Shown: positions 1-64,000 of the stretch, one piece after another
Layout of the letters: the number at the start of each line of letters is the position of its first letter
Position numbering within the stretch: the stretch's first letter is position 1
Assembly (NCBI RefSeq): GCF_004661485.1
Contig: NZ_PQVH01000006.1
Location: 62,001-126,000 of the forward strand
Direction of reading: 5' to 3'
Length of the DNA: 64,000 bases
Source: Methylotenera oryzisoli
GTDB lineage: Bacteria > Pseudomonadota > Gammaproteobacteria > Burkholderiales > Methylophilaceae
Program-made: the position numbers and the translations under genes
The notes under the pieces: model-generated
The model's database searches: none
Seen by the model: only the letters and a program-made list of their open reading frames with translations
Told to the model about the DNA's origin: nothing

Positions 1-277
1 CATTGATAGTTACATCAGTTGCGCTACCCGCTTTAACTAACAAGATGATTTTACGTGGGCGTTTGATACTTAAAACAAATGAAGCTAAGTCAGCATGACC
101 AACAACGTTGGCATGTGAAGGTTCATTTTTTTTGCAATCTTCAATGAAATTCACCATTTTTTTTGGGTCACGGTTGTAAACCGCAATGGTGTAGCCATGA
201 TCGGCAATATTGAGAGCCAGGTTCTGGCCCATAACAGCTAGGCCAACTAGGCCAATATCAGCATTCTTCGTAGTCAT
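1..277 (-). CDS. gnd: 6-phosphogluconate dehydrogenase, N-terminal part (cut by window edge)
   Basis: This is the first 92 codons of a gene that runs off the left edge. The product would oxidise 6-phosphogluconate to ribulose 5-phosphate with NAD(P), in the pentose phosphate pathway; in RuMP-cycle methylotrophs it also takes part in cyclic formaldehyde oxidation (known of the group, inferred here). The translation opens with a Rossmann dinucleotide-binding fingerprint, GLVGLAVMGQNLALNIADHG, typical of the decarboxylating enzyme. The start is the ATG at 277, preceded by an AGAGAAG ribosome-binding site. The catalytic domain lies outside the window, so cofactor preference cannot be judged. Confidence 0.93.
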   Translation of the reverse strand, partial: MTTKNADIGLVGLAVMGQNLALNIADHGYTIAVYNRDPKKMVNFIEDCKKNEPSHANVVGHADLASFVLSIKRPRKIILLVKAGSATDVTIN

Positions 278-328
278 TTATCTTCTCTTTTGGAGTTGTT
301 TAATGGAAAGGTTTTTTTGGTAGGCAAG

Positions 329-334
329 ATTATA
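329..334 (-). promoter_or_regulatory. -10 element of the gnd promoter
   Basis: A perfect TATAAT on the minus strand lies about 50 bases upstream of the gnd start codon. No convincing -35 hexamer is seen 16-18 bases further out. The rest of the 278-576 gap shows no gene; it is AT-rich. Confidence 0.45.
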
Positions 335-576
335 GAACTTTTTTATGAATTAATTGCTGAAAATTGACGTAGATCAGAGAATTATTTTCAATTTATGACA
401 AGATTCGACATAAAGTGCTGAAACTGCGGATAAAGTTGGGGTTTGCACCCTCTAAACTACAGTCATCTCTAAACGTGCGAAGACTACTGCCATCGAGATA
501 AAAGGCTGGAGATTTGAAATTTGAACTGACAGACGCTACGTCGTTTTTATACGGTACACGTAGACAATGCGTACCT

Positions 577-795
577 TTAATAATCACTACTTCTGCCAGT
601 TGAGTAGCCCACTGGCACATCATTTTGCCAGGCGCCGCAATCAGCACAGCAATGGTCGTGCATGGTCGGACTTAACACCAGCCGCATGCTTTTGCACACT
701 TTACAGTGAGGGACGTTTTCTTCAGCAACTTTATGATGCAGGCGATGATGCTCAGTCGCCACCTTGCTACTGCCTAATCCGTATTTATTATCCAT
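577..795 (-). CDS. small zinc-ribbon protein, function unknown
   Basis: A 72-residue protein. Its C-terminal half has two Cys pairs (CKVC near residue 34 and CADC near residue 53) spaced as in a zinc ribbon, followed by a distinctive tail ending GYSTGRSSDY. I chose the ATG at 795 (MDNKYGLGSS) because GGAG sits six bases upstream; the in-frame ATG at 807 has no such site. It stands alone between gnd and a c-di-GMP gene, all on the same strand. The Cys pattern suggests metal binding; no enzymatic motif is visible. Overlapping frames on both strands look random, whereas this one has a structured composition. Confidence 0.6.
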   Translation of the reverse strand: MDNKYGLGSSKVATEHHRLHHKVAEENVPHCKVCKSMRLVLSPTMHDHCCADCGAWQNDVPVGYSTGRSSDY

Positions 796-960
796 GGCAA
801 ACTCCATGTGAGATATTAAGTTGACGGTAATAAAGTTACGCTTCTTTCATGAAGCCAGCAAGTCATTTAACACAATTAGGATTACTGGACATCTCTCTTA
901 AAGGTGAAGCTAGCGTAAAAGTTAATCGTACTTAATCCAAGCACGCTATGCCAAGGCCGA

Positions 961-3765
961 TTAAACCAGCCCCTGAGTCCAGTCCGGGGCTTGCTGATAA
1001 GACTCCACCCAGTGCTGCACTTCATCTGCGCCCATAGGACGAGCGACCCCATAACCCTGCACCACAGAGCATCCCATACGCAGTAACCAAAGCCCCTGCT
1101 CGGAGTTTTCTACACCTTCCGCTACCACTTTGCGCTTAAAGTCACGGCTCAGGCTGATAACGCCAGCCACCACCGCTAAATCATCCACGTCTTGCAGCAT
1201 ATCACGCACAAATGACTGGTCGATTTTAATGGTTTCTACCGGCAAGCGGCGCAAATAGGTGAGTGAAGAATAGCCTACACCAAAGTCATCCAGCGCAAAG
1301 CTGATGCCTAACTGCTTGCAACTGTTAATCGTGTTGGCCACGCCCGACACGTCTTCAATCGCAGCGGTTTCTGTAATTTCCAGCTCAATTTTATGCGGGG
1401 CAATCTCAGGGAAATCAGACAGCAGCAAAATCAGACGCTCGGTAAAGTTGGATTGCACAATATGTTTTGCTGAAATATTCACACTGACCTGGAAGTCCAA
1501 ACCAGCGGCTTGCCAAATTCGGATTTGTCCTAAGGCCTCGCGAATCACCCACTCACCCAATGGAATAGAGAAATCCGTATCCTCTACAAGTGGCAGGAAG
1601 GTGGCCGGTGAGCGCAGACCCAACTCAGGGTGCTCCCAACGAATCAGTGCTTCCATGCCGACAACTTTGCCTTGACGCAAATCTACCTTAGGCTGGTAGT
1701 ACAAGCGGAACTCTTGGTTAGGCAACGCGGCCTCTACACGCTCACGATCCTGACGCAGGCCTCTGAATTGGCGGTCATGATGTGAGTCAAACTGTTGCAC
1801 ACGGCTACCGCCGTTAAGTTTTGCCTGGTACATTGCATGGTCGGCATGCCTTAGCAAGGTATCAGGCTCGCAGCCATCATCAGGGAAAATTGTGTAGCCA
1901 ATACTGGAAGAAACCGTCACGGATTTGTCGCCGATGCTATAAGGCGTTTTAATCACACTCAATAAGCGCTCTAGGGTCTGTACGCACTCATCTACATTTT
2001 GCAAGCCACATAACAGCACTGCAAATTCATCGCCACCTAAACGCGCTACCGTATCACTATCACGCAAGCAGGCACTCATGCGCACAGCAAGCTGCACCAG
2101 CAGATAATCTCCAGCCTCATGCCCTAACGTATCGTTGACCGGTTTAAATCCATCCAGATCTAGGCAGCACACTGCTAACAGCTCACCGGAGCGCTCCGCT
2201 CTTGCCAGCGCTTGCTGCAAACGATCAGAGAGTAAAGCGCGATTGGGTAATTGCGTCAGCGGATCATGGTAAGCCATACGCTCCAGATTTTGCTGCTGCT
2301 CTTTGGCTTGGGTAATATCTGAAAACAGGCCAACAAAGTTCCTAATCTGATTAGCTTCGTCACGTACGCAAAAGATATCGAGCCAAGCGGCATAAACGTC
2401 ACCGTCCTTGCGACGACTCCAGGTCTCGCCGCGCCACTCACTGTTACTTTCAGCCTGCAACCACAGCATATCCAGCAGACTGTCATCGTAAGTGACGAAA
2501 CCCAGCGCCTGCGGTACGCGACCTAGCGCATCATCGCGTGAGTAGCCGGTAATTTGGGTAAACGCATAGTTGACTTCAACAATATTGGCATGGGCATCTG
2601 TAATAAAAATGCCGTCATGCGCATGATCAAATACGCTTGCAGATAAACGCATGCGCTCAGCATTTTGGCGCAAGGTATCAATAGACTCACGCAACTTCTG
2701 CCGCATTTCCAGAACGCTCGCCATCAAGGTGTCTGGCTTGGCGTGCAAGCCATCCTGTGCCAAATCGCCAGCAGCAATGCGTTTCACCACATCGATCGCC
2801 AGCGCCGGGTCACCGCCGATTGGGTTCAGAATCAGGCGCCTTAATTGCCACAGAATAATCACGATCAATAAAGTGCCAAGCAAAATGCCCGCAAAGACTA
2901 CGAACCATGCATTCGCCAAACTGACGGCACGTGCTTCGCTGAGCGGGTATGCCACGATGACATTAAAGCCCCATTTGGGCACAGTCTCAGTGACGAACTC
3001 CCAGTTATCAGGCCTGGACTGTAGCAAGCTCACTGCTTTGGCGGCAGTGATATGAGATGAAAGGAAGCGAATGTTATTGGTTTCATCCAATATCACCGCA
3101 AAGCCAGTGGTGAGCTGACGCATGTTTTGTACGGTATCGCGCAGCACTTTAATATCGACTTTATAGCCGATATAGTAAGCACCAATCACATTGCCGTTAG
3201 CATCAACAAGGGGGTCATAACGAGTGATATAAGGCTGGCCCAAAATATCCACCACGCCGCTATACTCTTTGCCGGCCAGTAAGGCGCGAATCACTTTGCC
3301 TTTTGGATTAAGGAGTGTACCTACGGCTCGACTGCCATTCTCGTGCTTAACATTGGTAGCAATGCGCACAAAACTGTCGCCAGAGCGCACAAACATGGTG
3401 GCAGTGCCACCAAACAGATCGCTCACGCCATCCACCAGGTCAAATTGCCCAGTGATTTCAGTACTGCCCATTTTGAGGTTAGGTAAGGTTTGAGCCTGCA
3501 GTTGCACCAGACCATCAATACTGACCTCACCAAGTTGCTGACTGCGTTGCTTCAATAAGCGCATGGCAGCATTGGCTTGCTCACTGACCAACTCCTCGGT
3601 GACATCCAAAAGGCGAACTAAGGTATGTGCTTGCTCAGTTGCACCTGCATGAATATGCCCTAGCTGTTGCGAGGCTTGCTGCCCTGTCAATACAAAAGGC
3701 GCGACCGTCAGCAGCACTAACACGGGCAGCAGGAAACGCCAAATTGTGGAAATCTTTTTTTGCAT
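961..3765 (-). CDS. membrane Cache-HAMP-PAS-GGDEF-EAL c-di-GMP turnover protein
   Basis: This 934-residue inner-membrane sensor probably makes or breaks c-di-GMP. An N-terminal membrane segment (about residues 9-28) is followed by a periplasmic Cache-type sensor domain (about 35-280), a second membrane segment (285-310), a HAMP-like linker, a PAS domain (about 385-500), GGDEF and EAL. GGDEF is intact with an I-site RDSD five residues before it, so product inhibition is expected. The EAL side has every expected motif: EALIRW, VNIS, ITE, DDFG, KID, AEGVE and QGY. Both activities are therefore possible. The start lacks a clear ribosome-binding site. It is monocistronic, as the flanking gaps are each about 150 bases. 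Confidence 0.9.
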   Translation of the reverse strand: MQKKISTIWRFLLPVLVLLTVAPFVLTGQQASQQLGHIHAGATEQAHTLVRLLDVTEELVSEQANAAMRLLKQRSQQLGEVSIDGLVQLQAQTLPNLKMGSTEITGQFDLVDGVSDLFGGTATMFVRSGDSFVRIATNVKHENGSRAVGTLLNPKGKVIRALLAGKEYSGVVDILGQPYITRYDPLVDANGNVIGAYYIGYKVDIKVLRDTVQNMRQLTTGFAVILDETNNIRFLSSHITAAKAVSLLQSRPDNWEFVTETVPKWGFNVIVAYPLSEARAVSLANAWFVVFAGILLGTLLIVIILWQLRRLILNPIGGDPALAIDVVKRIAAGDLAQDGLHAKPDTLMASVLEMRQKLRESIDTLRQNAERMRLSASVFDHAHDGIFITDAHANIVEVNYAFTQITGYSRDDALGRVPQALGFVTYDDSLLDMLWLQAESNSEWRGETWSRRKDGDVYAAWLDIFCVRDEANQIRNFVGLFSDITQAKEQQQNLERMAYHDPLTQLPNRALLSDRLQQALARAERSGELLAVCCLDLDGFKPVNDTLGHEAGDYLLVQLAVRMSACLRDSDTVARLGGDEFAVLLCGLQNVDECVQTLERLLSVIKTPYSIGDKSVTVSSSIGYTIFPDDGCEPDTLLRHADHAMYQAKLNGGSRVQQFDSHHDRQFRGLRQDRERVEAALPNQEFRLYYQPKVDLRQGKVVGMEALIRWEHPELGLRSPATFLPLVEDTDFSIPLGEWVIREALGQIRIWQAAGLDFQVSVNISAKHIVQSNFTERLILLLSDFPEIAPHKIELEITETAAIEDVSGVANTINSCKQLGISFALDDFGVGYSSLTYLRRLPVETIKIDQSFVRDMLQDVDDLAVVAGVISLSRDFKRKVVAEGVENSEQGLWLLRMGCSVVQGYGVARPMGADEVQHWVESYQQAPDWTQGLV

Positions 3766-3920
3766 AAAGGACTAGAAGCCTAGGTTGAAATTATCCTATC
3801 ATAATTTTATAGGGTTGCAGGTCGCGAACAGACTGAATCACCAATAAAATTAAGATTGCCAGTTACAACTAATCAAAAAAACATTGCCCTGCTTCATGCA
3901 GATGATGTTTTTTGAAAGTA

Positions 3921-4283
3921 CTATTTTTTCAACTGCGGCTTGCAATTAACGTAAGCTATTTTTTCACCGTCATTGAGCGTGGTGGCGTCACCATTAACGA
4001 CTAATGCAATCAAACCACTCGCATAACGGCGACTATCATCGCTTGATTTCGGTAAATTCACTTCATGATCAGGGTAGATTAGCCAAGCATCGCTACCATT
4101 ATTCAACATACGCACGTAAAAGTGTTTATCGCCATCACAGACGTACTCGGTTGCATCTTTCGGATTACGTGATAGCTCGCTGCTATTAGTGCCAAAAGGG
4201 TTGCTCAAGCCAATAGAGCTGCAGGCCGGGATTAAGACCGCCAACAAAAATGCTAGAACGAACTGTTGTAATTTAATAATCAT
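3921..4283 (-). CDS. MliC-like lipoprotein (putative C-type lysozyme inhibitor)
   Basis: A 120-residue protein with a lipoprotein signal peptide: hydrophobic residues 8-20 end in the lipobox LIPAC (Cys21). The mature part fits the MliC/PliC fold: a Cys in YVCDG, a long beta-rich middle containing YASG, and a closing YVNCK that would form the family's disulfide. Such proteins sit in the outer membrane facing the periplasm and inhibit host-type lysozymes (family knowledge). The assignment rests on spacing and the paired cysteines, so lysozyme inhibition itself is inferred. It is separated by 68 bases from the upstream tsaC gene on the same strand. Confidence 0.65.
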   Translation of the reverse strand: MIIKLQQFVLAFLLAVLIPACSSIGLSNPFGTNSSELSRNPKDATEYVCDGDKHFYVRMLNNGSDAWLIYPDHEVNLPKSSDDSRRYASGLIALVVNGDATTLNDGEKIAYVNCKPQLKK

Positions 4284-4350
4284 ATTTAAAACCTAAATTA
4301 TGCTGACAAATCACTTAAATGAACTTAAGCAATCCGTAATATACAACAAA

Positions 4351-5334
4351 TTATCGATATCCCGCGCGACTTAATCTATCCAGCACCGCCATCCATATGG
4401 GTAGACTGGGCGGCAACTCCACCAACAAGCGGTCAACTTTCATCGCATCCAAGCTATGCAACGTGCTGTACAACAACTCCGCAACCTTGTCTGGCGAGTC
4501 TGGCAATGTGACATGGGGGCAGTTTGGCACATCTCCGTTGCCAATCAGCATAGCGGCACAAGACAAGCCCGCCTGTTGCAGCGACTCGCACTCTTGCGTC
4601 AGCGCTGTTCTGTCTTTAAACAACAATAAGGGAGTGCGCGGTGAGTAATGTAAAGCATGCTGGCCTGGTGCTTTAGGCAGTGGCTGCTGCACTGCAGCAT
4701 CAGCGCTTACCCCTGTTGGTGCTTGCTGGTGGGCAGCACGCGTTGCGACAGCGGCAATTGCTTGCTCACTGATCATGCCAGGGCGCAACAGTTGCCATTG
4801 CCCATCTGCGCTGACGCTGACGATGGTTGACTCTATCCCCACATGGCAGGCACCACCATCTAATACTGGAATATCCTCACCCAAACCAGCCTCAACATGG
4901 GCAGATGTCGTTGGGCTAAGCTGCGTAAATAAATTAGCAGAAGGTGCGGCGACACTTAAACCGCCTTTAGTCAGCAACGCCAAGGCAACCGGATGGTTAG
5001 GCACACGTAGCGCTACTGTGGGTTCATCACCACGCACGACGCGCGAGACATGTGGCTGTGCGGGTAACACCAAAGTCAGCGGACCTGGCCAGAATGCTGT
5101 TGCGAGTGCGATTGCCACTTCAGGAAAAGTAGTCACCCACTCTTGCACTTGGCTTATGTCACCAATATGCACAATCAAAGGGTGGTCTGCCGGGCGCTGT
5201 TTAATCGCGAAGATTTTCCTCAGCGCGCTATCATTAGTCGCATCTGCGGCCAAGCCATAGACTGTTTCGGTTGGAATCGCAACGACACCTCCGTTTTTGA
5301 GCTCGGCAATTGCCTGTTCTAAACTAACACGCAT
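4351..5334 (-). CDS. tsaC: L-threonylcarbamoyladenylate synthase (long Sua5 form)
   Basis: A 327-residue enzyme of the YrdC/Sua5 family. It makes threonylcarbamoyl-AMP from Thr, bicarbonate and ATP for t6A at position 37 of ANN-decoding tRNAs. The YrdC domain (about residues 1-190) shows PTETVYGLAAD near residue 21, the KQRP nucleotide/substrate site near residue 46, and SAPSAN near residue 130. Residues about 220-327 form the extra C-terminal Sua5 domain, separating this from the short TsaC of enterics. It lies between the MliC-like lipoprotein and a divergent cupin gene. No signs of decay. Confidence 0.93.
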   Translation of the reverse strand: MRVSLEQAIAELKNGGVVAIPTETVYGLAADATNDSALRKIFAIKQRPADHPLIVHIGDISQVQEWVTTFPEVAIALATAFWPGPLTLVLPAQPHVSRVVRGDEPTVALRVPNHPVALALLTKGGLSVAAPSANLFTQLSPTTSAHVEAGLGEDIPVLDGGACHVGIESTIVSVSADGQWQLLRPGMISEQAIAAVATRAAHQQAPTGVSADAAVQQPLPKAPGQHALHYSPRTPLLLFKDRTALTQECESLQQAGLSCAAMLIGNGDVPNCPHVTLPDSPDKVAELLYSTLHSLDAMKVDRLLVELPPSLPIWMAVLDRLSRAGYR

Positions 5335-5452
5335 AATATTTAACGATAACTAAAATGTGCATTTTACTACTTTACGCGCATCAGCACCTAAATTAGAACA
5401 TTTCAGCTTTATGGCCTGATGGGATAAAATGGATTTTTTAAAAGGAAGACTC

Positions 5453-5779
5453 ATGACCCAAATCACCGTTGAAAAGAACCCAAGCCAACAACGTTTAGAA
5501 GCTTTGAACGTAAGCAAATGGCCAACATGGGAGAAAGAAGTTTCTGTTTTTCCGTGGACGTTTCCTGAACAAGAAATTGCATACATTTTAGAAGGTGAAT
5601 GCGTGATTACACCAACCGGCGGCACACCGGTGACCTTTGGCAAAGGTGATTTGGTCACTTTTCCAGCAGGCATGACCGCAAGTTGGGAAGTTAAAAAACC
5701 GCTACACAAACACTACCAGTTAGATGGCTCAAAACTTTGCCAAATCTACCGCCGTATCAAACTTGCGTTAAAACTGTAA
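5453..5779 (+). CDS. cupin-domain protein (EutQ-like / DUF861)
   Basis: A single-domain cupin of about 108 residues. The core contains FPWTFPEQEIAYILEGE, then GKGDLVTFPAG and the closing WEVKKPLHKHY, as in the Cupin_3/DUF861 group. The start is the ATG at 5453, which has AAGGAAG five bases upstream; an in-frame ATG at 5429 lacks one. About 19 residues follow the HY where family members usually stop, so a slight C-terminal extension or an old frameshift is possible. The substrate is unknown. It is convergent with alkB, whose stop lies nine bases downstream. Confidence 0.75.
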   Translation: MTQITVEKNPSQQRLEALNVSKWPTWEKEVSVFPWTFPEQEIAYILEGECVITPTGGTPVTFGKGDLVTFPAGMTASWEVKKPLHKHYQLDGSKLCQIYRRIKLALKL

Positions 5780-5787
5780 GCTTTGCG

Positions 5788-6429
5788 TTACCCGGCTTTA
5801 CGGAAAGTAAGATTGATTCTAACTTTCCCTAAAGCTGGGTGTACATTTGCCTTAAGTGGCAGTATGCCGTGATAGCGCAAACGCGCGTCCCCACCCCAGA
5901 CGACTACATCACCATGATAGAGCGGAAAACTCAAAGCTTTATCTGCACGCTTAAAACCACCAAACTGAAACATTGCTGGCACACCTAAAGACACCGAAAC
6001 AATAGGTTGCGTGAAATCTCGCTCGTTTTTATCTTGATGCAGCCCCATCCGCGCACCGGTTTGATAACGATTTATTAAACAGGCATCAGGGGTAAAGTCA
6101 GCATAGCCTGCAGTGAATGCAGCCGCTCGTGACAAGGTTAGGAAACTAGCTGGCATAGCTGGCCACGACGCCTGTGTGAGCGGATCTAGCTGAGTATAAC
6201 GGTAGCCTTGACGGTCTGTCACCCAACCTAATTCACCACAATTTGTCATGGCAACCGACATAGCAAACCCGCTCGGGGTAACCATATGACGAAATGGTGC
6301 CTGTGTAACAATGGTTGCTAAATCTGCAAGTAAGATTGCCTCATTTTTAAGCGCAAACTCCTTAAGCAAGCTAACGCCAGCAAGTGCGGTTTCAATGGGC
6401 GTTATGTTGCCAAATAAATCCAAGCTCAA
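5788..6429 (-). CDS. alkB: alpha-ketoglutarate-dependent DNA dioxygenase AlkB
   Basis: A 213-residue Fe(II)/2-oxoglutarate dioxygenase that reverses N1-methyladenine and N3-methylcytosine by oxidative demethylation. The iron ligands are visible: HQDKNERD (HxD) near residue 134, and the distal His in RYHGILP near residue 187, followed by the 2-oxoglutarate Arg in the INLTFR segment. There is no ATG near the start; a TTG at 6429 lies three bases from GGAG, and a second TTG at 6423 (starting MDLFG) lies nine bases from it. Either could be used. It is divergent from an AlkA-type glycosylase, giving a compact alkylation-repair locus without a visible ada gene. Confidence 0.92.
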   Translation of the reverse strand: MSLDLFGNITPIETALAGVSLLKEFALKNEAILLADLATIVTQAPFRHMVTPSGFAMSVAMTNCGELGWVTDRQGYRYTQLDPLTQASWPAMPASFLTLSRAAAFTAGYADFTPDACLINRYQTGARMGLHQDKNERDFTQPIVSVSLGVPAMFQFGGFKRADKALSFPLYHGDVVVWGGDARLRYHGILPLKANVHPALGKVRINLTFRKAG

Positions 6430-6470
6430 TCACTCCATCCATCTGTGTCTGGTTTGTTTAATCACAGTAC

Positions 6471-6500
6471 TGGTCAATATTGAATACAGGTGCCTATAAT
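6471..6500 (+). promoter_or_regulatory. probable promoter of the alkA-like gene
   Basis: TATAAT (6495-6500) with a weak -35, TGGTCA (6471-6476), 18 bases upstream. Transcription from it would begin at or beside the ATG at 6507, and no Shine-Dalgarno sequence is present there. Confidence 0.4.
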
Positions 6501-6506
6501 CACAGC

Positions 6507-7115
6507 ATGAACGCTCCTTACCAGCAGGCAGAAGACTTTTTGCGCACGATAGACAGCGACTGGTCACAATTGATTGACCACGTTGGCGCATGCAAGTTTA
6601 CAACAAAAAGCGAACGCGACCCTTACGAGGCATTAGTGCGCGCCGTGGCGTATCAACAACTCAGCACCAAGGCTGGTGACGCCATTTTAAAAAAGCTGGT
6701 TAATCATTACGGGCAGTTCCCGCAGCCACCACAGTTACTCGCGACTACATTTGATGAACTGCGTGCAGTGGGCTTTTCAGGCAGAAAGATAGAGACGCTG
6801 CAAGGCATCGCAAACGCAGCTTTAAGCGGGTTAGTCCCCACACAGACGACTGCGGACAGTATGAGCAATGAAACCTTAATTCAACAGATCACCACCATTA
6901 AAGGCATAGGCCAATGGACGGTAGAAATGATGCTGATGTTCACTTTAGCGCGCATGGACATTTTGCCCGCGGATGACTTTGCTATTTTAGAAGGCTACAA
7001 ACGGCTTAAAAAACTGGAAACTGCGCCTAAACGCAAACAAATGGCAGAAATTGGCCAGGCTTGGAGCCCTTATCGCACAGTCGCCAGCTGGTATTTATGG
7101 CGCGTGCCCAAATAA
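6507..7115 (+). CDS. DNA-3-methyladenine glycosylase II family (AlkA-type HhH-GPD)
   Basis: A base-excision glycosylase of about 202 residues. The HhH-GPD fold is clear: a helix with AVAYQQLST near residue 45, the hairpin ITTIKGIGQWT near residue 137 and the catalytic Asp region MDILPADDF just after. It lacks the N-terminal domain of E. coli AlkA, resembling shorter AlkA/Mag-type enzymes. I take the ATG at 6507 rather than the TTG at 6480: a perfect TATAAT at 6495-6500 would start transcription at about 6507, implying a leaderless message. It is divergent from alkB across about 77 bases. Confidence 0.88.
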   Translation: MNAPYQQAEDFLRTIDSDWSQLIDHVGACKFTTKSERDPYEALVRAVAYQQLSTKAGDAILKKLVNHYGQFPQPPQLLATTFDELRAVGFSGRKIETLQGIANAALSGLVPTQTTADSMSNETLIQQITTIKGIGQWTVEMMLMFTLARMDILPADDFAILEGYKRLKKLETAPKRKQMAEIGQAWSPYRTVASWYLWRVPK

Positions 7116-7121
7116 GCTATT

Positions 7122-8129
7122 TTAATGGCTGACCCATACGATGGTGATACCCTGCTCTCGTGCGATTTGTTCAAACAAAGGGATGGCATCTTGCAAATGC
7201 TTTAAATAAGAGAATGCGGTTTCTTGATGAAAGCCCAGTACTAGCACCTGCTTGTTATGTGCAATCAGTGTTTTAAAAATTTCCACCAGTTGCTGTGTAT
7301 TGGTGTAATCAGCCAAACTGCCATTATTGGGGTACTCCATCACCGAGACGGTTAACTGATACGGCTCATCCAACACTGATGCATCAGGATGCAAGGCTTT
7401 GACCATTTGTACTAAACCGCTATTTTCTGCCCACTTAGTGGTCAGTAAGTTAGCATCGGTACGTGAGCTATCGAACACAAATTGATTCGCCTCCAACGCG
7501 CTCGCTAATTTAGGCCCAAGTTGCCAGCCGCCAGCCCGAAAGTAACGAGGGCGTGCAAAACCCTGCTTCACTAATAAATTGGCACTGCAGGCTATTAACT
7601 TTGTTAAATCCTGCGCTGAGTAGGCATATTCTAAACTTACTGCATATCCACAATCACCCGCCTCGCACACATTGCTTTGTGCTGCAAATGTAGGGGCACT
7701 TTGATAGGGCACCTCACACGCATCCAGCAGCGATTTCCAGCCATGAACATGCAAACCCATGCTATCTGACGGTAAAAAAGTAGCGCGAATTTTCTCGGCT
7801 GCTAATGTAGCATCGCTATCTGGACGCAACAAATAGACTGGGTTTAACAACTGCATCATGGGGATATGTGGATATTGCTTACGAAAAGCCTGCATCACCT
7901 CGATATTTTCATCATCGAGCGACCATCCTTCCCAATCGACGGTAACGAAGATTTTAATTGTGGGCTTGGCGTCGTCCTCAGCGTAGCAATGTAAGCTGGC
8001 GAAGAGGCAGACAGCAGCCAGACATAGACTCAGCAGCTTGAGGTGCAAATTAAAATGAGCCATGAAACGCATCAAATGATTATCACGCTTTGCAACAAAA
8101 TGCGATGTTGAATGGTAATGTGCCATCAC
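7122..8129 (-). CDS. exported polysaccharide deacetylase-like protein
   Basis: An exported protein of up to 335 residues. A hydrophobic stretch (about residues 30-50, ending near HCYA) looks like a signal peptide; the initiator could be GTG 8129, ATG 8126 or the later ATG at 8072, and none has a good ribosome-binding site. The mature part resembles the NodB-type deacetylase barrel: TVDWEG at the start of strand 1, GLHVHGW, then RYFRAGGWQ, and LGFHQE near the end. The usual NodB metal triad (D, HxxxH) is only partly recognisable, so substrate and activity are uncertain. It ends six bases from the alkA-like stop on the opposite strand. Confidence 0.6.
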   Translation of the reverse strand: MMAHYHSTSHFVAKRDNHLMRFMAHFNLHLKLLSLCLAAVCLFASLHCYAEDDAKPTIKIFVTVDWEGWSLDDENIEVMQAFRKQYPHIPMMQLLNPVYLLRPDSDATLAAEKIRATFLPSDSMGLHVHGWKSLLDACEVPYQSAPTFAAQSNVCEAGDCGYAVSLEYAYSAQDLTKLIACSANLLVKQGFARPRYFRAGGWQLGPKLASALEANQFVFDSSRTDANLLTTKWAENSGLVQMVKALHPDASVLDEPYQLTVSVMEYPNNGSLADYTNTQQLVEIFKTLIAHNKQVLVLGFHQETAFSYLKHLQDAIPLFEQIAREQGITIVWVSH

Positions 8130-8364
8130 GATGAATACTCTCGTTTTGGTGGTTAGTGCGCCTAATCTATATCGGTAGAATCACACTAGGTCAATGATGA
8201 CTCATCGGCAAGTTCAGATAAATCTTTCAGCTTGCTTACTACCTTATTCACTGCACTAACCTGTACATTCTATCCGTTTAGCTATTCGCTTTAAATGTTT
8301 TTATCAACGCTCATATGCCAATTCACCGCTACTGCCGATTAAGCAATGGCTATTTGCACTTATA

Positions 8365-9594
8365 ATGTCGCCCATGGAATTATTTAAATATCATCAATTT
8401 GCTTTCGCCAAACTTCTGGCATTTCGTATTCAACTGGTACTGGCTTACCAAATATTAGCGGTAGTGGTCGGCTGGCATATTTATCAGATTACACACAACC
8501 CATTGTCTTTAGGATTAATAGGTTTGGCCGAAGTGATTCCTTACTTTGCCTCTGCGTTATTTGCTGGCCATGCAGTAGATCACTATTATTCACGCCGGTT
8601 ATTTGCCGGCTTAGCAGCAGTGCTGCTCACTATTAATGCATTCACGCTCGCCTTGGTGGCACTAGGCTGGCTAGATGGCAACATCACCTACTGGATTTAT
8701 GGCTCTATTGCCTTTACCGGCGTGGCACGTGCATTTATTGCACCCAGCTACAATACTTTATTCGCCGTCATCTTGCCGCGTGAGCAATATGCACGCGCCG
8801 CGGGTATCGGCACCTCTACGTTTCAGATAGGCTTAGTATTAGGCCCGGCTATTGGTGGCATGCTGGTCGGGTTTGGCAGTAAAGCCCTCGCCTACAGTGT
8901 TGCCACTGCGCTATGCCTAGGTGCAGCCACCTCGATTGCTTTACTTAAGTTAAAGGAACCGGAAAAAGCGGAAAGCATCCCAGTTTTTACCAGCATTGCA
9001 CAAGGCCTACGTTTTGTATTTAGTAACCAAATCGTATTAGGTGCATTATCCCTCGATATGTTTGCTGTGTTATTTGGCGGTGCGGTTGCCATGCTACCCG
9101 CGTTTATTCATGACATTTACCAAATGGGGCCAGAAAGCCTAGGCATTTTACGTGCAGCACCCGCACTGGGCGCCATTGCCACTGGGCTTTGGCTCACGCG
9201 GCACCCGATTAACCTAAACGCCGGGCGCTGGTTACTTGGTACGGTTGCAGGGTTTGGCTTATGCATTATTGGTTTTGGCCTCAGCACTAGCTTCTGGATG
9301 GCGGCCGTATTATTGCTGCTGTCAGGCGTGTTTGACGGTGTTTCCGTCATCATGCGTCAAACTATTATGCAGCTAGCCACACCGGATGCCATGCGCGGGC
9401 GGGTCTCTGCGATCAATGGTATCTTTATCGGCTCTTCTAATGAGTTGGGCGCATTTGAATCAGGGGTGACGGCACGGCTGATGGGCTTGGTACCATCTGT
9501 GGTCTTTGGTGGCTTCATGACATTAAGCGTGGTTGGAATCACCGCAAAACTGGCACCGAAGCTACGTAAATTAGAGCTACACCAACTACACTGA
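8365..9594 (+). CDS. MFS transporter (EntS-like MFS_3 family)
   Basis: A 409-residue inner-membrane carrier with about twelve hydrophobic segments. The loop between segments 2 and 3 has GHAVDHYYSRR, the MFS motif-A position. Family resemblance is to the MFS_3 exporters (EntS and relatives); no substrate can be named. The sequence TATAATG at the start means a -10 element (8361-8366) overlaps the ATG at 8365, so the ATG at 8374 may be used as a leaderless start. A DUF4186 gene follows after 14 bases, probably in the same transcript. Confidence 0.85.
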   Translation: MSPMELFKYHQFAFAKLLAFRIQLVLAYQILAVVVGWHIYQITHNPLSLGLIGLAEVIPYFASALFAGHAVDHYYSRRLFAGLAAVLLTINAFTLALVALGWLDGNITYWIYGSIAFTGVARAFIAPSYNTLFAVILPREQYARAAGIGTSTFQIGLVLGPAIGGMLVGFGSKALAYSVATALCLGAATSIALLKLKEPEKAESIPVFTSIAQGLRFVFSNQIVLGALSLDMFAVLFGGAVAMLPAFIHDIYQMGPESLGILRAAPALGAIATGLWLTRHPINLNAGRWLLGTVAGFGLCIIGFGLSTSFWMAAVLLLLSGVFDGVSVIMRQTIMQLATPDAMRGRVSAINGIFIGSSNELGAFESGVTARLMGLVPSVVFGGFMTLSVVGITAKLAPKLRKLELHQLH

Positions 9595-9608
9595 GCCAAG
9601 CCAGCAAC

Positions 9609-9959
9609 GTGCGTGACCTAGACCAGTTATTTGCCGCCCTAGCGCAATCCACGTTCAGAACCAGCTTTGAATTACGCGCTAAAGATTTAGCCTATTTGCG
9701 GCAAAAAGGCTTATCTACTGTGTTGGACCATGCTGAAGACTTTATAGGCAAACGTCTGGCACCCGCTAGCATCGACAACGATGGCAAGCAAACGCCAATG
9801 CGGGGCCATCCCGTGTTCGTAGCACAGCATGCTACCGCTTGCTGCTGCCGTGGCTGCTTACAAAAGTGGCACCACATTCCACTGGGGCGTGCGCTCACAT
9901 TGGCAGAGCAAGCCTATATTGTTGTTGTACTGGAGCGCTGGCTGCAGGACAGGGTTTAA
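9609..9959 (+). CDS. DUF4186 family protein
   Basis: A 116-residue cytoplasmic protein of unknown function. It matches the DUF4186 pattern: RDLDQLFAALAQSTFRTSF at the start, a central GKRLAPA, then HPVFVAQHATACCCRGCLQK with a cluster of cysteines and a His that may bind metal. The start is GTG at 9609. It follows the MFS gene closely. Its TAA overlaps the stop codon of the convergent nnrS-family gene. Confidence 0.75.
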   Translation: MRDLDQLFAALAQSTFRTSFELRAKDLAYLRQKGLSTVLDHAEDFIGKRLAPASIDNDGKQTPMRGHPVFVAQHATACCCRGCLQKWHHIPLGRALTLAEQAYIVVVLERWLQDRV

Positions 9960-11161
9960 CCAGGACTGCCATCGACTCTGGGCTTGTATAGGATGGGCGC
10001 ATATATCCATACAAAAATTGCAAATGCGATTATCCAGCATAGCGCAGAGGCAACAATCCAATGCGGGTAAAACTGCATCGCAAACATTGGTGCAAACACA
10101 CGCAACAGCAAACTTAACATTACGGCAATAAAAGTTGGCACTAACCAGACCGATGAAGCGCGGATATCACGCCCAGTATGCCCAAGCGCTACACGTGCCA
10201 TCATGGCTAGACTCATTAGGCCTATGCCACCAATCGTGAACAGGTGCAGCACCAAAATTAACGGGATAGCGCACAAAGCATGTAGTCCATACAGCAAAAA
10301 TCCTACATTAATCATCCACGCCGATAAGTAGAGGCTCCACAACAATGGCACACGCCAGATGCCCCACACATGCCAACGAGATAAGCGGTAACCATTCATC
10401 ATGAACAAACCGATCGCTAAGTAAGGCGTTAACTCAGCATGCTGATAAAAAATCTCATTAATAAACAATGCAAGAAACGCCACTAAAATACTGGTATCCA
10501 GCCATTGATGATGTTTAATTTTGAAAGGCTGTGATACGCCACGCTCTATGAAAAATGGAATAACGCGGCGCCCTATCATTAAAATCAAACCGATTAGCAA
10601 CAACACCGCGCCGTTAATAGCGTACAGCATGCCATCTTGCAGGATTTGGTAGTAACCCAGATAAAACACGATATTGCCTACCCACAGCATAGCGACCTTC
10701 ACAATCACCGCAAGTTGCGGCCACTGCTTTGCACGAAAAATAGGAATGCTAATGGCGATAATTAACATCAGCCCGAATAGCAAATCGGCAATGGTGGCCC
10801 ACAGCATTAAGCTGGTACCAAATAAAAACAGCAGCCGCGCACTAACCCACAATGCAAATAAGCCCATCAAGGGCTTACCATGCGGGGTGGAAACCCCGGT
10901 CCAATTACGCACAGCGGTGAGCAAAAAGCCAGCAACCACCGCTAGGCCATAGCCATACAGCATTTCGTGCGCATGCCACTGCGCGTTGGTAATCGATTGA
11001 ATCTGCACAAAGCCGTGCCCGCTATATACCAGCACCCACCAAACAATGGATACGATGGCAAAAATACCTGCGCCTAGAAAGAATGGGCGGAAGCCAAGGT
11101 TGAATAATGCACAGCCTTTAACTGGGCTAGCCTTACGCATCTGAATTTGCACAACTGCCAT
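9956..11161 (-). CDS. nnrS: NnrS family membrane protein
   Basis: A polytopic membrane protein of about 401 residues, almost entirely hydrophobic helices. Diagnostic stretches are FNLGFRPFFLGAG near the N-terminus and WHAHEMLYGYGLAVVAGFLL after the second helix; NnrS proteins bind heme and copper and help cells withstand nitric oxide stress (family knowledge). The open frame continues 67 codons further upstream into non-homologous sequence that overlaps the next gene. I therefore start at the ATG at 11161; 11167 is equally close to the AAAGG upstream. It is convergent with the DUF4186 gene. Confidence 0.85.
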   Translation of the reverse strand: MAVVQIQMRKASPVKGCALFNLGFRPFFLGAGIFAIVSIVWWVLVYSGHGFVQIQSITNAQWHAHEMLYGYGLAVVAGFLLTAVRNWTGVSTPHGKPLMGLFALWVSARLLFLFGTSLMLWATIADLLFGLMLIIAISIPIFRAKQWPQLAVIVKVAMLWVGNIVFYLGYYQILQDGMLYAINGAVLLLIGLILMIGRRVIPFFIERGVSQPFKIKHHQWLDTSILVAFLALFINEIFYQHAELTPYLAIGLFMMNGYRLSRWHVWGIWRVPLLWSLYLSAWMINVGFLLYGLHALCAIPLILVLHLFTIGGIGLMSLAMMARVALGHTGRDIRASSVWLVPTFIAVMLSLLLRVFAPMFAMQFYPHWIVASALCWIIAFAIFVWIYAPILYKPRVDGSPG

Positions 11162-11270
11162 AGTCATCATGCCTTTAATTGAACAAGTGGCATTCATCTT
11201 AGCGCAAGCTGCATCAGATAAAATTGATTTAGGACAGGTTATTTGCACGCGCCCAAAATAATTTTCATGA

Positions 11271-13559
11271 TTACATTTTTTGATGTTCAAACAAAAACTG
11301 CATGAAATCAGCAAATGACTTAGGCTTAGAAATGAGATAGCCCTGACCATAGTCACATTCAAAACTACTTAACATGCGTGCTTGCGCTTCAGTCTCTATC
11401 CCCTCAGCCACCACCGTCATCCCTAGCTTATGCGCCATGCTGGTAATGGCTTCACACAAAATTGCATCTTGATTATTTGCCTGCAGGTTATGTGTAAAGG
11501 AACGATCGATTTTTACATACTCAATATCAAACTTGTTTAAATAAGCCAGTGCAGAATAACCTGTACCGAAATCATCGATAGAAAACTGAATACCAAAATC
11601 ACGTAAAGCGGAAATAGTATTGACGACAGACAGGCTAGGTTGGAGTAATAGGCCCTCCGTGATTTCAATACAAATATGACGCCCTGCCACGCCTGCATTT
11701 ACTATGGCTGTTTTCCAGGCTAGCAAGCGCTCTGGCCGGATAAACTGTTTAGGGGACACGTTCACACTGACTTGGAAATCTGGCGAATATTGCGCATGAA
11801 TATGCTTGATATCATGAAGCACTTGGTGAAATACCCATGCCCCAATTTCTTCGATGAGGCCAGTTTCTTCGGCAAGTGCAATAAACTCTGAGGGATTAAT
11901 CAGCCCATTGGCAGGGTGATTCCATCGAATTAACGCCTCTGCCTTTAAAATCTCTTGTGTATCTAAGTTGATGATTGGCTGGTAATAAAGTTCGAATTGC
12001 TGCTGCGCAATTGCCTCTCGCAAGTCATTCATGAGCGCCAATCTTGTCGTCGTATCAAGCTGCATGGAAGCTTGAAAGAACTGAAAGCGGTTACGGCCTA
12101 GCTTTTTGGCTTCATACATGGCTTGATCGGCGTAACTAAACAACGCTTCTGGATCAGAAGTATCATTCGGATAGATGGTAAGCCCTATGCTCGCCGAGAT
12201 ATAAAAAAGCTCATTATCAATCTGGAACGGCTGCTGCAAGACTGCCAATATTTTCTTTGAAGTTTTTTCCAACGCCTCTTCGTTATCAAAATCGGACATG
12301 ACCACCATAAATTCATCACCGCCAAATCGCGCGGTAGTGTCATAAGCCCTTACACAACGTGTGATTCTATTGGCGGCTTCTTTAATCAGCTTATCCCCGA
12401 TGGAGTGACCAGCGGTATCGTTCACATGCTTGAAGTTATCTAAATCTATAAACAGTATGCCCACAGGTGACAAGGACTCATCCGCTTTATCCATTGCCTG
12501 TCTTAACCGACTGTCCAACAAGTGGCGATTGGGCAGATCGGTTAAATAATCATAATTTGCCTGATGCCAAATCGTTTTCTGAGCCGCGATATTTTGTCGC
12601 CTGATGGTCTGCTTTAATTTAAAGATTCTCATCAGGCCAGCGATTAAGAATAGGCTCGCAATAATGGCCGCAGGCGCTAACCAGCGTTGATATTGGCTGT
12701 CTGAGATTTGCCAATTTTCGAGTATTTCCTGATTATTCTTGCCTATGGCCTGCAGGCCTTTATTCAGTATAGAAGCCAGTTCTGGCAGATCATCCCTGAC
12801 CGCCATTGATACATCGGAGCTAAAAGGGGTCATCGCCACTTTTTCTACAAATTTCAAACGATGCACCACAATATGATAATCAATAATGATCTCGTTACCG
12901 ATATAAGCATCGACCCGCTGCAACCTTAGCTCTTCTATCGCCTCGTCAGCAATGTCCACATACAACAATTTAATTTGTGGGTAATTTGCCGCAATCTCTT
13001 TCGCTACCGGCCCATTCTTAAATACGGCAACGCGCTTATGATTGAGATCAGCCATCGAGGTGATTTCAAGGTGATCATTTGATTTTTTATTAACGTAGAT
13101 TGCAAACGGGAAAGTTAAAAACGGATAAGGTTGCCGCTTGAACTGTGGATATTTGACATTGGTACTCACTACGCCTGAGATCACATCAACAGCAGAAGTG
13201 TTCATATTCTCTGAGTAATCTGAGAGCACAAAGCGAATGTTGAAAATACTGCTGAGTGCTTGCAGGTAATCCACACTAATCCCACGGTGCTGGTTACTCT
13301 CTAGCTTAAACTCTATGGGCATCCAACCATGCTTAACTGCAACACGCACCTCAGGATGCGTCTTTAGCCAGGCAACTTCATTTGGCGTTAACTGGATTTC
13401 ACCATACTTGTGGTGCACTTTCACGCTGTTTTCGCTTTTAATTGCTACGGGAATAAGCAAAATGCTGAGCCCAACCAGAAACAACAGCGCTCTCAGCTGC
13501 GCGACACTGAAACGACTTTGCTTGATAGAGCGAAGATCAATGAATAGTTTTTTAATCAT
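11271..13559 (-). CDS. SBP_bac_3-GGDEF-EAL c-di-GMP protein
   Basis: A 762-residue membrane protein. A signal/anchor helix (about residues 25-42) precedes a periplasmic amino-acid-binding-type (SBP_bac_3) sensor domain (about 60-285, with HPEVRVAVKHGWMPIEF), a membrane helix (about 292-312), GGDEF and EAL. GGDEF and its I-site RAYD are intact. EAL motifs are all present: EALIRW, VNVS, ITE, DDFG, KID, AEGIE and QGY. It probably senses a small periplasmic ligand and adjusts c-di-GMP. Its ATG lies inside the end of the DUF3820 gene (8-base overlap, no Shine-Dalgarno), pointing to translational coupling. Confidence 0.9.
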   Translation of the reverse strand: MIKKLFIDLRSIKQSRFSVAQLRALLFLVGLSILLIPVAIKSENSVKVHHKYGEIQLTPNEVAWLKTHPEVRVAVKHGWMPIEFKLESNQHRGISVDYLQALSSIFNIRFVLSDYSENMNTSAVDVISGVVSTNVKYPQFKRQPYPFLTFPFAIYVNKKSNDHLEITSMADLNHKRVAVFKNGPVAKEIAANYPQIKLLYVDIADEAIEELRLQRVDAYIGNEIIIDYHIVVHRLKFVEKVAMTPFSSDVSMAVRDDLPELASILNKGLQAIGKNNQEILENWQISDSQYQRWLAPAAIIASLFLIAGLMRIFKLKQTIRRQNIAAQKTIWHQANYDYLTDLPNRHLLDSRLRQAMDKADESLSPVGILFIDLDNFKHVNDTAGHSIGDKLIKEAANRITRCVRAYDTTARFGGDEFMVVMSDFDNEEALEKTSKKILAVLQQPFQIDNELFYISASIGLTIYPNDTSDPEALFSYADQAMYEAKKLGRNRFQFFQASMQLDTTTRLALMNDLREAIAQQQFELYYQPIINLDTQEILKAEALIRWNHPANGLINPSEFIALAEETGLIEEIGAWVFHQVLHDIKHIHAQYSPDFQVSVNVSPKQFIRPERLLAWKTAIVNAGVAGRHICIEITEGLLLQPSLSVVNTISALRDFGIQFSIDDFGTGYSALAYLNKFDIEYVKIDRSFTHNLQANNQDAILCEAITSMAHKLGMTVVAEGIETEAQARMLSSFECDYGQGYLISKPKSFADFMQFLFEHQKM

Positions 13560-13782
13560 TTCGAGGCGCTACTTTTCTCAGCGGATCCAGCAGCTGCGAC
13601 AAGCCATTATGGTCTATTTCCTGCATTAACTGTAGCAAGCGGCCTAAGTCCCCCGCAGGAAAGCCCTCTCGTGCAAACCAGTTTAAATAATTGCCAGGCA
13701 AATCGGCAATCAGCCTCCCCTTATATTTTCCATAAGGCATGGCTAATGTGACTAATCGCTGTAGATCTTCTGGGTTCATCAT
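13552..13782 (-). CDS. DUF3820 family small protein
   Basis: A 76-residue protein whose centre, MPYGKYKGRLIADLPGNYL followed by FAREGF, is the hallmark of DUF3820 proteins, which resemble a QueA/nuclease-associated 'quorum-sensing-like' small fold but have no settled function. Its end overlaps the start of the SBP_bac_3-GGDEF-EAL gene, so the pair is co-translated. Two ATGs open the frame; neither has a strong ribosome-binding site. Confidence 0.75.
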   Translation of the reverse strand: MMNPEDLQRLVTLAMPYGKYKGRLIADLPGNYLNWFAREGFPAGDLGRLLQLMQEIDHNGLSQLLDPLRKVAPRND

Positions 13783-13870
13783 TGCAGGACGACTTTATCA
13801 CACTTTGGCAATTCATTATCTGTGCAATAGCGCCGCCCTTGCTACTAAACACCTTCAGTCTATCGACACC

Positions 13871-14040
13871 CTATTTGCGCCTGTGCATATTGGCACTCGG
13901 TAAGCCGATATGAAAACCTTGCACATAGTTAATGCCCATGTCCTTGAGGTCTTCTAAATCCAACTGCAGCAGCGAAAAGTCATGCTTGTGGCACAAACCC
14001 TTCTTACGCCCTACATCCACAACCTCAAAACAGCCACTAG
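13871..14040 (-). pseudogene. remnant of an EAL-domain C-terminus
   Basis: The intergenic stretch below the 14041-16086 gene translates, in a different frame from that gene, into about 55 residues ending in a stop at 13871. The last part reads LKDMGINYVQGFHIGLP, the closing helix-strand of an EAL domain (compare REMGxDYxQGFxxGKP). The upstream half matches nothing obvious, and no start codon or ribosome-binding site is present. I read it as a scrap of a further tandem GGDEF/EAL gene lost by deletion. A chance match is possible but unlikely given the motif length. Confidence 0.55.
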
Positions 14041-16086
14041 TTAATTGTCTTGCAGCTTGCTACCATTTAACAACTGATTCAACTCGTCCACCGGCAAAGG
14101 CTTGCTGAACAGGAAACCTTGGAAATAATCACAACGCCGCTCTCGCAAGAAATCAGCCTGCTGTGCATTCTCAACACCCTCGGCAACGCTGGTAAAGTTC
14201 ATGGCTTGCGCCAAACCGAGTACCGCGCTGGCAATGGCACTATCGTCATTATTGTGTGGCAGATTAAGTACAAACGACTGACAAATTTTAAGTGTATCCA
14301 CAGGGAAGTCTTTTAAGTAAGCCAGCGATGAAGCGCCACTGCCAAAATCGTCAATTGCGAGCGATACGCCCAAGGCTTTAAGCTGCGTAAGTTTATTGAC
14401 ATCGCCAGTCGCGCTATCCATAAACATACTTTCGGTTAACTCCAGCTCCAATAGCTCTGGCGGTAAACCACTTTCAGCCAGAATCTCCGCAACATCAGCC
14501 ACTAGACCCGGGTGTTTAAACTGACGGACTGAAAGGTTAACCGCCACCCGTACCGGCGTGCCGGCGTCATACCATGCGCGCCCCTGCTGGCATGAGGTTT
14601 TTAACACCCATTTGCCGACAGGAACAATCAGGCCGCTTTCCTCCAGCAGCGAAATAAACTCGCCCGGCGCCACCAAGCCACGCTCTGGGTGCTGCCAGCG
14701 TAACAGGGTTTCTACTGCGGTGACACGGCCGCCCTCTACCGCGATTTGCGGCTGATAATACAAAATGAACTCATTGCGGTCCAAGGCATGGCGCAGGTGA
14801 TTCTCCATCACTAAGCGCTCGTAAGCCACCTCATCCATCTCCGAAGAATAGAACTGGTAGTTATTACGGCCACGCTCTTTAGCGTGATACATCGCTACAT
14901 CGGCTTTTTCTAGCAATACGTCTCTGTCATCTTGGCCGGGGCGATAAAAGGTAATGCCGATACTTGCCCCAACAAAAACCTCATGATCGTCCACCATAAA
15001 TGGCAAACGGAGCGCATCGATGATTTTTTCTGCCACTACTGCAGCATCGCGCTCCTCCCTTACGTTCACCAACACAACAGCAAACTCATCACCGCCCATC
15101 CTTGCTACGGTGTCAGACTCGCGGATACAAAGACTGATACGAGCGCCGACCTGCTGCAACAGTTTATCGCCTACGCCATGCCCTAGTGTGTCGTTGATAT
15201 TCTTAAAGCGATCCAGATCAATAAACATGACCGCAATCGTATCGCTGGTACGATTCGCATACGTTTGTGCCTGTTGCAGGCTTTCATTAAACAGTAGCCG
15301 ATTCGGCAAACCTGTCAGCGTGTCGTAGTGGGCAAGAAAATGTAGCTGCTGCTGGGTGCGCTTGCTCTCGCTGATATCGCGTACGATGCACAACACCTGC
15401 TCTTCACTTGCTCGGATAAAGCGGGACTCGTAATTAGTTACCCCTTGCGGTAGTGCCATCTGATATTCAAAAGAGGCAATACCACGGCCAGCCACGGCCT
15501 TTTCCAGGCAGAGCATGGCCTGATCAGCAACCCCCTCGGGCAAAGCCTCATGGATGGTTTTGCCCAGAAAGTGCTCAGGTTCGATGTGTGTTTGAAAGTC
15601 TTTAGCCGGTTTGTACTCCAAAAAGCGCCCTTCTAAATCCAGAAACAGCAGCAGATCAGGCACAGCCTCGTACAAAGCGCGCACTTTGGCCTCGCTCTGG
15701 CGCAACTCAAGCTCGGCGCGCTTGCGCTCGATAGCGTAACGCATTACACGGAGCAGCCAGCGCCCATCCACGCTACCTTTCACCAGATAATCTTGGGCAC
15801 CCGCCTGTGCCAATTCTGTCGCCAGTACTTCATCATCATGTCCGGTCATCACTACTATCGGCACGTTGGACACCACGTCGTGCAGGCGCCAGAAAGTACT
15901 GCTGCCTTGCGAGTCTGGTAGGGACAAATCCAGCAAAATGATATCAAACTGCATTAAACATGCATGTGATATCGCCTTACCTAAAGTATCGGCATGCGTG
16001 AGCGTGCATGCTGTCAGCACGTCATGCAGCATAATCTCTAAGAGCCGCGCGTCGCCTTGGTTATCTTCTACCAGCAATATTTTCAT
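14041..16086 (-). CDS. response regulator REC-PAS-GGDEF-EAL
   Basis: A cytoplasmic response regulator of 681 residues. It has REC (LLVEDNQGDARL, phospho-Asp in ILLDLSLPD, Lys in DYLVKG), a PAS domain (about 125-240), GGDEF with I-site RESD, and EAL. The EAL motif reads ETLLRW; VNLS, LTE, DDFG, AEGVE and QGF are kept, but KID has become KIC. Some phosphodiesterase activity is possible but doubtful. The true start is the ATG at 16086, one base after the stop of the upstream REC-GGDEF-EAL gene; an earlier in-frame start would overlap that gene. It is the last intact gene of the riboswitch-headed operon. Confidence 0.9.
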   Translation of the reverse strand: MKILLVEDNQGDARLLEIMLHDVLTACTLTHADTLGKAISHACLMQFDIILLDLSLPDSQGSSTFWRLHDVVSNVPIVVMTGHDDEVLATELAQAGAQDYLVKGSVDGRWLLRVMRYAIERKRAELELRQSEAKVRALYEAVPDLLLFLDLEGRFLEYKPAKDFQTHIEPEHFLGKTIHEALPEGVADQAMLCLEKAVAGRGIASFEYQMALPQGVTNYESRFIRASEEQVLCIVRDISESKRTQQQLHFLAHYDTLTGLPNRLLFNESLQQAQTYANRTSDTIAVMFIDLDRFKNINDTLGHGVGDKLLQQVGARISLCIRESDTVARMGGDEFAVVLVNVREERDAAVVAEKIIDALRLPFMVDDHEVFVGASIGITFYRPGQDDRDVLLEKADVAMYHAKERGRNNYQFYSSEMDEVAYERLVMENHLRHALDRNEFILYYQPQIAVEGGRVTAVETLLRWQHPERGLVAPGEFISLLEESGLIVPVGKWVLKTSCQQGRAWYDAGTPVRVAVNLSVRQFKHPGLVADVAEILAESGLPPELLELELTESMFMDSATGDVNKLTQLKALGVSLAIDDFGSGASSLAYLKDFPVDTLKICQSFVLNLPHNNDDSAIASAVLGLAQAMNFTSVAEGVENAQQADFLRERRCDYFQGFLFSKPLPVDELNQLLNGSKLQDN

Positions 16087-16087
16087 A

Positions 16088-17812
16088 CTATGCCGCCGCC
16101 ACTGGGCCAAGATGCTGGCCACGCTCTAACAATGCGGTCGCGGCATCGGAAGGCAGTGGATGGCAATACAGATAGCCCTGCGCATCATCGTAAGCAAGAT
16201 TACGCAAGGTATCGAGCTGCGCTGTGGTTTCTACACCGCCAGCCAGACCTTTCATGCGGAACACATGCGCGACTTGTATCACGGCACGTGCCATATCGGC
16301 GCCATCTGTGCTGGCAGATGCGGCTTGAGTAAGCCGACGATCCAGTTTAATCGCGTGGAAAGGAAACTTGCGTAGGTAATAGAATGAAGCGCGGCCATTG
16401 CCAAAGTTATCCAGTGCCAAGCGCACACCTAACTGATTAAGTTTAGTGACTTGCTTGAACGCGCACTCCTCGTCTTCCCATAACGCATGCTCGGAAATAT
16501 CAAGCTCTAAGCAGTGCGGAGGCAAGCCGGTCTCAGCCAGTACCGCAGAAACCTGCTCAGCAAAATCGTCTTGCAGTAACTGACGTGGTGATAAATTAAC
16601 TGACAATACCAAAGGCACATCAGCAGTCTCTCGCCATGCCTGGCCTTGTGTGCATACGCAGCGCAATACCCACAAACCAACTTCTAGGACAAGTGGCGAG
16701 CTTTCCAACACATTCATGAACGCTGCTGGCAATAACAGGCCGCGTGTTGGGTGCTGCCAACGCAGCAATGACTCCATGCCATTGATATGGCCTGTTTTCA
16801 CATCCACCTGCGGCTGATAGTTAATGACAAACTCGCCTTGTGTGACAGCGGTTGCTAGCTCACTGAGTAACACACGATCTTCAGTGGCTCTATCATTCAT
16901 ATTCGCCGAAAAGAAACGGTAAGTATTTTGCATACCAATCTCAGCTTTAGCCTGATACATCGCAACATCGGCATTCCGCACTAGCGACTCCAGGTTATCT
17001 GCATCTGTAGGGTAAATACCGATACCGATACTAACGCCCACATCTAATGCGCGTCCATCAATTAGGAAGGGGTGTCCAACCGACTCAATAATTTTGCTGG
17101 TAGCAGCAACAGCATCCTCTTCGTCATAAATGTCGCTCAATATCATGGTAAATTCATCACCACCGATTCTGGCCACACAATCCGTTTCGCGCATACACTC
17201 ACGCAGGCGCTGTGCGACGCCTTGCAACAACAGATCACCCACATAGTGACCCAAGGTGTCGTTAATTGCCTTAAATCCATTCAAATCCAACAGCAGCAGC
17301 GCCAGCTTGGTTTCATGCCGACGAGCTAGTGCGATGGAGTTTTTCAGCGTATCGTAAAAATGTTTGCGGTTGGATAGGCCAGTCAAACTATCATGATGAG
17401 CAAGATGATTTAAACGCTCTTCTGTACGTTTACGCTCAATCGCATAACGCAAAGAGCGCGTTAACTGGTGTGCATCCACATAGCCTTTTACCAGAAAGTC
17501 CTGAGCGCCTTGCTGTACCGACCTCACTGCCAGACTCTCGTCAGCAGTACTGCTCAGCACAACAATCGGGATGCCTGGCGCGTTTGCATGTATTTTCAGG
17601 AGCGTATTCAGGCCACTACCATCTGGCAGCTCTAAATCAAGTAATATCGCAGTAATATCCTGACTATCCAAAATAGCCAACGCAGTTTCTTGCCTGTCTG
17701 CTGTGACTAAAACGAACCGTTCGCTTTGGTCCGCGGCCAATAGCTCTCGCACCAGACGAATATCACCTGGATTATCTTCAACCAATAAAATGGTCAGTGA
17801 CGTGCTATTCAT
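16088..17812 (-). CDS. response regulator REC-GGDEF with degenerate EAL
   Basis: A 574-residue protein: REC (LLVEDNPGDIRL, LLDLELPD, DFLVKG), GGDEF with I-site RETD (intact), then an EAL domain with several altered positions. EAL reads ESLLRW, DDFG is DNFG, and AEGVE is AGGVE, losing a catalytic glutamate. The EAL half is probably not a phosphodiesterase and may only bind c-di-GMP; the protein would act as a phosphorylation-controlled cyclase. No linker PAS is present. Its stop is one base from the next ATG. Upstream lies the frameshifted receiver gene. Confidence 0.9.
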   Translation of the reverse strand: MNSTSLTILLVEDNPGDIRLVRELLAADQSERFVLVTADRQETALAILDSQDITAILLDLELPDGSGLNTLLKIHANAPGIPIVVLSSTADESLAVRSVQQGAQDFLVKGYVDAHQLTRSLRYAIERKRTEERLNHLAHHDSLTGLSNRKHFYDTLKNSIALARRHETKLALLLLDLNGFKAINDTLGHYVGDLLLQGVAQRLRECMRETDCVARIGGDEFTMILSDIYDEEDAVAATSKIIESVGHPFLIDGRALDVGVSIGIGIYPTDADNLESLVRNADVAMYQAKAEIGMQNTYRFFSANMNDRATEDRVLLSELATAVTQGEFVINYQPQVDVKTGHINGMESLLRWQHPTRGLLLPAAFMNVLESSPLVLEVGLWVLRCVCTQGQAWRETADVPLVLSVNLSPRQLLQDDFAEQVSAVLAETGLPPHCLELDISEHALWEDEECAFKQVTKLNQLGVRLALDNFGNGRASFYYLRKFPFHAIKLDRRLTQAASASTDGADMARAVIQVAHVFRMKGLAGGVETTAQLDTLRNLAYDDAQGYLYCHPLPSDAATALLERGQHLGPVAAA

Positions 17813-17830
17813 ACACCCCCCATAATACAG

Positions 17831-18282
17831 CTAGTCTCTAACGTCCGATGGCAACTTAACAATGGTCAGCCAGAAACTTTCAATTGCTTGAATCACTTTG
17901 ATAAACTGATCTAAATCTACCGGTTTGCTCACGTAGCAATTGGCATGCAAATCGTAAGTACGCAGGATATCTTTCTCTGCTTCAGAAGAAGTCACAATCA
18001 CTACTGGGATACGTTTAAGCGCAGGGTCTGATTAATTTCAGCGAGTACCTCACGCCCGTCTTTTTTAGGAAGGTTCAGGTCCAGCAACACCACATCAGGG
18101 GTGGGCGCATCTGCGTATTGGCCTTCTTTACGCAAGAACGCCAGCGCTTCCACGCCATCTTTAACCACATTCAGGTTGTTACTTATCTTACTTTCACGCA
18201 ATGCTTCCTGCGTTAATCTAACGTCGCCGGGGTTGTCCTCAGCTAATAAAAACTCAACCTGCCTACTCACTTCATTCTCCAT
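17831..18282 (-). pseudogene. Rcp1-type single-domain response regulator, frameshifted
   Basis: A complete receiver domain is spread over two frames. The first runs from the ATG at 18282 (AAAGGA upstream) through AEDNPGDVRL and LLDLNLPKKDG, then derails after AEIN and stops at 18001. The second picks up exactly where the fold should continue, with [13 protein letters not shown] (Thr/Ser site) and [12 protein letters not shown] (conserved Lys), ending at 17831. One base missing near 18024-18031 explains it. It may be a real inactivation or a sequencing error. The start overlaps the kinase stop, and it would be the kinase's natural phosphoacceptor. Confidence 0.85.
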
Positions 18283-19891
18283 GATGTTTCCTTTCCCCAT
18301 GATGTATGGGTAAGGTAAAATAAAAAACTGCACCCTTGCCGACTTCGGACTCTATCCAAATCCTACCGCCATGTCGTTCAACGATTTTCTTGCAAACAGA
18401 GAGGCCTATACCCGTGCCCGGGTACTCATGCTTACCATGCAAGCGCTGAAAGATAATAAAAATGCGCTCAAAGAAATCTGGGGCGATACCGATGCCGTTA
18501 TCGCGTACGGAAAATAACCACTCACCCTCTTTTTTCTCTGCGCCTACATGAATAATGGGGGAAGTATCCCCGCGAAACTTGATACCGTTACCTATCAGGT
18601 TCTGGAACAACTGCGTAAGCTGTGAAACATCCGCGTCCAGCCTAGGCATAGGGTCACGCGTCACTACCGCGCCAGACTCTTCAATAGCCAGGCGCAAGTT
18701 TGACACTGCACGCTCTAATGCAACGGAGGTCTCGCATGTTTCCATTTGCTTACCATGTGTACCAATGCGCGACATGGTAAGTAAATCAATAATAAGTGCC
18801 TGCATGCGGGTAGCACCATCTACCGCATAGCCGATAAACTCGTTCGCATCCTGATCCAGCTTATCTTTATAGCGCCTTGCCAATAGCTGCGTATAGCTGG
18901 CCACCATACGTAAAGGCTCCTGCAAATCGTGTGAGGCAACGTAGGCAAACTGCTCCAGCTCACGATTAGAGTTGGCTAACTCTTCTGTACGCTGCGCCAG
19001 CGCCTCTTGGGTCTGTTTAAATGCGGTAATATCCGAGAACTCAGCAATCACCTGCGTCACTTTGCCGGCCGCGTCTTTAACGGCATTCATATTCATCCAG
19101 GCCAAATAATCATCACCCTGCTTATTTTTTAACCAAATTTCCCCTTGCCACTGGCCGCCACCTATCACTGTGTTCCAAAGGTCTTGGTATAAGGTCGGCT
19201 CCAGCTCTGCCAGCAAGTTTTGCATCGGTGTGCCAATCAGCGCGTCGGAAGCATAGCCCGTAATCTTAGCCACCGATTTATTGACATGAAGCATACGGCC
19301 TTTCACATCAGCAATAATCACGGCCTCTAAATTACTTTCAAACACTTGCGCTAGTAAGCGCAGCATTTCATGGTCAGCATGGAAATAAGCAGAAAGGGAA
19401 AGCTCAGAATCAAACATGGCAATTTTAGTAATCGCCTTTGAATATGCGAGAAAACGTTCAGCATCATTGCCCACCAAACGCATTACTTCCGGTAGGACCA
19501 AAGATAAATATTTGTTATATGCGCCTAAATACCAGCGTGGCTCCAACCCTATTTGCTGATAGCTAACGCCGACCTGCAAGCGGCTTTTGATATAGTCAGG
19601 GCCGTAATCTCCGGCAAAAACCTTCTTAAAGTATTCTTGTTGTTTTTGTTTAAGCTGTGACAATTGCTCAGGATTACTAAGGTTCGCAGCCATTTCTGGG
19701 TGGCTGTCCAGATGTTGGGATAAGCTGTCAGCAAAGGCACTCTCAAGTGGCGCTAGCAAAGGCCCCAGCTCCTTAAGCAACAGAGAGTCTTGCTCGCTGA
19801 ACTCAAGCACATCCTTACGCGACTGAACCTCATCGGCGCTCGGGGTCATGCTGTCGATTAAAGCATCAACGGTAGGCTGGTGCAATAACAT
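18272..19891 (-). CDS. globin-sensor PAS histidine kinase
   Basis: A soluble kinase of about 539 residues. Residues about 30-180 match the globin-coupled sensor fold (YIKSRLQVGVSYQQIGL, then PRWYLGAYNKYL), but the proximal heme His of the family (GxxH) is Tyr here, near residue 111. A PAS domain (about 185-300) follows, then HisKA with the phytochrome-like box ASHDLQEPLR and HATPase (DNGIGI, GTGIGLSVCKKI). The start is the ATG at 19891, with GGGAG six bases upstream; the GTG at 19903 overlaps that site. A c-di-GMP riboswitch lies in its leader. It overlaps the receiver gene by 11 bases. Confidence 0.9.
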   Translation of the reverse strand: MLLHQPTVDALIDSMTPSADEVQSRKDVLEFSEQDSLLLKELGPLLAPLESAFADSLSQHLDSHPEMAANLSNPEQLSQLKQKQQEYFKKVFAGDYGPDYIKSRLQVGVSYQQIGLEPRWYLGAYNKYLSLVLPEVMRLVGNDAERFLAYSKAITKIAMFDSELSLSAYFHADHEMLRLLAQVFESNLEAVIIADVKGRMLHVNKSVAKITGYASDALIGTPMQNLLAELEPTLYQDLWNTVIGGGQWQGEIWLKNKQGDDYLAWMNMNAVKDAAGKVTQVIAEFSDITAFKQTQEALAQRTEELANSNRELEQFAYVASHDLQEPLRMVASYTQLLARRYKDKLDQDANEFIGYAVDGATRMQALIIDLLTMSRIGTHGKQMETCETSVALERAVSNLRLAIEESGAVVTRDPMPRLDADVSQLTQLFQNLIGNGIKFRGDTSPIIHVGAEKKEGEWLFSVRDNGIGIAPDFFERIFIIFQRLHGKHEYPGTGIGLSVCKKIVERHGGRIWIESEVGKGAVFYFTLPIHHGERKHHGE

Positions 19892-19986
19892 ATTGTCTCC
19901 CACAAAAGTACTAATCTCGTTCCTGAATCCCTAAGGAGGGCTGGAGGTAGCATGGGAGTAATATGTAGAGATACGGGGAATCCGCA

Positions 19987-20077
19987 CATCTGGTACTCCC
20001 GCTATCTTAGAACTTACGCCCCTTAGACCGGTGATTTTGCGCCCTCGCTTTTCAGCTGAGTTTGCCTTTTTCAAATG
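19987..20077 (-). ncRNA. c-di-GMP-I (GEMM-I) riboswitch aptamer
   Basis: Read on the minus strand, the leader of the kinase operon carries the GEMM-I core: AAGGCAAAC, a stem CUC/GAG capped by a GAAA tetraloop, GGGCGCAAA, CCGGUCUAAG, and UAGCGGGAGUACC. P1 closes perfectly: CAUUUG (20077-20072) pairs with CAGAUG (19992-19987), with one wobble. Downstream, UACUCCC (19960-19954) can pair with GGGAGUA inside the aptamer (20000-19994). The overlapping CUCCCAU can instead pair with the GUGGGAG that holds the kinase ribosome-binding site. This suggests ligand binding frees CUCCCAU to mask the site, an OFF switch acting on translation (inference). Confidence 0.9.
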
Positions 20078-20089
20078 CAATGCCGCATG

Positions 20090-20118
20090 AGTATCAGTAG
20101 ATTTATAAAATCAGTCAA
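20090..20118 (-). promoter_or_regulatory. sigma-70 promoter of the riboswitch-headed operon
   Basis: TTGACT (20118-20113) and GATACT (20095-20090) on the minus strand, 17 bases apart. Transcription would begin near 20083, a few bases before the P1 stem of the aptamer. The remaining sequence to 20365 holds no gene. It has a small hairpin, TTGATG/CATCAA (20194-20210), and the unrecognised promoter of the divergent pseudokinase gene. Confidence 0.5.
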
Positions 20119-20365
20119 CCACCCATTCTAGTGAATGACCTGTATGCTAAGTTTAGCCATGCATCACAACCATCGACTACAAACCCACCAGATTTGATGC
20201 TTGCCATCAAGCCTAGTGATATGATGTAACCGTATAAACACTTAAGATGACATAACAAAGATTAGGTGTGACTTTTGCCAAAAAATGGGCACAGAATGAT
20301 GTAGCACTCACATCAGCAGACCCAGTGTTAATCCACGCAAAATCACATCCCGTCAGGAAAAATCC

Positions 20366-22684
20366 ATGCTCAGCAAAATAGGCCGCTTTGAATTGCTACG
20401 TAAGCTTGATGAAAGCAAACAAAATACCGTCTATTTAGCCCGCGACTCTCACATGGAGCGTGAGGTCTTGATTAAACTGCTACCCAATGGCGATTGGCCA
20501 CTTGAGGTTTTGTTACCGCAGGTACGCCTTGTCAGCAAATTACAGCATAAGAATATTGCCACACTACTGGACGCAGGCGAGCATGAGGGCGCACCTTATC
20601 TGGTCTACGCATTGGTTAACGGCACCATGCTATCGCAGCAATTAAAATCATCTGAACCATGGGCCGCCACACTAGCTGCTCAAATGATTGCTGACGTACT
20701 CAAAGCAGTGAGTTACGCACACGCTCAGGGCTTACTGCCCTTAGGTCTGCAGGCAGAGCACATCATGATCGCCAAAGATCAAACGCCCATGCTGATAGGT
20801 ATCGGCATGGCTGGTTTTGCAACAAAAAACCAGCATACGCACTACACCGCACCCGAGCTTATCGCTGGTAACAAGGCTACAGTTGCCGCAGATATATTTT
20901 CATTAGGGGTTTTGCTGCATGAGCTAGTGACAGGGCTGCCTTTTATTGAAAAAGCAAAAACACCTACGGCTCTAGCCAAGGCTGGCGTCATCCCCCAGCA
21001 ACCGATGCAGATTCATCTTGATGAAGCCTTAGAGTGCATCACCCTGAAAGCCACGAGCAAAGCGCCGGAGGATAGGTTCGCAAATGCTGAAAGCATGCGC
21101 AAGGCTTTGCAAGATTACCTAACGCCAGTACAAGGCGAGCATAAACCCGTAGACGCGCACAGCACGATGGATTTTTTGCTGCGGCGCATGCGTAGCAAAA
21201 GTGACTTTCCTGCACTGTCACACACCATTAGCGAAATCAATCGGCTGGCAGATGACGACTCCGCCAGTAACAACGCGCTGGCGCAAAGCATTCTGAATGA
21301 CTTTGCACTCACTAATAAATTATTAAAACTGGTGAATACCGTTACCTACGGGCAATTTGGCGGTCATATCAACACTATCTCCAAAGCCGTGGTCATCTTG
21401 GGCTTTGAAACCATACGCAATGTAGCAATGTCACTGATATTACTGGATTTTCTGCAAAATAAAGCACAGGCATCCCAGTTAAAAGACGACGTACTTTCAT
21501 CATTCTTTGCCGGCATCGTCGCGGCACAGTTAGCGCCCACTAGCCATGTCAGAAATGCAGAAGAAGCAATTATTTGCTCCATGTTCCGCAATTTAGGCAA
21601 ACTACTCGCCAGCTTTTACTTTTTTGAAGAAAGCCAGCAAGTTGCACGCCTGATTGACCAAGGTGATAGTGAAGACAAAGCCGCAGTTAAAGTGCTGGGC
21701 ATGACTTACAACGAGCTGGGTATAGGCGTTGCAAAAAGCTGGAACTTCCCGCCGCGCTTAATCGCCGGTATGCGTAAACTAGATAGCAATAAAATCATCA
21801 AACCGAATGGTGAGCTGGAGAGCTTGTCGCTAACGGTTAATCTGGCCAATGAACTATGCACGATTGCCAGCAACGGCAATATCGCCGACAAATCCAAAGC
21901 GCTCAAACAACTGACAACCCGCTACGAAAATGCACTTAGCGTATCAGAACAGCAACTGCGTAAATCGATGGAGCAGGCTTTAGATGAGCTTGCCGCGCGC
22001 GCCAGAGTAGTGGGCATCAACGTGGCACAAAGCCAGTTAATGACTCGTGTTAACACTTGGATAGGCGCGCGTGCTGAGGCATCGCACAAAGCGACGGAAG
22101 AAACCGAGCTCACCGCATTAGGTATCAATCTTGAGGCAGCAGATGAAAAAGGCAGCGAGCCGACGAAGCCTGATTCTGAGTCCATCCTCACTGAAGGTAT
22201 TCAGGAAGTCACTAACACCCTGATTGAAGACCACCAACTCAATGACATTATGCAGATGGTGCTGGAAACCATGCACCGTGGCATGGGCTTTAACCGCACC
22301 ATCCTGTTTATTCGAGATGTCAAAAACAATCAAATGGTGGCACGCTTCGGCTTTGGTCAGGACATTGATACGGTACTGAAGAAATTCAGGTTCGGCTTAG
22401 ACTTCACTCCTGATGTATTTCACCTTGCAACCAGCAAGGGTGCCGACTTGATGCTAGAAGATATTACGGCGGAAAATGTAACAGCTAAGATTCCGCAGTG
22501 GTACAGGCAAGCGGTATCGTCACAAAGTTTTTTACTGCTGCCGATTATGGTAAATAACAAAGCACTCGGCATGTTTTACGCAGATATGGAGCATGCCAAT
22601 AGCATGCAGGTTTCGACCAGACAGCTCTCCCTATTGCGCACACTGCGTAATCAGTCAGTGCTCGCGATCAAGCAAAAAGGCTAG
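20366..22684 (+). CDS. pseudokinase-HDOD-GAF signalling protein
   Basis: A 772-residue cytoplasmic protein. Residues 1-255 have a eukaryotic-type Ser/Thr kinase fold (IGRFELLRKL, the VLIK lysine, YTAPEL, ADIFSLGVLLHEL). The catalytic loop reads PLGLQAEH where HRDLKPxN is expected, and no DFG is present, so catalysis is unlikely. An HDOD domain (about 280-480) and a C-terminal GAF domain (about 620-770) follow. HDOD proteins take part in signal transduction and c-di-GMP networks (family knowledge); the ligand is unknown. AGGAAAAA precedes the ATG. It is divergent from the riboswitch operon. Confidence 0.85.
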   Translation: MLSKIGRFELLRKLDESKQNTVYLARDSHMEREVLIKLLPNGDWPLEVLLPQVRLVSKLQHKNIATLLDAGEHEGAPYLVYALVNGTMLSQQLKSSEPWAATLAAQMIADVLKAVSYAHAQGLLPLGLQAEHIMIAKDQTPMLIGIGMAGFATKNQHTHYTAPELIAGNKATVAADIFSLGVLLHELVTGLPFIEKAKTPTALAKAGVIPQQPMQIHLDEALECITLKATSKAPEDRFANAESMRKALQDYLTPVQGEHKPVDAHSTMDFLLRRMRSKSDFPALSHTISEINRLADDDSASNNALAQSILNDFALTNKLLKLVNTVTYGQFGGHINTISKAVVILGFETIRNVAMSLILLDFLQNKAQASQLKDDVLSSFFAGIVAAQLAPTSHVRNAEEAIICSMFRNLGKLLASFYFFEESQQVARLIDQGDSEDKAAVKVLGMTYNELGIGVAKSWNFPPRLIAGMRKLDSNKIIKPNGELESLSLTVNLANELCTIASNGNIADKSKALKQLTTRYENALSVSEQQLRKSMEQALDELAARARVVGINVAQSQLMTRVNTWIGARAEASHKATEETELTALGINLEAADEKGSEPTKPDSESILTEGIQEVTNTLIEDHQLNDIMQMVLETMHRGMGFNRTILFIRDVKNNQMVARFGFGQDIDTVLKKFRFGLDFTPDVFHLATSKGADLMLEDITAENVTAKIPQWYRQAVSSQSFLLLPIMVNNKALGMFYADMEHANSMQVSTRQLSLLRTLRNQSVLAIKQKG

Positions 22685-22821
22685 ATTCAGGGATGAAAGC
22701 TAGGCGGTAATCTGCAAGAATTGTTAACAATCAACGGCAGCTTGACGTGAGTCAATGCCAAACACAGCATTTACCGTCATCATAAGCACCATGTCTAACA
22801 CCAATAGCGCTTGGTAGCATT

Positions 22822-23997
22822 ATGCTGAACTTTGATATTGTGATTGTCGGGGCCGGCCCGGCTGGACTATGCTTTGCGCAGGCTGTTGCCGGATGCGGCC
22901 TACGTATTGCCATACTAGAGCGTCAGCCGGAATCAATGCTGGCAGACCCCGCTTTTGATGGGCGTGAAATTGCCCTCACACATCACTCCGCACATATCAT
23001 GCAAGCACTGGGGTTGTGGCAACGCATTGATAACAATGCTATTTCTCTATTGCGCGATGCACAGGTACTTAACGGCCCATCGCTTTATGCCATGCAGATT
23101 GAGCACGACGCCAATAAAACCGCGTCCTTAGGCTATTTAGTCGCCAATCACCTGATCCGCAAAGCTGCCTATGAAGCTGTGAAAGCATCTCCGGATATCA
23201 CTTTACTTACAGCGTCGGACATTACCGCCATCAGCACGGATAATGACGGCGCCTATATCAGCCTTGCCAATGGCACCAAAGTGCAAGCACAGCTATTGGT
23301 GGCGGCAGATAGCCGTTTCTCTGAAACCAGACGTGCGATGGGCATCCCTGCCACCATGCATGACTTTGGCAAAACCATGATGGTATGCGTGATGGAGCAT
23401 AGCATCCCGCATCATCACGTAGCATGGGAGTGGTTTGACTACGGCCAAACCTTGGCGCTCTTGCCAATGAACGGCACACAATCCTCTGTGGTCATCACCC
23501 TGCCCGCTGCTGACATTCAACGGCTGATGTCGCTGAACGAAGCCGAGTTTAATCAGGAAATTGCGTTACGCTTTAAGCATAGATTAGGCAGCATGCAACT
23601 AGCATCGACCCGCCATGCCTACCCCCTAGTCACCGCCTACGCCAGCCAACTAGTTGCAAAACGCTTTGCTTTGATTGGGGATGCTGCGGTGGGGATGCAC
23701 CCGGTCACAGCACATGGTTTTAATTTTGGATTATTTGGTATCAATGTGCTTGCCGATGAAATTAAAACGGCTAAATCACGTGGCAGCAATATCGCCGCCA
23801 GTGCCCTGCTTGAGCGCTACCAAAGAAAGCATCGCTTCAAAACACGCCCACTGTTTTTGGCGACCCATGCAATTGCCAAGCTGTATGGGAATGACACGAT
23901 ACCGGCACGCCTGATTAGAGCGGCATCATTGCGCCTAGGTAACAGCATCTCGCCTTTTAAACGTGCCGTGGCGCACATGCTGACAGAAGCTAGTTAA
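22822..23997 (+). CDS. ubiM: FAD monooxygenase of the UbiH/COQ6 family, probably UbiM
   Basis: A 391-residue flavoprotein for a ring hydroxylation in ubiquinone synthesis. The FAD site is plain: VGAGPAGLCFAQ at residue 8, the DGREIALTHHS segment near residue 48, and GDAAVGMHPVTAHGFNFGL near residue 285. FDGREIALTH and the C-terminal RLIRAASLRL...PFKRAVA pattern are closest to UbiM-type hydroxylases of betaproteobacteria. I infer C5/C6 regioselectivity from that and cannot prove it. It probably stands alone; the upstream 137 bases show no clear ribosome-binding site, and it is convergent with the next GGDEF/EAL gene. Confidence 0.8.
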   Translation: MLNFDIVIVGAGPAGLCFAQAVAGCGLRIAILERQPESMLADPAFDGREIALTHHSAHIMQALGLWQRIDNNAISLLRDAQVLNGPSLYAMQIEHDANKTASLGYLVANHLIRKAAYEAVKASPDITLLTASDITAISTDNDGAYISLANGTKVQAQLLVAADSRFSETRRAMGIPATMHDFGKTMMVCVMEHSIPHHHVAWEWFDYGQTLALLPMNGTQSSVVITLPAADIQRLMSLNEAEFNQEIALRFKHRLGSMQLASTRHAYPLVTAYASQLVAKRFALIGDAAVGMHPVTAHGFNFGLFGINVLADEIKTAKSRGSNIAASALLERYQRKHRFKTRPLFLATHAIAKLYGNDTIPARLIRAASLRLGNSISPFKRAVAHMLTEAS

Positions 23998-24044
23998 TAG
24001 GGAAGAAACCTAGCGTCTGGTATCGCTGCAAGACAAGCGTAGGC

Positions 24045-26267
24045 TTAAACTAGCTTGGTGATATTGCCATGCTGCGCATAATCATGCATTAATGCATCAA
24101 ACTGCTCAATAGGTAACGGCTTGCTAAATAAATAGCCTTGATACGCCTTACACTCATGCTGCTTCAGGAACGCCAGTTGTGCTTCAGTCTCTACCCCTTC
24201 AGCAATCACGTTGAGACTAAAGTTCTGCGCCATATCGATAATCGTTTTGACCATCACTGCATCACTTTTATCGGTGGTGATATCACGTACAAAGCTTTGG
24301 TCAATTTTAATCTGATCCAGCGGCAAACGTTTTAAATAAGAGAGTGAAGAAAAGCCAGTACCAAAGTCATCCAAAGACAGCGTCACGCCTACCGTTTGCC
24401 TTAGCAGGTTCTTTTTGGCGATCACATCAGTAATATCATCCAATGCAACACTTTCTGTCAGTTCTAATTTAAGGCGCGACGGGTCAATCCCATGTTTATG
24501 AATCGCCGCAATCACCTGATCTACGAAATGCGTTTGTTTAAACTGCTGTGCACTAATATTTACCGCCAGCACTAAATCACACATTTTCGCATTGTTGCTC
24601 CAAAGCGCAATCTGGCGGCAGGCTTCATCCAGCACCCAATCACCAATATTAAGAATCAATGCGCTTTCCTCTGCCACCGGAATAAAATGCGCGGGAGAAA
24701 TCATGCCGCGTTGCGGGTGCACCCAGCGAATCAAGGCCTCTGCACCGATTGGTTTATTTTCATGATCGACCTGTAGCTGATAATGCAACTCAAATTGATC
24801 AGTCTCCAGTGCATTATGTAAATCAGACTCCAAGGTAGCGCGCACCTCCACCAGCTCTTGCATTTGCGGATCAAAAAAGCGCGTGCGGTTACGACCACCA
24901 TCCTTTGCCTGATACATGGCCATGTCGGCACGCTTAATCAGCTCATCGACATCTTTATCATGGCCACAAAACAGCGAGACACCAATGCTGGATGAGCTGT
25001 GAATATGCACATTATTAATTTTGTAGGGCTCGGCCAGCGCCAGACGTATGGTTTCTGCAATCTTAGCCGCCGTACGCGAGGCTTCTTCCAAGCTCTCGCC
25101 TAAGCGTTCCACCAGCACGACAAACTCATCACCGCCCTGGCGCGCCACGGTATCAATCTCACGCACACAAGCGGTAATTCTTTTTGCCACTTCAATTAAG
25201 AGCAAATCGCCATCACCATGGCCTTGCGTATCGTTAATGACTTTAAATTTATCTAAATCCAGAAATAGCAAAGCGCCATACTGCATGCTGCGCGCCGAAG
25301 TCGCCAAGGCTATACCTAATCTATCCAGCATTAAGCGTCGATTAGATAAACCGGTTAACGGGTCTTTGTACGCTAACTTCTGCACCTCTTCTTCTGCCCG
25401 TTTACGGTCACTAATATCACGGCCTACCGATTGGATCTCTGTGAGCTGACCATGCTCATCAAAAATACCGCGGTTACTAAACTGCATCCAGTGAACGGCT
25501 CCCGTTGCCGACAGTACCCGATTTTCTATCATCACCACTGGGTTAGCAAAGGACAACATAGCTAACTCGTCCACCACGCGCTGTAAATCTTCGGCATAGA
25601 CCACAGGCTTCCAGGTGGAGCCTATCATCTCCTGTTCAGTCTTACCAAAGAAGCGACAATAAACATCATTCACAAAAATATAAGTACCGTCTGCACGCAA
25701 CCTTGAAATCACTTCAGTCTGATCCTGCACCACTGAACGGAAGCGCTCCTCACTCCCGCGCAGTACCGCCTCTGCTTTTTTAATCGCACTAATGTCGGTG
25801 AGCAGCACAAAAAAACCTTTTACCTCACCATCTCTCACATCGGGGATGTAATTTGTTAAAGAGTGGCGTGAGCAGCTACTGTCTGCATTAGGGATAATTC
25901 GCTCAAAGGTCTGTGGCTCACCTCTTAATGCGCCTTCAATATGCGGGAGATTGAGGCGGTAAAGTTCATCCCCCAGCAACTCCCAAATATACTTGCCTCT
26001 CAGCTGGCTAGCCTCAACACCAAACCACGCTTCATATGCTTTATTGGCAAGGCGGTTTTTTAGTGTGTTATCCCAATAGCCGACCACGGATGGCAAGCAA
26101 TCGAGTACCTTCTGAATAACAGCGCTGGATGATAATAATGACTCTGCCTCTTGATCAAAAACAGAAGAAAGCGTGGATAAGGCTTCTGCTGGCATCATGC
26201 CTTCAGCATCCCCAGCGGGTACACTTGTGGAGCTAGCGGCTGGGGTTGGATTGTGCGGAAGTTTCAT
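24045..26267 (-). CDS. PAS-PAS-GGDEF-EAL c-di-GMP protein
   Basis: A 740-residue soluble protein. Two PAS domains with PAC-like ends (about residues 55-175 and 185-305) precede GGDEF and EAL. GGDEF has the I-site REID. All EAL motifs are intact: EALIRW, VNIS, LTES, DDFG, KID, AEGVE and QGY. It could work in either direction depending on PAS input; no heme or flavin ligand can be assigned. No ribosome-binding site is obvious before the ATG. It is monocistronic, separated by 217 bases from a small gene on the same strand. Confidence 0.9.
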   Translation of the reverse strand: MKLPHNPTPAASSTSVPAGDAEGMMPAEALSTLSSVFDQEAESLLSSSAVIQKVLDCLPSVVGYWDNTLKNRLANKAYEAWFGVEASQLRGKYIWELLGDELYRLNLPHIEGALRGEPQTFERIIPNADSSCSRHSLTNYIPDVRDGEVKGFFVLLTDISAIKKAEAVLRGSEERFRSVVQDQTEVISRLRADGTYIFVNDVYCRFFGKTEQEMIGSTWKPVVYAEDLQRVVDELAMLSFANPVVMIENRVLSATGAVHWMQFSNRGIFDEHGQLTEIQSVGRDISDRKRAEEEVQKLAYKDPLTGLSNRRLMLDRLGIALATSARSMQYGALLFLDLDKFKVINDTQGHGDGDLLLIEVAKRITACVREIDTVARQGGDEFVVLVERLGESLEEASRTAAKIAETIRLALAEPYKINNVHIHSSSSIGVSLFCGHDKDVDELIKRADMAMYQAKDGGRNRTRFFDPQMQELVEVRATLESDLHNALETDQFELHYQLQVDHENKPIGAEALIRWVHPQRGMISPAHFIPVAEESALILNIGDWVLDEACRQIALWSNNAKMCDLVLAVNISAQQFKQTHFVDQVIAAIHKHGIDPSRLKLELTESVALDDITDVIAKKNLLRQTVGVTLSLDDFGTGFSSLSYLKRLPLDQIKIDQSFVRDITTDKSDAVMVKTIIDMAQNFSLNVIAEGVETEAQLAFLKQHECKAYQGYLFSKPLPIEQFDALMHDYAQHGNITKLV

Positions 26268-26406
26268 AATGGCATAGTGCCATAACTTATTAAAGTTAAA
26301 AAGCTATTAGTCATAAACCAACCATTAGTTGACGCAACGCTGCATCATAAAACCGCTTTTGCCAGCTGCGCTAATTAGGTAGGCTTCATCAAGATGCCGC
26401 AACAAA

Positions 26407-26426
26407 AAAGGAGCCTAAGCTCCTTT
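26407..26426 (-). terminator. intrinsic terminator of the small basic-protein gene
   Basis: AAAGGAGC and GCTCCTTT form an 8-bp stem around a 4-base loop, with a run of six T on the minus strand. It lies about 58 bases past the stop of the 26485-26604 gene. An almost identical hairpin sits at 63371-63396. Confidence 0.8.
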
Positions 26427-26484
26427 AAAGTTAAATACACGGCACCCGCCCTCCACATGAGCCAAGGTGCACATCCATCTTATC

Positions 26485-26604
26485 CTACTTTTTGGGCATA
26501 CTAGGCTTGCTTGGCATGACGGTGGAACCCGGCATCACTACTGCTTTTTTGCTTTGCTTAGGTTTTTTTGCCTCTTTGTTTTTGTGTAGCTGTCCTTTTG
26601 CCAT
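26485..26604 (-). CDS. 39-residue lysine-rich small protein
   Basis: A short gene with strong signals: GAGGAGAAA lies five bases before the ATG at 26604 and an intrinsic terminator follows. The product begins MAKGQLHKNKEAKKPKQSKK and ends with MPSKPSMPKK, highly basic and probably unstructured. Short proteins with a MAKGQ.R.NKE.KKPK start recur in proteobacteria as conserved hypotheticals (recalled, not searched). The charge suggests nucleic-acid or ribosome contact, but no function is known. The 215 bases between it and the tRNA hold nothing I recognise. Confidence 0.75.
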   Translation of the reverse strand: MAKGQLHKNKEAKKPKQSKKAVVMPGSTVMPSKPSMPKK

Positions 26605-26819
26605 GATGTTTCTCCTCAAATGTTTAACATCAAACTGATTGCGCAAACGGGTTTGTCCTAGCAATCACTGGATTGGACTAAGCGCTGCATCAATGGTTTC
26701 ATTCTGGAATACTGGAGTGATATGCAAACGAATGATAGGACAGCAGTGTGGGCGCCAAACAGAAGCCACGGTGCGGTTCGCCAATGATGCAAACCTAGAG
26801 GTAAAAACTGGGGAATATA

Positions 26820-26896
26820 TGGTCGGCGTGGAGAGATTCGAACTCCCGACATCCTGCTCCCAAAGCAGGCGCGCTACCAGGCTACGCTACACGCCG
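26820..26896 (-). tRNA. tRNA-Pro(TGG)
   Basis: A 77-base cloverleaf on the minus strand. The acceptor arms CGGCGTG and CACGCCG pair fully, the anticodon loop is CTTTGGGAG with anticodon TGG, the T-arm has GTTCGAATC, and CCA is encoded at the 3' end (26822-26820). Confidence 0.96.
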
Positions 26897-27045
26897 AAGG
26901 CCGGCACTATACTGACAACCCACCAGATAGTCAATATCAGGCTGATTCAATTACCATAATTATTCACACTGGCTGTACATATCGCCCAATATTTAGTGCT
27001 ATTATTTTTAGCATAATTTTCATCAAAATAGAGAAGTTTAGCCCC

Positions 27046-28017
27046 ATGTCACATGCGATCAAAGTTAACCAAACAGGCGGCCCCGAGGTATTGCGCTGGG
27101 AGCCAATGACGGTAGGCGCGCCGGAGGCTGGTCAGGTCAGATTGCAGCAAACCGCAGTGGGTATGAACTTCATTGACGTGTATCACCGTACTGGGCTGTA
27201 CCCGCTGCCGCTGCCGTTCATTCCCGGCATGGAAGCTGCTGGCGTTGTGGAGGCAGTGGGCGCAGGAGTCTCACATTTAAAAGTGGGGGATCGTGTGGCG
27301 TATGCCTCAGTGATTGGCGCTTATGCGGAATCTAGGCTGATTGCGGCTGAGCGCTTGATTAAGCTGCCGGACAGCATTGATGACCTGACTGCCGCCGCCA
27401 TGATGCTACAAGGCATGACCGCACGCTACCTAATCCGAGATATCTACAAAGTAAGTGCTGGCGATACCATACTGGTGCATGCAGCGGCTGGCGGCGTGGG
27501 GCTTATCGTTTGCCAATGGGCTGCGGCGCTGGGCGCAACCGTGATTGGCACCGTCTCTACCGAAGAAAAAGCGGCATTGGCGAAAGCCAATGGCTGCCAC
27601 CACCCCATTATCTACACCCGCGAAAACTTTGCAGCACGCGTATTGGAGATTACCAACGGCAAAAAACTGCCGGTAATCTACGATTCAGTAGGTAAAGACA
27701 CCTTTATGCAATCGCTAGACTGCCTGCAACCCAGAGGGCTCATGGTGTTATTCGGCGCCTCGTCTGGCCCGGTGCCACCGCTAGATTTATCCGTGCTGGC
27801 ACAAAAAGGCTCACTTATGGTGACTAGGCCAGCACTTGCCACCTTTATTGCCAGCCGTTCACAACTTGAGGAAAACGCTTCCGATTTATTTGAAGCAGTC
27901 GCGGGCGGCAAGGTAAATATTCAGGTCAACCAGACCTATGCACTCAAAGATGCTACCACCGCTCACCGCGACCTTGAGGCCCGTAAAACAACCGGTGCAA
28001 CGGTGCTGACAATTTAA
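27046..28017 (+). CDS. qorA: NADPH:quinone oxidoreductase, zeta-crystallin type
   Basis: A 323-residue medium-chain reductase that transfers electrons from NADPH to quinones. Residues 1-120 form the GroES-like domain (GMNFIDVYHRTGLY, PGMEAAGVV, GDRVAY). The Rossmann part has VHAAAGGVGLIVCQWA near residue 145, with the AAxxGGVG nucleotide motif of quinone reductases. The zinc-binding Cys residues of alcohol dehydrogenases are absent, as expected. It is convergent with relA, 28 bases away, and the tRNA-Pro lies upstream on the other strand. Confidence 0.92.
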   Translation: MSHAIKVNQTGGPEVLRWEPMTVGAPEAGQVRLQQTAVGMNFIDVYHRTGLYPLPLPFIPGMEAAGVVEAVGAGVSHLKVGDRVAYASVIGAYAESRLIAAERLIKLPDSIDDLTAAAMMLQGMTARYLIRDIYKVSAGDTILVHAAAGGVGLIVCQWAAALGATVIGTVSTEEKAALAKANGCHHPIIYTRENFAARVLEITNGKKLPVIYDSVGKDTFMQSLDCLQPRGLMVLFGASSGPVPPLDLSVLAQKGSLMVTRPALATFIASRSQLEENASDLFEAVAGGKVNIQVNQTYALKDATTAHRDLEARKTTGATVLTI

Positions 28018-28045
28018 CTTACAACACGGCAATACCGATGCATAC

Positions 28046-30046
28046 TTAGCCTGTGTGTTTTTTGTCTTTAGTGATGCGCCACTGCGCGTGCAGCAGGCGA
28101 TCATGGCGCTCATCAGGCAAGCGCCGAATAAACGTGCAGGCTTGGCTGTGGATAGTCACACCGCGGTCGCAGGTCACATAGCCGACAATAGCATCCGGAA
28201 AGGCCGGCTTGCAGCACTGTGCCATATAGGTCTGTAGATTGCCAACGCCTTCTACCGTGACCTCAGTTGCCACTGGCTGTGCCGTTGTCTTCCGCGAAAC
28301 CACCTGATTGATTTTTTCCATCGGTTTCAGGTGTGCGATTTCATGGATAGCACCTGCGATTTGATACTCGCTCACATCACCACGGCCTATCGCGCTTAAA
28401 AAGTCTTCCAGCTTATTAAAGTGCAGCTTCTGTGCGATTTTTTCCTGATTAATCGCCCCGGCCCCTGCACGGTGTAGCTCTTTATCTAATTTGGCACGGC
28501 CTTGCGTCACGTTTTCTTCTGCGTGCTGATGCCTGAACCAGTGCCGCACCTTGGCGCGCGCACTGGCACTTTTTAAGTAGCCTAAGGTCGGGCTTAACCA
28601 GTCACGGCTGGGCGCACCATGTTTAGTGGTAAGAATTTCAATACGCTGTGCATTTTGTAACTTGTAATTGAGCGGCACGATATTACCGTCCACTTTAGCG
28701 CCACGCGTTCTATGCCCTAAATCCGTATGCAGCGCATAGGCAAAATCAATAGGCGTCGCGTCCTTGGGTAAATCTATCACCCTGCCTTGCGGCGTAAATA
28801 CATACACGTTCTCCTGAAACAATTCGGTCTTAAATTGCTCCAGTAAGTCACTGCTATCAGTGGCGCCTTCTTTCCATGCCAGAATCTGACGCAACCAGGC
28901 GATTTTCTCGTCCAACACAATGTCGGACTTACCACCTTCCTTGTAGCGCCAGTGGGCGGCAACGCCCAGCTCAGAGTACTGATGCATTTCAAACGTGCGG
29001 ATTTGCACCTCTAGTGCCAAACCTTGAGGGCCATTGACTGCGGTGTGCAATGAACGGTAGTTATTACTTTTAGGGCGTGCGATATAGTCATCAAACTCGC
29101 CTGGAATCGCCTGCCACAAGGTTTGCACCAAGCTGAGCGCGCTGTAGCAATCTTTTACATCGTCAACCAGAATCCGCACAGCACGCACGTCGAACAACTG
29201 CTCAAAATCCAGCTGTTTGCGCCGCATTTTATTGATAATACTGTAGATGTGTTTAGGCCGGCCTGAAACCTCTGCCCGAATACCAGCCTGCGCTAATTTT
29301 TGCTTCAGTATATTCTCAACATCTGCAATGTACTGCTCACGGTCCACACGGCGTGAATCCAGTAACTTGGCGACTTCTTTGTAGAGCTGCGGCTCTAAGT
29401 AGCGCAATGAGAGATCTTCCATCTCCCACTTGAGCTGCCATACCCCAAGACGATTAGCCAGCGGAGAAAAAATACCCTGCACCTCGCGCGCGATCAGTAT
29501 TTGCTGCTCGCGGCTAGCACCAGCCAAGCTACGCAGTATTTGCGTGCGCTCTGCCAATTTAATCAGCACAACCCGAATATCCTGCACCATCGCCAACAAC
29601 ATCTTGCGCAGGCTCTCAACCTGCTTGCTGTTATCTGCATTTTCCTGCCCTTGCAGATGCAGACGCTCAAGCTCACTGAACTCCTGCACTTGCGCGATAC
29701 GGAGCAAGCCTTCAACCATGCTTACAATATTGCTGCCAAAGCGCAGCTTGATGGTTTCCTGCCAATTATCGATATGCTTAGGTGCCGCATATAAAATGGT
29801 CGCAATAATGGATTCAGCATCCATATTTAGGCTGACTAATATCGCGGCAGTGCAGGTTGCATGCCGCAACAGCGGCTCACCAGTCAGCTCGGTCTGCGCA
29901 TCATAAGCCAAGGTTGCCAACTGGCAAGCCTGACGAATGAGCTCCACGTCTGCTGGCGAATAATGCTTAGCTAACGAAACTATCCATGCTTGCGTATCAT
30001 TATCGGATAAAGCAGGTATTTGTAATGAGCTGGAACCATGGATCAT
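28046..30046 (-). CDS. relA: RelA-type (p)ppGpp synthetase without hydrolase activity
   Basis: A 666-residue stringent-response enzyme. The N-terminal HD domain is dead: LYAAPKH stands where LLHDvvED is expected. The synthetase domain is intact (RPKHIYSIINKM, FDVRAVRI, EFDDYIA, IRTFEMH), and the EFDD motif marks it as RelA-like rather than SpoT-like. TGS (VYVFTPQGRVIDLP) and the Cys-containing zinc-finger region (CCKPAFPDAIVGY) follow. It then stops at DKKHTG, without the ACT/RRM domain that ends typical RelA of about 740 residues. It starts six bases after the dodecin stop, so the two are probably co-translated. Confidence 0.93.
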   Translation of the reverse strand: MIHGSSSLQIPALSDNDTQAWIVSLAKHYSPADVELIRQACQLATLAYDAQTELTGEPLLRHATCTAAILVSLNMDAESIIATILYAAPKHIDNWQETIKLRFGSNIVSMVEGLLRIAQVQEFSELERLHLQGQENADNSKQVESLRKMLLAMVQDIRVVLIKLAERTQILRSLAGASREQQILIAREVQGIFSPLANRLGVWQLKWEMEDLSLRYLEPQLYKEVAKLLDSRRVDREQYIADVENILKQKLAQAGIRAEVSGRPKHIYSIINKMRRKQLDFEQLFDVRAVRILVDDVKDCYSALSLVQTLWQAIPGEFDDYIARPKSNNYRSLHTAVNGPQGLALEVQIRTFEMHQYSELGVAAHWRYKEGGKSDIVLDEKIAWLRQILAWKEGATDSSDLLEQFKTELFQENVYVFTPQGRVIDLPKDATPIDFAYALHTDLGHRTRGAKVDGNIVPLNYKLQNAQRIEILTTKHGAPSRDWLSPTLGYLKSASARAKVRHWFRHQHAEENVTQGRAKLDKELHRAGAGAINQEKIAQKLHFNKLEDFLSAIGRGDVSEYQIAGAIHEIAHLKPMEKINQVVSRKTTAQPVATEVTVEGVGNLQTYMAQCCKPAFPDAIVGYVTCDRGVTIHSQACTFIRRLPDERHDRLLHAQWRITKDKKHTG

Positions 30047-30052
30047 TATTAT

Positions 30053-30262
30053 TTAATCTTCTATTCTAAAACCAACCTTGATGGTCACTTGAAAATGCGC
30101 AACCCCACCATTCACAATATGTCCTCTAGTCTCAACTACTTCAAACCAGTCCATATGCTTAACGGTGAGGGCAGCCTTCGCAATCGCATTACGGATTGCA
30201 TCATCAGTACCAACGCTAGAACTGCCTACGAGTTCGATGAGTTTATAAGTATGTGCAGACAT
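30053..30262 (-). CDS. dodecin family flavin-binding protein
   Basis: A 69-residue protein with the full dodecin signature: YKLIELVGSSSVGTDDAI, DWFEVVETRGHI, and VAHFQVTIKVGF. Dodecins form hollow dodecamers that store flavin; the Trp in DWFEV stacks against the isoalloxazine ring. AAGGAGA lies five bases before the ATG. It is the first gene of a pair with relA, separated by only six bases, which is an unexpected partnership. Confidence 0.93.
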   Translation of the reverse strand: MSAHTYKLIELVGSSSVGTDDAIRNAIAKAALTVKHMDWFEVVETRGHIVNGGVAHFQVTIKVGFRIED

Positions 30263-30494
30263 AGCATTCTCCTTGACTAAAAATCTTGGAATAATTCCAG
30301 ATAACTATAATCATCTACCTTTTAGCCATAGATTACCAATTTTTATTTGGTGCCTAAGCTTGAACTTTCAAGCAATTTTTAAACAAATACATCATGTCAC
30401 CCAATCTGTACCCATCGATGCCAAGCGCTCCATGCAAGGCCGCCTGTGATAAGATTCCACCATCCTTTAATTTGATTATGCATTTGACCTGCCC

Positions 30495-30761
30495 ATGACA
30501 AACACACCAACACAACCATCAGCCGAGCTAAAAAGCATTACCGGCCTCAATGACCAAGAATACGAAGCACTGAGTGCAGCCCTTGCTAAAATGCGAGCAC
30601 CGCAAGTAGAAACGCAAGCGCCTCAGACAAAAATGCTAGCGGCCGTGCGCAATCAATTGCAACAACGCTTAAACAACCCGCAGTTGAGTGAAGCCGAAAG
30701 AACCAAACTCACCAATGACATTGCTGATCTTGATCGCAAAATGAATGCGAGTCAGTCATAA
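30495..30761 (+). CDS. small predicted coiled-coil protein, unknown
   Basis: An 88-residue, polar, helix-rich protein: an N-terminal segment with a LNDQEYEALSAALAKM helix, a Gln/Pro-rich linker, then a helix NQLQQRLNNPQLSEAERTKL with a DIADLDRKM end. No Cys, no membrane segment, no known motif. It is probably real because its composition is protein-like, it starts the cluster cleanly, and it is followed at once by an exported protein gene on the same strand. The 232 bases upstream hold no gene. Confidence 0.5.
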   Translation: MTNTPTQPSAELKSITGLNDQEYEALSAALAKMRAPQVETQAPQTKMLAAVRNQLQQRLNNPQLSEAERTKLTNDIADLDRKMNASQS

Positions 30762-30798
30762 CACGTTACTCTGCGTGCAAGCCATAATGGAACACAAC

Positions 30799-31194
30799 AT
30801 GAAAAAACTGCTAATCGCACTCACACTGGCGCTGACCAGTACTAGCACATGGGCGGATTGGACTGAGTTTAGCGGCTCAAGCAACCAAGGTGGCGTCAAG
30901 GTTTATTACAATCTGGCTACGCTGCGCAACCAAGACCATGTGCTAAAAGTTTGGCAAATGCAGGACTACAACGCACCGCAAACCGTGCAAAGTCAAACTT
31001 ACCTCTCGGTAAAATCTTTGCTTGAGGTTAACTGTAAAACCAAAATGCGCAGGACCATGGCCGCGAGCAACTACAAGCTGAATATGGGGCGTGGCGAAGC
31101 TATCCTTAAAACCAGCAGCCCTGCACAGTGGGAATATATTGCCCCGGATATAACGGGCGAAGCCATGCGTAAGTTTTATTGTGGCCGTGAGTAA
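30799..31194 (+). CDS. exported surface-adhesin E-like protein
   Basis: A 131-residue protein with a signal peptide (MKKLLIALTLALTSTSTWA, cleavage probably after WA). The mature domain, with WTEFSGSSNQGGVKVYYN, KVWQMQDY and two Cys residues (near 87 and 128 of the precursor), fits the small 'surface-adhesin protein E' fold common in beta- and gammaproteobacteria. The ATG at 30799 directly precedes the signal peptide; an earlier in-frame start would add 18 residues unlike any leader. The role is uncertain. Confidence 0.6.
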   Translation: MKKLLIALTLALTSTSTWADWTEFSGSSNQGGVKVYYNLATLRNQDHVLKVWQMQDYNAPQTVQSQTYLSVKSLLEVNCKTKMRRTMAASNYKLNMGRGEAILKTSSPAQWEYIAPDITGEAMRKFYCGRE

Positions 31195-31282
31195 GCAGGG
31201 CTAAACCTAACTTACCATACTGCAACTGCAAGCGTTTAGATAACTGGTATTGAAAACAAGTACTGATAAAAAAATGGATGCA

Positions 31283-31321
31283 GCCCGGTAATCGGCTACC
31301 TACATAGCACAACTACCGGGC
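31283..31321. terminator. long-loop hairpin between convergent genes
   Basis: GCCCGGTA and TACCGGGC form a perfect 8-bp stem around a 23-base loop, between the adhesin-like gene and the aldolase gene, which converge here. There is no T-run on either strand, so a role as terminator is only suggested by position. Confidence 0.35.
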
Positions 31322-31345
31322 CTGCAATATTGCGATACCGACGTA

Positions 31346-32062
31346 TTAGAGATCAGTAATTGGCAGCAAGCCTAAGGTTTTAGCTTCATCAAACAAACCT
31401 GTCATGGTCCAATTTTGCCTTAAAGCACCCGCACCATAGTTTCTTGAGCCACCCACCGCCTCAGCCAGCAATTGTAAGCGCGCAGTTTCTTCGAGCAGAA
31501 TAATGGTGTCAGTCAGCGCTCGCACGCCGCCTTTGCCCCATACTGTACCGCCGCCATTGGCTTCAATAATGGCAAAGTTATGCGGGTTTTCATTCACTTT
31601 CTCAACAATAAAATCTACTTCTGGCTGGCGTCTATCAATATAAACAGGCAGCTCGCGCACCAGATGGTGGCGATTAAACGCAACATAGTTAATTGGAAAA
31701 GTACGGTGCGTTTGTGCCCAAGCAGCCAGATACAGGGTATGTACGTGTGAAATGATATTGACGTCTGGATGCTCTATAAACAGCTTGTTGTAACGTTTGC
31801 CACCGCTATGGTTGCCAGCATACACCGTACCATCAAAGCCAATAATAGCCGGTGTGATTTCTGCGCCCCTATTCCACGGACCCGGGTCGTTCACCACCAC
31901 CAGTTTTTCGTGCCCAGGCACGCGTACCACAAAGCCTACCGTACCATAGGCCGTAGTGGTGTCGGTTTCGCGCAGCACTCTAAAGGCGTGCTCGGCGTCT
32001 TGCTTCACACTTTGTGCAAATGCCGTGACATCTGCCGCTAATTCTGTATCGATTTTTCCCAT
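31346..32062 (-). CDS. class II aldolase/adducin family protein
   Basis: A 238-residue cytoplasmic enzyme of the class II aldolase/adducin fold. The zinc-ligand motif HVHTLYLAAW is visible near residue 105; a third ligand may be His133 or His134. Members add or cleave C-C bonds of sugar phosphates or decarboxylate; the substrate here is unknown. It is the last gene of the sigma-54 driven monooxygenase/desulfinase operon (35416 to 31346). It might process the carbon fragment left after sulfur removal (inference). Confidence 0.8.
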   Translation of the reverse strand: MGKIDTELAADVTAFAQSVKQDAEHAFRVLRETDTTTAYGTVGFVVRVPGHEKLVVVNDPGPWNRGAEITPAIIGFDGTVYAGNHSGGKRYNKLFIEHPDVNIISHVHTLYLAAWAQTHRTFPINYVAFNRHHLVRELPVYIDRRQPEVDFIVEKVNENPHNFAIIEANGGGTVWGKGGVRALTDTIILLEETARLQLLAEAVGGSRNYGAGALRQNWTMTGLFDEAKTLGLLPITDL

Positions 32063-32092
32063 GCTAAAACTCCTTCATTAAAATTAAATAAA

Positions 32093-33169
32093 TTACGCAG
32101 CTTTGCTCTGCGTTTGGTAATAGTTATCCAGCCACTGACGTGCAGCCGCCAATGGCCTGTGGTCTACCCATGCGTCCAGATTAAAATCACGGTCTAACAC
32201 ACCGTGAATTAAGGTGAAGTTCTTTTGGATTTTGAATAAATCCAGCAACTCTTTTGATAGGCTAGGATGTAACGACTGATGAAACCCATCGCGGTAAGCC
32301 GTTGCCACCCCGTCGTCGCCGGCACGAGTTTCGCCTTTTAAAATTTGATGCACACCGTCCAGATTAGAAGCTGCCCAATCTGCAGCACGCAGGGTTTGTG
32401 CAAGAAAGCGCACTAACAAATCAAAGTGGTTCTCGATAAAATCTTCATGCACAGTAATCGGCCGCGGCGTGCCGTTATTGACGCGATATTGGCGATCGGT
32501 GAACCTGTCAATATCAATACCCACTACGGCGCCGTAGCGTTTGGCGGCATCAACTGCCGACGCGCCTTTGACGTAAACCGCATCGACTTCGCCGCGTGCC
32601 AAGTTATCAAGCCCAGCCCACAGCCCCCCCAGACCGGCATCTGAATCCTGTCCCGAGCCCACCTCAACAAAGGACACGTCATCCAGCGTTAAGCCTGCAT
32701 AAGCCAGAACGCCCTTCACTCCTTGCAAGGTCATGCCGCGCGCAATACTGCTGCCGCGCACATGCGACTGTATTTCACGCTCTACATACGCTGGCAACGC
32801 AACACGCCGCCCTTTCAGGTCTGCCGGCCGATTGATGTGAGAGTCCGGGCGCACCAAAATCACCTGCCATTCGTCTATCCAGGTTAAGCCGATGACTTTT
32901 GTTTTTGCGCCCTGGGCTTTAGCCGCTAAGGCGAGCAAGCTGCCACCTTCCCGAATCAAGCTGTTGATTTCATGGTCGTAATGATGGCGCGCAAGCGCTT
33001 GAGGTGCGTCCTGAATCGTTGCCACCGAAATACCGTCTTTTGCAAACTCTTCTTCAAGCCATCCTAATTTATAAGCCAGGCCAGTTGCCGTGGGCACTGG
33101 GCAGCGCGTAAACCAGATGTCTTTAAGTTGCGTATTGGCTGGCGGATTCACTGATAATGGATTGGTCAT
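32093..33169 (-). CDS. DszB-like putative desulfinase (SsuA-like fold, no signal peptide)
   Basis: A 358-residue protein of the periplasmic-binding fold usually annotated as sulfonate-binding, but it starts without a signal peptide. It carries RCPVP with Cys23, His63, Arg73 and Gly75-Gly76. In DszB (2'-hydroxybiphenyl-2-sulfinate desulfinase) the catalytic Cys lies in NCPVP, and His and Arg are also ten residues apart with GG two further on. I infer a cytoplasmic C-S bond hydrolase that releases sulfite from a sulfinate. It lies four bases after an SsuD-like monooxygenase. A binding-protein role remains the alternative. Confidence 0.6.
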   Translation of the reverse strand: MTNPLSVNPPANTQLKDIWFTRCPVPTATGLAYKLGWLEEEFAKDGISVATIQDAPQALARHHYDHEINSLIREGGSLLALAAKAQGAKTKVIGLTWIDEWQVILVRPDSHINRPADLKGRRVALPAYVEREIQSHVRGSSIARGMTLQGVKGVLAYAGLTLDDVSFVEVGSGQDSDAGLGGLWAGLDNLARGEVDAVYVKGASAVDAAKRYGAVVGIDIDRFTDRQYRVNNGTPRPITVHEDFIENHFDLLVRFLAQTLRAADWAASNLDGVHQILKGETRAGDDGVATAYRDGFHQSLHPSLSKELLDLFKIQKNFTLIHGVLDRDFNLDAWVDHRPLAAARQWLDNYYQTQSKAA

Positions 33170-33173
33170 TTAA

Positions 33174-34328
33174 TTACCCCACGGCGCGCAAAATCGCGGT
33201 ATCTGTTTTGCCGCGCAATAGCGGCAGCACTTCTTCACCCACGCGATACGCTTCTTCAAGGTGTGGTGTACTGGCTAAAATAAATGCATCTGCACCCAAC
33301 GCCACCAATTGGTCCAAGCGTTCCGCTACCTGCTCATAGCTACCGACGATGCCGTTAGTTTGACCGCCGCGCAGCAGGCTAAAGCCAGACCAAACATTCG
33401 GTTCAATAATCAAATCTTTATAACTATTGATAGTGGTCGGTCGATTGCCACGCTGACGCGCAGCGCCTACAGAATCACTGGCATCTGGGTTCTGAAATTT
33501 ATCCAAAGCCTCACGACTCAGGCTGTTAAAGCCTTTTTCAATCTCCGCCCAAGCCTCTTCTTCAGTGGGTCTGGCAATGATATCCACACGGATTGCGCAT
33601 TTAATTTTGCGCCCAAGAATCTGCGTGCGGGCTTTCACACGGTCAAACTTCTCACGCAGTTGATCAAACGGCTCTAGCCACGTTAAATAATAATCAGCAT
33701 GTTTAGAGGCAGAGGCGAGCGCCGCATCTGAGGAGCCGGAGAAATAAATTTCCGGATATTCTTCCTGCGACAATGGGTGCGCCAAACCAGCATCTTCCAC
33801 TTGGTAGAATTTGCCATGATATGAAAACGGTCCACCATTCCAGACACCTTTCAATACATCCAGAAACTCTGTGGTTCGCCCATATCGATCATCATGCGAA
33901 GCGGAGTCTCCCCACCACAACTGCGCAGGGCCACCGCCACCGGTAATGATGTTGTATAAAGCGCGGCCACCGGTGGCACGTTGCAAGCTTGCGGTCATCC
34001 GCGCAGCAACCACTGGGTTGAGAAAGCCGGGCTGAAACGGAATCATGAAACGAAAGGTAGAAGTCTCACGCGCCAGTAACGAAGAGATCACCCATGGCTC
34101 ATCCGTCATTGGGAACGATGGAATCAAACCGCCCTGAAAACCTGAAATCTCGGCAGCACGCGCAATCTCTGCCACGTAATCGATATAGCCCTGCCCTGTA
34201 CCGCCTACACTGCCTGGCTTGGCTTTAGTGTCATCGCCAGGAAACCAGTCACCGCGATGCGGAGTGCGATTACGGTGTGAGCTTGGTTCGCCATGGGTCG
34301 GAATCCGCCAGAAAACATCAATAGTCAT
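33174..34328 (-). CDS. FMNH2-dependent monooxygenase, SsuD-like (second)
   Basis: A 384-residue bacterial-luciferase-family (LLM class) enzyme resembling alkanesulfonate monooxygenase SsuD and SfnG. Recognisable parts are the opening IDVFWRIPTHGE, the N-terminal strand region with SGFQGGLIPSF, YNIITGGGG, and the C-terminal FILASTPHLEEAYRVGE. It should use FMNH2 from the reductase at 46883 with O2. Substrate (sulfone, sulfonate or sulfinate) cannot be read from sequence. It sits 20 bases after its paralogue and 4 before the DszB-like gene. Confidence 0.88.
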   Translation of the reverse strand: MTIDVFWRIPTHGEPSSHRNRTPHRGDWFPGDDTKAKPGSVGGTGQGYIDYVAEIARAAEISGFQGGLIPSFPMTDEPWVISSLLARETSTFRFMIPFQPGFLNPVVAARMTASLQRATGGRALYNIITGGGGPAQLWWGDSASHDDRYGRTTEFLDVLKGVWNGGPFSYHGKFYQVEDAGLAHPLSQEEYPEIYFSGSSDAALASASKHADYYLTWLEPFDQLREKFDRVKARTQILGRKIKCAIRVDIIARPTEEEAWAEIEKGFNSLSREALDKFQNPDASDSVGAARQRGNRPTTINSYKDLIIEPNVWSGFSLLRGGQTNGIVGSYEQVAERLDQLVALGADAFILASTPHLEEAYRVGEEVLPLLRGKTDTAILRAVG

Positions 34329-34348
34329 ACAATATTCCTTAAATTTAG

Positions 34349-35416
34349 TTAGGCAGCACGACGTTGGTCGTGCTTGATTTGGGCCCGTACCGCAGGTAAA
34401 ACGTGTTCACCTAGGCGATAGGCCTCTTCAAAGTGCGGGACAGATGACAGCAGGAAGCTGCTGACTCCGGCGGCGGCATAAGCCACAAGCGCTTCTGTCA
34501 CTTGCTCGTAGCTACCGACCAGCGTGGCATTGGCTGCCGTGGTATCAGTTGATAGGCCAGCCCATAAATTGCCGTTAATGACAGGCTGATGATTGCCCTG
34601 CTCCGACTGCTGCCAATAGCGGCGTGCATCAAAAGTCGCTTCATCCTCAGTTTCGCGGCTGACGATATCAATACGCAGCGCAAACGCAGGCTCACGTCCA
34701 TAAGGCTTGGCAAGTGCACGCAGCTCTTGGATTTGCTGTTGAATACTCTCAACCGTGTCTGCATCAAAAATGTGAAAGTCCGCAACCTTAGCGGATAGCG
34801 CTAAGGCTTCTTGACTCTTACCGGAAAGGTAAATAGGCGGCACTTTCTGGTTAGATAACGCTCCCTGAAACCCGCCATTGAGCACCTCGAAATACTTGCC
34901 TTTAAAGCTATATGGAGACTGGGTGAGCACACCGCGCGCCACGGTAACAAACTCTTCAATGCGCGGATTAATTTCACTATCTGCCACAAAATCGCCCAAG
35001 GCACGTCTATGCTTATCATCACCACCAGCACTAATTTGCCAGGCAAAACGCCCATCGGTAAAGCGCTGGTAGCTCACTGTATTTTTTGCCGCGTACACCG
35101 ATGAACCACGTGAGGCATCAAACTCGGTGACTAGCTTTAAATGGCGGCTGCCACGTGCCACATAGCCGGCAATAATCCATGGTTCATCGCCATTGATATC
35201 TTCCGGAATACGGATGCCGTCGAAGCCGGCAAGATCTGCCGCACGTGCAACCTGATGCAGGTAATCAAAATAGTTGAAGCTCAAACCACGCGGGTCGGTC
35301 ACACCATCCGAGTAGGGATGCGCTGATGAGGCACGTTCTGCACGGCGCTCTTTTCTACTATTGCCGTAACGTCCATCACCACTGGTTGGCAATTGCCACA
35401 AGAACTCTGTAGTCAT
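34349..35416 (-). CDS. FMNH2-dependent monooxygenase, SsuD-like (first)
   Basis: A 355-residue LLM-class flavin monooxygenase, paralogous to the next gene: TEFLWQLPTSGDGRYG at the start, AGFDGIRIPEDINGDEPW, WQISAGGDD, and FLLSSVPHFEEAYRLGE at the end. Divergence from its neighbour suggests a different sulfur substrate or successive oxidation steps. It is the first gene of a four-gene operon with a sigma-54 promoter at 35487-35503. A GAGGA ribosome-binding site precedes the ATG. Confidence 0.88.
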   Translation of the reverse strand: MTTEFLWQLPTSGDGRYGNSRKERRAERASSAHPYSDGVTDPRGLSFNYFDYLHQVARAADLAGFDGIRIPEDINGDEPWIIAGYVARGSRHLKLVTEFDASRGSSVYAAKNTVSYQRFTDGRFAWQISAGGDDKHRRALGDFVADSEINPRIEEFVTVARGVLTQSPYSFKGKYFEVLNGGFQGALSNQKVPPIYLSGKSQEALALSAKVADFHIFDADTVESIQQQIQELRALAKPYGREPAFALRIDIVSRETEDEATFDARRYWQQSEQGNHQPVINGNLWAGLSTDTTAANATLVGSYEQVTEALVAYAAAGVSSFLLSSVPHFEEAYRLGEHVLPAVRAQIKHDQRRAA

Positions 35417-35486
35417 ACATTCCTCCTAAAATTAAACTGGATTAACTAGCTACATTGATATGTCTGTAGCACTATCTCTTTTAATT

Positions 35487-35503
35487 TGCAGGATGCATGC
35501 CAA
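35487..35503 (-). promoter_or_regulatory. sigma-54 promoter of the monooxygenase/desulfinase operon
   Basis: Minus strand TTGGCATGCATCCTGCA. The invariant GG and GC are exactly ten bases apart, as sigma-54 requires, and 14 of 17 positions fit the -24/-12 consensus. It lies about 70 bases before the first SsuD-like start. Confidence 0.75.
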
Positions 35504-35574
35504 TATCCGGCACCAATGAAAATAAACGCAACCAATTGATTTGTATTGTTTTTTAACAAAACAACAGCTCACTG

Positions 35575-35590
35575 TTATTTTGCAAAATAA
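35575..35590. repeat. perfect 16-bp palindrome
   Basis: TTATTTTGCAAAATAA, a perfect dyad about 75 bases upstream of the sigma-54 promoter. The flanks add another dyad, TTGTTTT/AAAACAA (35547-35565). These may be sites for an activator or for a bending protein such as IHF. Confidence 0.6.
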
Positions 35591-35595
35591 ATAGT

Positions 35596-35643
35596 TGCTG
35601 CAAAATCAACAAGGCGATAAACAGCGCTGTTGATTTTGCAAAC
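35596..35643. promoter_or_regulatory. paired upstream activator sites (inverted)
   Basis: TGTTGATTTTGCAGCA (minus strand, 35611-35596) and TGTTGATTTTGCAAAC (plus, 35628-35643) face each other and share a 13-base arm. Both resemble the island operator TGTTGYNTAAGCARCA, differing mostly at the central AT pair. They lie 95-140 bases upstream of the sigma-54 promoter, the usual distance for an enhancer-binding protein. They also follow the MFS stop at once and could fold as a hairpin there. Confidence 0.5.
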
Positions 35644-35653
35644 CATTCACCCC

Positions 35654-36862
35654 TTATGCAGCCAGCTTTTTAAAGTTGCTGCTGATAAACGCACGAAAGC
35701 CTGGGCATACTGCCAACCAGATAGGAATCCACAGTAAAAATATATCCTGCAGCACAAAGCCTTTGCTTAAAAAGCCACCCAGAGTGGCGCCCACAAAGCC
35801 ACCAGCCATGCCAACCATCGTAAACAAGCCGGAAACGTGACCCATATTTTTACCAGAATGTGCCAAGCGTGAAATATTGACGAGATGATTAAACGCCTGA
35901 CCTATCGCCTGTAATACAGCACCTATCAAAAGCCCGACCACGCCACTACTTAAGCCCAAAAACGCTAAGCCTATAATCAGGCTGGCATGGCTCAAGTTAT
36001 AAGTGAGCTTTTCACCTAACTTTGCCACCACATGCCCCAGCAACAGCAGCACTGCAACAAAGGCGGCACCCTCTACCACCATGAGGGTGATTCCCTGCTG
36101 TGCAGTCCAATGGAATTGACGCACTGCAATCACAATAATAAAAGTGCCGAAGAAGCCACGCACCATGCCGCCTAAGCCATCATAGATACATACCTGACGC
36201 ACCATCGGGTCAGTAAGGTATTGCAGCATTTCCTTCACCCCGCCACGTACACTTTTGGCACTATCAGCCGCACGTGTGCGCGATAAAATGGTGAAGCCAT
36301 AAAACGACATCACGGCAAACAATATGCTGGTAATCCAGTAGCTACCCTGTATCCCCAAATGGCTGGACACCAGGTTGCCAAGTAATGGCCCGACCAAACC
36401 TATGCCCAGCATCAAGGTGCCTCGATACCAGCCGCCACGGCTAGTGCCAACCTCAGGCAGACGTTCCAGCCATGAGGTATTCATGGCTACCACGCGAAAC
36501 GGAATACAAATGCCGGCAATAAACAAAAAGATGGCGGCCAGATACCAAGAAGTTGAGTAGCCAATCAACGGATATAAGGTCATGGCGCCCAAACTAGAAA
36601 TTGCATATACCCAGCGCGCACTGAAGCGGCTGATAAAGATACCGGCCGGCAGCGACATCAGCATCATGGATAAACTTTCCGCACCGATTAACAAGCCTAT
36701 CTGCCAAGACTCGGCATTCAGGTGCAGCGCTAACAACGTGACTAAAATCTTATTCATACCAATGGTGATGCCACTCATCAGCGCCAGGCCAACAAATGAA
36801 TAAGTGAAATGATGGGTGGCTAATAAGGGACGTTGCGTATTTAACGTATTGGATTGGCTCAT
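35654..36862 (-). CDS. MFS transporter within the sulfur island
   Basis: A 402-residue inner-membrane protein with about twelve hydrophobic segments. Loop 2-3 has SLPAGIFISRFSARW, the MFS motif-A position. No known substrate class matches closely. It lies between the TonB-dependent receptor and the monooxygenase operon on the same strand, so import or export of an organosulfur compound or its desulfurised product is plausible (inference). No clear sigma-54 site precedes it; transcription probably reads past the hairpin at 36956-36983 or starts locally. Confidence 0.8.
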   Translation of the reverse strand: MSQSNTLNTQRPLLATHHFTYSFVGLALMSGITIGMNKILVTLLALHLNAESWQIGLLIGAESLSMMLMSLPAGIFISRFSARWVYAISSLGAMTLYPLIGYSTSWYLAAIFLFIAGICIPFRVVAMNTSWLERLPEVGTSRGGWYRGTLMLGIGLVGPLLGNLVSSHLGIQGSYWITSILFAVMSFYGFTILSRTRAADSAKSVRGGVKEMLQYLTDPMVRQVCIYDGLGGMVRGFFGTFIIVIAVRQFHWTAQQGITLMVVEGAAFVAVLLLLGHVVAKLGEKLTYNLSHASLIIGLAFLGLSSGVVGLLIGAVLQAIGQAFNHLVNISRLAHSGKNMGHVSGLFTMVGMAGGFVGATLGGFLSKGFVLQDIFLLWIPIWLAVCPGFRAFISSNFKKLAA

Positions 36863-36955
36863 ATTGATGCACTCTCAGGATAGAAATGAATAACAGAACT
36901 GTTTGCGCCAGCATCGGGCGCAATGATGCGATAGGTGTGGTGCTGATAAAAATAA

Positions 36956-36983
36956 CGCCAGACTACCTAATGGGAATCTGGCG
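36956..36983 (-). terminator. terminator of the TonB-dependent receptor gene
   Basis: CGCCAGA and TCTGGCG pair (7 bp, 14-base loop), with T-rich sequence (TTATTTTT) following on the minus strand, 29 bases past the receptor stop. A second hairpin, TGCGCC/GGCGCA, lies at about 36904-36922. Confidence 0.65.
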
Positions 36984-37011
36984 CTTTTTACATCAACGCT
37001 TGCGTGGATAA

Positions 37012-39381
37012 TTACCAGCGCGTGGTGACTGAGACGCCAACTGTTCTTGGCGCTGCCCAATAAATGCTATCGCCATTAACGCCCTGAGCGGCGTTAAACG
37101 CTGGCAATGAATGGTTTTTGTACTCTTTATCAAATAAATTATTCACGTAGCCAGTAAATAAATATTTGTCATTGTGCGTAGCGAATGAAATCCGCGCATT
37201 TGCCAAGGTATAAGCCTCTTGATTCAAATGCCCACGCGCTTCAGACTGAGGATCAATAAAGTAATACTGTTTAGCTTGGTAACGTGCATCTGCACCGATA
37301 ATCACCTTACCGTAGCGCACCGGGATACGATAATCAGCAGCAAGCTGTGCCGTTACATGCGGCGAACGCACTAATGACCTACCGCTCAAATCTGCCCCGC
37401 CGTTTACCACCTGCAGGCTGTCATAATCTGCGTCTAACAGACCTAGGCTGGCATTCACGTGCAAGTTCTCTAGTGGCAATGCTTCCACCTCAAACTCAGC
37501 ACCATTTACCGTGGCTTTTTTAGCATTCTGCAAATAAGAAACGGTGGTATTGGCATTGGCATTAAAACCGACCACGTTCACCTGCACGTCTTTATAGTTG
37601 TAATGGAACAAGCTGGTATTAAAGTTTAAGCGCCCATCCAACCACTCTGACTTATAGCCAACCTCATAAGCATCTAACTGCTCAGGTTTTACCGTATTCA
37701 CCGCGGCCAAGCTAGTCGCGGCAGTGTTAAAGCCGCCAGATTTCTCGCCATGCGAATATTTGGCATATACGCGGTCATGCGGGGTGATTTTATACTCAGG
37801 CGTAATGTCGTAAGTTAAAGCATTCCAGGTTTTAGAGTCTTTAGCGCTAAACGTGCCCGAGCCAGATGGCCCTGCTGCGGCATATGCGCCGGTATATGTG
37901 CTCCACCACTGTGCCAGGTTGCTCCAGCTACCAGTTCCGGTTGAGCCTTTTCTGTTCAGGTCATACTCTTTAGTCTCGCGCGTCCATCTCACGCCCAAAG
38001 TCGCATTGAACTGATCGGTAAAGTTATAGGTGTTGCTGCCAAACAATGCAAAACTCTCCGCATTATGCGTTAAGTCTGATTTGTTATAAGTTGCTCCCGG
38101 TGGCGCTCCAGCCAAACCAGGCACTGAAGCAGACGGCAACTTAGCTCCCTGCGTACTAAAGTTAACATTCTCATTAAAATAGTGAGCACCAGCTAACCAG
38201 TTCCAGCGGTCCTCTTTAGGCGATGCCAACCTAAACTCTTGCGTAAACTGCCGGCTTTTGCCATCGGTGTGCGATCTGGAAATCTCTAGCGGCGTGTAGT
38301 CGTTATCCGTCACAATTTCAGACTGAAAATCTTCATAGCCCGTAATAGAGGTCAACGCTAAGCGGCCAAGCTGCCATTTCAAATTCAAGCTCACGCCGTT
38401 TTGTGTGTTGTCGCTAGAGTCAGGCGCATTGGTACTCACATGCTTAATATCTTTACTTGGCTTGTAGCCGTTACGGAACACGCCATTCGCCGCATAACTT
38501 CTGGTGGTGGTAATGGCACCATCGGTTTCATATTTTCGGTAATGCACATTTAACAATGCTTCTAAATCCGGCGTTAAAACAGCCAACAACTGCCCGCGAA
38601 TCGCGCCTTCAGATAACCCACTATCATTGCTGCCGGTATATTGGTTCTTTAAACGGCCATCCTGGTCTTCTTGTAAAAATGAAACACGGCCCGCTAGGCG
38701 CTCATCAATAATCACACCACCCACGCCGCCTTGTACGATTCTGTCGTTGTAACTACCGTAATCTACTTTCACGTAATTGTCTTTGGCATCGGTATTAAAT
38801 GATGGTTTTTTTGAAACCACGCTCACCGCACCGCCTGTGGTATTTTTACCCCACAACGTGCCCTGCGGGCCGCGCAGTACTTCCACACGCTCGATATCAA
38901 ATAAAGGGAAGCCGGTAGCACTGGCATTGCTGATATAGACTTCATCTAAATAAAACCCAACCGGATTGGATAAGTCATATTGCTGCTGACCGGCACCTAC
39001 ACCACGAATCCACCAGCGTGGGCGTCCATGCTGCTGCGTTCCAGCTGAGGCATTAGGTACATAATTCAATACTTCACTGGCTGAGCGACCTACACCTTGG
39101 TCTAGCAAATCTTTACCGCCTAGGGCCGTAATCGCGGTTTTCACTTCCTGCACACTCTCTTCGCGCTTCTGTGAAGTCACCGTCACTGAAGGTAGTGTCA
39201 CGCCTTCTACTTTGGCTTTATCTTCAGCCTGGGCTGGGGCGCTCTCCTCAGCGTAAGCCAGATTGGCATTAAGTACAGTAGCCGCGCTAATTGCCAATGC
39301 TATCGATACATTCTTGACCAGCGGCTTTAACTGGAAGGTAGCTTGGCGCGGATGCGCGCCTTTAATTTCTTTACTTCTCAT
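37012..39381 (-). CDS. TonB-dependent outer-membrane receptor
   Basis: A 789-residue outer-membrane transporter. It has an N-terminal signal (about residues 25-45, ending AYAEE), a TonB-box-like SVTVTSQKREE near residue 66, a plug domain with IRGVGAGQQ and EVLRGPQGTLWGKNTTGGAV, and a 22-strand-type barrel ending in the aromatic SVTTRW. It has its own sigma-54 promoter (39446-39462), an operator at 39537, and a terminator at 36956. Given the dedicated TonB-ExbB-ExbD at 44.8 kb, it probably imports a sulfonate, sulfate ester or sulfone too scarce or large for porins. Confidence 0.93.
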   Translation of the reverse strand: MRSKEIKGAHPRQATFQLKPLVKNVSIALAISAATVLNANLAYAEESAPAQAEDKAKVEGVTLPSVTVTSQKREESVQEVKTAITALGGKDLLDQGVGRSASEVLNYVPNASAGTQQHGRPRWWIRGVGAGQQQYDLSNPVGFYLDEVYISNASATGFPLFDIERVEVLRGPQGTLWGKNTTGGAVSVVSKKPSFNTDAKDNYVKVDYGSYNDRIVQGGVGGVIIDERLAGRVSFLQEDQDGRLKNQYTGSNDSGLSEGAIRGQLLAVLTPDLEALLNVHYRKYETDGAITTTRSYAANGVFRNGYKPSKDIKHVSTNAPDSSDNTQNGVSLNLKWQLGRLALTSITGYEDFQSEIVTDNDYTPLEISRSHTDGKSRQFTQEFRLASPKEDRWNWLAGAHYFNENVNFSTQGAKLPSASVPGLAGAPPGATYNKSDLTHNAESFALFGSNTYNFTDQFNATLGVRWTRETKEYDLNRKGSTGTGSWSNLAQWWSTYTGAYAAAGPSGSGTFSAKDSKTWNALTYDITPEYKITPHDRVYAKYSHGEKSGGFNTAATSLAAVNTVKPEQLDAYEVGYKSEWLDGRLNFNTSLFHYNYKDVQVNVVGFNANANTTVSYLQNAKKATVNGAEFEVEALPLENLHVNASLGLLDADYDSLQVVNGGADLSGRSLVRSPHVTAQLAADYRIPVRYGKVIIGADARYQAKQYYFIDPQSEARGHLNQEAYTLANARISFATHNDKYLFTGYVNNLFDKEYKNHSLPAFNAAQGVNGDSIYWAAPRTVGVSVTTRW

Positions 39382-39445
39382 TGAATACTCTCTTTAACTG
39401 TGATTAAAATTTGCATGGCACAAATGCCTTAACAGTTATAGAGAT

Positions 39446-39462
39446 TGCAGAATATGTGCCAA
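39446..39462 (-). promoter_or_regulatory. sigma-54 promoter of the TonB-dependent receptor
   Basis: Minus strand TTGGCACATATTCTGCA, with GG and GC ten bases apart and a full TTGGCAC -24 box; only one consensus position differs. It is the best sigma-54 match in the window, about 65 bases before the receptor ATG. Confidence 0.85.
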
Positions 39463-39536
39463 GTATCAAATAACGCACAAAACATTGATTTTATTGAATA
39501 TAAACAACAACACACCAATCAATGCATGATTACGTT

Positions 39537-39552
39537 TGTTGTATAAGCAGCA
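39537..39552. promoter_or_regulatory. upstream activator site, TonB receptor
   Basis: TGTTGTATAAGCAGCA, one of three close copies of TGTTGYNTAAGCARCA (others at 43663 and 43742). It lies about 75-90 bases upstream of the sigma-54 promoter. A weaker relative, GTTGCTTGTTAATAAACAGC, lies about 20 bases further on. Confidence 0.65.
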
Positions 39553-39652
39553 ACAATCTGAACAGTTGCTTGTTAATAAACAGCCCTTAGTGACGGTTGC
39601 TGGCTAAGCGTGATGTAGAAAAAACAGGGTAAGAATCTCTATATAAAAAAAA

Positions 39653-39678
39653 TGCGGTGCATCCGCAGACACACCGCA
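39653..39678 (-). terminator. terminator of the DszB2-ssuA-permease operon
   Basis: TGCGGTG and CACCGCA pair (7 bp, 12-base loop) and are followed on the minus strand by ATTTTTTTT. It lies about 36 bases past the stop of the last permease gene, ending that operon before the receptor promoter. Confidence 0.8.
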
Positions 39679-39713
39679 CACAACACCACGAGAATCACTT
39701 GCTTAAGACAGCA

Positions 39714-40496
39714 TCAGCGTACGCTACGCCAACGCAGCAGATATTGGCGTAGATGAGACAAACTAGCGTTCATCAGTAAACCGGTCAAACCGATACTTAC
39801 CACAGCCACAATCACAATATCCATTCTTGATGATTCCTGCGCCATCAGCATCAGTCCACCCACACCGGGCCCGGTTGAGAACAGTAGCTCAGAGCCTACG
39901 GTAGATACCCAGGCAAAGGCCAATGCGTGCATAAAACCGGTCATGATTGATGGCGTGGCTGCAGGCAATAAAACATGTATTAACAACTGCAAGCGGTTAA
40001 ATTTAAGCACCGATGCTACTTCTACATACTTATGCTCGATGCCGCGCATGCCCTCAAAGGTATTCAGCACTACCGGATAAAATGCGGCAAGGCTGACAAT
40101 TAGTATTTTAGAAAACAGATCATTGCCAAACCATAAGGCAATTAACGGGATTAGCCCTAACAACGGTACCTGCCGCATAGTGTGGTATAGCGGCCCGATC
40201 AGTTTATTAGCAAGTGGTGATACCGCCATTAAGCCACCCACAAACAGACCGGCAAAGCCGCCTATCAACAACCCGATCACGGTGGTCTGTAAAGTTGCCC
40301 CGAGGTTGATTAGCAATTCCCCGCTTTGAATCAGCTCCACAAGACCACTGCCAATTTGGCTTAAAGGCACAAAAATATAGGTATAAGCATCCCCCTGCCG
40401 CGACATAAATTCCCACACCACGGCTACCGTAACAGGCAGTAACAGCCCACTAAAATGCTTCACATTCAATAAAAACTGATTAATTATATTCATCAT
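39714..40496 (-). CDS. ABC transporter permease, SsuC-like (second)
   Basis: A 260-residue inner-membrane permease of the nitrate/sulfonate/taurine class with about six membrane helices. The ATPase-coupling loop is visible as EGMRGIEHKYVEVASVLKFN, with the A.VLK pattern of the EAA motif. It is the last gene of the operon and differs clearly from the neighbouring permease, so the channel is probably a heterodimer, unlike the single SsuC of E. coli. Confidence 0.85.
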   Translation of the reverse strand: MMNIINQFLLNVKHFSGLLLPVTVAVVWEFMSRQGDAYTYIFVPLSQIGSGLVELIQSGELLINLGATLQTTVIGLLIGGFAGLFVGGLMAVSPLANKLIGPLYHTMRQVPLLGLIPLIALWFGNDLFSKILIVSLAAFYPVVLNTFEGMRGIEHKYVEVASVLKFNRLQLLIHVLLPAATPSIMTGFMHALAFAWVSTVGSELLFSTGPGVGGLMLMAQESSRMDIVIVAVVSIGLTGLLMNASLSHLRQYLLRWRSVR

Positions 40497-40508
40497 TACC
40501 TCTGCTAA

Positions 40509-41285
40509 TTAGCTCTGTTGCCAGCGACCAAGATGCGTCTCTACAGCGCGCAAACTACGATCCAGCAAGAAACCGATCAGCCCAGTGACTAGCACGCCTA
40601 CCAACACAATATCGATTCTGAACATCTGCCGACCCATTTCCATCATCTGCCCGATGCCGCTGTCTGCCGCGATTAGCTCGGCCGCCACCAGTACCATCCA
40701 GGAGCGACCCAGCGCCAGACGCAGACCGGTCAGTATCGGCGGTACCGTCGCCGGCAGGATGACATGCCTGACTAAGCTTATGTGGGACAGTTGATACACT
40801 TTAGAAACCTCAAAATAACTGCGTGGTATGCCTTTAACCGCATCATAGGTGGCCATAGTGATTGGGAAAAAGGCCGCTTTAGCCACCACTACAATCTTGA
40901 ATGTTTCTTCCACCCCAAAAATCATCACCAGCATGGGGATAAAAGCGATAGTCGGCACCTGACGTAAAGCGTTAAATGTAGATGCAAAAAAAGCATCGAT
41001 AGGCTTAAACAGCCCCATCAATACACCAAACACCAAGCCTAGCAGTGAGCCGATAGCAAAGCCCAGCACCAGACGATACAAGCTGTCATGCAGGTGCGAT
41101 TGCAGCTCGCCACTGCCCCAGAGCTCGTGCGCGGTTTGATACACGCCAGCGGGTGAAACTAAAATCTGCTCAGGAAATATGCCAGCGCTGCATACCCACG
41201 CCCATGCAAGCAACAGCAGTATCGGCGACACAAAGAACAATACATTGGCATGCAGGCTATTAGCTAAATCCCGTATTTTTGTCAT
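40509..41285 (-). CDS. ssuC: ABC transporter permease, SsuC-like (first)
   Basis: A 258-residue SsuC/TauC-type permease with about six helices. The coupling loop reads DAVKGIPRSYFEVSKVYQLS, and LRLALGRSWMVLVAAELIA is the typical family stretch in helix 5. Its ATG lies two bases after the ssuA stop and its stop is 12 bases from the next permease start. Together with ssuA, the second permease and ssuB (43891) it makes a complete importer. Confidence 0.88.
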   Translation of the reverse strand: MTKIRDLANSLHANVLFFVSPILLLLAWAWVCSAGIFPEQILVSPAGVYQTAHELWGSGELQSHLHDSLYRLVLGFAIGSLLGLVFGVLMGLFKPIDAFFASTFNALRQVPTIAFIPMLVMIFGVEETFKIVVVAKAAFFPITMATYDAVKGIPRSYFEVSKVYQLSHISLVRHVILPATVPPILTGLRLALGRSWMVLVAAELIAADSGIGQMMEMGRQMFRIDIVLVGVLVTGLIGFLLDRSLRAVETHLGRWQQS

Positions 41286-41287
41286 GA

Positions 41288-42379
41288 CTAAGCCCCTTTA
41301 AGCGCAACTTTTCTCGGCTGCCAGTAGCCTTCAAGTTTGAGTTCCTTGATGGCGGCATTTAAAAAACGTGCATCAAATAACTGCTTGGTATTAATATCCT
41401 TGCGAATCAGGTTGGCCTGGCGGCTGTATTGGGCAACATTGGCATAGTGATCTAGCACCAAGTCATCAAACAGCGGGCTCCAGCGTAGCTTCCATGATAC
41501 TGAGTCATCAGAATACTCTCGTCTGAATACGTTTTCAGGCTGTCCATTTTGATTGGCAATCTTCAAATACTCATCCAGATGTGCCTCTTGTGAGGTCCAG
41601 TACACCGCTCTCACGTAAGCAGTAGTAATAATCTGTGTGATGGCAGGGTTTTGCGCAATAAAGTCTTTGGCACCCCACAGCTCAGCGCGCATTTTCCAAT
41701 CTTGGGCAGCGCTCTTAGTAGACCAAATGATCTTACCTACTTTTTTATCTTCCAACTGGTAAGCATCGCTCAAGGTGACAAACGCATCCACATTGCCCGC
41801 CGCTAAAGCAGCAGCACCCGCACCCGGGTTTAGGTTTGAAATCTTGAAATCAGAGAACTTAAATCCACTTGCGGCCACATAGCGCGCAAATGCGATTTCC
41901 CAAGGGCGACCACGATGCAACGCAATACGCTTACCTTTCAGGTCAGCCAACGACTTTGCGCTGGAGTTAGGCGGCACCACCAGATACACGTTGTTGCCGC
42001 GCCCGCCTGGCACCACAATGCGTGTTTCTACGCCGCCAGAGTTAAGGATAATCGATGGCAAATCACCATAGCCAGCAAAGTCTATGCTTTTATTGGCAAA
42101 ACCCTCGTTAATGGTCACTCCCACAGATTGTGCAGTAACCGGTACCCAAGTCAGGGTGACGCCTTGCTTTTTAAGCTCCTCTTTTAGCCAACCCTGCTCC
42201 TCAACGATAGCCGCTGTACCGTTAAAGCCTATCTTGCCGTTCACGTTATAGGCTACGGTGGCAATCCTGACTTCTTTGGCCGGGTCTGCATTGGCATCGG
42301 TGAGCAGGCCAAACATAAAGGCCAAGCCCACCAATAGCCACGCAATCACAGGTGTTTCACTTTTAATACTGAAATTCAT
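41288..42379 (-). CDS. ssuA: periplasmic sulfonate-binding protein, SsuA-like
   Basis: A 363-residue exported binding protein. Hydrophobic residues 13-27 with cleavage probably after ANA form a signal peptide, in contrast to the two DszB-like relatives. The mature part begins KEVRIATVAYNVNGK and contains DLKGKRIALHRGRPWE, as in the SsuA/TauA family. It delivers sulfonates or similar anions to the two permeases. A small hairpin, AGGCA/TGCCT, lies in the 54 bases separating it from the upstream DszB-like gene and may tune relative expression. Confidence 0.88.
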   Translation of the reverse strand: MNFSIKSETPVIAWLLVGLAFMFGLLTDANADPAKEVRIATVAYNVNGKIGFNGTAAIVEEQGWLKEELKKQGVTLTWVPVTAQSVGVTINEGFANKSIDFAGYGDLPSIILNSGGVETRIVVPGGRGNNVYLVVPPNSSAKSLADLKGKRIALHRGRPWEIAFARYVAASGFKFSDFKISNLNPGAGAAALAAGNVDAFVTLSDAYQLEDKKVGKIIWSTKSAAQDWKMRAELWGAKDFIAQNPAITQIITTAYVRAVYWTSQEAHLDEYLKIANQNGQPENVFRREYSDDSVSWKLRWSPLFDDLVLDHYANVAQYSRQANLIRKDINTKQLFDARFLNAAIKELKLEGYWQPRKVALKGA

Positions 42380-42433
42380 TTTGTTCTCACATTCAAATAC
42401 AAGAATTAGCCAGGCACTTACATGCCTAGCCTA

Positions 42434-43489
42434 TCAGGCGGTAATCGCCTGGCGTTTGCTGATCACGGCATCGTAAGGTCTGGTATCAATCCAATCATTC
42501 ACATTGAATGGCTGAGGGATAAACTCCCAGCGATGCAGAAAATTCACAAAGTCCTGCAAACCATCGATAGACGTCTGTGCAAAATCGGTTTGCAGACGCA
42601 GATGTGCGTCAGTGCCATACGCCACGCTTACCCAATACTCACTACTATTAGTTTCTTTAGCCAGAAAGCGGCGGGTTTCATCCGGGTGCGCATGGGCCCA
42701 ATCTTCGGCACGCAACACCTGCTCCACGATGCGTTCAGCAGCATCAAAATGATTTTCAATTAAATGCGTATCTACGCTCAAAGTACGTGGCGTACCATTG
42801 TTGGCACGTATCAGTGGCTCTGGATGTGCGCCAGTATCAATCACCGTCACCAGATTAAGCTGGCTTGCCAGTGCCACCGCGCTTGCCCCTTTAAGGAAAA
42901 TGGCATCCACCTCGCCACGCAGTAAGCCAATTAACTCGTCGTTACGGCTACCGGACTGGCTGCCAAAGATATAGCTACCATCTGCACTTTTTTTGGCTGG
43001 CGCATCGCTATAGCCTATGCCAATCTCGTAATCCACAATCTCAACATCGCTTACCGCCAACCCGTCTAAGCTAAGTGCGTTTTCCAAGCCGCGTAGCGCC
43101 TGTGCACGTACAAAATCAATCTGTACATTGACCCACTTAGGTAAACCAAATTTCCTGCCTTTTAAATCCTTAACATTACGTATGCCAGAATTCGGCGTCG
43201 TTAAAATCAACTGCGCCTCATCTGCCCATGACAGGCCAATTACTTTGGTTTCGCGACCAATGGCACGTGCCCATATCGCTGGGATATTACCGCCATGTCG
43301 TACTGAGTTAGCCAAAGTATGGTCAAAGTGTGATTCACGTACCGATTGATTATTTGACTCACGTAATGACTCAATCTTGGTAGATTTCGCGCGAAAGCTC
43401 TCTTCTAGCCAGCCTTTTTGCACGGCGATGCCTAAGCCTGTCGGCACTGGGCAACGTGTATACCAAAGTGTATCTAATGCTGTACTCAT
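42434..43489 (-). CDS. DszB-like putative desulfinase, second copy
   Basis: A 351-residue paralogue of the 32093-33169 protein, again without a signal peptide. The same pattern occurs: Cys13 in RCPVP, His54, Arg64 and Gly66-Gly67, matching the spacing of the DszB catalytic residues. It heads the operon with ssuA and two permeases, behind a sigma-54 promoter at 43543-43559. I infer cytoplasmic cleavage of a sulfinate, with a substrate different from that of the first copy. It would otherwise be annotated as an ABC substrate-binding protein, which the missing signal argues against. Confidence 0.6.
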   Translation of the reverse strand: MSTALDTLWYTRCPVPTGLGIAVQKGWLEESFRAKSTKIESLRESNNQSVRESHFDHTLANSVRHGGNIPAIWARAIGRETKVIGLSWADEAQLILTTPNSGIRNVKDLKGRKFGLPKWVNVQIDFVRAQALRGLENALSLDGLAVSDVEIVDYEIGIGYSDAPAKKSADGSYIFGSQSGSRNDELIGLLRGEVDAIFLKGASAVALASQLNLVTVIDTGAHPEPLIRANNGTPRTLSVDTHLIENHFDAAERIVEQVLRAEDWAHAHPDETRRFLAKETNSSEYWVSVAYGTDAHLRLQTDFAQTSIDGLQDFVNFLHRWEFIPQPFNVNDWIDTRPYDAVISKRQAITA

Positions 43490-43542
43490 GATTTCTCCTT
43501 AAATATTTAATGCGTGGATGCACGCAAGCTTGATAAGGATTG

Positions 43543-43559
43543 AGCACGCTTCATGCCAA
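43543..43559 (-). promoter_or_regulatory. sigma-54 promoter of the DszB2-ssuA operon
   Basis: Minus strand TTGGCATGAAGCGTGCT with GG-N10-GC spacing, about 55 bases before the start of the DszB-like gene. The -12 half is slightly weaker (GTGC instead of TTGC). Confidence 0.7.
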
Positions 43560-43662
43560 CAAATAATACATATACAAATCAATATGATACGCAACATAAA
43601 CTGAATTATTAATCCAATCTGCTGATTACGCCGCAGGCTATATGTGGCAACAGCAACAGCAC

Positions 43663-43678
43663 TGTTGCCTAAGCAGCA
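43663..43678. promoter_or_regulatory. upstream activator site A, divergent region
   Basis: TGTTGCCTAAGCAGCA, a copy of the island operator. It lies about 105-120 bases upstream of the leftward sigma-54 promoter and 140-155 upstream of the rightward one, so it could serve both. Confidence 0.65.
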
Positions 43679-43741
43679 GCCGCGGCATGCGCACAGATGA
43701 AAATGCATATGCTGCTAATTCAACAGCAATCACTTAGTGAC

Positions 43742-43757
43742 TGTTGTTTAAGCAACA
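43742..43757. promoter_or_regulatory. upstream activator site B, divergent region
   Basis: TGTTGTTTAAGCAACA, nearly the perfect palindrome TGTTGCTTAAGCAACA. It is 62 bases before the rightward sigma-54 promoter. The 43490-43890 gap holds nothing else I recognise besides further TGTTG/CAACA half-sites. Confidence 0.65.
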
Positions 43758-43818
43758 AACATCAGTCTTAAAAATATACAAAATTTGTTAACACTATGTT
43801 TATAAACATAAATTTATT

Positions 43819-43835
43819 ATGGCATGGCATTTGCA
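43819..43835 (+). promoter_or_regulatory. sigma-54 promoter of ssuB-tonB-exbB-exbD
   Basis: ATGGCATGGCATTTGCA with GG at 43821-43822 and GC at 43833-43834, ten bases apart, and a perfect TTGCA -12 box. It lies about 55 bases before the ssuB ATG. Confidence 0.75.
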
Positions 43836-43890
43836 ATATAGATTCAGAGCCACTCGTGGCAATTGTTTATCGGTATGGAGAATTTAAGGC

Positions 43891-44784
43891 ATGACAACAT
43901 ATAACGTGGCTATAGACTTTAGCAAAAGCGCAGCACCTTTTAACAAGGTGAATATAGCAACAGATTCCCCTGCTGCGCTTCATCCTCATAAAGATCTGAT
44001 CAGCACTGACAGTAATAAGACGACGACTGAAGAATCTTTACTGATTCAGGACGTAGTTAAAAGTTATCAACTGCAAAATACGACGCTGAAAGTGCTTGAT
44101 GGCATTAACCTTGAGATTATCCCGGGTGAGTTTCTATCTATTGTCGGCACCAGTGGTTGCGGCAAATCCACCTTGCTTAGGTTAATCGCTGGTCTGGATA
44201 GCCACTACGAAGGTTCTATTATCTATCAGGGCCAGCTGGTGACTGGTACCGACCTCAGCCGCGGTATTGTGTTTCAGGAGCATCGCTTGTTCCCGTGGAT
44301 GACTGTGGAAGAAAATATAGACCTAGCTTTCTCCGCCACGGATGTGCCTAGTCACGAGCGTAAGCTGCGTGTGCAGCAGCAGATTAATGTGGTGGGCTTA
44401 ACTGGCTTTGAAAAAGCCTACCCTCACCAGATTTCCGGTGGCATGTCGCAACGTGTGGCTATTGCCAGAGCCTTGGTATTAAAGCCAAAACTACTGCTGC
44501 TGGATGAGCCCTTTGGCGCGCTGGATGCGCTAACTAGGCTAAAGCTGCAACAAGAGCTGCAACGCCTGTGGGAGCAAGAAGGCCTCACCACCATCTTGGT
44601 CACGCATGACGTAGAAGAAGCAGTGTTTTTGGGCGACCGGATTGTGGTCATGGAGTCCCACCCCGGTCGCATCAAGCGCATCGTCCCAGTACCGCTGCCT
44701 CGCCCGCGTGACCGCTCTTCGTATTTATTCCAAAGTATCAAGACTGATGTCATGTCTGATTTCTCAATGGCAGGGGTTGAGTAA
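43891..44784 (+). CDS. ssuB: ABC transporter ATP-binding protein, SsuB-like
   Basis: A 297-residue ATPase that powers the SsuA/SsuC-type importer encoded on the other strand. It has Walker A GTSGCGKST near residue 92, Q-loop FQEHRLF, signature SGGMSQRVAIARAL, Walker B LLLLDEPFGALD and H-loop LVTHD. About 50 extra N-terminal residues without similarity precede the ABC domain. AAGG precedes the ATG. It is the first gene of a transcript that continues into tonB, exbB and exbD, an unusual mixture of inner-membrane and energy-coupling genes. Confidence 0.92.
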   Translation: MTTYNVAIDFSKSAAPFNKVNIATDSPAALHPHKDLISTDSNKTTTEESLLIQDVVKSYQLQNTTLKVLDGINLEIIPGEFLSIVGTSGCGKSTLLRLIAGLDSHYEGSIIYQGQLVTGTDLSRGIVFQEHRLFPWMTVEENIDLAFSATDVPSHERKLRVQQQINVVGLTGFEKAYPHQISGGMSQRVAIARALVLKPKLLLLDEPFGALDALTRLKLQQELQRLWEQEGLTTILVTHDVEEAVFLGDRIVVMESHPGRIKRIVPVPLPRPRDRSSYLFQSIKTDVMSDFSMAGVE

Positions 44785-44823
44785 TGCTGGCTGCAAATCA
44801 TCACCCCTGGCAGAAGGATTAAT

Positions 44824-45633
44824 ATGTCTACATTAACCAGATCTTCAGTCGCATTTGCCAGTGTTGGCATAGAGGCGCCGACCGCCTATGACACTGAAAC
44901 GGTAACGTATCCGTACCGCACTGCATACGACTTTAAACCAGATGCTGTCATTGAGCATACGGCCATTAATAAGCGCCACCTATTGGCATTAGGTGCATTG
45001 GCGGCGCTCTTGCATGGCGCGGCTGTGATTGCCTATCTGAACTACCCGGCAACACCGGCAGTGCAGCAAACTAAGGTGAATAAGGTGGAAATTGAGTTTA
45101 TCAAAGCAAAACCGCCTGAAGTGATAGAGCCACCTAAACCGCCACCTCCGCCGTCACCAAAAGTGGTGAAACCGTTAACGCCACAAGCAGCCAAACCTGC
45201 GCCAGCGCTACGCACTGCAGTCGCTCAGGACAACGTACCAGCCGAGGCTATCACGATTCCAGAGAACCGTCAGGCACCGGTCACTGCGGCACCAGTAGTG
45301 GCTGCACCACCGGCACCAGAAGCACCGCCGGTAAAAGCGGAAGAGCCAATCACCGAGGCCACTGGTAACGCTGCTTATTTAAATAACCCACCACCAGATT
45401 ACCCAGCGTTTGCACAGCGCCAGGGCTGGGAAGGCAAAGTGCTACTGCGCGTGCATGTACTGGCAAACGGCAAGCCGGACAAAGTGGAAATAAAACAATC
45501 CAGCGGTCGTAAGACCTTGGATGAATCGGCAACCAATGCCGTAAGAAACTGGACCTTCATTCCATCCAAACGTGGCACCACCGCCATTGATGGCTGGGCG
45601 ACTGTCCCTATTGAATTCAAACTAGCTAAATAA
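44824..45633 (+). CDS. tonB: TonB energy-transducing protein
   Basis: A 269-residue periplasm-spanning protein. One membrane anchor (about residues 57-75) is preceded by a long cytoplasmic N-terminus of about 55 residues. A Pro/Lys-rich stretch (KPPEVIEPPKPPPPPSP) spans the periplasm, and the C-terminal domain has NPPPDYPAFAQRQGWEGKV and VRNWTFIPSK, as in TonB. AAGGA lies five bases before the ATG. Its place in a sigma-54 operon suggests it serves the island's own receptor rather than general iron uptake. Confidence 0.92.
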   Translation: MSTLTRSSVAFASVGIEAPTAYDTETVTYPYRTAYDFKPDAVIEHTAINKRHLLALGALAALLHGAAVIAYLNYPATPAVQQTKVNKVEIEFIKAKPPEVIEPPKPPPPPSPKVVKPLTPQAAKPAPALRTAVAQDNVPAEAITIPENRQAPVTAAPVVAAPPAPEAPPVKAEEPITEATGNAAYLNNPPPDYPAFAQRQGWEGKVLLRVHVLANGKPDKVEIKQSSGRKTLDESATNAVRNWTFIPSKRGTTAIDGWATVPIEFKLAK

Positions 45634-45646
45634 AGGTAATATTACT

Positions 45647-46372
45647 ATGTATAATTTTTCTGACACCTCTACCTCCATTGTTGTGCAAGCCGTGCTGTTA
45701 ACGCTAATTGCAGGGTCTTTTGTCACTTGGACTTTAATCTTGGCCAAATCTTTACAGGTATGGTTAATCCGTAAACAAAATGTTAAATACAGAGCGGCAT
45801 TCTGGAGCGCACGTAATTTTCAATCAGCCGCAGATCTGAAAGACCACAACGGCCCTGCCTATCGGGTGGCAACAGTAGGATTTAATGTATTAAAAGACAT
45901 TGACTCCAACACTGCCAATGATTTACAGCACTTTGGCGATAGACAAGATGTATTGGAGCGCGCATTACGCCAGCAAATCCAGAAAGAACGCGTCACCAGA
46001 GAGAGCGGCCTAGTGGTACTGGCCAGCATAGGTAGCACAGCACCGTTCGTTGGCCTGTTCGGCACGGTGTGGGGCATCATGCACGCACTCTCTGCCATCG
46101 GTAAAACCGGCTCTGCCAGCTTAGATGTAGTAGCTGGCCCCATTGGCGAGGCGTTAATTGCAACGGCAGTGGGTATTGCCGTCGCCGTACCAGCAGTATT
46201 GGCTTATAACTTCTTCTTACGCAGATTAAAAACCAGCAGTAATAATCTGGATGACTTTGCTGAAGACTTAATTACCCTGTCACGCAAAGCAACGTTCAGA
46301 AAAAATACTGATACAACCGCTAACCAAGGCGAAAAAGCCGTGGTGCATAACCTGAAAGGAGCGGTAGCATAA
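45647..46372 (+). CDS. exbB: ExbB/TolQ-family proton channel protein
   Basis: A 241-residue inner-membrane protein with three helices (about residues 13-35, 125-150 and 160-185). The typical APFVGLFGTVWGIMHAL and GPIGEALIATAVGIAVAVPA stretches are present. With ExbD it uses the proton gradient to energise TonB. It overlaps exbD by one base (TAATG), so the two are translationally coupled. Confidence 0.93.
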   Translation: MYNFSDTSTSIVVQAVLLTLIAGSFVTWTLILAKSLQVWLIRKQNVKYRAAFWSARNFQSAADLKDHNGPAYRVATVGFNVLKDIDSNTANDLQHFGDRQDVLERALRQQIQKERVTRESGLVVLASIGSTAPFVGLFGTVWGIMHALSAIGKTGSASLDVVAGPIGEALIATAVGIAVAVPAVLAYNFFLRRLKTSSNNLDDFAEDLITLSRKATFRKNTDTTANQGEKAVVHNLKGAVA

Positions 46373-46779
46373 TGGCTTTTTCCTCTCAAAGCGATGGGGA
46401 TGACTTACTAAGCGAGATCAACGTCACTCCTCTAGTGGATGTAATGTTGGTGCTGCTGGTGGTGTTTATTGTGACTGCCCCGCTGCTCAATAACGCAATC
46501 ACCGTTAACTTACCTAAAGCGAGTGCAACCAAACTAGCGGACTCCAGCACACCGGTCACCATTAGTGTGAATGCAGAAGGTAACGTTTACCTTGATAAAC
46601 AGGCTGTGACACTGGCAGCACTGGAGCCTGAGTTAAAATCAAGGTACAACAGCAACCCGGACCAAACCTATCATTTAAATTCAGATGAGTCTGTTAAATA
46701 TGGTTCAGTAGCCAAAGTCATGGCTGCAATTGAGCGCTCTGGCATCACTAAGCTTGCGGTAATTACTCAAGCAAATTAG
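46372..46779 (+). CDS. exbD: ExbD/TolR-family protein
   Basis: A 135-residue single-pass membrane protein. The anchor contains INVTPLVDVMLVLLVVFIV, including the Asp essential for proton use in the family. The periplasmic domain ends with KVMAAIERSGITKLAVIT. It is the last gene of the ssuB-tonB-exbB-exbD transcript, followed by a bidirectional terminator. Confidence 0.93.
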   Translation: MAFSSQSDGDDLLSEINVTPLVDVMLVLLVVFIVTAPLLNNAITVNLPKASATKLADSSTPVTISVNAEGNVYLDKQAVTLAALEPELKSRYNSNPDQTYHLNSDESVKYGSVAKVMAAIERSGITKLAVITQAN

Positions 46780-46831
46780 AGCAATCAATAATCACCATTC
46801 CTCTAAAAAACCTAAGTTAAAACCAAAATAA

Positions 46832-46861
46832 AAAGCCCATGCATTTCTGCATGGGCTTTTT
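46832..46861. terminator. bidirectional intrinsic terminator
   Basis: AAAAGCCCATGCA and TGCATGGGCTTTT pair over 13 bases around TTTC. T-runs on both strands end exbD (rightwards) and the FMN reductase gene (leftwards). Confidence 0.9.
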
Positions 46862-46882
46862 TATGTTCACTATGTTTAAAAT

Positions 46883-47431
46883 CTAAGCAGCAAGTGCCTG
46901 TGCTGCTTTGTTCTCTAATAAATTAAGCGCTTGATTAACTGCTGTGTTAACACGCGCTTCAATCGCCTCGCTATGTAAACGGTAATCGATAAACTCATTA
47001 TCGCGTGCATAAATGGCGGTAGGCGCTGTGGTGACACCAAAAAAGCTAACCAATGGTCTTAACTGATACTCCAGCACTAGTGCATGCTGGTCGGTGCCGC
47101 CAGTGGCAGCCAACACGGCAACTTTACCAACTAATAATTTTGGATCCAGCAAATCAAAAAAGTGTTTCAATAAACCGGTATAGGATGCTTTGTACACAGG
47201 GGTGCCAATAATAATTAAATCAGCCTCGGCAATCGCCGCATAAGCATCAAACAGCACTTTAGGGAAATCATTATAAGTCACGGTACTGCCTAACTCGGGA
47301 GCAAACTGTGCAATATCAATCAGGGTATGTTTGGCATGTACCTTCTGCGTTACGTTGTTAAGAATATTTTCTACCAATGCCTTGGTACGGGATGGCGCGC
47401 TGAGGCTGCCTGAGATAGCAACAACTTTCAT
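46883..47431 (-). CDS. NADPH-dependent FMN reductase, MsuE/SsuE-like
   Basis: A 182-residue flavodoxin-fold enzyme. It has the phosphate-binding SGSLSAPSRTKALV at residue 7 and the FMN contact IIIGTPVYKASYTGLLKHF near residue 73. It should supply FMNH2 to the two SsuD-like monooxygenases. It has its own sigma-54-like promoter at 47487-47503 and sits between the exbD terminator and the regulator gene. Confidence 0.9.
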   Translation of the reverse strand: MKVVAISGSLSAPSRTKALVENILNNVTQKVHAKHTLIDIAQFAPELGSTVTYNDFPKVLFDAYAAIAEADLIIIGTPVYKASYTGLLKHFFDLLDPKLLVGKVAVLAATGGTDQHALVLEYQLRPLVSFFGVTTAPTAIYARDNEFIDYRLHSEAIEARVNTAVNQALNLLENKAAQALAA

Positions 47432-47486
47432 TTTTTAATCCTTTGCGAATAATGCGTCAATTAAGTAAAACGTACCCATTAACATC

Positions 47487-47503
47487 AGCACGATTCATGC
47501 CTG
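47487..47503 (-). promoter_or_regulatory. probable sigma-54 promoter of the FMN reductase gene
   Basis: Minus strand CAGGCATGAATCGTGCT: GG-N10-GC spacing is kept, and the core closely resembles the promoter at 43543. The first two bases and one -12 base deviate, so this is the weakest of the five. Confidence 0.55.
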
Positions 47504-47553
47504 CATTTAATGGCTAAAAATGGTGTTTTTGCTCGGTTTTCTGGTTAAAAAAA

Positions 47554-47585
47554 AACACCCCTGCTTGTTATGAAGCAGGGGTGTT
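47554..47585 (-). terminator. terminator of the sigma-54 activator gene
   Basis: AACACCCCTGCTT and AAGCAGGGGTGTT form a 13-bp stem with a 6-base loop, followed on the minus strand by nine T. It lies 26 bases past the regulator stop. Confidence 0.92.
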
Positions 47586-47610
47586 GCAAAGTAAACAACA
47601 TGGCAGCTAA

Positions 47611-48729
47611 CTATTGAATCACGCCAAACTGTTTCAGCAGGGTACGTAATATGTTTCTACTAATGCCTAGCACCCGTGCGGTTTGCACCTGATTTTGGCG
47701 GCAATATGCATAAGCAGACAACACTAACTTGCGATTCACCGTTTCATATAATTGCTCAGGTTCGGATTGAATAATTTCGTTAAGCGCTTTATCCAAGGTG
47801 CACGCTTCATTGCTTGCATAATGCAAAGCATTATCCGCAGCCACGCCTGGCGATGAACCCGCTGCCAACTGTATCGCTGGCAAATTTAAATCGCGCGGAC
47901 GCAGCTCATTACCATCACTCACCAATAACGCACGATGAATAACGTTCTCAAGCTCACGAATATTGCCCGGCCACGGGTAGTCATGCAGCAGCTTAATGGT
48001 TTCGGGCGCCAATATCGGCTGTTTTGTATGCAGGCGATTTTTGTAGATGGACAGAAAATGCTCGGCTAACGGCAAAATATCACCAACTCTATTACGCAAA
48101 GGTGCAATCTGAATCGGCACCACGTTAATCCTATAGTACAAATCCTCCCTAAAACGGCCAGCTTTTACTGCATCTTCCAAATTAACATTGGTTGCTGCCA
48201 CTAAACGCACGTCAATAGGCGAGGCCTTTCTGGAGCCGACACGCACAATCTCACGCTGCTGAATAACGCGTAATAGTTTAACTTGTGTAGATAACGGCAA
48301 ATCGCCAATCTCATCCAAAAACAAGGTGCCGCCATTAGCACTTTCAAACCATCCTTGCTTGCTGGATACGGCGCCGGTAAACGAGCCTTTCTCATGCCCA
48401 AACAGCTCACTCTCTACCAAAGACTCAGAAAATGCACCGCAATTAATCGCGGCAAATGGGCCATGTTTACGTGGGCTTAATGCGTGCAAGTGGCGCGCCA
48501 CTAACTCTTTACCTGTGCCAGTCTCGCCCATAATAAAAGCGGTAACATCACTAGGGGCAACCCGTTCAATCAGTGACAGCAACTTGCATGACTCTGGGTC
48601 TTCAAACACCAGCGCACTTGCCCTAATTGAAAGGCTAACCTGATTGAGATTTTTAAAGGTGATGACGGGTGGGCCGCTTCTTGCCTTATATTCAGCCTCA
48701 CCATACTCGTTAAATTCTATATGCCCCAT
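47611..48729 (-). CDS. sigma-54-dependent activator without sensory domain (SfnR-like)
   Basis: A 372-residue bacterial enhancer-binding protein. A short N-terminal tail (about 40 residues) leads straight into the AAA+ domain: Walker A GETGTGKE, ESELFGHEKGSFTGA (loop 1, with GSFTGA for GAFTGA), Walker B GGTLFLDEIGD and the PWPGNIREL box. A Fis-type helix-turn-helix (TARVLGISRNILRTLL) ends it. Lacking a receiver or sensor domain, it is probably controlled by its own level, as SfnR is in Pseudomonas (family knowledge). It is the obvious activator of the five sigma-54 promoters nearby. Confidence 0.9.
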   Translation of the reverse strand: MGHIEFNEYGEAEYKARSGPPVITFKNLNQVSLSIRASALVFEDPESCKLLSLIERVAPSDVTAFIMGETGTGKELVARHLHALSPRKHGPFAAINCGAFSESLVESELFGHEKGSFTGAVSSKQGWFESANGGTLFLDEIGDLPLSTQVKLLRVIQQREIVRVGSRKASPIDVRLVAATNVNLEDAVKAGRFREDLYYRINVVPIQIAPLRNRVGDILPLAEHFLSIYKNRLHTKQPILAPETIKLLHDYPWPGNIRELENVIHRALLVSDGNELRPRDLNLPAIQLAAGSSPGVAADNALHYASNEACTLDKALNEIIQSEPEQLYETVNRKLVLSAYAYCRQNQVQTARVLGISRNILRTLLKQFGVIQ

Positions 48730-48781
48730 AAAGTACCCCTAATGCAATTCAGGCTGGATAATATAACGGCATATATATAAC

Positions 48782-48810
48782 TTTTAATATTTAAAACTTA
48801 TATATTAAAA
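48782..48810. repeat. AT-rich inverted repeat upstream of the activator gene
   Basis: TTTTAATAT and ATATTAAAA form a perfect 9-base dyad with an 11-base spacer, 53 bases before the activator start. It may be an operator for a sulfate-starvation regulator. The rest of 48811-48980 shows nothing recognisable. Confidence 0.4.
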
Positions 48811-48980
48811 ACTAACAATTATAACGAACTGCTAATCTGTTGACCCAAGCCACGCTCAGGCAATCTTGTCCTGCTGCTTGTCCGTACTAATTTTTTATCG
48901 TAAGCAAGCGCATGGCCACTCTAGCGAATGAAGCAATAAAAAACTCAAATCTGTGCTTTAACTACAAATAATATATTGTA

Positions 48981-48995
48981 CACAATTTAATTGTG
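48981..48995. promoter_or_regulatory. OhrR/MarR-type operator
   Basis: CACAATTTAATTGTG, a perfect 15-base palindrome close to the TACAATT-AATTGTA sites bound by OhrR repressors. It sits 16-30 bases before the regulator ATG, as expected for autorepression. Confidence 0.7.
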
Positions 48996-49010
48996 AAGTA
49001 TTATATATCC

Positions 49011-49490
49011 ATGACGAATACTACAGCACCCGATAAAAGTCTTTCAGCAACCAAAGTGTCGAATGTCGACTTGCAACTTTGCTTTGCGCTCTACTCAGCC
49101 TCATTGAGTATGACCAAGACATACAAACCTTTGCTCTCAAAGCTAAAGCTGACCTATCCACAATATTTAGTGTTATTAGTGTTATGGGAAAAAGATGGCA
49201 TGACCGTCAATAGTATCAGCGAACGATTATTTTCAGACTCTGGCACGTTAACACCCTTGCTTAAGCGTTTAGAGAAACTAGGCATGATTCAACGCCAGCG
49301 TGCGCGCGAAGATGAGCGCAAAGTCATTATCACGCTCACAGAAGCAGGAAGGCTACTGCAAACAGAGTCGACTAATGTGCATAGTCAAATTGCGTGTAGT
49401 ACTGGCTGCACAATCACCGAACTACAAGCGTTAAATAATCAGCTTATTATGCTTAGAACCAATTTGATTAAGAATTTAAATACTGTTTAA
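49011..49490 (+). CDS. ohrR: OhrR-like MarR-family peroxide sensor
   Basis: A 159-residue winged-helix repressor. The N-terminal LQLCFALYSASLSMTKTY carries the reactive Cys of OhrR in its usual LCFALY setting. The recognition region reads NSISERLFSDSGTLTPLLKR, and the wing has RAREDERKVIITLT. It probably senses organic peroxide by Cys oxidation and then releases DNA. I start at the ATG at 49011 because an upstream GTG lies inside the operator palindrome. The exported catalase-like gene follows after 50 bases and is the likely target. Confidence 0.88.
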   Translation: MTNTTAPDKSLSATKVSNVDLQLCFALYSASLSMTKTYKPLLSKLKLTYPQYLVLLVLWEKDGMTVNSISERLFSDSGTLTPLLKRLEKLGMIQRQRAREDERKVIITLTEAGRLLQTESTNVHSQIACSTGCTITELQALNNQLIMLRTNLIKNLNTV

Positions 49491-49540
49491 CTGAACTACC
49501 TTTATTTAACGCGCCCATCACTTTTTATACTTAGGACAAC

Positions 49541-50563
49541 ATGATGAAAACAAAGAATAGCTTGATTAAAAGTTTTGCCCTCACCGCCCTAGTTTTAAGC
49601 ATTTCTAACGCTTATGCCGAGAACGCATCTATCGCAGAAGGCGATAAGCCAGTCGTTGAACAAATTGTGAATACACTCACCAAGTTATCCGGTGGTCCAC
49701 ACAAGGGCTACCGCGCCAACCACGCCAAGGGCATTGTGGTGCAGGGTGAATTTATACCAGCAAAATCTGCGGCCAGCCTCAGCAGTGCCGCGCACTTGCA
49801 AGCAAAAGCCAGCGCTGTCACCGTGCGCTTTTCAGATGCTACCGGCCTGCCAACAATTCCGGATGCCGATGGCAACTCGTTTCCTAAAGGCATCGCCATC
49901 CGCTTTCAGCTCCCGGACGCAACTTATACAGATATTGTGAGTATTTCTACCAATGGATTTCCAGCAGCGACACCTGAAGACTTTTTAGGCCTGCTCAATG
50001 CAATTGCTGCGAGTGGTCCAAACGCTGCCAAACCAACGCCAATTGAACAATTTTTAGGTTCACACCCTGCCGCACTCAGCTTTGTGCAAATGCCTAAACC
50101 CGCGCCTGTAAGCTTTGCAACCGAAGCTTTTTACGGTGTAAACGCGTTTAAATTCACTAACGCACAAGGGGCAACCCAGTATGGCCGTTACCGCATCACC
50201 CCAATCAACGGCACAGAGTTCTTAACCAAAGAACAAACCGCCAATGCCGCGCCTAACTATTTAATAGATGAGCTACCAGTGCGCTTAAGCAAAGCACCTG
50301 CTAAGTTCAAAATTTCAGTGCAATTGGCGGATAAAGATGATGCCGTGAATGACCCTACAGTGGTGTGGCCAGAGACAAGAAAGCAAGTAGAACTAGGCAC
50401 ACTTACCCTTAAAAATGTAGATGCCAATGGCTTGGCGTTTGAAAAAGCTACTATGTTCAATCCGCTTAACTTAGTGGATGGCATCGAAGAATCTGATGAC
50501 CCAATATTACTAGCGCGGCCTGCCGCTTACGCAGTGAGCTATGGCAGACGCCTAGGCCAGTAA
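49541..50563 (+). CDS. periplasmic catalase-related peroxidase (SrpA-like)
   Basis: A 340-residue exported heme protein. A Sec signal peptide ends near NAYA. The catalase core is short: the distal His in NHAKGIVVQGEF near residue 62, VRFSDATG, and the C-terminal proximal Tyr in RPAAYAVSYGRR. Such mini-catalases are heme peroxidases, often lacking true catalase activity (family knowledge). AGGACAAC precedes the double ATG. It follows an OhrR-like gene, so organic-peroxide induction is likely. Confidence 0.88.
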   Translation: MMKTKNSLIKSFALTALVLSISNAYAENASIAEGDKPVVEQIVNTLTKLSGGPHKGYRANHAKGIVVQGEFIPAKSAASLSSAAHLQAKASAVTVRFSDATGLPTIPDADGNSFPKGIAIRFQLPDATYTDIVSISTNGFPAATPEDFLGLLNAIAASGPNAAKPTPIEQFLGSHPAALSFVQMPKPAPVSFATEAFYGVNAFKFTNAQGATQYGRYRITPINGTEFLTKEQTANAAPNYLIDELPVRLSKAPAKFKISVQLADKDDAVNDPTVVWPETRKQVELGTLTLKNVDANGLAFEKATMFNPLNLVDGIEESDDPILLARPAAYAVSYGRRLGQ

Positions 50564-50585
50564 TTAGCTCAGTAATATAGCCCTA

Positions 50586-50626
50586 AACTGAGGATTTACT
50601 TTATCTACCAAGCTAAATCCTCAGTT
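50586..50626. terminator. long hairpin after the peroxidase gene
   Basis: AACTGAGGATTTA and TAAATCCTCAGTT form a perfect 13-bp stem around 15 bases. There is no T-run, so it may protect the mRNA end or terminate weakly. Confidence 0.55.
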
Positions 50627-50791
50627 GCCTAGCCCTCCATCTGCATGATGCAAAACACCACCATAAACGTCATTACCCATTGATTTTTATCAACTAATTA
50701 TCAAGCCCTCTTTTGCATTAATTGTCATTTGCATTTCTTGTTGTAAACACTCATAATCAACCCGACGTCTAAAAAAATAATAAGGAACCCT

Positions 50792-50845
50792 ATGTTAAAT
50801 TGGGCGGCCGTTGTTATTAATACCGAGATTTATCAGCTGCAATGA
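50792..50845 (+). CDS. 17-codon ORF coupled to the hybrid kinase
   Basis: AAGGA lies six bases before an ATG that opens MLNWAAVVINTEIYQLQ and stops at a TGA overlapping the ATG of the next gene (ATGA). The kinase has no ribosome-binding site of its own, so its translation probably depends on this ORF. The MLNWA opening recalls DUF1328 membrane peptides, suggesting a decayed gene or a leader peptide. Confidence 0.5.
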   Translation: MLNWAAVVINTEIYQLQ

Positions 50846-53166
50846 GCCAGCGCAGTCTAAATAGTCTGCCTCTGATCTTGGCAACGCTGCCGCCTTGCCT
50901 TGCCTTCTTCGTACAATGGGAATATGGAAATGACGTGCAGCCGTTTGCATGGTTTCTGTTTTATCCCGCAGTTTTTCTAAGCGCGTGGCTAGGTGGCTTG
51001 CGTGGCGGATTACTCGCTACCTTCACTTCTGTCGCCATCGTCTGGTGGTTTTTCATCCCTCCCGTATTTTCATTCAGCCTGCAAAGCCCTGTTTCACTGA
51101 TTTCTATCGGCGTGTTTACACTGATGGGGGTTGTTTTTAGCGTGGTGCTGGGTCGCCAGCGCAAATTTATCCAAGAGGTTGCACAGGCAAATGCGTCTTT
51201 ACTGTATAGCGAAGAACGTTATCGCATGTTATTTAATTCGATGGATGAAGGCTTCTGCGTGATTGATATGCTTTATGACGCGGATGGCAAGGCGATTGAT
51301 TATCGCTTTTTAGAAATCAACCAAGCTTTTGAAAACCAAACGGGGCTAAAGCAAGCTTTGGGCAAGACGATTCGTGAGATGGTGCCCAATCATGATACGT
51401 ATTGGTTTGAAATCTACGGCAAAGTAGCACTCACGGGCGAAGCCATTCGCTTTGAAAACCGAGCCAATGCGATGAACCGGCATTACGATGTGTTTGCATC
51501 ACGCATCGGGGGGGATGGTAGCACGCAAGTAGGCATTCTCTTTAAAGATGTCACCGAGCGTAAGAAAAACGAGCAGGCGCTGGTTTCAGCTAAAGAGCAA
51601 GCAGAGCTTGCGAATCGTGCCAAAGACTCCTTTCTTGCCACCATGAGCCATGAAATACGCACACCGCTAACTGGTATGCTGGGCATGCTGGAAGTGCTCT
51701 CCTTAACGCCCCTAGACCATGAGCAGAACGAAACACTACAAGCTGCCTGGGATTCCGGCAGAAGCTTGTTACGCATTGTGAGTGACATTCTGGACTGGTC
51801 AAAAATCGAAGCAGGAAAACTGGAGCTATCACCGCGTGCTACGCACATTCACCAGTTATTGCAAGAAGTAGATAACACGTATTCACGCGTCGCCAGCGCA
51901 AAAAGCCTCATGATTGTGCAGCACTCAGACCCGCGGCTCAGCCCAGCACATATAGTTGATCCGTTACGGTTATCACAAGTATTAAATAACTTTGTGAGCA
52001 ATGCGATTAAATTTACCGAACATGGTGGAGTTGAAATCCGAGCCGAACTAGTCAGCCAGCAGGAGAATAGCGAAACCATACGCTTCTCTGTAAAGGATAC
52101 CGGCATTGGCATGAGTAAAGAGGTGCAGCAGCACCTATTCCAGCGCTATCGTCAGGAAAGTGCAGATACCGCACGCATGTACGGCGGTACTGGCTTGGGG
52201 CTCGCTATTTGCCGCCGCTTGGCCGAGTTTATGGACGGTAAAATTGAGTTAGAAAGCGAACTAGGTCACGGCTCTACTTTTAGCCTTACTTTAACGCTGC
52301 CTGTTTCTAGCGCTTTAGCAGAGACCTTGCACAGCCAGCACCCAGAAGTAGCAAGAAGGAACGTGCAGCCTTTATTTGACTATAACAACCACGCCCCTCT
52401 TATCCTCGCAGTAGATGACCACCCCATCAACCGCAACTTGTTAGCACGCCAGCTCAAATTGCTTGGTTTACGTTCTAAAACTGCTGAAAATGGACAATCG
52501 GCACTGGCCATGTGGCGAAATGGCGGTTTTAACATGGTCATCACCGACTGTCACATGCCAGAAATGGATGGTTATGATTTTGCTCAAGCCATACGCAAAA
52601 TTGAGGCAGAAGATGCCAGACCACGCACACCAATCGTTGCCTGGACGGCAAATGCGCTAGCTGAAGAAAATGAACGCTGCAAACTCGCAGGCATGGATGA
52701 CTTATTAGTGAAGCCCGCCAATTTAACGCAATTGAAAGAGGTGCTCATTAAATGGCTCAACATTTCAGCAAACGATGAGCACCAAAGTGAAGTTTCGATC
52801 TCTGCATTCACCAGCCATAACAACAGCCCCATCGACTTTGATATATTGAAAGAAGTGGTACCCGACAGCATTGAGCAAACTCAGGTACTCACAGAGTTTC
52901 TGACCTATATTCGTGGAGATAATCCTAAACTGATAGAAGCGCTAGAGCAAGGTGATCAAGCCAGTGCACAGCGCATGGCACACCGCCTGAAAGGGTCTAG
53001 CCGCATGGTAGGCGCAACACAGCTCACCAAAATATATACCTTCATAGAGCTGGCGGCAAAAGGCAAAGAGCTCGCTAATCTTCAAACAACAACGGCGGCA
53101 TTAAATGAAGCCATACAGCAGTTTGAAACATGCCTACTTGCAATAAAAACCCCAAAAACAAAATAA
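50842..53166 (+). CDS. hybrid histidine kinase, DUF4118-PAS-HK-REC-HPt
   Basis: A 774-residue membrane kinase. Four membrane helices in a KdpD-like DUF4118 region (about 10-105) precede PAS (about 120-245), HisKA (MSHEIRTPLTGM), HATPase (NFVSNAIKF, DTGIGM, GGTGLGLAICRRL), REC (AVDDHPINR, ITDCHMPEMDG, LVKPANL) and a C-terminal HPt (RMAHRLKGSSRMVGA). This is a full four-step phosphorelay in one chain, like BvgS or ArcB. It is followed within 15 bases by a REC-EAL gene, its likely output. The ATG overlaps the TGA of the small upstream ORF. Confidence 0.92.
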   Translation: MSQRSLNSLPLILATLPPCLAFFVQWEYGNDVQPFAWFLFYPAVFLSAWLGGLRGGLLATFTSVAIVWWFFIPPVFSFSLQSPVSLISIGVFTLMGVVFSVVLGRQRKFIQEVAQANASLLYSEERYRMLFNSMDEGFCVIDMLYDADGKAIDYRFLEINQAFENQTGLKQALGKTIREMVPNHDTYWFEIYGKVALTGEAIRFENRANAMNRHYDVFASRIGGDGSTQVGILFKDVTERKKNEQALVSAKEQAELANRAKDSFLATMSHEIRTPLTGMLGMLEVLSLTPLDHEQNETLQAAWDSGRSLLRIVSDILDWSKIEAGKLELSPRATHIHQLLQEVDNTYSRVASAKSLMIVQHSDPRLSPAHIVDPLRLSQVLNNFVSNAIKFTEHGGVEIRAELVSQQENSETIRFSVKDTGIGMSKEVQQHLFQRYRQESADTARMYGGTGLGLAICRRLAEFMDGKIELESELGHGSTFSLTLTLPVSSALAETLHSQHPEVARRNVQPLFDYNNHAPLILAVDDHPINRNLLARQLKLLGLRSKTAENGQSALAMWRNGGFNMVITDCHMPEMDGYDFAQAIRKIEAEDARPRTPIVAWTANALAEENERCKLAGMDDLLVKPANLTQLKEVLIKWLNISANDEHQSEVSISAFTSHNNSPIDFDILKEVVPDSIEQTQVLTEFLTYIRGDNPKLIEALEQGDQASAQRMAHRLKGSSRMVGATQLTKIYTFIELAAKGKELANLQTTTAALNEAIQQFETCLLAIKTPKTK

Positions 53167-53180
53167 AAAGTGGAAAAATC

Positions 53181-54371
53181 ATGCAAACGAAAGAGCTCAA
53201 TATTTTAGTAGTTGAAGACGATGATTTTCAGCGTCAAATGGTCATTAATATGCTGCGTTCACTGGGGGTGGGCTCGATACATGATGCAGAAAACGGCCAG
53301 CTAGCCATTGAAATGGTGCGTGGAAATACTGAAAAACTGGTCGATATTATTATCTGCGACTTAAACATGCCAGAGATGGACGGCTTAGAGTTCTTACGCC
53401 ACTTAAGCCAGGAGCGCCACAACGTTTCTATTATCCTGATGAGCGCACTCGGTGGCAGGCTGCTGGGCTCGGCGGCACGGATGGCAAAAATGTATGGCAT
53501 AAAATTGCTCGGCGCCATTGAAAAACCCGTTGCACTAGTACAGCTCAAAAGCATGCTACTTAAATATGAACGCTCGGAAAATAAATGGCTAGACGCAGCA
53601 AGCATTGCAGATGGTTTTATGCTGAAAGATATCCTGCAAGGAATCGAAGCCGATGAGTTTGAGCCATTCTTTCAGCCTAAGATAGATTTAGCCACCGATC
53701 AACTTGTAGGCGCTGAGGTATTGGCACGCTGGAACCACCCCAGACTGGGCGTGGTTGGCCCTCATGGCTTTATCCCACAGCTTGAGCAAACTAATAATAT
53801 TGAAGGCCTAACCTTTATGATGCTGGAAAAAGCCTCCCTCGCCCTGCGCGATTTTCACGATAAAGGCCATACCTTTAGTCTATCCGTGAATATCTCGCTA
53901 GCCTCACTGGATGACACTGCATTTGCCGACAAAATTACGCGTATCGTCCGAGAGGTCGGGCTTGAGCCTAACCACATTATTTTAGAAATCACCGAGACTG
54001 CGGCGATGTCATATGCCGCACATGCTCTGGAGAATCTAACGCGTTTATGCATGAAAGGATTCACGCTATCCATTGACGACTACGGCACCGGCTACTCCAC
54101 CATGCAGCAACTGACGCGCATTGCATTTAGTGAGCTTAAGATTGATCAGTCTTTCGTAACCGATTTATCAGATAGCGAAGCAATGCGTATCGTGGTTGAA
54201 TCCAGCATAGAAATGGCACATAAACTACAGGTTAAAAGTGTGGCCGAAGGCGTAGAAACACAAAAAGACTGGAATACACTGAAGCGCTTGGGTTGTGATA
54301 CTGCACAGGGCTTCTTTATAGCTAAACCAATGAATCTGGCCTCATTTGTAGATTTTGTGCACAATAATTAA
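53181..54371 (+). CDS. REC-EAL c-di-GMP phosphodiesterase (PvrR-like)
   Basis: A 396-residue response regulator. REC is complete (VVEDDDFQR, phospho-Asp in IICDLNMPEMDG, Lys in IEKPVAL). The EAL domain has EVLARW, VNIS, ITE, DDYG, KID, AEGVE and QGF, so hydrolysis of c-di-GMP is expected, switched by phosphorylation. No GGDEF is present. I start at the ATG at 53181, after the hybrid kinase stop, with a GGAAA upstream; an earlier start would overlap the kinase. The pair forms a phosphorelay-to-c-di-GMP unit. Confidence 0.92.
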   Translation: MQTKELNILVVEDDDFQRQMVINMLRSLGVGSIHDAENGQLAIEMVRGNTEKLVDIIICDLNMPEMDGLEFLRHLSQERHNVSIILMSALGGRLLGSAARMAKMYGIKLLGAIEKPVALVQLKSMLLKYERSENKWLDAASIADGFMLKDILQGIEADEFEPFFQPKIDLATDQLVGAEVLARWNHPRLGVVGPHGFIPQLEQTNNIEGLTFMMLEKASLALRDFHDKGHTFSLSVNISLASLDDTAFADKITRIVREVGLEPNHIILEITETAAMSYAAHALENLTRLCMKGFTLSIDDYGTGYSTMQQLTRIAFSELKIDQSFVTDLSDSEAMRIVVESSIEMAHKLQVKSVAEGVETQKDWNTLKRLGCDTAQGFFIAKPMNLASFVDFVHNN

Positions 54372-54436
54372 ACGATTAGGCTAGCTTTAGATTGATCTAC
54401 AGTTTTCTTCCGCGCTCGCCGCTGTAGGCACTACAC

Positions 54437-54464
54437 GCTGCATCGCAGGTTAAGGTGATGCAGC
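54437..54464. terminator. hairpin between convergent signalling genes
   Basis: GCTGCATC and GATGCAGC pair (8 bp, 12-base loop) between the REC-EAL and CHASE-GGDEF genes. There is no T-run; position suggests shared termination. Confidence 0.45.
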
Positions 54465-54474
54465 CAAAAGACGA

Positions 54475-55836
54475 CTACTTCTGATAAAAGTTAAAGCGGT
54501 TACGGCCTTGCGCTTTGGAGTCATACAGAGCGATATCCGCTTCCTTCAACAGTTCTTTAATGCTGACAGGATGCGCTGGGTCGTAAACCGAAATCCCTAT
54601 GCTTAAGTGTATTGTGATTTCTTTATCCAGCACTAACCAGGGGCTAGCGAACACCTCAGTCAGCTTATTTGCGATTGCATGGACATTGTCTAAAACTTTA
54701 AACTCTTTCAGCAGCACAATAAACTCATCGCCGCCTACGCGGCTCACGGTATCAGTATCACGCAACGTGGCTTTAATGCCATTAGCCACGGTTTTAATCA
54801 CCTCATCCCCAAAATCATGGCCATAAGTATCGTTAATTTTTTTGAAATAATCGATATCAATAATGAGGATTGCCATCATTTTGTGTAAACGGTTACAGGC
54901 GTAATAAGCCGCATCCATACGATCCTGCAACAGCCTGCGGTTTGGCAGATGCGTCAAACTATCCAGCATGGCTTGTTCAGATAGCCTGCGCATTGCGTGA
55001 ATCATGCGATAAACCATTACCCCACATAACAAACTGAATAAAACCCCAATGATCTGGTAAACAAACAATTGATTGGTAAATGTGTTGGTATGGTTTTTAA
55101 TCGCCCACTCCCATTTGCCATTGGGCACGATACTAGTCTGCTTATAAGTGTTTTTATCGGCAAACAACTGTGGATCCCCATAAAACACTTGCTTACTCTC
55201 ATAGGAGCGGATAGCGAATTGATGATTTTTGGGAGTGTTTTTGAAGGCTGCATCTAAAAACTCATCGGTATCGATGACCGTAGACATGATTCCCCAATAC
55301 TGATCATCTAAGTATATCGGGTAGCGATAAACAAAGCCCTTGCCGCCTTGTATTAAGTCAATAGGGCCATCAAACACGCCTTGGCGAGTATCAACAGCCT
55401 GCTTCACCTTGGGCCATTGTTTGGGAATATCGCGGAAATCCTTACCTATTACTTTTAGATTATTAGCCTCAGGGTATACATAAGTGATTTTGTAACCCAC
55501 GGCCACACCCAAATTACGGACATGTTTAGAGCGCTCCCATAAATCTTTAAGGATGAATTTAATTTTCTCGGGGCGCAGGTCATCTCTATATGCTGAGATA
55601 AAACTGGCCATGCCATTAGAAATAAACAAAAGTGAATTTAATTCACGGTCTACTTCAGTCCAAAGCAAATTGCCATAAACAGACGACTTTAGCGTTTCAT
55701 CTGCCTTCAACTTCTGCTTTTGCAAATTAAGAAAGTGATTTAGGAAAAGAAATACAACTAGCGCAGTGATCACAGCGGCTACGAGGCACTTAAGATTCCA
55801 TCTCTTATCTGAACTCATAAATTTCGTCTGTATCAA
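54475..55836 (-). CDS. CHASE-GGDEF diguanylate cyclase
   Basis: A 453-residue membrane cyclase. A membrane helix (about 14-33) leads to a periplasmic CHASE-type sensor (about 60-245, with VDRELNSLLFISNGMASF and PEANNLKVIG), a second helix (about 255-275), and GGDEF. GGDEF is intact with I-site RDTD. There is no EAL domain, so it should only make c-di-GMP. The start may be the ATG at 55836 or the one at 55818 (MSSDKRWN). It is convergent with a dedicated phosphodiesterase gene. Confidence 0.88.
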   Translation of the reverse strand: MIQTKFMSSDKRWNLKCLVAAVITALVVFLFLNHFLNLQKQKLKADETLKSSVYGNLLWTEVDRELNSLLFISNGMASFISAYRDDLRPEKIKFILKDLWERSKHVRNLGVAVGYKITYVYPEANNLKVIGKDFRDIPKQWPKVKQAVDTRQGVFDGPIDLIQGGKGFVYRYPIYLDDQYWGIMSTVIDTDEFLDAAFKNTPKNHQFAIRSYESKQVFYGDPQLFADKNTYKQTSIVPNGKWEWAIKNHTNTFTNQLFVYQIIGVLFSLLCGVMVYRMIHAMRRLSEQAMLDSLTHLPNRRLLQDRMDAAYYACNRLHKMMAILIIDIDYFKKINDTYGHDFGDEVIKTVANGIKATLRDTDTVSRVGGDEFIVLLKEFKVLDNVHAIANKLTEVFASPWLVLDKEITIHLSIGISVYDPAHPVSIKELLKEADIALYDSKAQGRNRFNFYQK

Positions 55837-56117
55837 TGGTTTATATATGCAATAGCATCAGTAACAACGGCTTGTAAGGAACCTTCTTGGGCCGACAATC
55901 TTCCATTATCGGCTAAGCTCAAAGCTTATTTGAGACTTACTAGCATAGTAACATTACTAAAAAATTGTTTAACAAATTGTTGCCTGCGCTCAGCCCTAAA
56001 CACAACGACACAAACCCAAAGCACCAACTACATCAGTCTAGTTACATTTGCCAATTGTTCATTTAAATGAAAAGTAATTTACCATTTAACCATCTAGTGC
56101 ACAAGTTTTCATCTCCG

Positions 56118-56135
56118 TATAGTGGAACCGTTCCA
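56118..56135 (+). promoter_or_regulatory. promoter -10 with overlapping palindrome, isochorismatase gene
   Basis: TATAGT (56118-56123) runs into TGGAACCGTTCCA (56123-56135), a dyad that would cover the start of transcription. This suggests a repressor site. The 55837-56117 stretch is otherwise featureless to me. Confidence 0.4.
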
Positions 56136-56184
56136 GCAACAAACAAATTAAAACACTAAACATTATTAAAAAAGGGAAATGAAA

Positions 56185-56811
56185 ATGAACAAACCATACG
56201 TACGTCTAGACCGCGATAACGCAGTAGTGTTACTAGTAGATCACCAAGCAGGCCTGTTATCTTTAGTGCGTGATATTGAGCCAGACCGCTTTAAGAACAA
56301 TGTGTTGGCGCTAGCAGATGCTGCTAAGTACTTTAAGTTACCAACGATATTAACCACTAGCTTTGAGAATGGCCCGAATGGTCCGTTGATGCCAGAGTTG
56401 AAAGCGATGTTCCCAGATGCACCATTCATTCCACGTCCAGGCCAGATCAATGCGTGGGATAACGAAGATTTTGTGAAAGCGGTTAAAGCCACAGGTAAGA
56501 AGCAATTGATTATTGCTGGTGTGGTGACTGAGGTATGCGTGGCGTTCCCGGCATTGGCTGCGATTGAAGAAGGGTTTGAGGTGTTTGTGGTAGCGGATGC
56601 TTCCGGTACGTTTAATGAAATGACACGTGATGCGGCATGGCAACGCATGGCAGCAGCTGGTGCGCAATTTATGACATGGTTCGGTGTGGCTTGTGAGTTA
56701 CATCGTGACTGGCGTAATGATGTGGAAGGTTTGGCGACTTTGTTATCTAACCATATCCCGGATTATCGTAATCTCATTACTTCTTTTAACGCGCAAAGCG
56801 GTAGTAAATAG
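56185..56811 (+). CDS. isochorismatase-family hydrolase (YcaC-like)
   Basis: A cysteine hydrolase of about 208 residues. The catalytic set is visible: Asp in LLVDHQAGLL near residue 19, Lys in GKKQLIIAG and Cys in VVTEVCVAFPAL near residue 117. It is close to the YcaC group, whose physiological substrate is unknown. The ATG at 56185 has GGGA seven bases upstream; one at 56179 is too close to it. Codon choice is noticeably uniform (many GCG/GTT/GGT), suggesting strong expression. A palindrome in the promoter implies control. Confidence 0.88.
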   Translation: MNKPYVRLDRDNAVVLLVDHQAGLLSLVRDIEPDRFKNNVLALADAAKYFKLPTILTTSFENGPNGPLMPELKAMFPDAPFIPRPGQINAWDNEDFVKAVKATGKKQLIIAGVVTEVCVAFPALAAIEEGFEVFVVADASGTFNEMTRDAAWQRMAAAGAQFMTWFGVACELHRDWRNDVEGLATLLSNHIPDYRNLITSFNAQSGSK

Positions 56812-56822
56812 TGCATCAAACC

Positions 56823-56844
56823 AGAAGGGGAATATTCCCCTTCT
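56823..56844. terminator. perfect 22-base palindrome after the hydrolase gene
   Basis: Arms AGAAGGGGAAT and ATTCCCCTTCT abut without a loop, 12 bases past the stop. A strong hairpin is expected; no T-run follows. Confidence 0.6.
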
Positions 56845-56906
56845 GCCCCGCTTGTTATTTGCCTAAATTAACTCGCCATTAAACCTGCATTTTAGAATTT
56901 TTAATC

Positions 56907-58421
56907 ATGACCAAACAAATCAAAACAACTGGCGTGGTACCCATGCGCTTAACGGCAGCGATGATGGCCGGTGCAATCACTTTTCCAGCCTTAGCCGCAG
57001 ATTACATCGTTGCCGACAACCAGCAACATGACGCACAATTCGTGCATCCTCATGAATCTATCCTCGCTGAGGATGTACCATTTGGGGCGCCAAATGCTAA
57101 GCCACCGCCTTATACCATCCTGCGCTACACCGAGCGCTATTCATATCTGGCAGACCCTGCAAAACGCATAGACCCTTTTGATACCTACAAATACATTCCG
57201 TTAGCCCCTGAAAATACTGAAAGCTACCTCTCTTTCGGCGGCGAAATACGGGAGCGTTATGAGCAGTATCACAATCAAGCCTTTGGCATCAAAGGTGCAG
57301 CCAGTGACCATTATGGCTTACAGAGAATCATGCTGCATGCGGACCTGCATGCAAATGAACGCCTACGCTTCTTTGTGCAAGGCATATCCAGCGTACAGTT
57401 TGGCGGCGAGCAAAAGCTAGACGTAAACCAGAACCCGCTCGACCTACAGCAAGCCTTTGTTGACTATACCTTTGGTGACCCAAGCCCGAATGGGAACAGG
57501 CAAACCGTACGTGCCGGCAGATTCTCCATGAGTTACGGCTCTGGTAGATTGATTGCCACCCGCGCTGGGCCCAATACCCAACTGAAATTTGATGGCTTAC
57601 AGTTTATTCACTCTAACGAAGGTAATAAGAAACTGTATGCGTTTATTGCCCGCCCGGTAAAAGAAGATAGATACGAGGCCGACAGGCCAAATCAGGCGCA
57701 AAGTTTTAGTGGCATTTATGCCAGCACGCCCTTAAATGCCACATCTGGCGCCAGTGTGGATGCTTATTACCTCAACTACCGTAATGAAGAAGCGGCATAT
57801 GTGGGTGCCAAAGGGGTTGAGAACAGGCACACCTTAGGCATGCGCTGGTTTGGCAAGACTGGGCAATGGGATTACGACTGGGAAGCTGTGGCGCAATTGG
57901 GCGAAGTTGGTGACCAAGAGATTCGTGCATGGACATTTGCCAGCGATACCGGTTACACCTTTGCTGATACGGCTTGGCATCCGCGCCTAGGCATTAAAGC
58001 AGATATCGCAAGTGGTGACCGCAATAAAAAAGACGGCAAACTAGAAACGTTTAATCCACTATTTTTTAAAGCCAATTATTTCAATGATGCCGCGTTTTTC
58101 CGCCCGGCCAACTTGGCAGACATTCATGCCTCGCTACAGATGCAGCCTAGAGAAGACCTGACCATCACGTTTGGCAGTGACTTCATTTGGAAACATAGCA
58201 AGCAAGATGCAATTTACGCAACCACTGGGCGTGTGCTTTTACCCGCTACAGATGCATCCAAATATGTAGGCACTGCATTAGAAGCCGCAGCCCAATGGAA
58301 AGTTAACCGACACATGGTCGCCACCGCATCCTATGTGCATATGTACACAGGCTCACAAGTAGACAAGGCCGGTGGCGGTGACATTGATTACCTTGCTACT
58401 TGGGTTAGTTTTATTTGGTAG
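56907..58421 (+). CDS. alginate-export family outer-membrane porin
   Basis: A 504-residue barrel protein. A signal peptide ends near PALAAD; the next 100 residues include RYTERYSYLADP and YIPLAPENTESYLSFGGEIRE, typical of the AlgE-like 'alginate export' domain. Alternating aromatic strands continue to a C-terminal TWVSFIW. The name reflects fold only; members also act as general or solute-specific porins, and no alginate genes are nearby. It follows the hydrolase hairpin and may be independently transcribed. Confidence 0.85.
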   Translation: MTKQIKTTGVVPMRLTAAMMAGAITFPALAADYIVADNQQHDAQFVHPHESILAEDVPFGAPNAKPPPYTILRYTERYSYLADPAKRIDPFDTYKYIPLAPENTESYLSFGGEIRERYEQYHNQAFGIKGAASDHYGLQRIMLHADLHANERLRFFVQGISSVQFGGEQKLDVNQNPLDLQQAFVDYTFGDPSPNGNRQTVRAGRFSMSYGSGRLIATRAGPNTQLKFDGLQFIHSNEGNKKLYAFIARPVKEDRYEADRPNQAQSFSGIYASTPLNATSGASVDAYYLNYRNEEAAYVGAKGVENRHTLGMRWFGKTGQWDYDWEAVAQLGEVGDQEIRAWTFASDTGYTFADTAWHPRLGIKADIASGDRNKKDGKLETFNPLFFKANYFNDAAFFRPANLADIHASLQMQPREDLTITFGSDFIWKHSKQDAIYATTGRVLLPATDASKYVGTALEAAAQWKVNRHMVATASYVHMYTGSQVDKAGGGDIDYLATWVSFIW

Positions 58422-58564
58422 CGCCTTAAAAGTTAGCACTATTTCGCGCAAAGGCATGTTGTAGATTTAGATTCTTGCGTGCGCCTAAGGCCTTATCCAG
58501 CCGACCATTGCTGTCATGCTATACTCGCTTCAAACTTTTAACAGGCAATGTTTAAGCACTCACC

Positions 58565-59428
58565 ATGATTCAATATAACCCAAAAGACTGGATTATTTTT
58601 ATCTTCCGTTTTCACGAATCGGATACCTTTAGGCGCCTTATCCCCATGATGATATTCATAGGGCTATACGCTGGCGGCATTGCCTACTTGGAATTAGAGT
58701 TTTGGCAGCTATCCGAAAAAAGCCATGTGAAAAATATCCCGCTAATGCACACCACAGTCGGTTTTGTACTGTCATTATTATTGGCTTACAGAACTAACAC
58801 CGCCTACGAGCGGTGGTGGGAAGGCAGAAAACAATGGGGCGCCCTAGTCAACAACAGCCGCAACCTAGCGCTTAAACTTTCTGCTTATTTACCCGAAGAA
58901 AGTGACCGCAATTTCTTTAGAAAAGCCATTCCGACCTATGCATCGGTACTTTCTAAACATTTAGCCAATGAAGAAGTCAGCCAAGGACTGTTTGAAGGGC
59001 TAGATTTAGAAATCGACCACCACAAACACAGCCCCCTGCAAGTGGCTAGGCTGTTGTTTCAGAAAGCCAATGAGCTATACACCACAGGCAAAATCACAGG
59101 CGACCAGTTTTATATCATTAAAGATGAACTCCAATCGTTCACCGAAGTTTGCGGCGCATGCGAACGCATAAAAAACACACCAATCCCCTATTCTTACAGT
59201 GCATTTATTAAGAAGTTCATCTTCTTTTATGTGATGACACTGCCGTTTGGCTATGTGTTTAATTTGGGTTACTACGTGATTCCAGTGGTCGTGTTTATTT
59301 TCTATGTGCTAGCCAGCTTAGAACTGATTGCCGAAGAAATTGAAGACCCGTTTGGCGGCGATGATAACGACTTACCCACAAAAAAATTGGCTGCGAATAT
59401 CAAAAAACAGGTAGAAGAATTGCTTTAA
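58565..59428 (+). CDS. bestrophin family channel
   Basis: A 287-residue membrane protein of the bestrophin (UPF0187) family. Key stretches are YRTNTAYERWWEGRKQWG after the second helix, NTPIPYSYSAFIKKFIFFY near residue 205, and the acidic EEIEDPFGGDDNDLP near the C-terminus, which matches the cation/anion gate and Ca-like acidic cluster of bestrophins. Bacterial members form pentameric ion channels (family knowledge). No partner gene is evident. Confidence 0.9.
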   Translation: MIQYNPKDWIIFIFRFHESDTFRRLIPMMIFIGLYAGGIAYLELEFWQLSEKSHVKNIPLMHTTVGFVLSLLLAYRTNTAYERWWEGRKQWGALVNNSRNLALKLSAYLPEESDRNFFRKAIPTYASVLSKHLANEEVSQGLFEGLDLEIDHHKHSPLQVARLLFQKANELYTTGKITGDQFYIIKDELQSFTEVCGACERIKNTPIPYSYSAFIKKFIFFYVMTLPFGYVFNLGYYVIPVVVFIFYVLASLELIAEEIEDPFGGDDNDLPTKKLAANIKKQVEELL

Positions 59429-59468
59429 CAATCAATAGCCCACCCTACTTGGCTGCTCAGGTTCAACC

Positions 59469-59990
59469 TCAATCATGCATAGCGTGCGCAGTACCGATGG
59501 CTGTACGCCAGGCCATCACTTTTTGCTCAAACGATAGAGCTGCATGTGCCGGGCTGGTTGATGGTAAGCGCATATAGTGGATAGCAGTATGCTTGCATGT
59601 GGGTAATACGTGCTTTTGATAACACTTTGCTGCTGCAGCACCGTTGAAACACACCCTTGTAATATGCGGGTGCTGCGCTAGAAACGCATTAAAGTCATTC
59701 ACTTCGATTGAGTCGTTTTTAATCGCGGAATCCAGACTACCTTCACGGTAACATGAATGCAAAACATCCCATAATGCAATACCAGCAAGCGTCAGTGCGG
59801 TAACACGTTGCGCATAAGGCGCCTGCGGATCAAACCCAATAAGCTCCCCCATTATCTTCCAAAACGTATTGCGCGTATGCGCATAATATTGCCCAGCCTT
59901 AAGTGATGCCTCCCCAGGCATGCTGCCAAGTATCAGTATGCGTGCAGAGTTATTGGCTATCGGCTCAAAACTTACAATACGAGCGCTCAT
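59469..59990 (-). CDS. hypoxanthine/uracil-DNA glycosylase (UDG family 6-like)
   Basis: A base-excision glycosylase of about 173 residues. It has ILILGSMPGEASLKAGQYYAH near residue 16 (motif A, GSMPG) and LPSTSPAHA near the C-terminus (motif B with SPA). The GSMPG form with Ser-Pro-Ala resembles the hypoxanthine-DNA glycosylases (family 6) acting on deoxyinosine. I start at ATG 59990 (MSARIV), where GGATGAG lies just upstream; 59999 is possible. It stands alone. Confidence 0.85.
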   Translation of the reverse strand: MSARIVSFEPIANNSARILILGSMPGEASLKAGQYYAHTRNTFWKIMGELIGFDPQAPYAQRVTALTLAGIALWDVLHSCYREGSLDSAIKNDSIEVNDFNAFLAQHPHITRVCFNGAAAAKCYQKHVLPTCKHTAIHYMRLPSTSPAHAALSFEQKVMAWRTAIGTAHAMHD

Positions 59991-60157
59991 GGTACTCATC
60001 CGTGAAATAAAACAAGGGTATGCTAGCACCAATGGTGAAAACATTAGCGCGTAAAACTTGCGTCTAAGAAATGAGAAAAGCCGCTAATGAGCGGCTTAAC
60101 ATGCGTTGTTTTATTCATAACGCCGTTGAGAAAAAGCAACCGTTAATACCCACCTCG

Positions 60158-60493
60158 TTAGCGGTAGCCACCGTCATGATCATGGTCTCTATCCTTGTAT
60201 CTATCTCTGTCACCATCTCGGTCTCTGCCATCACCACCGCGACCTCTATATCTGATTTCTTTAGGGTAATGGCTGCGAGGTAAGTCTAGCCAAGGCCCTG
60301 ATCGTGAATGTGAATAACGCCAGTAGTGATTATCGTAATAATAGTAATACCCTTGTTGATAATAATAAGGCTCTGCACCAAACTCCACAACAACAGGCAA
60401 AGCCGGCGCTACAACAACCCTATCTGCGGGAGTAACCACGCAACCACCTAAGAGCAAAACTACAAGTGGTAAAACCATACGCATTTTGGACAT
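60158..60493 (-). CDS. small lipoprotein with RD-rich tail
   Basis: A 111-residue lipoprotein: hydrophobic residues 7-16 end in the lipobox LLGGC (Cys18). The middle is Tyr-rich (YYYQQGYYYYYDNHYW), with the WRYSHSRSGPW pattern of small periplasmic YXW-type proteins, and the C-terminus is a low-complexity run of Arg/Asp/Gly repeats. AAGGAGA lies seven bases before the ATG. Function unknown; a metal- or polyanion-binding tail is possible. An opposite-strand ORF here is a by-product of the repeats. Confidence 0.7.
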   Translation of the reverse strand: MSKMRMVLPLVVLLLGGCVVTPADRVVVAPALPVVVEFGAEPYYYQQGYYYYYDNHYWRYSHSRSGPWLDLPRSHYPKEIRYRGRGGDGRDRDGDRDRYKDRDHDHDGGYR

Positions 60494-60732
60494 TTAACGT
60501 CTCCTTTCGGGCGAGGCATCAAAATCCATCATTACTCACCATTCGCCCTAACAAGCCTGCAAAACTAAAACCACATCTAACACATTGCTATTACAGCCTT
60601 TAGATTCCCTACTTAATAATCTATTTGAATGCCTAAACGGGAGATAGTTTCTTACAATAAAGAATGCGATTCAGAGTATGATTCGCTTAATATTGGTGCA
60701 ATTGTGGCGAAAGCGTTTTAATTAGGGGTGGT

Positions 60733-62634
60733 ATGGGACAAGCTAAATACAGAGGCTCGCATCAGCAGCGAATAGTTCAAGCAAATCAGCGTTTGGCAAG
60801 TGAAGTTAAATCAGCCAAGGATTCAGTGCTTAAAAAAAATAATACTGATGAAATTAGAAACAAAATGGCACAAGTAACAGTAGAACAATTCGCAGGCGAA
60901 TTAAGGTTGCCAACAGAGTTATTATTAGAGCAACTAAAAAATGCTGGGATAAACAAAGTTGCTGATGATCAAATAAGTGAAGCTGATAAAACGGCATTGC
61001 TAGTCCACTTGCGTAAAGAGCACGGTACGATTGCGCCTAAAAGTAAAATTATGCTCACACGTAAGTCCAGCACGGAAATTAACAAGGCAGGCAATACGGT
61101 TCGGGCACGTACTATTCAAGTTGAAGTGCAAAAAAAACGTGTTTTAGAACCTAATAATAATTCTGTAGATATAGAGCCGCATGTATCTCGCAAAGGTTTT
61201 CTAAAAATTCCAAGGCTTCACTTGGAAAATTTAGGACGTTTTCAAGACTTGCGGATTGATTTTGCATTAAATTCAAATGTAACCGTATTTGTTGGTAGAA
61301 ATGGTGCAGGCAAAACATCAATCCTTAAAGCCTTAGCAACTTCATTGAGTTGGTTTGTGGCTAGACTGCGTAGAGAAAATGGTAATGGAAGCCCAATTCC
61401 TGAAATTGTAATTTTTAATGGGATGCCTTCAGCAAATATTGACGTGACTTTATTTGATTATTCAAATGACACTTTTAAATCAGACGCAGCAGTTGGAGCA
61501 TACAGTTGGAGTTTGGCTAAAGTACGTGCTGGTAAAAAGGGAAGTCATGTAAGTCAATTGAACGATCTAACTAGATTGACAGATGAATATCGACACACCT
61601 TTACAAAAGATAGCAATGCAAGCTTACCTTTAATTGCTTTTTATTCTACAGAGCGCGTTGTCTTAGATATTCCACTCAAAATTAAAGGGAAGCATAGCTT
61701 CCTACAATTAGATGGATATCATAACTCACTAAATCAAGGTGTTGATTTCCGTACATTTTTCGAGTGGTTTCGTGAACGTGAGGATGCGGAAAATGAATCA
61801 GTAGTTTCACAGAAGGCTATTGATGACTTACTTGGCGTTTTTGAAAACAACCCAAATATCCCACCTAACATACAACAAGAGCTTTGGGGTACATTGAATA
61901 AGCTCAACGCAAGCTCAAAAGATAGGCAATTAACAGCAGTGCGCACCGCAATTTACAACTTCATGCCAGGGTTTAGTAAATTGATGGTGAAACGTAAACC
62001 GACATTACATATGTCTATAGAAAAAGAGAGTAAAGCGTTAAATGTGTTGCAATTATCGCAAGGCGAAAAGTCATTAATGGCTTTGGTGGGAGATATTGCT
62101 AGGCGATTGGCAATGATGAACCCAGCACTAGAAAACCCACTTACTGGCGGAGGAATTGTTCTAATTGATGAAATTGAGATGCATCTTCACCCAGAATGGC
62201 AACAAACAGTTGTTGGTAATTTAGAAAAAACATTTCCAAATATCCAGTTCATCATAACAACGCACAGCCCACATGTTTTGAGTAGCATTGATGCGTCTTG
62301 TATTCGTCTACTTCGCCAAGAGGATGATACAGAAACCAGTAATACAGTCACCAGTATCGAAGAAGTTCACACGCAAACTAAAGGCGTATCTAGTGCAGAT
62401 GTGCTAGCAGAAATCATGGGGGTTAACCCTGTGCCAAATGTTCCAGAAGCAAAGGCACTGTCTGCCTACCATGCCCTAATTCAGGAGAATCTACATCAAA
62501 CTGATAACGGAATGGAATTGCGCAAAAAACTTGATGCTCATTTTGGATATACCCATCCAGTAATGTTTGAATGTGAACGGATGATTCGTCTGCAAGCCTT
62601 AAAGCAGAAGTTTCCAATATCAAGCAAGGAATAA
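60733..62634 (+). CDS. ptuA: PtuA-like Septu ATPase with fused IF-2 N-terminal domain
   Basis: A 633-residue protein. After a 44-residue basic leader (MGQAKYRGSHQQR...), residues 45-138 match the start of initiation factor IF-2, from its initiator Met (MAQVTVEQFAGELRLP) through LLEQLKNAGINKVADDQ to the IF2-associated KIMLTRKS and RARTIQVEVQKKRVL. An ABC-type ATPase follows: Walker A GRNGAGKTS near 188, signature LSQGEKS, Walker B IVLIDEIEMHLHPEW and TTHSPHV. AT-rich codon use differs from the neighbours, suggesting transfer. With the HNH gene next door it is a Septu defence system; the IF-2 part is unexpected. Confidence 0.85.
   Translation: MGQAKYRGSHQQRIVQANQRLASEVKSAKDSVLKKNNTDEIRNKMAQVTVEQFAGELRLPTELLLEQLKNAGINKVADDQISEADKTALLVHLRKEHGTIAPKSKIMLTRKSSTEINKAGNTVRARTIQVEVQKKRVLEPNNNSVDIEPHVSRKGFLKIPRLHLENLGRFQDLRIDFALNSNVTVFVGRNGAGKTSILKALATSLSWFVARLRRENGNGSPIPEIVIFNGMPSANIDVTLFDYSNDTFKSDAAVGAYSWSLAKVRAGKKGSHVSQLNDLTRLTDEYRHTFTKDSNASLPLIAFYSTERVVLDIPLKIKGKHSFLQLDGYHNSLNQGVDFRTFFEWFREREDAENESVVSQKAIDDLLGVFENNPNIPPNIQQELWGTLNKLNASSKDRQLTAVRTAIYNFMPGFSKLMVKRKPTLHMSIEKESKALNVLQLSQGEKSLMALVGDIARRLAMMNPALENPLTGGGIVLIDEIEMHLHPEWQQTVVGNLEKTFPNIQFIITTHSPHVLSSIDASCIRLLRQEDDTETSNTVTSIEEVHTQTKGVSSADVLAEIMGVNPVPNVPEAKALSAYHALIQENLHQTDNGMELRKKLDAHFGYTHPVMFECERMIRLQALKQKFPISSKE
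60865..61146 (+). other. IF2_N plus IF2_assoc module inside the PtuA gene
   Basis: This segment encodes residues 45-138 of the ATPase protein and reads like the first 94 residues of betaproteobacterial IF-2 with no gap. Its first codon is ATG, as in infB, so the module looks like an in-frame capture of an infB 5' end. A second translation start at 60865 would give a protein beginning exactly as IF-2 does, but no good ribosome-binding site is seen there. Confidence 0.8.
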
Positions 62635-62638
62635 GGGG

Positions 62639-63268
62639 ATGCATAAACTTATTCGCGGTGCTGCCCCACGTTGTTTGGCGAAATTTCAGCATGGAAGAGA
62701 TAACTGGGGTAACGTTGATAGTAGTTCCAAGTCTGAAATTTGGATCGAACTAGAAACTATGCAAGGCGCGCGTTGCGCCTATTGCGAATCTGATATAAGC
62801 ATTGGTAAAAAGCATATTGAACATTTTCGGCAAAAAGGGCGAGACCCTAAAGTTACATTTGACTGGAGTAATTTGTTTGGTTCTTGTATGCGAAAAAATA
62901 GCTGTGGTAAACATAAAGACGAGATTCCACTGTATGATTCAGCAAACCTAATTAAACCAGATAATGAAGACCCAGAGATTTTTTTAGTTTTTTCGGCAGA
63001 TGGCTCCGTGCATCCGAGAGCTAACATATCCGAACAAGACTTTTTGCGTGCTAAAGAAACCATCAGGATATTCAATTTAGATGATCCACTGCAACAAATT
63101 AGGAAGAGTGCTGTTTGCGGCTACGTACAGACTGCTGAAGTGTTATATAAGCTTGCAAGTGAGCTTCCAGAGGAGAATGTTATGGAATTATTACTTGAAG
63201 AGATAAATAAAACAGCAAACTTACCATTTTGTACTGCCATCAAACACGTTCTACTGAATCAAGCCTAG
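62639..63268 (+). CDS. ptuB: PtuB-like HNH endonuclease of a Septu system
   Basis: A 209-residue nuclease. The HNH/zinc core is plain: CAYCESDI near residue 45, IEHFRQKG (the HNH His), FDWSNLFGSC and CGKHKDE. The pattern matches the PtuB/TIGR02646 family, effectors of Septu and retron-Ec78 type systems that cut nucleic acid on phage infection (family knowledge). AAGGGG abuts the ATG and the ATPase stop is four bases upstream, so the genes are coupled. AT-rich like its partner. No reverse transcriptase or retron RNA is visible. Confidence 0.88.
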   Translation: MHKLIRGAAPRCLAKFQHGRDNWGNVDSSSKSEIWIELETMQGARCAYCESDISIGKKHIEHFRQKGRDPKVTFDWSNLFGSCMRKNSCGKHKDEIPLYDSANLIKPDNEDPEIFLVFSADGSVHPRANISEQDFLRAKETIRIFNLDDPLQQIRKSAVCGYVQTAEVLYKLASELPEENVMELLLEEINKTANLPFCTAIKHVLLNQA

Positions 63269-63370
63269 GAGGAAGAGGGCTAGTGAACAGCTGTTGTAGA
63301 AATTATCTTACTGAACTCGAAGGTCTGGTAATCAACCGTTATGCTAGACATAAATAATGTCGAAACAAGA

Positions 63371-63396
63371 AAAAAAGGAGCCGAAGCTCCTTTTTT
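63371..63396. terminator. bidirectional terminator between ptuB and nrdJ
   Basis: AAAAAAGGAGC and GCTCCTTTTTT pair around CGAA, with T-runs on both strands. It serves the nrdJ-like gene leftwards and probably ptuB rightwards. Its stem is nearly the same as that at 26407-26426. GACAT/ATGTC, a smaller dyad, lies just before it. Confidence 0.85.
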
Positions 63397-63399
63397 ACT

Positions 63400-64000
63400 T
63401 TAACCGCACTTACTTTCACCACAATTCAAGCAAGTCAAACACCCATCCATAATAATGCTGGCTTTGGTGTTACATTTCTTACAAAGCTGCGCACCTTTTG
63501 GGAAGCCTTCTTCATTGACTTCTTCGCCTGATTTAGCGTGTTTTTCCAGGTATTCTGCTTTTTTCTCTTCTACCAATTTTTGTTGGTGTTCATCTAGGCC
63601 TGGCTTTTTAAGCATACCGATTTCTTGCAGGTGTTGCTCTACTACTTCGCCAATTTCTGCCACTAGGCTAGGTACAAACTTACCGCCCTTTTTGAAGTAG
63701 CCACCGCTTGGTTCGAACACGCTTTTTAGCTCTTCTACCAAGAAAGTCACGTCGCCACCTTTACGGAACACGGCTGACATCACGCGTGTTAGGGCAACAA
63801 TCCATTGAAAGTGCTCCATGTTTTTGGAGTTGATAAACACTTCAAACGGGCGGCGGTGCTCTTGTGGTGTGCCTTCGTTCATCACGATATCGTTAATGGT
63901 GATGTAAAGCGCGTGCTCGGTGACTGGTGTTTTGATTTTGTAGGTGTTGCCTACCAATTTCTCTGGGCGGCCTAACGGCTCGCCTAGCTGCACAACGTTA
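63400..64000 (-). CDS. nrdJ: class II (B12-dependent) ribonucleotide reductase, C-terminal part
   Basis: The last 199 residues of a gene that enters from the right edge; no genuine start lies in the window. After VGNTYKIKTP comes the TSCPD-type region (ALYITINDIV, RPFEVFINSKNMEHFQWIVAL, AVFRKGGDVTFLVEELKSVF), then a zinc-finger-like tail with CKKCN and CLNCGESKCG that carries the redox-active cysteines. This matches the C-terminus of adenosylcobalamin-dependent ribonucleoside-diphosphate reductase. The catalytic barrel is outside the window. Confidence 0.88.
   Translation of the reverse strand, partial: NVVQLGEPLGRPEKLVGNTYKIKTPVTEHALYITINDIVMNEGTPQEHRRPFEVFINSKNMEHFQWIVALTRVMSAVFRKGGDVTFLVEELKSVFEPSGGYFKKGGKFVPSLVAEIGEVVEQHLQEIGMLKKPGLDEHQQKLVEEKKAEYLEKHAKSGEEVNEEGFPKGAQLCKKCNTKASIIMDGCLTCLNCGESKCG

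Follow-up and report, generated by a model that had tools for sequence, protein, structure and literature searches.

The start of translation initiation factor IF-2 fused to a Septu ATPase of Methylotenera oryzisoli and to other chassis

Why would the ATPase of an anti-phage system begin with a piece of a translation factor? The question is raised by a two-gene locus of Methylotenera oryzisoli that lies in a 64,000-nucleotide stretch of contig NZ_PQVH01000006.1, the whole of which we call the window. A preliminary description read the locus as a Septu (PtuA/PtuB) pair whose ATPase carries, as residues 45-138, the start of IF-2, captured from a host infB and perhaps tethering the complex to ribosomes. 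A literature search (titles and abstracts, open-licence PMC papers) found no description of an IF-2-module fusion, and the available part of a paper with a PtuA-like ATPase operon, PMC11980606, leaves an IF-2 part unmentioned. The features of the locus are collected in Table 1.

Table 1. Features of the ptuAB locus, in window coordinates.
Feature	Position	Strand	Basis
ptuA (P0001; module + PtuA-type ABC ATPase), 633 aa	60733..62634	+	gene reading
Leader, residues 1-44, MGQAKxRGS..QR type	60733..60864	+	alignment; helix 10-44 predicted
Candidate remnant of infB 5' leader, now translated	60841..60864	+	AATACTG...AAACAAA before ATG
IF2_N, residues 45-94	60865..61014	+	Pfam
IF2_assoc, residues 103-138	61039..61146	+	Pfam
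Linker, residues 139-155, resembles that of AlbA_2 fusions	61147..61197	+	alignment
PtuA ATPase, residues 156-633	61198..62631	+	profile searches
Walker A GRNGAGKT, residues 188-195	61294..61317	+	motif
ABC signature LSQGE, residues 441-445	62053..62067	+	motif
Walker B IVLIDE, residues 475-480	62155..62172	+	motif
ptuB, HNH endonuclease, 209 aa	62639..63268	+	profile searches, motifs

The Septu assignment was borne out. PtuA matches the PADLOC profile PDLC00271 at 1.5e-141 over residues 158-625, and PtuB matches PDLC00358 at 6.9e-86 and TIGR02646 at 119.7 bits (cut-off 52.15). The motifs are intact (in PtuB, CAYC at residues 46-49, HIEHFR at 59-64 and SNLFGSC at 77-83), the ptuA stop and the ptuB start are 4 bp apart, and solved Ec78 PtuB can be aligned with residues 2-205 of the window PtuB. 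The pair forms a two-gene island whose neighbors are a small lipoprotein-like gene on the opposite strand and ribonucleotide reductase genes. GC3 is 0.27-0.33 across the leader, the IF-2 piece, ptuA and ptuB versus 0.41 in the host's own infB; together with the island arrangement, this fits the earlier suggestion, drawn from AT-rich codon use, that the two genes moved as a unit. What follows the ribonucleotide reductase gene varies among five genomes of the genus (L082, L084, L086, L088, L089), one of which (G007, L086) has there another ATPase, sharing 28% identity with PtuA across 160 residues, and the site may be an insertion hotspot.

We also considered a retron at this locus. Against the Retron Ec78 PtuA equivalog NF041760 the window PtuA scores 427.5 bits, below the curated cut-off of 500. 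There is no reverse transcriptase beside ptuAB, the genome's single RVT_1 match being on contig C13 and the locus on C12, and within 58000-64000 no Rfam family, msr-msd RNA included, scored above its gathering score. Many retron RNAs are absent from Rfam. With no reverse transcriptase in the flanks and no Rfam retron RNA found, a retron was rejected, and ptuAB is therefore a stand-alone Septu, related to Ec78-type PtuA.

Residues 45-138 proved to be the start of IF-2. When checked against profiles, as had been proposed, they gave significant matches to both IF2_N (score 28.4, cut-off 25.3) and IF2_assoc (36.0, cut-off 24). Over the whole of PtuA, Pfam otherwise finds AAA/SMC domains, and neither the G domain nor the C-terminal domains of IF-2. 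A chance match or a misread frame was rejected on the Pfam and alignment evidence. The host has a normal infB of 914 aa elsewhere in its genome, adjoining nusA. When the whole fusion was used as the query, matches were found in 50 of the 52 genomes of the genus, and in each, the window excepted, the best match was the start of IF-2. Identity between the module and the IF-2 starts of the fetched genus loci is 69-78%, and the named organisms among the listed IF-2 matches of residues 1-160 are mostly Methylotenera, two being named to class or phylum only.

The donor is a more delicate matter. Aligned with the host's own infB, the module is 71.3% identical as protein and 74.7% as DNA, and closer genus infB exist, the best reaching 78% and 80.0%; the own infB start has the second lowest DNA similarity among 26 genus infB starts (range 74.4-80.0%). 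In the 14 listed of 26 pairs, dS between the module and genus infB is 0.95-1.83 and omega 0.08-0.13, while the median omega between genus infB starts is 0.044; 11 of the 73 residues invariant across the 26 genus starts differ in the window module. In a tree from which P0123 was left out, seven Methylotenera-type modules lie inside the genus infB clade with support of 100/100. The proposed capture from a host infB thus stands as to an infB origin in the host's genus or near it, and falls as to recent copying from the host's own gene, which is rejected by the 74.7% DNA identity and a dS of about 1. With such a dS between module and infB, the capture is, on sequence divergence, old, and the IF-2 piece has been under constraint, weaker than that on infB.

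Several infB genes of the genus read AATACTGGAGCAACAAG before their ATG, resembling the stretch 5' of the Met45 codon; this likeness is suggestive of a remnant of the infB 5' leader. An internal start at residue 45 was rejected: by eye, no Shine-Dalgarno sequence precedes it, and one (AGGGG) lies directly 5' of the ptuA ATG. Very likely, ribosomes initiate at the MGQAK leader and not at the infB start downstream of it.

The leader has a life of its own. Its pattern, MGQAKxRG[ST]...R, occurs in at least 120 viral stretches. Eighty of these viral stretches were read and yielded 66 proteins longer than 60 residues, 58 of which have Ala at position 17, a position left free by the pattern; the parts behind the leader are very diverse. 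Small, otherwise unrelated proteins opening with MGQAKxRG[ST]xEQR..A were met on viral contigs (L110-L189) and at L077 and L103-L108, and the leader is reminiscent of a targeting signal. Two of six scanned MGQAK proteins weakly match phrog_35223, a PHROG family of unknown function. Two matches to the pattern in the family, both without an IF-2 part, were set aside, L075 being internal to another gene and L077 an 83-residue MGQAK protein. The leader was not found in 398 other genomes of the order, and a search of phages with one MGQAK protein gave no match. That the leader is widespread in viral proteins suggests that the module may have been assembled on a phage or plasmid.

Other PtuA-like ATPases with the module were sought with the whole PtuA as query, one of the checks proposed at the outset, and one was found, P0002 (92% identical), among the 120 relatives listed; the other 119 are 375-470 residues long and lack the module. 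Residues 1-160 as query gave 412 matches, and among the 120 listed were, next to IF-2 proteins and P0002, four proteins on one other chassis. These four, Schlafen AlbA_2 fusions, carry the complete module and are 59-63% identical over 99% of window residues 1-160. A search with the leader of an AlbA_2 fusion returned seven proteins, all module carriers, bringing the AlbA_2 kind to six (P0122-P0125, P0241, P0242) and all carriers, with the two PtuA, to eight. The full-length AlbA_2 fusions scanned have Schlafen AlbA_2 and HATPase_c_4 domains (Pfam). Among four scanned, IF2_N is above the cut-off in P0123 only, the other three reaching 18.5-22.6 bits (cut-off 25.3), and IF2_assoc is matched in none; with these counts the AlbA_2 module has drifted further than that of PtuA, and its identity rests on alignment with the window protein. 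The reading frame and both strand sequences are preserved across the eight carriers. A few exact peptide patterns found no AlbA_2 or PtuA fusions in viral contigs. The listed sequence of P0242 has 36 residues before MGQAKYRG, probably from a start codon placed too far upstream; P0168, P0169 and P0170 (391-462 residues), with IF2_N and IF2_assoc as their sole Pfam domains, are probably partial IF-2.

How did one module come to sit on two unrelated chassis? Module-less AlbA_2 relatives occur on plasmids of Cupriavidus (76.5% identical, from residue 151), Caballeronia (62.1%) and Vibrio chagasii (48.5%, near TIR-domain genes), and the Cupriavidus start aligns with the Met of HLEN-MESV in P0124. 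Module-less PtuA proteins start with M-E-I-K...N-L-G-R-F or similar (M[EKDQ][IV] in 56 of 57). Just before the AlbA_2 start the fusions read LKIKTPHLEN or similar, and the window PtuA reads LKIPRLHLEN there. In five of the six AlbA_2 fusions, which are not independent of one another, the in-register likeness to PtuA starts beats shuffles (9-121 of 5000 as high): strongly in P0125, P0242 and P0124 (9, 13 and 25) and more weakly in P0241 and P0122 (108 and 121). In P0123 it is not significant (497 of 5000). This relic of the first PtuA strand suggests that PtuA carried the module first, and the simplest reading of these sequences is that the module then passed to AlbA_2 together with PtuA's first ten codons. 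In one tree a branch supported at only 42/0 sets the eight modules apart from the rest; in two other trees the PtuA modules stand beside infB sequences, away from the AlbA_2 modules. We argue for one origin from the common leader, the linker and the PtuA-strand relic, and later gene conversion from infB is possible.

A separate case emerged when plasmids were searched with the module by tblastn. On pBPHY01 of Paraburkholderia phymatum (NC_010625.1), a 694-residue fusion begins at IF-2's Met (IF2_N 42.0 bits, IF2_assoc 51.1 bits) and continues as an AAA_15/OLD-type ATPase that resembles AriA, NsnB, Mad3 and Old in PADLOC. It has a relative on a viral contig, matched over residues 1-693 and 64% identical in the best segment, and was found in 2 of 144 Paraburkholderia genomes, at 100% and the pBPHY01 coordinates in the first and at 95% over its full length in the second. 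Plasmid relatives in Burkholderia glumae, Croceicoccus and Rhizobium have the OLD-type chassis with an unrelated N-terminus. The Paraburkholderia and viral-contig modules group with infB of other Burkholderiales (80/95), at a fork drawn open with long branches where the two do not form one clade. As the two module groups fall in separate infB clades, the infB start has very probably been taken up at least twice by defense-type ATPases.

Among the best matches listed in 399 genomes of the order (two candidates scored per genome) there was no full-length OLD-type fusion; those matches cover no more than the IF-2 part and lie for the most part in frames as long as infB. A search of 58 genomes of another genus, run without a positive control, gave no OLD-type fusion. 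The infB-like plasmid and phage matches were inspected except for H17, H21-H23 and H26, and those rejected were H11 and H13 (ordinary infB-operon context), H25 (a complete infB beside nusA) and H14-H16, H18-H20 and H24 (annotated infB or IF-2). On another viral contig (L256, 2358-3605), a 415-residue protein ends in KFQVEVRKKRTFVKRE, the second IF2_assoc strand, plus a short tail, and the adjoining frames look transposase-like. Near the module-less OLD-type gene of the Rhizobium plasmid (L255, genes at 1-612 and 1276-2979) are genes for an 'RNA-binding domain-containing' protein, a name also borne by the Vibrio AlbA_2 protein, a DNA cytosine methyltransferase and very short patch repair.

Every pairwise comparison shows the module evolving faster than the effector. 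Between P0001 and P0002, 127 of 156 module residues are identical (leader 37/44, IF2_N 39/50, residues 95-138 37/44, linker 14/18) versus 454 of 477 in PtuA. Five AlbA_2 fusions compared pairwise share 31-38 of 44 residues in the leader, 34-45 of 51 in IF2_N and 385-433 of 472-473 in the chassis, and the P. phymatum and viral-contig proteins share 40 of 91 and 396 of 565 in module and chassis. The rates in the PtuA and AlbA_2 groups come from protein identities, and the DNA-level omega from the Paraburkholderia pair: 0.40 for module codons 1-96 (dN 0.094, dS 0.233) versus 0.074 for the chassis (dN 0.015, dS 0.202), with a Fisher p of 4e-5 for their N:S counts. The hosts' infB starts have dN 0.030 and dS 0.292 (p 0.027 versus the module, rounded counts). 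The Paraburkholderia module remains below neutrality, 20 of 33 changes being nonsynonymous versus 76.6% expected (p 0.03). The AlbA_2 fusions, like the OLD fusion of the viral contig, keep both strand sequences but have a shorter loop between them. The rapid change of the module could reflect relaxed constraint.

According to PMC12297416, the N1 domain of E. coli IF2-alpha (residues 1-50) and the next two strands (57-90), which together make up Domain I, bind NusA (KH2/AR1), with evidence from pull-down, cross-linking and tracking; the predicted interface is apparently incompatible with the antitermination form of NusA, and the authors note a lack of conservation in both the IF2 N-terminus and the NusA C-terminus. 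What was captured, residue 1 to about 95-106 of infB, is this NusA-contacting unit and little more, which would place the module on the IF2-NusA axis. The host's own NusA has both C-terminal repeats (TIGR01954 in two stretches, 117.3 bits, cut-off 48.15). Binding of Domain I to NusA is known from E. coli only, a point that counts, like the lack of conservation, against this placement. In vitro, IF2 has a part in phage Mu replication as well, with differences between its isoforms (PMC3334882). On the effector side, what is available of PMC11555353 reports that retron-Eco7 PtuAB depletes tRNA-Tyr, and that of PMC13096335 that the stand-alone Septu EcB88 cleaves the variable loop of tRNA-Tyr. For Eco4 PtuAB no tRNA loss was seen in the same part of PMC11555353, and the tRNA-Tyr output is therefore uncertain for the window pair.

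We tentatively favor, at a little short of an even chance, a module of host origin that serves the IF2-NusA axis, and so the coupling of transcription to translation, as bait or guard and triggers the effector. At rest, the module would hold the complex on NusA or another Domain I partner, or in equilibrium with it. A phage factor would then bind or remodel that partner, as an antitermination factor on NusA might, or would mistake the module for IF-2. Captured or released, the module would change the conformation of PtuA and so switch on PtuB, and the output, if like that of published PtuAB, would be tRNA-Tyr depletion or cleavage, stopping translation and phage growth. We count in support the presence of the module on two unrelated chassis and its second capture, by an OLD-type ATPase. 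Against it, a module that changes so fast is hardly a simple copy of the surface between IF2 and NusA, and PtuAB targets vary. Judging by family resemblance, the AlbA_2 and OLD-type carriers presumably also defend against phage. Somewhat doubtful, and still to be taken seriously, is the wider proposal of an integrated decoy that keeps recurring: IF-2 Domain I, captured at least twice and passed among Septu, Schlafen-type and OLD-type effectors, would sense a phage's attack on NusA or IF-2.

An unlikely but reasonable rival is a plain tether, in which the module keeps PtuAB at NusA and RNA polymerase on the nucleoid, where phage transcription would be met early, and PtuA itself senses as in module-less Septu. 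Such relatives are common for both PtuA and AlbA_2, and Domain I alone reaches the nucleoid through NusA in E. coli (PMC12297416, in part). A tether should be about as conserved as infB, yet the module outpaces both infB and the effector, which favors bait or guard. Tethering to the ribosome or an initiation complex, as first proposed, is very improbable. The parent protein is an initiation factor and some PtuAB act on tRNA (PMC11555353, PMC13096335), but earlier work cited in the available part of PMC12297416 saw no noticeable ribosome binding by Domain I, the second N domain (N2), there linked to subunit joining, is absent from the captured piece, and the unit that was captured binds NusA in E. 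coli.

Rather unlikely, too, is that the leader helix and IF2_N pack on PtuA and, with no host partner, keep PtuAB inactive or set its oligomer, replacing the RT-msDNA of retron I-A systems. Retron-Eco7 PtuAB is toxic when expressed without msDNA and RT (PMC11555353), and stand-alone PtuAB may therefore need some brake; in addition, a long helix is predicted for the leader, and in retron I-A PtuA the ATPase is preceded by roughly 48-63 residues. Against such packing, 119 of the 120 listed PtuA relatives do without a module, and one fold would have to fit three surfaces (PtuA, AlbA_2 and OLD-type). We think it improbable that the module has no role in sensing and either helps expression and solubility or is left over without doing harm. 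On this view the infB start would give good translation and folding, in keeping with the use of IF2 N-terminal tags in biotechnology; infB is highly expressed, and the accelerated change fits weak constraint. These points are set against the probable start of translation at the MGQAK leader, a frame and two strands kept on eight proteins, the low omega versus infB in the 14 listed pairs, and two captures.

Septu with an IF-2 module is a new variant, and with the AlbA_2 and OLD-type cases it makes a recurrent host-derived module of defense-type proteins. To our knowledge, how PtuAB and OLD-type ATPases recognize infection is largely open. A host piece found on three kinds of effector and taken up at least twice points at the IF2-NusA pathway. 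The module would give bacteria an example of a sensor made from a fragment of a host target and, if the decoy proposal is true, a counterpart of the integrated decoys in plant NLRs.

Among known systems, IF-2 itself shares Domain I (N1 and IF2_assoc) with residues 45-138 of the window PtuA, which carries an ATPase in place of the GTPase and C-terminal domains. Stand-alone Septu such as EcB88 has the same two genes in the same order, the same ATPase and HNH families and no adjacent RT; the window PtuA differs in an extra 155-residue N-terminal part with the IF-2 module, and the activity of the window pair is predicted from sequence. The closest curated models are the retron I-A effectors (Ec78/Eco7; PtuA NF041760, PtuB NF041761), and the solved PtuB sequences closest to that of the window are of retron I-A type (9vh1, 9l7p and others); retron I-A has an RT and msr-msd, whereas the window locus has neither an RT nor a known msr-msd. 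The Schlafen AlbA_2 and HATPase_c_4 fusions have the leader, IF-2 piece and linker in common with the window PtuA, on an unrelated chassis and with an 11-residue loop missing. The P. phymatum OLD/AriA/NsnB-like ATPase, Toprim-type at its C-terminus by motif and PADLOC similarity, likewise bears an IF-2 start on a defense-type ATPase, but as a separate capture and without the MGQAK leader.
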